Shown here: positions 1 through 26,537 of the stretch, one piece after another
Layout of the letters: each line of letters opens with the position of its first letter
Numbering within the stretch: position 1 is the stretch's first letter
DNA from: a virus
Length of the DNA: 26,537 nt
Strand: one strand, 5' to 3'
Virus record (IMG/VR): IMGVR_UViG_3300031841_005302
Span: 1-26,537 of that record
Translations under genes and position numbers: made by a program
Notes under the pieces: generated by a model
Told to the model about the DNA's origin: nothing
What the model saw: the letters and a program-made list of their open reading frames with translations, nothing else
Database searches by the model: none

Positions 1-2101
1 AAGAATTTAAATGTGTAGAAGGTAAGTTTGAAGTATTTAAAGTATAAATTCCATCTGTAGTGCTACCTATATCAGTAATTTGATCAATGACTCTAAGTTT
101 GGAGTTTGATAAATTAACTTCTGAAATATTTTCATCAAATAATGGTGTATATAATGCACCACTACCTCTGAATACTGGTATTCCTAAAGATATTTCTACC
201 TGAGTGCCAGTTGCAAGAGTTTCACTATAAACACCTGCTACACCACTAGTTATTTGAGCAATCGTAACAGATGTTAAAGAAGGACTTATTGCAGTAATTT
301 TATTATAGGTTGGAATAGTACCCGTATTTTGGGTTATAATTATATCTCCGACTTTCAGTCCAGTAAAAGGTCTTCCTGCTGCTGTTATTGTACTCCCATT
401 AATATCAACAGCAGCAATTCCTCCCTCAAGAATTTGTCTTTCTAAAACAGAATCGGCATTAAAATGATAAGTTGCAGTCTCTTCATTTAAGAATGATTTA
501 ACATCTTGAATGCCATAAACATCTACTTTAGAAGTTGTTACTGTACTATCAATTCCGTTAATAATTATTGGCTCACCGACAATAAATTTGCCAGAAGTTT
601 GTCTTAGATTATGAATCTTTGTAGTACCTGTTGCATCAACGTATCCTGTTGCACCACTAAATTTTCCTTTGATGTGGAAACTTTCTTCCAAAGATATAAC
701 ATTATTGAGAGTTAATTTAGTAAATGTTTGGATATCATAAACTCTCAAATCCCAAGAAGTGGACGCATCTTCATATGCAGAGTCTGTCAAATTAAATGAG
801 TATGCTCGTGCATAGCCAATTTTTGTTGAGTCATTCGGAGTATCTGCTAAAAGAACAGAGTGGAGTTCAATTTGCTCTCTAAGAAGCGGAGTTCTAGTGA
901 CGTTATTTACTCTGAATAAGTATCCAACTTCAAGAGGAACAGTAGTTCTATTTTCTTCTGTATCTCTTGGTTTTTCTACATCAATTACATCATTTAATAT
1001 TTCAATATCATAACCTTTTACATATACCTTACCATTTTCAATTTTTAAACATGCAAGGTCTTCGGAAGGTGTATTTCCTTGCTTTGTTTTTTCCGTTTCA
1101 AAAAATGCACCATTATTTCCAAGTTCATTATTTAAAGACTCTTGCAAAGTAATTTCAAATGGATCTACTGCATAGCTGCCAGATTCATCAAAGGTTCTCT
1201 GTGCAAGATAATCTCTTATATTATTATACTCTGTTTTTGATGTAACTTTTTGAATTTTTCCTTCTTTTACTCTAAAAAGTTCAACAAAATTTGTATCTTT
1301 ATTGTCTGTTAATTCTTTTTTGGAAAGTGTTAAAGATATTTTTAATCTATCTGCTCCAGGAGAAGCATAATTAGTGAATCCTTTAGCATTATCATAAAGA
1401 CTTTCGTCTTCTGCTGCAGAAACTAAAGATTCTGTTATGGTCAAACCAACTCTATAAGATGGTTTATTTGTATAGTAGTCTAATATAATTGTCTGTCTAG
1501 AAACTTCAACAAAATATCCTCTAATAAAGTAAATTCCACTATCAATGGATGCACTAGAACCTATAGAAGTTGCTTCCGAATCAACAAGAGTTGCAAATGG
1601 AGTACCAGAATTTATTGTGGTATTTCCATAAGTGACATTCTCAGTACATGATAAAACTTCTCCATCCAAAAATTGTTCAAAAACAAAATTTTCATTAGAT
1701 GTAATATATTTTACATAAAGAGTAATATTATCTACAATAGAACTTTCTGCAGGGAATGCAACTCTTACTATTTTTGCGGTAGTTCCTGAAGTTTGTCCAG
1801 TTATCGTTTTTCCAACAAATTTATCAATATAAAATGATAAATCAATACCAAACTGTGTTGTATTTAACTTTACTGAATAGTATTGGTCATCGAATGTTGA
1901 ATTTCCTGGGATCACCATAGATCCCTCTTTAAACATATGACTTGCGAAATCTTCTACTTGGTTTTGTAGAATAGATTGTAAAGAAGTTAGTTCTCTACTC
2001 TGAACTGGAAAACCTGGTTTAAATAAAACCTTTAAGAAGTTTTTTGACGAATCGAAATCGTCAAAGTATGGGCTTACATTTAAATTTGTTTTTTGAGCCA
2101 T
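1..2101 (-). CDS. DUF4815-type virion structural protein (partial, C terminus off the left edge)
   Basis: An open frame of 700 codons runs from an ATG at 2101 to the left edge without a stop. The N terminus reads MAQKTNLNVSPYFDDF, followed by PGFPVQSRELTSLQ, which I recognise as the start of the DUF4815 family of phage virion proteins. The rest is rich in Ser, Thr, Gly and Asn with beta-type repeats, as expected for a tail or baseplate-attached fibre-like protein. It starts 3 bases after the gp8 stop, so it is translated from the same late mRNA. T4 has gp9 and gp10 at this place, and I see no similarity to either. The role (baseplate-peripheral or fibre component) is inferred from family and position. 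The true length cannot be seen. Confidence 0.85.
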   Translation of the reverse strand, partial: MAQKTNLNVSPYFDDFDSSKNFLKVLFKPGFPVQSRELTSLQSILQNQVEDFASHMFKEGSMVIPGNSTFDDQYYSVKLNTTQFGIDLSFYIDKFVGKTITGQTSGTTAKIVRVAFPAESSIVDNITLYVKYITSNENFVFEQFLDGEVLSCTENVTYGNTTINSGTPFATLVDSEATSIGSSASIDSGIYFIRGYFVEVSRQTIILDYYTNKPSYRVGLTITESLVSAAEDESLYDNAKGFTNYASPGADRLKISLTLSKKELTDNKDTNFVELFRVKEGKIQKVTSKTEYNNIRDYLAQRTFDESGSYAVDPFEITLQESLNNELGNNGAFFETEKTKQGNTPSEDLACLKIENGKVYVKGYDIEILNDVIDVEKPRDTEENRTTVPLEVGYLFRVNNVTRTPLLREQIELHSVLLADTPNDSTKIGYARAYSFNLTDSAYEDASTSWDLRVYDIQTFTKLTLNNVISLEESFHIKGKFSGATGYVDATGTTKIHNLRQTSGKFIVGEPIIINGIDSTVTTSKVDVYGIQDVKSFLNEETATYHFNADSVLERQILEGGIAAVDINGSTITAAGRPFTGLKVGDIIITQNTGTIPTYNKITAISPSLTSVTIAQITSGVAGVYSETLATGTQVEISLGIPVFRGSGALYTPLFDENISEVNLSNSKLRVIDQITDIGSTTDGIYTLNTSNLPSTHLNS

Positions 2102-2104
2102 TTC

Positions 2105-3664
2105 TTAGAATTCCAGAATAATTTTAACGTCTTCTTTTTGTCTATTGCTTCTTGTTACAATAGATCTATTATCGATGTAAATAATATCTCCCGTGCTTTT
2201 ATTTATCTCAGGTCCCGCAAGTCCTTGAGAGAAAGTTACTCCCAAACCAACAATACTATCATTTAGAGAAAGTGTACTTCCCCCAAAACTAGTGTCTATA
2301 GATCCTTGAAAACCAGAACCACCACCAGCAGTAATTTGATTTGCTGATGATTCAAAAGACAACAATTGTCCTTTATTAGTTATTTCAGATGTATCAGTTG
2401 TATCAACTCCACCCGTCAGATATAATGATCTATCCTGATAATATTTTAAAATATTTGTTTCTTGATCATATGAAGCAGCATATCCTTTAGCAATCTTTGC
2501 ATCTGCTCTTGTTTGACTTAATACATCACCAATAATAGGAAGTTTTGCTGGAGTTGAATTTAATTTAACTGAATTCAATCCACTAAAAGTATTAGCATCA
2601 AATATATTTGATGCATTTGCCTGCTCTGGATTTTTAATAATTCCAATCTGAGCAAAACTTGTATTTGCAGCAAATTCTTTTGTAGTTGTATCAAATCTAG
2701 AATAAATTAATACTTTATCTGCACCCAACTCGGTATAGATATCATACCCATGCCCTTTAGATGGTGGTATAATTGGAACTAATTTAGCTGCATTAGTTGG
2801 TGTTCCGGATGTTTTTAAATCAACAATTCCAAATGTATATCCAGTTCCACCATTTACAACTTTAGTTCTTACAATTTCGCCTTCAGTATTTGCAGTAATC
2901 TGAACCTCACCGCCAGTACCATCCCCTAATATTGGATATGTTCCCGATACATATACTTGACTTCCACTATTTTCAATGTATACAACTTTTATTTGATTAT
3001 TATTGATTTTAGAATCACCGGATTCTCTTATAGACTTAATTTCAAAATCTGTACTAGTATCCCAATTGTTAGGAAGAACAATATATTCCGTAGAATCAAA
3101 CTTTACGATGTCTGAAGGAGCAATCGTGAAAAGATACTTCCAAATGTACCCATCATTACTATCACCTGCTGCAGATGGTTCCAAATCAGTGAATAAAGGT
3201 TCATCTTGAGATGGTTCTCCCTTCAAATTTGTACCACTAGATCCATTGTAAAGACATACGTAAACTCTATAATCCTTATTTACTACATAAAAATTAGAAT
3301 CATATAATCTTCCACTATTTGAGTTTGGTGATTTATTATATACGTCATAATCATGACGATACATATCATACTTTGTATTGGCAGTCCACTGAATTTTTTT
3401 AATGACCCTTCTGACATTACCACTTGTTATCTTCTTACCAAATAAAATGGTATCTCTATAATGAGAAAGATAACTTTGGTTGTCTATTGGCGGAGGTGGT
3501 ACAGAACCTCCAGAATTTGTTGGGTCCCAACTATCAGTCCTACCAAAACCAGTCTGATATGGATTTGCAAGTCCCAGAAAAACATAATAAGAATTATTTT
3601 CTAAAGAGTCTATAAATGTCGTAGCATTTTGGACCCTAAATTGGTCTGTTACGATGGCTGCCAT
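2105..3664 (-). CDS. 8: Baseplate wedge subunit gp8-like
   Basis: 519 residues; T4 gp8 is about 334. Landmarks shared with T4 gp8 in the same order are AIVTDQFR at the N terminus, GFGRTDSWD (39-47; T4 has FGRSEPW), YVCLYN (135-140), DGYIWKYLFTIAPSD (171-185; T4 DGYVWEYLFEIPPD), TEYIVLPNNW (192-201; T4 NEYIVVPW) and a C terminus ending in VKIILEF (T4 ends INILFTF). The extra length lies mainly in the C-terminal half and includes a GGTGYTFG-type beta repeat like those in the upstream giant gene. In T4, gp8 forms a dimer in each baseplate wedge and binds gp7, gp6 and gp10. A 72-base gap before this gene contains late-promoter-like boxes, so it may have its own late transcript as well as readthrough. 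Confidence 0.9.
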   Translation of the reverse strand: MAAIVTDQFRVQNATTFIDSLENNSYYVFLGLANPYQTGFGRTDSWDPTNSGGSVPPPPIDNQSYLSHYRDTILFGKKITSGNVRRVIKKIQWTANTKYDMYRHDYDVYNKSPNSNSGRLYDSNFYVVNKDYRVYVCLYNGSSGTNLKGEPSQDEPLFTDLEPSAAGDSNDGYIWKYLFTIAPSDIVKFDSTEYIVLPNNWDTSTDFEIKSIRESGDSKINNNQIKVVYIENSGSQVYVSGTYPILGDGTGGEVQITANTEGEIVRTKVVNGGTGYTFGIVDLKTSGTPTNAAKLVPIIPPSKGHGYDIYTELGADKVLIYSRFDTTTKEFAANTSFAQIGIIKNPEQANASNIFDANTFSGLNSVKLNSTPAKLPIIGDVLSQTRADAKIAKGYAASYDQETNILKYYQDRSLYLTGGVDTTDTSEITNKGQLLSFESSANQITAGGGSGFQGSIDTSFGGSTLSLNDSIVGLGVTFSQGLAGPEINKSTGDIIYIDNRSIVTRSNRQKEDVKIILEF

Positions 3665-3683
3665 ATTACATCAGTTTTTTAGG

Positions 3684-3704
3684 TATTTATGGAAGTTTAT
3701 TTAG
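3684..3704 (-). promoter_or_regulatory. Late-promoter-like boxes before gp8
   Basis: On the minus strand the gap between the giant gene and gp8 contains CATAAATA (3684-3691) and, a little upstream, CTAAATA (3698-3704). Both resemble the T4 late -10 octamer TATAAATA. The nearer box would give an mRNA start about 10 bases before the gp8 ATG. One mismatch from consensus in AT-rich DNA makes this only suggestive. Confidence 0.4.
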
Positions 3705-3732
3705 TCTTTTTTATGGTGTAATGGTAAGTGTC

Positions 3733-3769
3733 TCAATTAAAGAACCAGTTTTTCAATTAAAGAACCAGT
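3733..3769 (-). repeat. 20-bp tandem duplication at the 3' end of the giant baseplate gene
   Basis: The 17-mer TCAATTAAAGAACCAGT (plus strand) occurs at 3733-3749 and again at 3753-3769, a 20-base period. The period is not a multiple of 3, so on the coding strand the second copy is read in another frame. The first copy encodes TGSLIE; the second gives LVL followed by the stop. With one copy removed the frame would read TGSLIETLTITP and stop at a TAA in the gap, which looks like the ancestral end. Confidence 0.85.
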
Positions 3770-6700
3770 ATCTCTTAAACCTTTACTCTTTCTTTGAATT
3801 TGAGGATATTCAGATAAATCAGCATCTGTAGTATTACCATTTACAGTATAACTTTCGTTCATACCATTAACAGTAATTTTACCCCAAGAGAATGTTCCAA
3901 TACTTCTCTCACTTGATGCTGATCCAACATTATCTTTGACATTTGCATTTGTAACAGGGAAATTAGAAGTATCTTCAGCATATCCATAGCAAGTTATCAA
4001 TCCAACCTTATTATTTACTACAGGTACTTCTACCACTCTATAAATTGCATCTATAAAAGTTCCTGCAATTGAAACTCTATTCTGACTGTTAACATTCAAA
4101 ACTGCATTATTTGTAGATATTCCAGCAGCATCTAATACGGGACCTTGAGTTCCAGTATAGTCATAAGTATAGAAATATGTTCCTGGTTCTACATTGGTAT
4201 TTGATATTGAAAGATAATCGCCTTGGGATAAAGTTCCATCACTAGAAGCATTAAATATGAGATTATTAACTCCAGTCTTTTGATTATTTAAATAATCTTC
4301 TCTAAGTTTAAATTCAAATTTATCAGTAAGTTGAGTTATAGTAATGAAAATATTGAATGATGTAGACTGATTAATCTGAGTATTAATCTCTAGAACATCA
4401 CCTACTTCATAACCAGTTCCCCGATTTATTACATTTATTTCACTAAAGTAGCGAGAACCTGATGGTCCCGCAATTGTAACCTCAATTTCCGCATCAGTTC
4501 CGCTACCAGTATATCCTGTAATTCCACCATTAGATTGACTGTATGTATAATTCAACACTGATGGATTGCTACCAGTAGGTCCAATTTGACTACATGTAAA
4601 ATCTGCAATTCCACCGTCAGGTACATGATTTATATGAGTTACAATACCACTAAATCCTTGAACACCCGTAACTTCTCCACTAAGATTAAATTTAGATTCG
4701 GGTAGAGGTGCAGTAACAATAGGAGTTGAATTTTCTGGATATCCAGTACCTTGTGTAAATCCACTAATACTGACGATAGTTCCGTCTGCACCTACTGTTG
4801 CAGTTGCTATTCCTGCAGTAGACTTTTGTGGTGGGAGAGCGAAATACTTTTCATTCGATCCATTATCTGGGACAAGTGCTCCACCTTTACCATCAACAGT
4901 ATCTGGCCAACCATCTCTAATCGTTGATGGTGGAACTGTGACAAGTAAATCAATGGTTCCAGATGTATTGGTATAACCTGCTCCAGGACTATTTACAGAA
5001 ATGCCTGATAAAGTATCACCAGTTAAAGTTACATTAAATGTTGCTGGAACAAATTCACTAGCATCATCTGCAGCAAGAATAGTCCAATCATATGTGGTTG
5101 GGTTTTCATAACGGAATATATCAACATTTTCAACATAGAATGTTACTGAACCTGTACTTGCCTGAACATTACTAATAATATTTGTCGTTGGATATACCTG
5201 AGATAATAGTGATCTTCTCGTTTTGAATACATAATCACCGCCAAGAATAAGATCTTTCTTTTGCTTACTCCAAGAAACAGGTCTATTTACATTACCAAAT
5301 TCGTGGTCGGCATTATATAAACCTTTTCCAGTATATGGAGATGTTTCTAGAACGTCAGATTGTGTATAATTAAAGACTCTCCTAGGATTCTGTTCATCGA
5401 TAGAATTAAACTGCTTGACTTGTACAATATCGCCTCTTTCTACAGTAGGAACAACAGACCCAACTTGCTCATCATCTACATTTCTAGTTCCTCTATAGAA
5501 AAATACTGCAACTTGATCATCAACTTTTGGTGGAACTGAGAATGTAAATGAGGCACCTCCACTGAAGAAATAATTTTCGCCAGGATTCTGCAGAACTCCA
5601 TTTACAAATACTATCAAAGCATTTTCAATGTCCATTCTAGATTCTTCAGCCACCTGGACACTGAATAGTTCTCCAAGATAGAATAATGGGAATCTTGTTC
5701 TAAATCCATCTTGATATGGTGTAATTGCGTCAATGAAATCAAGTTCACCAAATTGCCATGATGCAAAAGTATCGTTGTAAACATCAACTACTTCAAACTC
5801 AATTGGATTAATTGGTGAAGATAATCCCATAGCAGTTACTAATCCTACAGGAGTAAACTTATCGCCCTTTTTGAAAGAATATCCTGGTCTCTTTATACTA
5901 AATCCAGTAACATCGAATGCGGTAGAACCAACTCCTACCGTAGTTGATGCTGCGCCAACTTCAATATCCATCAAGAGACCTATACCTGTATCAGTTGTAG
6001 CACCAAGACCTACTCTTGAAGTTCCAACAACTTCGAGATTTTGATAAGAAGGTTCGGAAACAAATGCCTGTGGATAATCTGGATATTCACTTCCAGGATT
6101 ACTGATAGTGAATATTGCGGTTCCGCCTGCACCTACTGTTGCAGTAATGTTTGCAGCAGTTCCGGACGTGGTAGTTTCAATTGAAACGGTTGGATTGGTG
6201 AAATATCCAGACCCACCGAGTGGTTTTCTGTAACCAAAATTAATAGTTGTTGTTCCTGCGCCAGTTAAATTATTGTCGAGAATAACTCTATCTATTGCAA
6301 CCAATCTAACTGTATCTCCGCCATTAACATTTACAGTACTATCTAACGTAACTGTTGTTTCATCTGATGCGGTAAATGATGAAATACCAAGTTTGGAATC
6401 ATTTAGATAAACATCAAGGAATCCAACAGAATATGCAAGAGTAGCGCCATTGTCATCAGGACCACTAAAGGTAGTTTGATTGGCAGTTGCTGTATAGATA
6501 TTGGTAGGACCTACTGTTTGAACTTTTTGTCCATATGCAACATTGTCACTATTTTGTAATTCCATTCCGGTAGAGATTCCGGAAGTATTAATTCCTGTAA
6601 TTGTATTGCCACTAAATGTACCTTCCTTTGATACTGCAGTAACAAATTTTCCAACAACTAGACCGATACCTAAATCGGTGGATAATGGATTTGCCCAATT

Positions 6701-9700
6701 TGAAGGTAGGTGATGGTTAGTGATTAAATCAATCTCTGCACCCACAAGAGGTGCATATCCTTGACCACCAGAAGATCCAAGAGAAACAATAATTCCACCT
6801 CTAGGCACCTGATTTGCGTTCACATCTGTTTTAGATGATCCAACAACTCCACCTTCTCCAATATATCCAGTAAAACGAACACTTGAAATTCCTGCATCTT
6901 CAATTATTTCGAAGTTATTATTTGGATTATTGTCCGCTTCAGGTGTTTGATATATTCCATTTATCAGAACAATACCATTTCCGCCACTTGTTCCAATACC
7001 AACTTGATCATTACCATCAACAGTCAGAGAGAATGTTCTTCCTATTCCATTAAATTCATTGGATACATTATCATAAACTCTATTGGTAGAATAATCTTGT
7101 CTCAAGAAGACTCTGCCTGCAAATTCTGAAGTTTGGAATCTTAGGTTATTTTCAGTTCTTGTAACTGATGCATTGCCTTTTGGTGCATCAATGAAATGGA
7201 TTTCATCTCCAACAATATTATAAGAACCTTTAAATACATTGGCAGACGTATTGTCATTATGAGTTGCTTCAGTTGTTCCTAATATGCCTCTTTCGACTGA
7301 GACTAATTTGTGAGTGCCGCTTCCGGTTATTGGACCTATATTATGCTGTCCAAGACCAACTGAACGAATAAGCATAAATTCATCATCTACTTTAAGAATA
7401 TCAGAAACATTTACAGTTCCAATACCACTTAATGCAAATATTGGTGCTGTTGCGCTAATTCCACCACCATTTCCAGTTAGAGTGTGACTTATATTTGTAT
7501 ATGCTACAGGACTTTGAACCATACCATCAAGAGTGATGATTGCTTTACTCAAAGTTTCCTTCATCGCAAACTGATGAGCATTTCCAGAACCAGTATTATC
7601 ATAACCAGTTAATGGAGTTCCATTTTTAGTTAATGAAATTTTAAATGTATCAAATTCAAATTCGCCAACTACTGCATATACTGTTGTCGGTACGTCACTA
7701 CCACCATGTTCAATTGGTTCTGCAGGAACACCAGTGAATGTGGACTGAGGAGTATAGATTAACTCTTCACCATTACTAAAGAAATGATTTGGTACTGTAA
7801 ATACTCCTGTAACGGGATTAAAATTAGTAGTATTGCCCGGATCAATTGTTTTTGCAAAAATAGGTGTCTGCTCATTACGTAAAATAAAGTTCTTTTTGTT
7901 AATTCTCTCACCTTCGAGTGCAAGATATTGACTTGTTTTCAAACTTTCAATTACTGAACCATACTGCAAATCTGGTGCAGTATTAACAGTATCTAAATCG
8001 GTATAATAGCATTCTGCTAATACACTTATTTCTACATCGCCTGTACCAGCACCAAGTCTATCTGGATAGAACAGAATTTTGAAATCATTGCCATTCAACT
8101 CTGCACCAAAAGTTCCTATTCCAGTAGGATCGTCTATTGCATATAATGCAGGACCTTCTTGAGTATAGGTGTTTGTATTATCGTGAATAAATGTTACATC
8201 ATACAATATCGATCCAGTATACGCAGTAAACGCACCTGCATCAGTTTTAACCTCAAATATTCCAGAAGTTGCATCAAATAAATTTTTATCTAAAGAAAAT
8301 ACTTCAATTGGTCCAGTGGCATCAGTTACAGTTACATATTTTGATTGATAAGTCGAACTTCTCTCAAATGTTGCTGGTTGATTTGGTAAACTAAAACGAT
8401 ATGTATCTCCATTTAGAGTACTAGCATCAGAGCCAAATGCAATCGATCTTGCTCTTAATACAACAGTCTCAATTTCCTCGTTATTTTCATATTCAATTTT
8501 CAGATTCCCAGAATCATCAATTACTGATGTAAATATGCCAATTGGTTCTGCTGAACGATTAAATCCTGTCGAATCATAATAGTATTCGGCAATATTTGTA
8601 TTTGTACCATCGTGAGTTGCATATAATCTAACAAAATTAATTTTATCCGTAATTAATGTATTGAGGAAAATATCGGCAACAATAGAATTGTAATCCGTTT
8701 TTGCTACGTTAATTACTGTCCCAATACCTGCACCAGTTGTTACTCCTGTAACAGAACTCATTAAATCAACAAATCCGACAGAAGTTGTTGCGGTGCCTAA
8801 TGTGCTATCACCAAATCTCTTTTCGAGATATTTTATGTCATAATCTTTTCCGAATGGATCCTTAGGAGTAAATCTTAAATATGTTTCTTCAAATTCGGTT
8901 CTTACTAATTCAAAGTCACCATAAGATTCTCCTTCAATATGAGCAGAACCTACACCAACATTAACTAAAGTTTCTTGTTCATTGATATATGAATTTCCAT
9001 TTGGATGAGACAGAATTGACAATCTAGTTAACTGTACTTGCGTATTATCAAGGTCTCTAAGCTTAAATGTATAATTTCTATAATCTCTATTTGGATTGAT
9101 TTCAAGAACATTTTTATAAGTAAGAGGACTTGATTCAAATTGGGAGAATTGTGGGGAAATATCATCAACACTCAAAACAACATTTGTTTTTGCCTTTGTA
9201 TATGGAATAAATGTGGAATTTTCAAACTCTAAGAATTTTGATGTATTATCAACTACATCAATATCTTTTGTAAAATCGAAATTGTGTACAGTATCGACTC
9301 TTTGTTCCCCTATTATATCTAAGAAAACATCAAGATCTGTATTTGCTGTGGAGATGCCACTAACAATTTCTCCATCTGTCATTATTTCACTATCTGCAAA
9401 ATTTTTCATTCCAGATACATGTGCCAGTCTATTGATTGGAGACTTGATTTCTTCCCAAGTCATGGGACTTCTAACAGAATATGAAAGAGTCTGATAATAA
9501 TCATTATCAGGAAGAACCTGATAATCTTCACTCAATCTTCCAGTATTAGATTTCCATCCAAAAGACTTTTTATTTGAATAATTTACTTTATATCTTGCAT
9601 CAATTTTTTCAATCTTAGATACAAATGCAATATTACCTGATGTCTTACCAGTTATTTTTTGATCTACTAGTAGATCAAAAGAACCACTTATGTTTAGGTC

Positions 9701-12700
9701 AGTTGTATTCGAATGAGATTCGACTTTTAAATCTACTTCATTATTATCTACTAATAATTGTTCTCCTGGGAAGAACAATGATGGATTTGTGTTTACCTTA
9801 AATTGTGGATAATTCTTTTTAGAAACTATAGTACCCGAAGAATCTTGAATTGTCTTTGCAATTCCAGTATTTGAAGTATATTCGGATGCACTAATCTCTA
9901 CACGATCATTACTTTGAGACGTATCGTATCCAGTTACTTTAAAGAATCTATAACCAAGATCTGATGAATTGAATCCATCTCCGGATGTGCCAAATTTTTG
10001 AATTCCTTCAATAAAGACTTCATCTCCAACATTGAGTCGAGAATCTGGTGAAAATCCTATTAAAGGAGTACTTAAAACACATGTAAAAATTCCAGTATTA
10101 TTTGATTCGACTTTTAAAATACTAATTCCATTTGAATTATTTTCAACAAAAAGTTCTGCATCAGAACTAACTCCATATGGAGTATCTAAAACATTGACAG
10201 ACGTTATGGATTCTGCAGTAACATTTAATTCAATATTTCCACCAGTAATTTTTTGTCTAGTATTAAAATCGACAAGAACTGGAGATGGAGTTTCAATATA
10301 ATTTTTACCACCATCTACTAGTTCAATAGATCTAACAATATTCGAATTTCTTAGTGTTACTTTAGGTGCTATGAATGCATTTGGTGTTAAAGTCTTATCG
10401 GAAGAATATTCAAAACCAACATTCAAAATATCAACATCATTAATTTTACCAATATTATTTGAAGTTGGAATTACCTCAAATCCCTGCCCACTCTTAGAAG
10501 AAATATCTGAAATTAGTGGAAGTTTATTATAATTTTGTCCTGGAGATATGACATCGATATTTTTAATTTTTCCAAAAGCAGTAGAAGAAGTTGTATCATA
10601 TTTTAAATGCGTACAATCTGCTTTCAAATATCCATCCTTTTCACTTTCTTTTTCTAAAGAAATTGTAAATGTTGTATCAGCAGTAGATCCAATGCCAGAA
10701 ACTGTATGTGTTCCAGTATAGTTACTATCTACATATAAAATTTCATTATAATTAATAATATCTTTATCTGCTGTGTTTACACCTACTCCAGAAGAACTTT
10801 CTAAGTTATAATATAATTTTTCTGGGAAGTTTTCGGAATAATTAATTGTTAATGTTGCAGTAGATGTAACTCCTACAGTTCCTGTTCCAACAACATTAAA
10901 TACCGAAGTGGTACCTATGGATATAAATTCATTATTAAACTCTTTATCATAGTAAATTTTGAAATTATTTCCCGAAAGTGATGTATCAGAAAGATCGAAT
11001 ACAACATTATTCCCTTTAGTAATTTCAATTTGTGGATTTACTAATGTCCAAATGTGACCATAAGTTCCAACCAGAAGAGTATCAATATTAGATGAATCTG
11101 ATATTGATACTCTAGTTTTACCAATAACAGATGGTCTGAAAACATCATCGTAAGTTTCACTTATGGTAAAATTAGTGTCAGTAAGAACTCTGACATAAAA
11201 TGCAGTATTTTGCATTTCTGGATCATTGGGATTATTACCACCATGATATAATCCAGATCCATATCTAAGAGTTTCACCATCTGTACGAGAATATATTACT
11301 TTATCCCCATTTTTAAAATTGTGTTTTTGTGGAGAAGTAGTGAATACCCATGGTTTATAGTTATATGCTACTAATGGCGAATCTAATACTGCAGAATCGA
11401 CAGTGTTTATACCAATAGTAAGATTTTGATTTCTTATGACATTAACAATTGTAGAAGTTCCGATGCCAACATTCAGATTAGGCTCTACCTGCAATTTAAT
11501 AGTATCGCCATTTGTAAGACCATGAGATGTTGATACAGAAACGGTTGCGGTTATTTTGTTAATATCTGCGGTTTCTTTCTCATTAGCATGAGTCAGTAAA
11601 TACTCATCACTATCGCTACCGTTTCCTATGAAATAGACTGGACCACTTTTCCTACTTAAAACTACATTTGTAGTTACAGTAGTGGGAGGAAAACTCTGAA
11701 TATTCTTATCAAGACGAAAATGTGTATCATTAATAATTTCTGTAATAAATGCAGTTTTGCCAAAATCTTCTGCAAAAACGTGTCCTGGATCTTGAATGGT
11801 AATTTCATCTCCAACTCGAATTCCTGTAGATTCTGCTAAAGAAAACTCTACAATATCATAATTTGAGCTATCTAAAAATCCTGCCGAACGAGTTTGAGTA
11901 ACATCAGTAAATAAATGAGTTTTGATACCCACTGTATTTGGTGATTCGTTGATGATGTAATATTCGCCCTGGTCATCAAAATTATAACTTTCCCCATAAC
12001 TATTTTGAATAGAAATACCACCACCACCATTGAGTGTTAGAGTTACTTTATCATTCGTTGAGAATTTATGCCCTTCCAGATAAATTCTACCCATTGGAAT
12101 TGATCTGGATACGGACCCAGACCCAAAGTCAAAAGTTACATCATGAGTGTCTCCAAAAGTAGTTCCAATTCCAACAGAGTTATTTGGATTAAAATAAATT
12201 TTTTCATCTAACTCAGAATCAAAATAATCAAATTTTTCTTGGATTGTGAAACTATAATTTTTAGCAGTAACTGCAGTTCCTACACTATGTTGTAGTGCAT
12301 CATTACCTCTCTTCACTCTCAGTACATTTTTATTTGGGAATATATTGAGAACTTCTAGTGTTTCATCATTAATCAATATTTCATTTCCAATACGAATCGA
12401 TTCTGATATATTTGAAACATATATTTCTGTAGTAGCAGAACCTGTCTGTATAGTGTCTTCTAGACGAAGAATGACCGGACTATCAACTGATACTCTTTTA
12501 TATGAATTATCCAGTTTAAGTGTAGATGGTGATGGAATTATTGAAGAAATTCCAGAAATTGAAACATAATCCCCAGAAGAAAGTCCATGTGGGGTATTAG
12601 TAAACACTCTAACATTATTGGGATCTTCCCAAACAAGTTTTGCTTGTGGGAAAGAAGTTATATTTTGCTGAATAGATTGAATTTCCTTTCCTTCAATGAG

Positions 12701-15700
12701 AGATACTTCTGCATTCGCTCCTCCACCATTTGTATTTTTTTCGTCAAATACTAAAGCATCTTTAATTTGATACTTTTGCCCTCCATCTATTATCTCTATA
12801 GAAGAAATACTACCACTAGTAATAGACTCTACTTTTATTCTTTGGTCGGCAATTTCATTTGTTTCTATAATATAATCATTATTTGCATTTAACTCTGAAA
12901 CTTTATGTGGGAAAGTATTCCTCAATAATCCAGAGTTATTAACATCAAAATCTTGGTTTAATGTCTTATTCTCCTCTAAGAGATTTGTTCTATAGGAATT
13001 TCCAATAAAATATGGGAAATATGGTTTTAAGAAGACATCTAATGTTGCATGATATGCATAAGTTCCGTTTGGAAATTCTGCAGTTTTTGCAAATCTTCCG
13101 TTATTCTCATCCAAATCACCATTTCCATCGAATATGTAATCTTGAGTAAAAAATCCTAAGGGGAATTTTGTTTCAGATGGTCTATCAGGTATGTTAGATA
13201 TACTTAGATTGTATCCAGATATTAATCTCTTTGTACTTGAAGTCAATACTTTTGGATCTGAAGGTCCAAATGGTCCATAAATTGGATTACCATCATATGC
13301 CCATCCAATAATTCCCGAATTTTTATTTTCATGATCTCCAAATATTTCTCTTAATTTATCATAATATCCAGAAACAGAGTAATCTAAACCATTTCTAAAT
13401 TTATTTTCTCTAAAGACTTCATATTGCTTTTCTTCTATTTTGTTTACATTATTAATATTTAAAGATCTAACATTTGAATCAAACAGGACACCACTGCCAC
13501 TATTTGTGATTTCTATCCTACTATTATTAGAATAACCCCTACCAGCATTTTCAATTATTACTTTGGTAATTTTACCATCGGTTGAAACTGCTCTTAATTT
13601 TGCACCAGTTCCAGAATTCGTTGGATCGAATAATGTTAAATCTGGAGGAGAAAAATAGTCATATCCTTGGAATTGGATATTAGTATCAACTAACAGTCCA
13701 GATGATATAATTGGATCTATCTGAGCTTTCTGTCCCTCAATTACTTTGATATTAGGTGTTTTTTCAAAGTTGATAACATCGGAACCATATCCAGTTCCGT
13801 TTTCATATAGATATGCATCAACAATAGAACCTTTAACGACAGGTGTTAATTCTACAGATTGAATTTGAGATGTTGATCCAATACCAGCACTAACAAAATC
13901 AATAGTTGCTACAACATCTGGATACTTAAAATATTGATATCCAGATCCTTTAGATACAAACTGTACATATCTTTTTTCTTCAAAATTACTAGTTATTGTT
14001 CCACCAATTCCTGCATCACAAATTCTAAATGAATCAGAATCTTCTTTTAAAATCAAATAACTTTTTTCTGTGGAAAGGCCAACATTATCACTAATTCCAA
14101 TCGCAGAAGTTTCAAAACGATAATCTATCAAATCTCCCGTTTCAAAATTATGATTTTTAAAATTAATAGTATTATTAAAAGTATTAATTCCAACAGGTTT
14201 AACGATTAATTTTCTATTTGTAAGTTTTGCCGGTTCTAAAATTTTAATTTCACTTAGAGTATTAATTATTTCTCCAGATACAAACTTTTGAATTCCTCCA
14301 TATCCATATCCGGGAGAATCTGCTCCAAATTTAATTGGATTCGTATTATTTGTATAATCATCAAAATTATCAAAAAGTTTTACAGTAATATTGTTATCAA
14401 CTCTTACAAAATATGTTGAATTGTTTATGAGTGTTGCGTCATTAATATTATTACCATCAGTGTCAATTCCAACGTTACCACTTGATGTTTCATTTCTATA
14501 TACTATTTCTTGCCCATTGACAAAATTATGATCTTCAATAAAGGATAATTGATTTGTTGATGTGCTAATACCACCACCCTGTGTAGTAGGTCTTGCATCA
14601 AATAAATGCTCTGTTCTTTTTTTGACAAGAACGGCTTCATATGATCCACCACTAACATTTCCTCCAGTAATATTGACACCAGTAACACTTTTTATATTAA
14701 AATTTGATGTAGAAGAATCTACAATAATTTCTTTAAGTTCTCCTGAAATAACAGGTTGGACCTTTGCATCAGATCCATTCGAAGGACTTGCTGTTGATAT
14801 TTTCGGTGAATTTAATACATCATAATTACTCCCACCAATAAGTACAGAAACATTTGTTAATGGTCCATAATATATTTTTTCGTCTGTTTTATAATTACTT
14901 ATCTCGACGCCATTTATTAATACACCAGTTTCTCCTGGAGTAGTTTCTTCTCTGGTCCCAGATTTTAAATTTGGATTTAAACTAAACTTTTTAAATGCTT
15001 TTTTTGGTTTTATTAAATTTGTTTTATGTTCAAACAAAGTAAATGTATGAGTACCAATACCAGAAGTTGGCTCACGCATCTTAAGGCTAGGTGTATCAGA
15101 TGCAATATGCGATCTTGATGTATATAACTTTAATTTCTTTCTATCATCTTCTTGTCCAGGATTTGATATGACTTCAACATAATAAGATCCTGTAGATAAA
15201 CCAATAATCGGATCAGTTTCTGGTTCATAAAATATTCTATCACCAGATAAAAATTTCACTTTATCTTTTAATTTTATCGTAGTAAATTCTTGTACTCCAG
15301 TAGAATTTACAGTATCTTCATCAATATCTTGAAGGGGATTAATAACTGTAGGATCTAATTGATACCTATAAATTTCCTGTTCAATATCAGAAACAAAAGG
15401 AACTGAAGGAACGACTCCTTCATCATTTTCTGGCATAGTATAAGTTTCGGACTCTTCAAAACTACTTGATGGTAATGAATTCGAAGCAACATATGCGTAA
15501 GAATTTCCATCAGTATAGATGTTTTGAATGTCTGAAATTATATTATGATTTCCATATTCAATTGGAACATACTTACTAAATGCTTTATTGACCCTTCTTC
15601 GTATTGAGTAAAGTTTATTTGGGTCTGGATTGTAAATAAAATTGCCCAGTGTTAATGTCCTATCCAGTCCATCATCATCGGGTTGAATATTTAAAATAAA

Positions 15701-17191
15701 AGGAATGTCGGTATCTACTAATGGATATACTACATCATATGAAGCTTTATCAATTATTTCAATCCTATCGCCAACTTTAAATTGAGATTTGTCAATACTG
15801 GTTTTAAGTCTTATATCTGCACCAAATTCTTCGATGTCAACTGTTGGTGCGGTATTATAAATCCAAGAATTTGCAAAAATTTCTTTTTTTGACTTTTTGA
15901 TTGGATTTGTTATGTAATCTCCAATATTTTTAACAGTTAAAATTTGATTTTTAGAAATTGGAATTGATCCATCATCTTCATAATCGTCAATATCGGATAT
16001 AACACCGGTTATTCTAAATTCGCATTTTTTGGATGTGTCTCCATTTTCATATCCATAGTAAATTTTATCAGATCTAATATTATCAGTTTTATTAATTGTA
16101 TTTTCTATTCCACTACAACCTAAAAACTGATTATAGTTTTTTTCTGTATATGTTATGACATTATTGCCAGAATATATGGTACCACTAGGATCAAATCCAT
16201 TTGTAGAGTCTACCGTAATAACTGAAGATCCTGGAAGAACTTTATCCTGAGATTTGGTTGCAGGAGTAATTTCAAATGTTCCCTCAATAGCACTCTTATC
16301 ATCATGCCCAACATATAGATTTAATTTATAATAAAGAATTCCTCTTCTAGTAAAAGGCTCTACCTCAGATACAACAGCTCTGGTCTCACTATCAGTATTT
16401 TTTACGACTGTTTGACCTTTTAACTTCGATAAATCTCCACTAACTGCTTCTACAATTAGCACTTCTCTTCTGGTAAAAGAAGCATCTGATGGTTTAATAA
16501 GATATTGTTCTAGATTTATCGTTTTACCTGATTTTCCAAATAAAATTCTTAAAAGAGTTTTTATAGAATCATCAGTTCCCTTTGATGCATAAAAAGATTT
16601 TATCTCTTTTATAAAATTGCCTACATTCAAATTATCAGTTAATTTTCTTCCTTGAAAATCATTTGCAAAAGTAAATTTTGCCTTTTCAAAAAATTCTTTT
16701 AAAAATAAAGTACTTAAATTTTCTATAGATGCATCACTATTATGAGAAGATGCTAATGTACTATTAAATACAATTTCTTCTTTATCAAGAATATTGTGAT
16801 AATTTGTAATACCACTAAATCCACGAATACATCCTGTAAAAGAATTTGTAGTTATTCCTGTATATGAAATAATTTCATCATCAATTTTAATTAACCCATA
16901 TTCTTGTGGAAATCCTTTCGTACTAGTAACATTAATTGTTTTGTCACCAACTGTAGTAATACCCACTGTAGTAGAACTATCTACTATGACTTCTGGTACC
17001 AGATTATCTAATTTTAAATATTGGTCTAAATTATCCGATAAGTCTGTAGGACCACCCTGATATTCTTGAGAGACATAATATGTTTTTAAAAAGTCAATAA
17101 ATTTCGGATTCTCATCCGAAATAAATGATGGTACTTGATTGGAAACAATATCTTGAATCTTTACTCTAGATTCAATCCCAGTCGTTATCAT
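3737..17191 (-). CDS. Giant gp7-like baseplate wedge / virion structural protein with YHYH domain
   Basis: 4484 residues in one uninterrupted frame between gp6 and gp8, where T4 has gp7 (1032 residues). Residues about 160-290 resemble the C-terminal part of T4 gp7: FYASKGTDDSIKTLLRILFG (near 198-217; T4 has FYSTKGIEASYKFLFKVLY) followed by a GQTVV segment like T4 GQTIY. A YHYH domain lies at about 1290-1400, with GWAYDGNPIYGPFG (W at 1297) and YAYHAT (H at 1381). The remainder is long beta-rich repeats with recurring GxGY motifs, VGIGT-type turns and, after about 3200, FVNGVLQNP-type repeats common in tail fibres. ATG follows the gp6 stop by one base, with AGAGAG upstream. Role: wedge scaffold as for gp7, with the extra repeats probably exposed at the baseplate rim (inference). 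Cyanomyoviruses often carry a very large ORF here. The C-terminal tail is altered by a 20-bp duplication. Confidence 0.85.
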   Translation of the reverse strand: MITTGIESRVKIQDIVSNQVPSFISDENPKFIDFLKTYYVSQEYQGGPTDLSDNLDQYLKLDNLVPEVIVDSSTTVGITTVGDKTINVTSTKGFPQEYGLIKIDDEIISYTGITTNSFTGCIRGFSGITNYHNILDKEEIVFNSTLASSHNSDASIENLSTLFLKEFFEKAKFTFANDFQGRKLTDNLNVGNFIKEIKSFYASKGTDDSIKTLLRILFGKSGKTINLEQYLIKPSDASFTRREVLIVEAVSGDLSKLKGQTVVKNTDSETRAVVSEVEPFTRRGILYYKLNLYVGHDDKSAIEGTFEITPATKSQDKVLPGSSVITVDSTNGFDPSGTIYSGNNVITYTEKNYNQFLGCSGIENTINKTDNIRSDKIYYGYENGDTSKKCEFRITGVISDIDDYEDDGSIPISKNQILTVKNIGDYITNPIKKSKKEIFANSWIYNTAPTVDIEEFGADIRLKTSIDKSQFKVGDRIEIIDKASYDVVYPLVDTDIPFILNIQPDDDGLDRTLTLGNFIYNPDPNKLYSIRRRVNKAFSKYVPIEYGNHNIISDIQNIYTDGNSYAYVASNSLPSSSFEESETYTMPENDEGVVPSVPFVSDIEQEIYRYQLDPTVINPLQDIDEDTVNSTGVQEFTTIKLKDKVKFLSGDRIFYEPETDPIIGLSTGSYYVEVISNPGQEDDRKKLKLYTSRSHIASDTPSLKMREPTSGIGTHTFTLFEHKTNLIKPKKAFKKFSLNPNLKSGTREETTPGETGVLINGVEISNYKTDEKIYYGPLTNVSVLIGGSNYDVLNSPKISTASPSNGSDAKVQPVISGELKEIIVDSSTSNFNIKSVTGVNITGGNVSGGSYEAVLVKKRTEHLFDARPTTQGGGISTSTNQLSFIEDHNFVNGQEIVYRNETSSGNVGIDTDGNNINDATLINNSTYFVRVDNNITVKLFDNFDDYTNNTNPIKFGADSPGYGYGGIQKFVSGEIINTLSEIKILEPAKLTNRKLIVKPVGINTFNNTINFKNHNFETGDLIDYRFETSAIGISDNVGLSTEKSYLILKEDSDSFRICDAGIGGTITSNFEEKRYVQFVSKGSGYQYFKYPDVVATIDFVSAGIGSTSQIQSVELTPVVKGSIVDAYLYENGTGYGSDVINFEKTPNIKVIEGQKAQIDPIISSGLLVDTNIQFQGYDYFSPPDLTLFDPTNSGTGAKLRAVSTDGKITKVIIENAGRGYSNNSRIEITNSGSGVLFDSNVRSLNINNVNKIEEKQYEVFRENKFRNGLDYSVSGYYDKLREIFGDHENKNSGIIGWAYDGNPIYGPFGPSDPKVLTSSTKRLISGYNLSISNIPDRPSETKFPLGFFTQDYIFDGNGDLDENNGRFAKTAEFPNGTYAYHATLDVFLKPYFPYFIGNSYRTNLLEENKTLNQDFDVNNSGLLRNTFPHKVSELNANNDYIIETNEIADQRIKVESITSGSISSIEIIDGGQKYQIKDALVFDEKNTNGGGANAEVSLIEGKEIQSIQQNITSFPQAKLVWEDPNNVRVFTNTPHGLSSGDYVSISGISSIIPSPSTLKLDNSYKRVSVDSPVILRLEDTIQTGSATTEIYVSNISESIRIGNEILINDETLEVLNIFPNKNVLRVKRGNDALQHSVGTAVTAKNYSFTIQEKFDYFDSELDEKIYFNPNNSVGIGTTFGDTHDVTFDFGSGSVSRSIPMGRIYLEGHKFSTNDKVTLTLNGGGGISIQNSYGESYNFDDQGEYYIINESPNTVGIKTHLFTDVTQTRSAGFLDSSNYDIVEFSLAESTGIRVGDEITIQDPGHVFAEDFGKTAFITEIINDTHFRLDKNIQSFPPTTVTTNVVLSRKSGPVYFIGNGSDSDEYLLTHANEKETADINKITATVSVSTSHGLTNGDTIKLQVEPNLNVGIGTSTIVNVIRNQNLTIGINTVDSAVLDSPLVAYNYKPWVFTTSPQKHNFKNGDKVIYSRTDGETLRYGSGLYHGGNNPNDPEMQNTAFYVRVLTDTNFTISETYDDVFRPSVIGKTRVSISDSSNIDTLLVGTYGHIWTLVNPQIEITKGNNVVFDLSDTSLSGNNFKIYYDKEFNNEFISIGTTSVFNVVGTGTVGVTSTATLTINYSENFPEKLYYNLESSSGVGVNTADKDIINYNEILYVDSNYTGTHTVSGIGSTADTTFTISLEKESEKDGYLKADCTHLKYDTTSSTAFGKIKNIDVISPGQNYNKLPLISDISSKSGQGFEVIPTSNNIGKINDVDILNVGFEYSSDKTLTPNAFIAPKVTLRNSNIVRSIELVDGGKNYIETPSPVLVDFNTRQKITGGNIELNVTAESITSVNVLDTPYGVSSDAELFVENNSNGISILKVESNNTGIFTCVLSTPLIGFSPDSRLNVGDEVFIEGIQKFGTSGDGFNSSDLGYRFFKVTGYDTSQSNDRVEISASEYTSNTGIAKTIQDSSGTIVSKKNYPQFKVNTNPSLFFPGEQLLVDNNEVDLKVESHSNTTDLNISGSFDLLVDQKITGKTSGNIAFVSKIEKIDARYKVNYSNKKSFGWKSNTGRLSEDYQVLPDNDYYQTLSYSVRSPMTWEEIKSPINRLAHVSGMKNFADSEIMTDGEIVSGISTANTDLDVFLDIIGEQRVDTVHNFDFTKDIDVVDNTSKFLEFENSTFIPYTKAKTNVVLSVDDISPQFSQFESSPLTYKNVLEINPNRDYRNYTFKLRDLDNTQVQLTRLSILSHPNGNSYINEQETLVNVGVGSAHIEGESYGDFELVRTEFEETYLRFTPKDPFGKDYDIKYLEKRFGDSTLGTATTSVGFVDLMSSVTGVTTGAGIGTVINVAKTDYNSIVADIFLNTLITDKINFVRLYATHDGTNTNIAEYYYDSTGFNRSAEPIGIFTSVIDDSGNLKIEYENNEEIETVVLRARSIAFGSDASTLNGDTYRFSLPNQPATFERSSTYQSKYVTVTDATGPIEVFSLDKNLFDATSGIFEVKTDAGAFTAYTGSILYDVTFIHDNTNTYTQEGPALYAIDDPTGIGTFGAELNGNDFKILFYPDRLGAGTGDVEISVLAECYYTDLDTVNTAPDLQYGSVIESLKTSQYLALEGERINKKNFILRNEQTPIFAKTIDPGNTTNFNPVTGVFTVPNHFFSNGEELIYTPQSTFTGVPAEPIEHGGSDVPTTVYAVVGEFEFDTFKISLTKNGTPLTGYDNTGSGNAHQFAMKETLSKAIITLDGMVQSPVAYTNISHTLTGNGGGISATAPIFALSGIGTVNVSDILKVDDEFMLIRSVGLGQHNIGPITGSGTHKLVSVERGILGTTEATHNDNTSANVFKGSYNIVGDEIHFIDAPKGNASVTRTENNLRFQTSEFAGRVFLRQDYSTNRVYDNVSNEFNGIGRTFSLTVDGNDQVGIGTSGGNGIVLINGIYQTPEADNNPNNNFEIIEDAGISSVRFTGYIGEGGVVGSSKTDVNANQVPRGGIIVSLGSSGGQGYAPLVGAEIDLITNHHLPSNWANPLSTDLGIGLVVGKFVTAVSKEGTFSGNTITGINTSGISTGMELQNSDNVAYGQKVQTVGPTNIYTATANQTTFSGPDDNGATLAYSVGFLDVYLNDSKLGISSFTASDETTVTLDSTVNVNGGDTVRLVAIDRVILDNNLTGAGTTTINFGYRKPLGGSGYFTNPTVSIETTTSGTAANITATVGAGGTAIFTISNPGSEYPDYPQAFVSEPSYQNLEVVGTSRVGLGATTDTGIGLLMDIEVGAASTTVGVGSTAFDVTGFSIKRPGYSFKKGDKFTPVGLVTAMGLSSPINPIEFEVVDVYNDTFASWQFGELDFIDAITPYQDGFRTRFPLFYLGELFSVQVAEESRMDIENALIVFVNGVLQNPGENYFFSGGASFTFSVPPKVDDQVAVFFYRGTRNVDDEQVGSVVPTVERGDIVQVKQFNSIDEQNPRRVFNYTQSDVLETSPYTGKGLYNADHEFGNVNRPVSWSKQKKDLILGGDYVFKTRRSLLSQVYPTTNIISNVQASTGSVTFYVENVDIFRYENPTTYDWTILAADDASEFVPATFNVTLTGDTLSGISVNSPGAGYTNTSGTIDLLVTVPPSTIRDGWPDTVDGKGGALVPDNGSNEKYFALPPQKSTAGIATATVGADGTIVSISGFTQGTGYPENSTPIVTAPLPESKFNLSGEVTGVQGFSGIVTHINHVPDGGIADFTCSQIGPTGSNPSVLNYTYSQSNGGITGYTGSGTDAEIEVTIAGPSGSRYFSEINVINRGTGYEVGDVLEINTQINQSTSFNIFITITQLTDKFEFKLREDYLNNQKTGVNNLIFNASSDGTLSQGDYLSISNTNVEPGTYFYTYDYTGTQGPVLDAAGISTNNAVLNVNSQNRVSIAGTFIDAIYRVVEVPVVNNKVGLITCYGYAEDTSNFPVTNANVKDNVGSASSERSIGTFSWGKITVNGMNESYTVNGNTTDADLSEYPQIQRKSKGLRDTGSLIEKLVL

Positions 17192-17192
17192 A

Positions 17193-19151
17193 TTACTCTC
17201 TAATTAGTGTGCCGTTTGAATAACTTGAAGTATAAGCGTCCCGAATAAATGTAGATCCGGAAACTTCTTCTCCAGAAGATATAACATCCTTTACCATATT
17301 TATTTTACTTTTTGAGATGTCAAAATTGATATATAAATCTCTTAATCCGACAATATCATTTGATTCTGGTATTGCCTCTATCTCTATAATGTTGTTTGGT
17401 TTTACCGTAGAAGTTATGTTAACCGTGGTTAAATTAATTTCACCTTTAATATAATCAATGGTTCCGGCAGATTTTGCAATAATTCTTATTTCTCCAGTAG
17501 AAAGAATTTTAATAATAGATATAATTCCAGATTTGCCATCTTCATTTGGTACATCAGTAAGATATACTGTAGAAGGTTCTCCAGAAATTGTAAATCCACT
17601 AGACTTAATATTAAATCCTGTTGAATTTACATGGAATCTATTGCCAAAGCACAATTCATATTGTGCTTGTTGATTTACAAATGCTGCTAAGTTTCTTCTT
17701 ATCTTTACTTTTGTTATATTTGATGTAACAGCAACATTTGTAGAATCAATAATTCCTAAAACCTTACTATATTTAAATCTTCCGCCGAATTTATTCAAAT
17801 CCAAACTATTTGCATAAGATGATAATGATGCTGCAATTTGAGTTTTTAATGAATCTGCAGTTGATACTTTAGAGTCATCAAAGTAGATTGAAGAATCAAT
17901 TTCAACATAAAGTACTTTAAGATCAATTATTTTTTGGTTAATTCCTGAAATTGAATATTTTTTTAAGTCTGTTAAAATTCTAGTCTTATCAAAATCGGAA
18001 ACAAAAAAACCATTTTTTGGTTTTATTGATATCTGAACATTTCCATATTTTGGAGGATCCATCTCTTCTCCACCAACAACAGATACCGACTCTGTATTTG
18101 GATATATTTTTTTAATTAAATTTTCGTAATCATTTGATGTTACTGCTCTATTCTGTGAAGAATATAGTTTTGGAGCATAAGTTTTAATTGACTCTAAAGA
18201 TTCAATATCTCCGCCATTTCTTGATGGGGATATTAATACAAGATTTCTATTTTCATCACTAAATTCAATTCTGCTTATTTGTAATACATTTTGATCTCGA
18301 CTTGTATCGGTAATCGTACCGGCAAAGGAAAATTCTTTTGCTCCATTGCCATCTTTTCCATCGGTTGTAATATAATTGACAGTAATGACTCCATTATTTG
18401 CAATTTTTTTGCCAATAATTCCATCACCAAACATTAATTCGTATTTTTCATCTTGAATCTCTTGTATCAAATAGATAGGAGATGTTGAATCTGTACGTAC
18501 AATATTATCGAGTAAATAATATTCGTTTCCTAAAGCTCCTGTTTCGATTGCATCATCATCCTCATTTACATAAACTTTCAACAAAGATGTATCTACACCT
18601 GGATTGTTTATAATAAATTTCTGATTCAGAGAAGCATCAACAACAAATTGTTTAGTCAAAAATAATCCTTGATATACTTTTAAATTTTCAAATGTTGCTG
18701 TACGTCGCCCTTCATACGCATTATTTTGTTCCACAGTGGTTACTGTAACGTCCTCAGGGATTGAGAAAACGTAAGAGGTATCATTCTTATTACCGACACA
18801 AACTAAACCCTTCTTGAGGGTCACAGAACTCTCATCAACACCATCTGGAAATACTATAGTAAATGTAACTTCTGTACTAGATGCTGTTTTCGATCTAGGT
18901 ACATATCCAATATTTCTTGCTAGAGATACCACATTTTCTCTAAGAGTTGCAGAATCCAAAAAGGATTCATTAACTATCATGTTAGAGTTAAATGCATTTA
19001 TATACGTATTATAAGCTAACGTATCAATTAAAACTGAAAAGTTAGATCCTTCAAAATCAAAGTCTGAAAAATCAGAATTTGATCTCAAATAATCTTTAAT
19101 CGATGTCTTTATCTGGTCAAAATCCAGATTTGAGAATTTTGTAAAAGGCAT
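17193..19151 (-). CDS. 6: Baseplate wedge subunit gp6
   Basis: 652 residues, close to T4 gp6 (660). The N-terminal segment FSVLIDTLAYNTYINAFNSN (38-57), then NESFLDSATLRENVVSLARN (61-80) and IGYVPRS, is typical of the gp6 / baseplate J-like family. The middle part (YELMFGDGIIGKK, then a FSFAGTITDT-type segment) and SQNRAVTSNDYENLIKKIYP also fit that fold. In T4, gp6 dimers join neighbouring wedges into the baseplate iris and contact gp7, gp25 and gp53. The start ATG lies one base after the gp25 stop, with GAGG 12 bases upstream inside the gp25 end, so the two are translationally linked. The next gene begins one base after this stop. Nothing appears missing. Confidence 0.93.
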   Translation of the reverse strand: MPFTKFSNLDFDQIKTSIKDYLRSNSDFSDFDFEGSNFSVLIDTLAYNTYINAFNSNMIVNESFLDSATLRENVVSLARNIGYVPRSKTASSTEVTFTIVFPDGVDESSVTLKKGLVCVGNKNDTSYVFSIPEDVTVTTVEQNNAYEGRRTATFENLKVYQGLFLTKQFVVDASLNQKFIINNPGVDTSLLKVYVNEDDDAIETGALGNEYYLLDNIVRTDSTSPIYLIQEIQDEKYELMFGDGIIGKKIANNGVITVNYITTDGKDGNGAKEFSFAGTITDTSRDQNVLQISRIEFSDENRNLVLISPSRNGGDIESLESIKTYAPKLYSSQNRAVTSNDYENLIKKIYPNTESVSVVGGEEMDPPKYGNVQISIKPKNGFFVSDFDKTRILTDLKKYSISGINQKIIDLKVLYVEIDSSIYFDDSKVSTADSLKTQIAASLSSYANSLDLNKFGGRFKYSKVLGIIDSTNVAVTSNITKVKIRRNLAAFVNQQAQYELCFGNRFHVNSTGFNIKSSGFTISGEPSTVYLTDVPNEDGKSGIISIIKILSTGEIRIIAKSAGTIDYIKGEINLTTVNITSTVKPNNIIEIEAIPESNDIVGLRDLYINFDISKSKINMVKDVISSGEEVSGSTFIRDAYTSSYSNGTLIRE

Positions 19152-19152
19152 A

Positions 19153-19554
19153 TTATCTTGTTGCCTCTAATAGGAATGAATATTCTTGTGTTGGAAACTC
19201 TTGACCAACGATATCAAAAATTACAGTAACATCAAATGCATTTTGATCAGGATATGGTCGTACTTCTACCTGAAGATTATCGACTCTGGGTTCAAAATTA
19301 TTAATTGATGTTCTTATTTGGTCATTTATTACCGATGCTGTACCAAAATCTACAAAATCAAACAAACTTCCACCAACATCAGAACCAATTGAAGAGTCAA
19401 AAAACCTTTCAGTGGGTATTGTCATGACAATATTTCGCACAGACCTGCGTATCGCTGCTTCATTTTTTAAAACTTGCAGGTCATTTGTTATGGGGTGCGG
19501 TTGAAATGATAAACTAATGTCTTTGAAAGACCTAGATATCTTTCGAATTGCCAT
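19153..19554 (-). CDS. 25: Baseplate wedge subunit gp25 (gpW/gp25-like family)
   Basis: 133 residues; T4 gp25 has 132. The conserved core runs from about 20 to 70: NDLQVLKNEAAIRRSVRNIV, TIPTERFFDSSIGSDVGGSL, then a beta-rich C-terminal half (VEVRPYPDQNAFDVTVIFDI). The pattern of an arginine-rich helix, T/IP-E-RFF and IGS matches the gp25 family found in phage tails and type VI secretion baseplates. In T4 it connects the wedge core bundle to the sheath. It is the first gene of the baseplate operon here and is preceded by a perfect TATAAATA late promoter. No Shine-Dalgarno is evident before the ATG. Confidence 0.93.
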   Translation of the reverse strand: MAIRKISRSFKDISLSFQPHPITNDLQVLKNEAAIRRSVRNIVMTIPTERFFDSSIGSDVGGSLFDFVDFGTASVINDQIRTSINNFEPRVDNLQVEVRPYPDQNAFDVTVIFDIVGQEFPTQEYSFLLEATR

Positions 19555-19576
19555 TTTGACTAGAGTTTTCTGACTT

Positions 19577-19584
19577 TATTTATA
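19577..19584 (-). promoter_or_regulatory. T4-type late promoter for the baseplate operon
   Basis: TATAAATA on the minus strand, an exact match to the T4 late -10 octamer. Its downstream end lies 22 bases before the gp25 ATG, leaving a leader of roughly 17 bases. It sits in the 43-base gap between the 79-residue gene and gp25 and faces gp25, gp6, the giant gene, gp8 and the DUF4815 gene. T4-like late promoters need the phage sigma gp55 and the gp33/gp45 system; neither is in this window. Confidence 0.75.
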
Positions 19585-19597
19585 CCCAATTCTAAAA

Positions 19598-19837
19598 TCA
19601 TCCGTAGATTGGCTCTGTACCGTACTCCCAGTCATCATAATCCTCATCATTGCGAATTTTTTCGTGCAATTCTGACTGTTTTTTGAAATCATGACGAGGT
19701 GCAGTGTCATGCATTACTTCAGAAATGACTCTTTTAGTGGGTTTTTCAAGTTTTGCATTGTAATCGGTAATTAAAGATTCAGTTCCCCACATTTCTCTCA
19801 TATAATTTGCGTCTCTATCAACAGGTGAGTTTGCCAT
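19598..19837 (-). CDS. Small hypothetical protein (79 aa)
   Basis: 79 residues, charged, with a C-terminal acidic tail (NDEDYDDWEYGTEP). No signal peptide, membrane segment or motif of known function. The start is supported by GGAG placed six bases before the ATG. It lies between the 225-residue gene (54-base gap) and gp25 (43-base gap) on the same strand. An AATAAATA box overlapping the end of the upstream gene could drive it late, so it could be a minor virion or assembly protein, but nothing in the sequence proves this. Function unknown. Confidence 0.75.
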   Translation of the reverse strand: MANSPVDRDANYMREMWGTESLITDYNAKLEKPTKRVISEVMHDTAPRHDFKKQSELHEKIRNDEDYDDWEYGTEPIYG

Positions 19838-19891
19838 TTTTGCTCCGATTAGTGAGATCAGAACTTTTTAAGGGGTTGCTATCCCTTTTTT

Positions 19892-20569
19892 CTATTTATT
19901 TTCACCTTCATCGGTTGTTTCTTCACGTTCTTTTGCAGTTTTCCAGAAATATTCGTCTTCACGACCCATTCCAAGGCGGTCATTGCCATTTTCGACTTGA
20001 TAATATTGCGTTGAAACCTTAAAATCTGGCATTTTTGGGTTGACTGGGGTCAAACTATTGTCAAAAATACGTAATCTATTGTTTGGATAGAGTGCATACT
20101 GCCCATTTTCAAGTTCAATCAAGTTATGTGACTTGTGTTCGGCAGGATTTTCACTTGTTGCCCAGTCAACATAGTCTGGATCGTGATGATAATTGTCAAT
20201 TGTGCAGACATACGTACCTTTTACGATGCCATGGTCTCTTGTATAACACTCAAAGTCCATCGAACCGATAAATTTCTTATCCACCGAGACGACCCCGTAG
20301 TCCATGCAATTCCAAAATTGGAGGTTTGGTAGGCTCATGTCAGGAGAAGGGGTCTCAGGGTCCGAGACAAAGGCGCTGATGGGCAATTTGTCGTACATTG
20401 CCGCATATTCTGGTAGATAAGTCTCAAAATAAAAAGCGCGTCCGGGAATCGACTTAACCGAAACCCAAACGCCCTTTACAAATTCACCATGACCACTTTG
20501 ATGATCTGTCAGATATTCTTTTCTAACCCATACTTCCATTGAAGGAAGATTAGCAATCAAACATGCCAT
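19892..20569 (-). CDS. Conserved-looking hypothetical protein (225 aa)
   Basis: 225 residues, soluble, rich in Tyr, Asp and His. Visible segments include MEVWVRKEYLTDHQSGHGEF at 11-30, FWNCMDYGVVSVDKKFIGSM in the middle, and YHHDPDYVDWATSENPAEH. The C terminus is acidic (REDEYFWKTAKEREETTDEG). I recall proteins of this look in cyanomyoviruses but cannot name a family. The start at 20569 is the first ATG; Met-11 is an alternative, and neither has a clear Shine-Dalgarno. The gene lies just downstream of the 47-residue basic gene with a 29-base gap, in the stretch leading to the baseplate operon. Function unknown. Confidence 0.8.
   Translation of the reverse strand: MACLIANLPSMEVWVRKEYLTDHQSGHGEFVKGVWVSVKSIPGRAFYFETYLPEYAAMYDKLPISAFVSDPETPSPDMSLPNLQFWNCMDYGVVSVDKKFIGSMDFECYTRDHGIVKGTYVCTIDNYHHDPDYVDWATSENPAEHKSHNLIELENGQYALYPNNRLRIFDNSLTPVNPKMPDFKVSTQYYQVENGNDRLGMGREDEYFWKTAKEREETTDEGENK
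19893..19900 (-). promoter_or_regulatory. Possible late promoter box
   Basis: AATAAATA on the minus strand, one mismatch from the T4 late octamer, 55 bases before the ATG of the 79-residue gene. It overlaps the last codons of the upstream gene (Glu-Asn-Lys-stop), so codon use alone could explain it. Confidence 0.3.
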
Positions 20570-20598
20570 GGATAACTTTACATTACTAAATGTATATA

Positions 20599-20742
20599 TT
20601 AACGACCTTGACCACGATAACGCTTACGAGCCGAGTTACGCGAGGTTGCCGCATACTTGGTGTTTTTCCCATTGCCTTGACGAGACTTTTTGGGCTTCGC
20701 GGGCATAAAGTTACTGCCGCCGATTTTTGAACGCATTGCCAT
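20599..20742 (-). CDS. Very basic microprotein (47 aa)
   Basis: 47 residues from ATG at 20742 to TAA at 20599. It contains MAMRSKIGGSNFMPAKPKKS followed by RQGNGKNTKY and an Arg-rich tail SARKRYRGQGR. About a third of residues are Lys or Arg with almost no acidic residues, so nucleic-acid binding is a reasonable inference. It begins 6 bases after the stop of the 41-residue gene, which suggests co-translation, since no Shine-Dalgarno is present. The length, clean frame and tight packing support a real gene even though it is below common ORF cut-offs. I recall similar short basic proteins in cyanophages but cannot name a function. Confidence 0.72.
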   Translation of the reverse strand: MAMRSKIGGSNFMPAKPKKSRQGNGKNTKYAATSRNSARKRYRGQGR

Positions 20743-20748
20743 AATTAA

Positions 20749-20874
20749 TTAACCGTAGTAGTTGTTCATTTTAGTCTCAAGATCTTGAGGTCTTGGAGAA
20801 CCCTTCTGATAAAACTCTATCGAAAGGTCCTCCATAATATCAAAGTATTCCTCTTGAGTCAAGTTCTTATACAT
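20749..20874 (-). CDS. Microprotein (41 aa)
   Basis: 41 residues beginning MYKNLTQEEYFDIMEDLSIE. The start at 20874 is chosen because AAAGGAG stands 5 bases before this ATG, the best ribosome binding site of any gene in the window. Longer versions of the frame (to 20967) would overlap the upstream glycosyltransferase-like gene and lack such a site. The protein looks like a single amphipathic acidic helix followed by a Pro-rich turn (SPRPQDLETKM). It sits between the glycosyltransferase-like gene (41-base gap) and the basic microprotein gene (6-base gap). Function unknown. Confidence 0.75.
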   Translation of the reverse strand: MYKNLTQEEYFDIMEDLSIEFYQKGSPRPQDLETKMNNYYG

Positions 20875-20879
20875 GATAT

Positions 20880-20886
20880 CTCCTTT
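20880..20886 (-). promoter_or_regulatory. Strong ribosome binding site for the 41-aa gene
   Basis: AAAGGAG on the minus strand, 5 bases before the ATG at 20874. It decides the start of the 41-residue gene. Most other genes in this window lack a recognisable Shine-Dalgarno sequence. Confidence 0.75.
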
Positions 20887-20915
20887 GTGGAGAATTGTAT
20901 ATCTTGTCTCGTTCA

Positions 20916-21680
20916 TCAGATAACCCGAGACTTTTCGTGCCCGACGCGGATGCGAGGATCGCACCAAATCTCATAACCTGCATCGATGGCATCGAGACAG
21001 AATGATACATCCTCTCCACACATATCTTGTACTGCACCAGATTCAAAGACTTGCATCTTCGGAGCAAACCAAGGATACTTAATTTTCTCATCCTCAAATA
21101 CACCGTGCTTGATGAGCAACCATCCAAAACCTGCATAGTCCACTGTGAAAGGCTTCTTACGCTTCGCAATGGTTTCCAGAGTTTCATGATTCATGACTCC
21201 ACCATTCTTGGCAAAATCTTCCTCTTCCAACCAGTGTGCAACAGATGTGGTTCGCCCGTCTTCCGTACAATACCATCCACTTGCAATATCTTGATCCATC
21301 AGAACCAATTGCCAGAATTTTTCAGTATTGAAAACAATATCAGAGTCAATCCACAATTGATAATCATATTTCAGTTTGCCATCCCAGGGAATTTGGTCCG
21401 GTCCTCGCAGAACATTTGCTCCAAGACACTTGCATCTTGCAAAGTTAACCATGGAGGAGTAATCTTGCGAAATCTGGATGCTCGCCCCTGCCTGTACAAG
21501 GTCAAAACAAAGTTGTACAAAGTTCTTCAGGTAAGTATATGAAACACCTCTACCAGGAAGACAGAATACAATTGTTTTCCCCTTGACCATTTCTTTTGCC
21601 TTCTCATAGTCCCACTCAGGTGCCTTTGGTTTGCTTGAGGGGCTTGGGGCATTTGCTTTTACGGTAAATCCTTTAGCCAT
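20916..21680 (-). CDS. Glycosyltransferase-like protein (GT-A fold type)
   Basis: 254 residues. After a Pro/Ser/Lys-rich leader (11-22) comes GKTIVFCLPGRGVSYTYLKN (34-53), a typical first beta strand and loop of a GT-A glycosyltransferase. LWIDSDIVF (109-117) supplies the DxD-type metal and sugar-nucleotide site. VDYAGFGWLLIKHGVFE (180-196), CGEDVSFCLDAIDAG (221-235) and a final DPRIRVGHEKS (241-251) match the acceptor-side E/D-D motif and C-terminal His of family-2-like enzymes. No membrane segment. Predicted activity is sugar transfer from a nucleotide sugar; acceptor unknown (DNA, virion protein or host glycan). It has its own sigma70-like promoter (21703-21731), unlike the late baseplate genes. 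The gene ends 41 bases before the 41-residue gene. Confidence 0.78.
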   Translation of the reverse strand: MAKGFTVKANAPSPSSKPKAPEWDYEKAKEMVKGKTIVFCLPGRGVSYTYLKNFVQLCFDLVQAGASIQISQDYSSMVNFARCKCLGANVLRGPDQIPWDGKLKYDYQLWIDSDIVFNTEKFWQLVLMDQDIASGWYCTEDGRTTSVAHWLEEEDFAKNGGVMNHETLETIAKRKKPFTVDYAGFGWLLIKHGVFEDEKIKYPWFAPKMQVFESGAVQDMCGEDVSFCLDAIDAGYEIWCDPRIRVGHEKSRVI

Positions 21681-21702
21681 AATCGAATGAAGTTACGTCA
21701 GT

Positions 21703-21731
21703 ATCATACAGTATTATCTAGGTCACGTCAA
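21703..21731 (-). promoter_or_regulatory. Consensus sigma70-type promoter for the glycosyltransferase-like gene
   Basis: On the minus strand, TTGACG (21726-21731), a 17-base spacer, then TATGAT (21703-21708). Each hexamer is one base from consensus and the spacing is optimal. The expected start is about 16 bases before the ATG at 21680. It should be read by host RNA polymerase early in infection. Confidence 0.75.
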
Positions 21732-21743
21732 GAGGGGGGGGCA

Positions 21744-21935
21744 TCACTCAATATCTCTGATGATAATGCAGTCGTTCTCAACTTCAATATTGATTTCGAC
21801 GCCCTCGTACCATCCCTTCTCGTCACATATCCATTCGGGAATAATGACGTAGTGCTCACCACTTACTGGATCAATCTCTACAGTCGTAAAATTTTCTGCG
21901 GGATTTTTTTGCATATCTTTGAACCCTATCGTCAT
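21744..21935 (-). CDS. Small AbrB/SpoVT-like protein (63 aa)
   Basis: 63 residues. The C-terminal half HYVIIPEWICDEKGWYEGVE, then INIEVENDCIIIRD, follows the swapped-hairpin AbrB/MazE pattern (hydrophobic-IP...GW-EGD/E..I.IEVE-D-IIIR) seen in transition-state regulators and antitoxins. The N-terminal part is short (GFKDMQKNPAENFTTVEIDP). Such proteins usually dimerise and bind DNA, so a phage transcription regulator is a fair inference. No toxin partner is adjacent. The ATG at 21935 is preceded by a very A/T-rich leader. A run of eight C residues on the coding strand lies just after the stop. Likely early gene; target unknown. Confidence 0.72.
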   Translation of the reverse strand: MTIGFKDMQKNPAENFTTVEIDPVSGEHYVIIPEWICDEKGWYEGVEINIEVENDCIIIRDIE

Positions 21936-22058
21936 TTTTTATATATGAAAAATTTTTTTTATGAGAGTGAAATAGAGATCGCGTTTTGGGTCGTTTATAG
22001 CTTAGGGAAGTAGGGCGTTTTTATATACGGGGGGCGGGGCACGGCGGCGACACCGTAG

Positions 22059-22075
22059 GGGGGCATAATACCCCC
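22059..22075 (-). terminator. GC-rich hairpin after the ligase-like gene
   Basis: A GGGGG...CCCCC inverted repeat with a 7-base loop lies 28 bases past the stop of the 303-residue gene. There is no T run after it, so it is a weak terminator candidate or an mRNA-end stabiliser. The surrounding gap (21936-22102) is unusually G-rich on the plus strand, and I see no gene in it. Confidence 0.35.
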
Positions 22076-22102
22076 GGACTGCTGTCAACGAACGAATGCT
22101 AA

Positions 22103-23014
22103 TTAACGAACAGTCGTGAACTTAGAGTTGTTGAAGTTAGCAACACTGAACCGCTGACGATCTACCAACTTAAATGTACCTAACTGATTAGAGAGAACAT
22201 AACCCTCTGCAGAAATCTCATCCTGCCCAATGAATGCGCGGGGACCAATATTCCGGCACTGATGCATCAACTCATCCTTCAAAACTATCATCAACCCGTA
22301 GAGGTGGCAAAGGTTAGAATTGCCCAGAAAATCCTCATCTGTGAGTGCCCAACCGTTACGCAGGGCGGTGTTAATATTTTTCTTAATTTGCTTCGCTTCC
22401 TTATCAGAAACAAACTCAGTCTTAGACATCACTTCACGAATCAAATCTATGATGGGAGGAATCTCAAATCCGTCCGCACCTTGGTAATAATCACCGGACC
22501 AAATGTACGCTTTAGGGAACACGAACTTACAGTAAGATGTGTCGGTGATGATAAACCTCATCGGTGCTGCTACAGCATCACGCAGGTCAGATTCTGCGGT
22601 GTAAACTGTATGCGGAGCGACGATAATTTCCTCCCGCACAATATCATCGAACTGATACGTAATTGTGTTGGGGGTATACTCATCAGACCCACCGAAACCA
22701 ATAAAATCGCCCTGAAAAATGCCTTCGGTACGTGGCAGATAGTCAAAGCATTTGTGGAGGATTTCTGCTACGTTCCCTGTGTGGTTAGCATCAATGTCCT
22801 GGTGAGATTCGTTAATCTTAATCTTCACTTTATTGAAGACAGATTTGGTGCCAACGAAGAAGTTTCCGGTGGCAGGATTAACGCCCCAAACGATAGCAGG
22901 AGCGCCATCAACTTTCACAGAAAGATGAAACTCAGAATTGATAGATTGCAGGAACGAAGCATCACCTGTGAGGATGGTATCTTCGGGGTGTTCGATGTGA
23001 AGAATTTTGGTCAT
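22103..23014 (-). CDS. Nucleic-acid ligase / nucleotidyltransferase-like protein
   Basis: 303 residues. SVKVDGAPAIVWG (32-44) contains KVDG, the K-x-D-G motif I of ATP-dependent DNA and RNA ligases and capping enzymes, with K34 the expected nucleotide-attachment lysine. FFVGTKSVFNK (52-62) follows, as in a phage family annotated DUF6267, as far as I recall. GIFQGDFIGF (98-107) fits motif III, EGYVL (270-274) motif IV, and FKLVDRQRFS (281-290) motif V with its conserved Lys. The order and spacing suit a covalent nucleotidyltransferase core without an obvious extra C-terminal domain. It may seal or modify RNA or DNA ends, or be an inactive relative; the substrate is unknown. ATG at 23014 without a clear Shine-Dalgarno. 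It follows the 114-residue gene by 57 bases, with a hairpin in between. Confidence 0.75.
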   Translation of the reverse strand: MTKILHIEHPEDTILTGDASFLQSINSEFHLSVKVDGAPAIVWGVNPATGNFFVGTKSVFNKVKIKINESHQDIDANHTGNVAEILHKCFDYLPRTEGIFQGDFIGFGGSDEYTPNTITYQFDDIVREEIIVAPHTVYTAESDLRDAVAAPMRFIITDTSYCKFVFPKAYIWSGDYYQGADGFEIPPIIDLIREVMSKTEFVSDKEAKQIKKNINTALRNGWALTDEDFLGNSNLCHLYGLMIVLKDELMHQCRNIGPRAFIGQDEISAEGYVLSNQLGTFKLVDRQRFSVANFNNSKFTTVR

Positions 23015-23043
23015 GATTGAAGAGAAAAAGTGAGAACAATTGA

Positions 23044-23061
23044 GGGGGAGATTAGTCCCCC
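23044..23061 (-). terminator. Hairpin between the 114-aa gene and the ligase-like gene
   Basis: On the minus strand GGGGGA-CTAATC-TCCCCC forms a perfect 6-bp stem with a 6-base loop, 10 bases after the stop at 23072. It is followed by a pyrimidine-rich tract (TTCTCAC, then TTTTTCTC). It could terminate or attenuate transcription before the ligase-like gene. The T run is not immediate, so confidence is moderate. Confidence 0.45.
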
Positions 23062-23071
23062 AGAGTTGTCA

Positions 23072-23416
23072 TCAGGCAAGGCGCATTCCGTCAACGAAAG
23101 GAATAGTCATCATCTGCTCAGTCTTGGTATCGACAAAGTTAACGAACCATTCAAATTGTTTCTGGAAAACATACTCACGTTTTGTTCCGCAAGTGTAACC
23201 AAACTCAGAAAGAATGGCATTCAAACGTGACTTTGTAGTCTTAGATTGATAACCACCGTCAAACAGAGTGAGGGAGTCATCATCGATCGTTGCAATTTGA
23301 TTGCCGTGGAGATAAACGAAACTTACACCTTCGATGTTGATAACTTGGGTGTTATCGCACTTCCAATCTTGATTATTCTTGATGGCGGCGATCATCTGCT
23401 GTTCGATCTTACGCAT
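23072..23416 (-). CDS. Small phage protein with YLHGN motif (114 aa)
   Basis: 114 residues starting MRKIEQQMIAAIKNNQDWKC. The longer frame to 23521 is rejected because it would run through the promoter module at 23472-23523 and needs a TTG start. Landmarks are VSFVYLHGNQIATI, then LTLFDGGYQSKTTKSRLN and a C-terminal FVDGMRLA. This pattern (basic N-terminal helix, YLHGN-IA, then TTK-RLN) resembles a small protein family common in marine and T7-like phages; no function is known to me. First gene after promoter module A, with a leader of about 50 bases containing a GC hairpin (23444-23463). No Shine-Dalgarno; the leader just before the ATG is pyrimidine-rich. Confidence 0.8.
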   Translation of the reverse strand: MRKIEQQMIAAIKNNQDWKCDNTQVINIEGVSFVYLHGNQIATIDDDSLTLFDGGYQSKTTKSRLNAILSEFGYTCGTKREYVFQKQFEWFVNFVDTKTEQMMTIPFVDGMRLA

Positions 23417-23443
23417 GAAAGAGAAGAGAAGGGACAGGGGACG

Positions 23444-23463
23444 GGAGGGACGCGCTGCCCTCC
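23444..23463 (-). other. Hairpin at the 5' end of the 114-aa gene leader
   Basis: GGAGGG (23444-23449) pairs perfectly with CCCTCC (23458-23463) around an 8-base loop. It lies just after the start expected from promoter module A, so it would form at the mRNA 5' end and could stabilise the message or affect ribosome access. Confidence 0.5.
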
Positions 23464-23471
23464 ACTCCCTT

Positions 23472-23523
23472 AAGATAGTCGATTTTGGGCACCGTGCCAA
23501 AAAATTGTGCCACTTCGCCAACT
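23472..23523 (-). promoter_or_regulatory. Promoter module A (repeat family) before the 114-aa gene
   Basis: Minus strand order: AGTTGGC (23517-23523), GTGGCAC (23507-23513), -35 TTGGCA (23495-23500), 17-base spacer, -10 TATCTT (23472-23477). The GTGGCAC box ends 29 bases before the -10, as in modules B and C. The -35 overlaps a second TGGCAC, giving direct repeats 13 bases apart. CCAAAATCG before the -10 is shared with module B. Confidence 0.7.
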
Positions 23524-23525
23524 GG

Positions 23526-23726
23526 TCAGATGAGGCGCTGGGGTCTCACCACCTCAGGCACACTATGATCCTCCCTCACGGTATGAATGTGAAAGTGAGG
23601 ATTGAGGCGCTTACATGTTGCAATTGCATCTTTTTTTGTTGCCTTAATGTAACTCAACTCATCACGCATAATGTGACCATTAGGGCGTTCCCAACGACCG
23701 GAAAGAATGAACTTAATCTCTTGCAT
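23526..23726 (-). CDS. Small hypothetical protein (66 aa)
   Basis: 66 residues, basic, beginning MQEIKFILSGRWERPNGHIM. The centre DELSYIKATKKDAIATCKRL suggests a beta strand followed by a helix; the C terminus is Pro-Arg rich (VPEVVRPQRL). It starts 5 bases after the stop of the 70-residue gene, so the two form a two-gene unit under promoter module B. No membrane segment or recognised motif. A small nucleic-acid or protein-binding inhibitor is possible but unproven. Confidence 0.72.
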   Translation of the reverse strand: MQEIKFILSGRWERPNGHIMRDELSYIKATKKDAIATCKRLNPHFHIHTVREDHSVPEVVRPQRLI

Positions 23727-23731
23727 TGTTA

Positions 23732-23944
23732 TCAGTTACCGAAGAACTCATCGTGACAATCTGCAACGAAATCTATCAGTTCGTCAGTTGCATCAAGTGC
23801 GAAACGATCACAAACCCAATCGACACAATCATTCAGGGAAGGCATCATCTCACACATGTAATTTGCGAGGTCCGATGCAATCATTTCTTTGAGTTGTCGC
23901 ATGTCACTTTGCATCGCATAAGTGCAGGGATCGGTGTAAGGCAT
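23732..23944 (-). CDS. Small acidic hypothetical protein (70 aa)
   Basis: 70 residues, acidic and Cys/Met rich, apparently all helical (SDMRQLKEMIASDLANYMCE, then LNDCVDWVCDRFALDATDEL). The four Cys at spread positions do not form an obvious zinc motif. The ATG at 23944 lies about 18 bases from the start predicted for promoter module B (23969-24021), which fits a first-gene position. Followed after 5 bases by the 66-residue gene. Function unknown. Confidence 0.72.
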   Translation of the reverse strand: MPYTDPCTYAMQSDMRQLKEMIASDLANYMCEMMPSLNDCVDWVCDRFALDATDELIDFVADCHDEFFGN

Positions 23945-23968
23945 TCAGTTCGTTTCTTTGACCCTTAT

Positions 23969-24021
23969 ACAATACACGATTTTGGACCCCGTGCCCATTT
24001 CGTGTGCCACCTTGTCAACTG
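23969..24021 (-). promoter_or_regulatory. Promoter module B (repeat family) before the 70-aa gene
   Basis: Minus strand order: TTGACA (24013-24018), GTGGCAC (24004-24010), -35 TGGGCA (23992-23997), 17-base spacer containing CCAAAATCG, -10 TATTGT (23969-23974). GTGGCAC to -10 is 29 bases, identical to modules A and C. AGTTGACAAGGTGGCAC is the most complete version of the upstream box. Confidence 0.72.
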
Positions 24022-24044
24022 GTCGGGCAGCCGACTGGTTTGTG

Positions 24045-24251
24045 TTACTTTTCCTCAATCCATAGGGAGCAGTTGTCATCATCCTCCAGAATGTGCGGGT
24101 AGTATTCTTCTACCTCTGCAATCAATTCTTTCTCCGAATACTTATCATAACTCTCATCCAACATATCATACAACAACGCCATCATAGTTTTGATGTCCAT
24201 GTCATCCAACATTTGCTGAATTAGTTGATCTTGGAGTTCGGAACGATTCAT
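24045..24251 (-). CDS. Small acidic hypothetical protein (68 aa)
   Basis: 68 residues from the ATG at 24251, which starts one base after the stop of the 56-residue gene (TGA-C-ATG), a clear sign of coupled translation. A longer frame to 24344 would overlap that gene and lacks an ATG start. The sequence is strongly acidic and helical: SELQDQLIQQMLDDMDIKTM, MLDESYDKYSEKELIAEVEE, then a DDDN turn. Last gene of a three-gene unit under promoter module C. The charge pattern resembles small phage inhibitor or DNA-mimic proteins, but that is only a thought. Confidence 0.75.
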   Translation of the reverse strand: MNRSELQDQLIQQMLDDMDIKTMMALLYDMLDESYDKYSEKELIAEVEEYYPHILEDDDNCSLWIEEK

Positions 24252-24252
24252 G

Positions 24253-24423
24253 TCAGTTAGCGGGAAAGTTACGGCAGACAGCATCACACAAGGTGCGGAT
24301 AAGATTCTCACAATCCTCGGGATATTCGTCACCCCAAGTTGCAACGAAGAATTCCTCTACGATACAATCAATATCCTCCATCAATTGTTCACGCTGACTC
24401 AACATTTCCAGATTGGTGTTCAT
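24253..24423 (-). CDS. Small acidic hypothetical protein (56 aa)
   Basis: 56 residues from ATG at 24423 (MNTNLEMLSQREQLMEDIDC); the extension to 24459 starts with TTG and overlaps the upstream gene, so I reject it. Acidic, helical, with CIVEEFFVATWGDEYPEDCE and a C terminus LCDAVCRNFPAN. Middle gene of the unit led by promoter module C, 32 bases after the 44-residue gene and one base before the 68-residue gene. No recognised motif. Confidence 0.7.
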   Translation of the reverse strand: MNTNLEMLSQREQLMEDIDCIVEEFFVATWGDEYPEDCENLIRTLCDAVCRNFPAN

Positions 24424-24455
24424 TTTGGAATAGGTGAAAGTTGAAACGAAAGACA

Positions 24456-24590
24456 TCAATAATCGGTGTTTCCTTTAATGTAACCTTCTACGTCAAACTT
24501 ATCATCTTTCTCCCATTCTTCCTTGTATTCAATCACATCGTAGATCTCACCGGGAGCATCAGCGATTTCGGACCAGAGTTCATCAAACAT
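24456..24590 (-). CDS. Microprotein (44 aa)
   Basis: 44 residues from ATG at 24590 (MFDELWSEIADAPGEIYDVI), very acidic, ending YIKGNTDY. The longer frame (to 24719) is rejected because it would translate promoter module C and an inverted repeat. The expected transcript from module C starts about 19 bases before this ATG. First gene of a three-gene acidic microprotein unit. Function unknown. Confidence 0.66.
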   Translation of the reverse strand: MFDELWSEIADAPGEIYDVIEYKEEWEKDDKFDVEGYIKGNTDY

Positions 24591-24615
24591 GAGTGAAATT
24601 CCTGACGACTTGATA

Positions 24616-24668
24616 ACAATACACGGAATCGGTGCCCTGTGTGGAAATGGTGGACACCTTGCCGACCG
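24616..24668 (-). promoter_or_regulatory. Promoter module C (diverged repeat-family member)
   Basis: Minus strand order: CGGTCGGCAAG (about 24658-24668), GTGTCCA (24651-24657, matching GTGGCAC at five of seven bases), 29 bases, -10 TATTGT (24616-24621) preceded by CGTG as in module B. The -35 region is weak (TCCACA with an 18-base spacer). Identical box spacing to modules A and B supports a common element. Confidence 0.55.
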
Positions 24669-24682
24669 TCCACGGGCGGCTG

Positions 24683-24715
24683 CGATTCTCAATAAAAAAT
24701 GTATATTGAGAATCG
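24683..24715. repeat. Perfect 11-bp inverted repeat with ATTCTCAAT core
   Basis: CGATTCTCAAT (24683-24693) and ATTGAGAATCG (24705-24715) pair perfectly around an A-rich 11-base loop. It lies between the membrane protein stop and promoter module C. There is no T run after it on the minus strand, so it is not a classic terminator. The same ATTCTCAAT/ATTGAGAAT pair recurs at 25240-25267. Confidence 0.8.
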
Positions 24716-24734
24716 GCACAGTTACTATAAAGAA

Positions 24735-25103
24735 TCAAGCATACACAAAGTAAGATCCAACGTTGTCACGGAAAGTGTTAACGCTCTCCAGGATTTCACG
24801 ACGGTTGTTGTAGATAACCTGTGCGCCCTCAAAGGTTAACTGACCCAGAAGAATCAGCAGGGCGATAACACGAATGGCAGTAGACTTCAGGTGGGAGTGT
24901 ACATAACGGCGATAGAATTTGCCGAATGCATAACCAAACTGAAAAGTCTTTTGTATCATCGTGCCCAGAAAGTTCAGGCACCAAAGTATTGCCGTCACGG
25001 TGAAGATTTCGGACCCGATGGCATAAACCCGTGCGCCCCAGATTGTGACACTTTCCAGCACCTCAATTGCAGGAGCAAGGTGGAAGAAATTGATTGCGGT
25101 CAT
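24735..25103 (-). CDS. Small two-helix membrane protein (122 aa)
   Basis: 122 residues beginning MTAINFFHLAPAIEVLESVT. Two hydrophobic segments, about 33-50 (IFTVTAILWCLNFLGTMI) and 75-91 (TAIRVIALLILLGQLTF), flank a basic aromatic loop (GKFYRRYVHSHLKS). The start is ATG 25103 without a clear Shine-Dalgarno; the C terminus is soluble (REILESVNTFRDNVGSYFVY). Membrane proteins of this appearance are, as I recall, frequent in cyanomyoviruses. Likely in the host inner or thylakoid membrane. Preceded by promoter module E, giving a leader of about 48 bases. Could be a lysis, exclusion or membrane-remodelling protein; no evidence favours one. Confidence 0.8.
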   Translation of the reverse strand: MTAINFFHLAPAIEVLESVTIWGARVYAIGSEIFTVTAILWCLNFLGTMIQKTFQFGYAFGKFYRRYVHSHLKSTAIRVIALLILLGQLTFEGAQVIYNNRREILESVNTFRDNVGSYFVYA

Positions 25104-25157
25104 GATGTTAAAAACTTCGTGGGGAGTTTGTGTAGAGAATTCTCAACCCACAAAACA

Positions 25158-25211
25158 ACAATAACCCCTCACGGACGAATCCACAAGGGGGGTTGTGCCA
25201 CTTATTCAATT
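25158..25211 (-). promoter_or_regulatory. Promoter module E (repeat family) before the membrane protein gene
   Basis: Minus strand order: AAGTGGCACAA with GTGGCAC at 25195-25201, -35 TTGTGG (25181-25186), 17-base spacer, -10 TATTGT (25158-25163). GTGGCAC to -10 is 31 bases, two more than in modules A-C. A GGGG/CCCC inverted repeat overlaps the spacer and -35, which could act as an operator or hairpin. The rest of the 213-base gap (25104-25316) holds no gene. Confidence 0.6.
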
Positions 25212-25239
25212 GGTTTTTATTACGTGTTATTACAGTTTC

Positions 25240-25267
25240 ATTCTCAATAACACTTGCAATTGAGAAT
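25240..25267. repeat. 9-bp inverted repeat ATTCTCAAT / ATTGAGAAT
   Basis: ATTCTCAAT (25240-25248) and ATTGAGAAT (25259-25267) are a perfect inverted repeat with a 10-base loop, the same core as at 24683-24715. It lies between the 52-residue gene and promoter module E. No T run follows on the minus strand. A related GAGAATTCTC palindrome is near 25135. Confidence 0.75.
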
Positions 25268-25316
25268 CAATAAGGATATTAATATTCCTAGTGTGCCAAT
25301 CTGGGAACTGTCCGAT

Positions 25317-25475
25317 TTAAAAGATATCTGCCAATTCTTTGATGCTAACATTCACATTCTCATCACCTTCTAGACCCAGGACTTCATTCCAGTCCAATGA
25401 TTGCAGGTCCAGATCATCATAACACTCGATGTCAAGTGTTACACTAACCGTGCGTTTACGTGCTTGTGTGTACAT
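25317..25475 (-). CDS. Acidic microprotein (52 aa)
   Basis: 52 residues from ATG 25475 to TAA 25317: MYTQARKRTVSVTLDIECYD, then an acidic section (DLDLQSLDWNEVLGLEGDEN) and VNVSIKELADIF. The basic N terminus, alternating hydrophobics and acidic tail look like a small folded beta-alpha protein. I believe similar short proteins occur in cyanophages, but no function is known to me. It starts 30 bases after the stop of the 68-residue gene and is preceded by a CGAGATTC box of the ATCTCGT family, with no ordinary Shine-Dalgarno. Confidence 0.72.
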   Translation of the reverse strand: MYTQARKRTVSVTLDIECYDDLDLQSLDWNEVLGLEGDENVNVSIKELADIF

Positions 25476-25505
25476 GTGAATCTCGTGTGATGTGTGCTTA
25501 TTATA

Positions 25506-25712
25506 TCATGCATAATGACGATATGCAAGCGCATCATAATCACATGAATCTCGTGCATAATCATCGTCATCATGATACTCGTAACCTTCATGCATATCTC
25601 GTGATTGCATATGATTATTATGCATATGATAATGATTCTCGCACATCTCGTCGAGATCATATGCATAAAACTCGTTGTTAAATGAATAGTCGATCTCGTA
25701 GTCGTCGTACAT
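25506..25712 (-). CDS. Asp/Tyr/His/Met-rich small protein (68 aa)
   Basis: 68 residues from ATG 25712 (MYDDYEIDYSFNNEFYAYDL). The middle is rich in His and Met (HYHMHNNHMQ), followed by YEYHDDDDYARD and the C terminus DYDALAYRHYA. The extension to 25772 uses a TTG start and is less likely. The composition could bind metal, but low-complexity repeats in the DNA (CATATG and ATCTCGT units) partly dictate it. The clean DYARD-DYDALAYRHYA end resembles, to my recollection, short cyanophage proteins. A TATAAATA octamer stands 89 bases upstream. Coding status is probable but not certain. Confidence 0.6.
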   Translation of the reverse strand: MYDDYEIDYSFNNEFYAYDLDEMCENHYHMHNNHMQSRDMHEGYEYHDDDDYARDSCDYDALAYRHYA

Positions 25713-25800
25713 AGTTCTCGTAGAGATTGTGTATGATACTGATATTATACTGATGTCTCGTCGAGATGTCAAGTGATAATCTCGTAAGACTCATAACGAT

Positions 25801-25808
25801 TATTTATA
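25801..25808 (-). promoter_or_regulatory. Late promoter octamer facing the 68-aa gene
   Basis: TATAAATA on the minus strand, an exact T4-type late octamer, overlapping the palindrome TATACATGTATA (25805-25816). It faces the Asp/Tyr/His-rich gene. The region is AT-rich, so chance is possible. Confidence 0.5.
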
Positions 25809-25868
25809 CATGTATACATGATCTCGAAGAAATGTTACGGTCTGCTAATTTTTTCGCGTCCCTGGGGG

Positions 25869-25897
25869 TTGACAGACCCGCGTTCGTGTGCTAACGT
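25869..25897 (+). promoter_or_regulatory. Candidate sigma70-type promoter reading into the 22-bp repeats
   Basis: Plus strand TTGACA (25869-25874, perfect -35), 17 bases, TAACGT (25892-25897, three of six for -10). The start would fall near 25904, just before the first repeat, giving an RNA that begins with the Shine-Dalgarno repeats and could reach the GIY-YIG gene. Confidence 0.4.
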
Positions 25898-25908
25898 CCT
25901 AAACTCAC

Positions 25909-26038
25909 AAGTCTCAGGAGGTATTAGAACAAGTCTCAGGAGGTATTAGAACAAGTCTCAGGAGGTATTAGAACAAGTCTCAGGAGGTATCTATGAGGTT
26001 ACTGTGAGGTATCTGAAGAGTATCTGTGGAGTATTATT
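25909..26038 (+). repeat. 22-bp Shine-Dalgarno repeats followed by 11-bp-phased repeats
   Basis: Four copies at 25909, 25931, 25953 and 25975, period 22. Each contains AGTCTCAGGAGGTAT, with a perfect AGGAGGT. Copies 1-3 are identical over the full unit; copy 4 diverges after GGAGGTAT. Imperfect GAGGTATCTGA-like units then follow at exactly 11-base steps (25984, 25995, 26006, 26017, 26028). Neither period is a multiple of 3, so this is not a protein repeat. After the fourth copy comes ATG and a 4-codon frame (25993-26007). Confidence 0.9.
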
Positions 26039-26078
26039 CTCAACAATTATTGCTATTGATTCTCATTAAAGGAAGGTT

Positions 26079-26086
26079 TATTTATA
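26079..26086 (-). promoter_or_regulatory. Late promoter octamer facing the 22-bp repeats
   Basis: TATAAATA on the minus strand, exact match to the late consensus. A leftward transcript from it would cross the repeat array antisense to the plus-strand candidate RNA and continue toward the 68-residue gene. Confidence 0.45.
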
Positions 26087-26110
26087 TTTAATTTTATATT
26101 AATCTAATGC

Positions 26111-26164
26111 ATTGTATGCAATCAAAAAAGAAATGCTTTCAATAAATAAAGTCAAGCATACAAT
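26111..26164 (+). promoter_or_regulatory. Hairpin ending two bases before the GIY-YIG start codon
   Basis: ATTGTATGC (26111-26119) pairs perfectly with GCATACAAT (26156-26164); the right arm ends one base before the ATG. A second option, ATGCTT (26133-26138) with AAGCAT (26154-26159), uses the same right arm. Either would bury the initiation region in transcripts that start upstream. The left arm is also a TGCAT-TGT-ATGCA palindrome (26108-26120). Confidence 0.6.
26141..26148 (+). promoter_or_regulatory. Late promoter box inside the hairpin loop
   Basis: AATAAATA on the plus strand, one base from the late consensus, lies in the loop of both hairpin options. A transcript from it would start near 26154, within the right arm, so it could not form the hairpin. 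Confidence 0.5.
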
Positions 26165-26165
26165 C

Positions 26166-26537
26166 ATGAACATGCAACTAGGAACAATATATCTCATCAT
26201 CAATAAAGTCAACGGACACAAATACGTCGGACAGACAACTCAAACCGTAAATAACAGATGGAAACAACATATTGATGAATCTAAGCGTATGAGTCCTGAT
26301 TCATTACATCGTGCCATGAGAAAATATGGTAATCACAACTTTATGATAAGAGAAATAGAAGAATGTGATATAAGTAAGTTAGATGAAAGAGAACAATATT
26401 TTATTAAAGAATACAATACAAATGTAGAAGGATATAATACTGATACTTGCGATTATCCTGAAGAAGATAATACTCCTATACCTATAATAGAAGAACCATT
26501 ACCATTAATTAATAATAATTGGGGGTTTCATTTAGAA
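26166..26537 (+). CDS. GIY-YIG homing endonuclease-like protein (partial, runs off the right edge)
   Basis: 124 codons from ATG 26166 with no stop before the edge. The N-terminal domain GTIYLIINKVNGHKYVGQTT (6-25) carries the GIY (TIY, 7-9) and YIG (YVG, 20-22) elements. R31 in NNRWKQH is the expected catalytic Arg, H35 follows, and E76 in LDEREQYFIKEYNT is the expected metal-binding Glu. After about residue 95 comes a Pro/Ile/Glu/Asn-rich linker (TPIPIIEEPLPLINNN), so a C-terminal DNA-binding part may lie beyond the edge. Very AT-rich, and on the strand opposite to all other genes, as expected for a mobile gene. Met-3 is another possible start; no Shine-Dalgarno is visible. It probably cuts related phage DNA at a specific site to spread itself. 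Confidence 0.87.
   Translation, partial: MNMQLGTIYLIINKVNGHKYVGQTTQTVNNRWKQHIDESKRMSPDSLHRAMRKYGNHNFMIREIEECDISKLDEREQYFIKEYNTNVEGYNTDTCDYPEEDNTPIPIIEEPLPLINNNWGFHLE

Follow-up and report, generated by a model that had tools for sequence, protein, structure and literature searches.

How should a row of perfect Shine-Dalgarno sequences be read when it lies behind a promoter in a phage genome: as RNA that binds many ribosomes, or as DNA with protein-binding sites on one face of the helix? The window in which this question arises is a whole 26.5-kb IMG/VR contig of a T4-like cyanophage. At 25907-25990 on its plus strand, Tandem Repeats Finder detects a period of 22 with 3.8 copies and a 100% match. 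The unit is ACAAGTCTCAGGAGGTATTAGA; full copies start at 25907, 25929 and 25951, and a fourth, of 18 nt, starts at 25973, all being identical. The original prediction of four 22-base repeats thus holds for the AGGAGGT motifs, which are four in number, tandem and identical (25916, 25938, 25960 and 25982; none elsewhere in the window), but the array consists of three full copies and one partial copy. The number of motifs is by itself unremarkable, with at least four found in 9 of 100 shuffles; it is their perfect tandem arrangement that exceeds chance. The five units expected to follow at exact 11-base steps are found on the plus strand at 25984-26038 (starts at 25984, 25995, 26006, 26017 and 26028), namely: GAGGTATCTAT, GAGGTTACTGT, GAGGTATCTGA, AGAGTATCTGT and GGAGTATTATT, in that order. 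The TTGACA promoter at 25869 and a 4-codon leader frame (ATG AGG TTA CTG TGA, at 25993) are likewise present in the sequence as predicted.

The small minus-strand gene at 25475-25317, encoding the protein MYTQARKRTVSVTLDIECYDDL... (PHROG 12516), was used as an anchor to locate the locus elsewhere, and 80 related IMG/VR loci were gathered with it. A second small minus-strand gene at 25506-25712 encodes an acidic, tyrosine-rich protein (MYDDY...LAYRHYA) and is a conserved neighbour, with tblastn matches in S-SKS1, S-SRM01 and S-T4. The locus has a fixed place in the genome. It lies upstream of the baseplate genes gp25-gp6, at a distance of about 6 kb in the window and of 4-11 kb in S-SKS1, S-SRM01, S-T4, S-SCSM1, DSL-LC03, P-SSM2, S-PM2 and Syn9, and in eight IMG/VR contigs the distance between the anchor gene and gp25 is 4.4-7.9 kb. 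Because the anchor gene was not found in P-SSM2, S-PM2 and Syn9, their loci were identified by position, promoter and DnaA boxes (near 19.2 kb in S-PM2 and near 52.6 kb in Syn9); that of DSL-LC03 was identified by its box cluster and position.

The promoter is a conserved element of the locus. In the window it is of the sigma-70 type (TTGACA-N17-TAACGT, 25869-25897, plus strand) and is antisense to the block of genes at its left. The related loci were searched for the pattern TTGAC(A/T/C)-N17-TANNN(T/C), and 73 of the 74 with enough sequence have it in a constant position and orientation, facing away from the anchor gene and 355-509 bp upstream of it; by estimate, chance alone would produce this pattern in about 1% of such stretches. 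The start of the presumed transcript, CTAAACTCACAAG at 25899-25911 (plus strand), is similar in most relatives, where it appears as GCTAAACTCACAAG, GCTTAGCTTGCATAAG and similar variants. In the named phages, the DNA behind the promoter carries genes on the opposite strand, so that the promoter faces against its surroundings, and neither in these phages nor in the related loci is any gene regularly placed behind it. The -35 element of the Syn9 promoter is weak.

Over the 140 bp behind the transcript start, the sequence differs widely between lineages, but an 11-bp period is kept. Across 61 related loci, the mean self-match at lag 11 is 0.38; dinucleotide shuffles give 0.29 (z 19.6), and pieces drawn at random from these loci give 0.27 (z 20.9). 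Further autocorrelation peaks are found at lags 22 and 33, and the signal is also present in 35 non-redundant loci. It is the recurrence of T, TT, G and AG that gives rise to the period. The five 11-bp units are therefore the conserved part of the window's array. Some lineages have a period of 20-21 or 10 bp in place of 11, S-CAM7 has a 9/18/27-bp array, and the S-PM2 and Syn9 loci have boxes and AT-rich DNA but no clearly evident array.

Several lineages carry DnaA boxes at the locus. There are three in each of 11 of the 71 IMG/VR loci, three at 21-bp steps in S-SKS1, seven in DSL-LC03, three in S-PM2 and a close pair in Syn9; in these four named phages, the cluster at the locus is the only one in the genome. 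Neighbouring pairs of TTWTCCACA within 60 bp, counted in five whole genomes, number seven in the locus and zero elsewhere, and none of 300 shuffled versions of the motif gives two pairs in the locus. Among loci of the S-SKS1 type, the array changes but the boxes behind it are retained. DnaA boxes are absent from the window itself, where their position is occupied by a TTGAGAA-type element (ATTATTCTCAACAATTATTGCTATTGATTCTCATT, 26028-26067). Besides the window, 41 of 71 relatives have sites of this type; DSL-LC03 carries both kinds of element, and 21 of the 71 loci have neither. By eye, the TTGAGAA element resembles Fur-family boxes in the window, in L113 (where it reads TGATAATGATTATCA), in L066 and in DSL-LC03 (80200-80260). 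A search of host genomes for one form of the element gave four matches, none of them cyanobacterial.

Downstream of the array, the stretch at 26034-26160 is 79% AT. Its part at 26032-26131 is among the least stable 0.5% of the contig's 100-bp windows and is a candidate DNA unwinding element; the corresponding stretches of ten phages fall within the least stable 0-6%.

The occurrence of a promoter, phased repeats, DnaA boxes and an easily melted element at a single syntenic position, where no gene regularly follows the promoter, is best explained by a replication origin. We consider it probable, from these comparisons, that the array is part of an origin of T4-like cyanophages (Kyanoviridae), similar in kind to T4 oriE and oriF, with a fixed place upstream of gp25-gp6. 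The DNA reading in the original prediction, i.e. helically phased sites as in origin iterons, is thus the one that the comparisons support, given an 11-bp period that persists over unrelated sequences and an origin-like locus that is syntenic. As for the mechanism, we infer that transcription, protein binding, R-loop formation and priming take place at the locus in the following manner. From the promoter at 25869-25897, host RNA polymerase would produce a short non-coding RNA, antisense to the genes around it, and this RNA would cross the helically phased ~11-bp units and enter the AT-rich stretch at 26032-26160. There, it would form or aid an RNA-DNA hybrid or open bubble that primes the phage replisome for leading-strand synthesis. 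As iterons, the phased units would offer an initiator or architectural protein a platform on one helix face. Opening of the duplex might be aided by host DnaA in the lineages with DnaA boxes, as the boxes themselves suggest, and by another protein in the TTGAGAA lineages, including the window. A more specific version of the origin reading, which we put forward tentatively, is that there is one conserved origin combining a T4-type RNA-primed start with host DnaA, in which lineages may exchange the initiator module, either DnaA boxes or the Fur-like TTGAGAA element, but retain the promoter, helical phasing and melting element. It should be noted that cumulative GC skew in five genomes is monotonic, with no turn at the locus, and gives no support for an origin there; T4-type recombination-dependent replication would blur such a signal.

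A regulatory role of the locus early in infection, without any part in replication, is unlikely but accounts for several of its features. Its divergent promoters and arrays would then form a switch, and the plus-strand RNA would act on the neighbouring genes as a non-coding or antisense RNA. Facing away from the plus promoter is a second sigma-70 promoter with a consensus sequence (TTGACA-N17-TATAAT, 25744-25772, minus strand) that would serve the small minus-strand genes; a CTCGACGAG palindrome lies inside its spacer, and S-SKS1 shows the same divergent arrangement. On the left side of the locus, ATCTCG/TCTCGT sites are clustered over 25480-25829 together with two palindromes, CTCGTCGAG, at 25647 and 25757; the cluster is interleaved with a small gene and overlaps the minus promoter. 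The genomes of S-SKS1 and S-T4, and the segment of P-SSM2, contain palindromes of the CTCGWCGAG type nowhere but at the locus; in S-SRM01 they are confined to 85-91 kb, and in S-CAM7 their place is taken by CTGCGCAG-like repeats. The sites and palindromes at 25480-25829 are probably bound by a phage DNA-binding protein. A T4-type late promoter motif, TATAAATA (TATTTATA at 26079), is found on the minus strand at 26079-26086 and, by its motif, would read back through the array. These features, together with a plus promoter that has no regularly placed gene behind it, would suit a switch. However, a switch leaves unexplained why clustered DnaA boxes and easily melted DNA are found at this locus only. 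Furthermore, an RNA acting on neighbouring genes would have to do so with an array of unconserved sequence and without a stable fold: the predicted fold of the presumed transcript is less stable than most shuffles (z +1.6), with nothing unusual about it, and an Rfam scan of the locus gives no match.

It is very unlikely that the locus is instead a packaging, partition or recombination site whose repeats bind terminase or a segregation protein. The clusters of palindromes and repeats are specific to the locus, and the injection stop signal of phage T5 does combine repeats with DnaA boxes (PMC13250531). On the other hand, such a site would not be expected to include a promoter or an AT-rich stretch. 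Moreover, packaging of the T4 type proceeds by headful, with no fixed site.

The gene that follows the locus in the window invites another explanation. A GIY-YIG homing endonuclease gene, cut off by the contig end, lies directly downstream at 26166-26537 on the plus strand (Pfam PF01541, E 7.8e-12; also assigned as a homing endonuclease by PHROG and supported by tblastn), and the promoter and repeats could be the 5′ leader or the target of this mobile gene. The gene is present in 31 of 68 related loci, and in S-CAM7, too, the array is followed by a start that resembles that of a GIY-YIG gene. In the other 37 loci it is absent, yet the promoter and the 11-bp array persist where it is missing, which makes a leader or homing feature highly improbable.

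There remains the possibility suggested by the AGGAGGT motifs themselves. Close comparison of the window with its nearest relatives, L051 and L055, shows that the promoter region and the 11-bp units match closely, whereas three extra 22-bp copies (66 bp) are absent from both. The 22-bp array is thus an expansion private to the window's phage. AGGAGGT occurs in 6 of the 71 related arrays and never twice in one array, and a Shine-Dalgarno sequence followed by a start is found in 11 of 61. The leader frame, proposed as part of the same RNA reading, recurs as such in the two closest relatives only. S-SKS1 has a perfect 22-bp array, with 4.7 copies of AGAAGGTTTATAAGAGTATTAG, that lacks AGGAGGT. Array length also varies between near-identical phages: two relatives, L077 and L078, are identical across the aligned region save for a 30-bp gap inside the array, and two S-CAM7 isolates (L007 and L008; 1226-1515) have 9/18/27-bp arrays of very different lengths in a similar place. 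Such variation in copy number, with no conserved AGGAGGT core, is an outcome that the original prediction itself named as refuting it. An IMG/VR search with the exact 22-mer gave no match, and three AGGAGGT at 22-bp steps are found there in five unrelated arrays, none of which lies in the window's locus context. Since AGGAGGT is rare among relatives, the S-SKS1 array lacks it and array lengths vary, the cluster is an expansion of local origin and does not represent a conserved ribosome-binding feature. The perfect copies are a recent tandem expansion for which no ribosome-related function is needed and, by the sequence comparisons, the AGGAGGT array arose by chance when a small repeat multiplied in one virus. 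A ribosome decoy or standby array, in which the four Shine-Dalgarno sequences behind the promoter and the 4-codon frame after the last of them would bind ribosomes as RNA, is accordingly extremely unlikely, and as a conserved function it is refuted by comparison of the relatives, given an unconserved AGGAGGT core, extra copies that are private to the window's contig, and an unremarkable RNA structure.

Returning to the origin reading, we compared the locus with known origins. According to a review (PMC3016281), the iterons of T4 oriE are 12 nt long and evenly spaced, and its promoter is of the early mode. The T4 record places oriE 1.7 kb upstream of gene 6 in minus-strand direction, opposite to gene 6; the primer RNA of oriE is complementary to gene 5, and the GIY-YIG gene segC lies between oriE and gene 6. 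T4 oriE and the cyanophage locus are therefore alike in having direct repeats, a promoter, an antisense direction, a place upstream of gene 6 and a GIY-YIG gene nearby. They differ in that the T4 repeats are 12 nt long, more widely spaced and inside gene 5, whereas the cyanophage locus is intergenic, with ~11-bp units and, in some lineages, DnaA boxes. The likeness is thus one of layout, not of sequence. The conserved small neighbouring protein that was compared, VTLD (alignment A1), shows no similarity to RepEA or RepEB, and a relationship to them is rejected.

The minimal T4 origin at oriF and oriG consists of a promoter and a downstream unwinding element, with a transcript that forms an R-loop and primes replication (PMC3016281). 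The cyanophage locus resembles oriF/ori(uvsY) and oriG/ori(34) in the order of promoter and AT-rich unwinding element and in the proposed use of a transcript as primer. Although oriF adjoins gene 25, it does so on the other side of that gene than the cyanophage locus; oriF and oriG also use MotA middle promoters, and iterons or DnaA boxes are not described for them. Of the features of a T4-type origin, the cyanophages have a promoter motif reading in (73 of 74 loci), the AT-rich stretch (ten phages) and 11-bp repeats (the IMG/VR set). A different parallel is offered by plasmid iteron origins such as R6K gamma, in which helically phased direct repeats lie beside AT-rich DNA and DnaA boxes. The cyanophage locus shares the phased repeats beside AT-rich DNA and, in some lineages, the boxes, but its unit sequence is not conserved, a strong promoter reads through the repeats and a cognate Rep gene is not identified.

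T4-like cyanophages count among the ocean's most abundant phages, and to our knowledge no replication start site has been pinned down in them. Among open-access papers on cyanophage origins, or on iterons and DnaA boxes in cyanophages of the T4 type, we found none that describes the locus. One review (PMC2984593) states that Syn9 is predicted to have a single theta origin, but does not say where; as far as this literature shows, this is the only such prediction. A syntenic candidate origin in S-PM2, Syn9 and P-SSM2, which are all laboratory phages, makes the question of the start site directly answerable. The array also illustrates how the helical period of an origin may persist through changes of its sequence. 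T4-type phages have no need for DnaA that we know of, nor do we know of any T4-family origin using host DnaA; if some of these lineages do use it, this would be new.

Three further observations concern the surroundings of the locus. In T4, segC and segE lie near oriE and oriF, and a GIY-YIG gene likewise lies by the locus in about half of the relatives. Besides the site at 26079-26086, minus-strand TATAAATA motifs are found within the locus at 25801-25808 and just upstream of gp25 at 19577-19584. Finally, downstream of gp6, the minus strand carries a single 4484-aa open reading frame (3737-17191), whose product is probably a giant structural protein.
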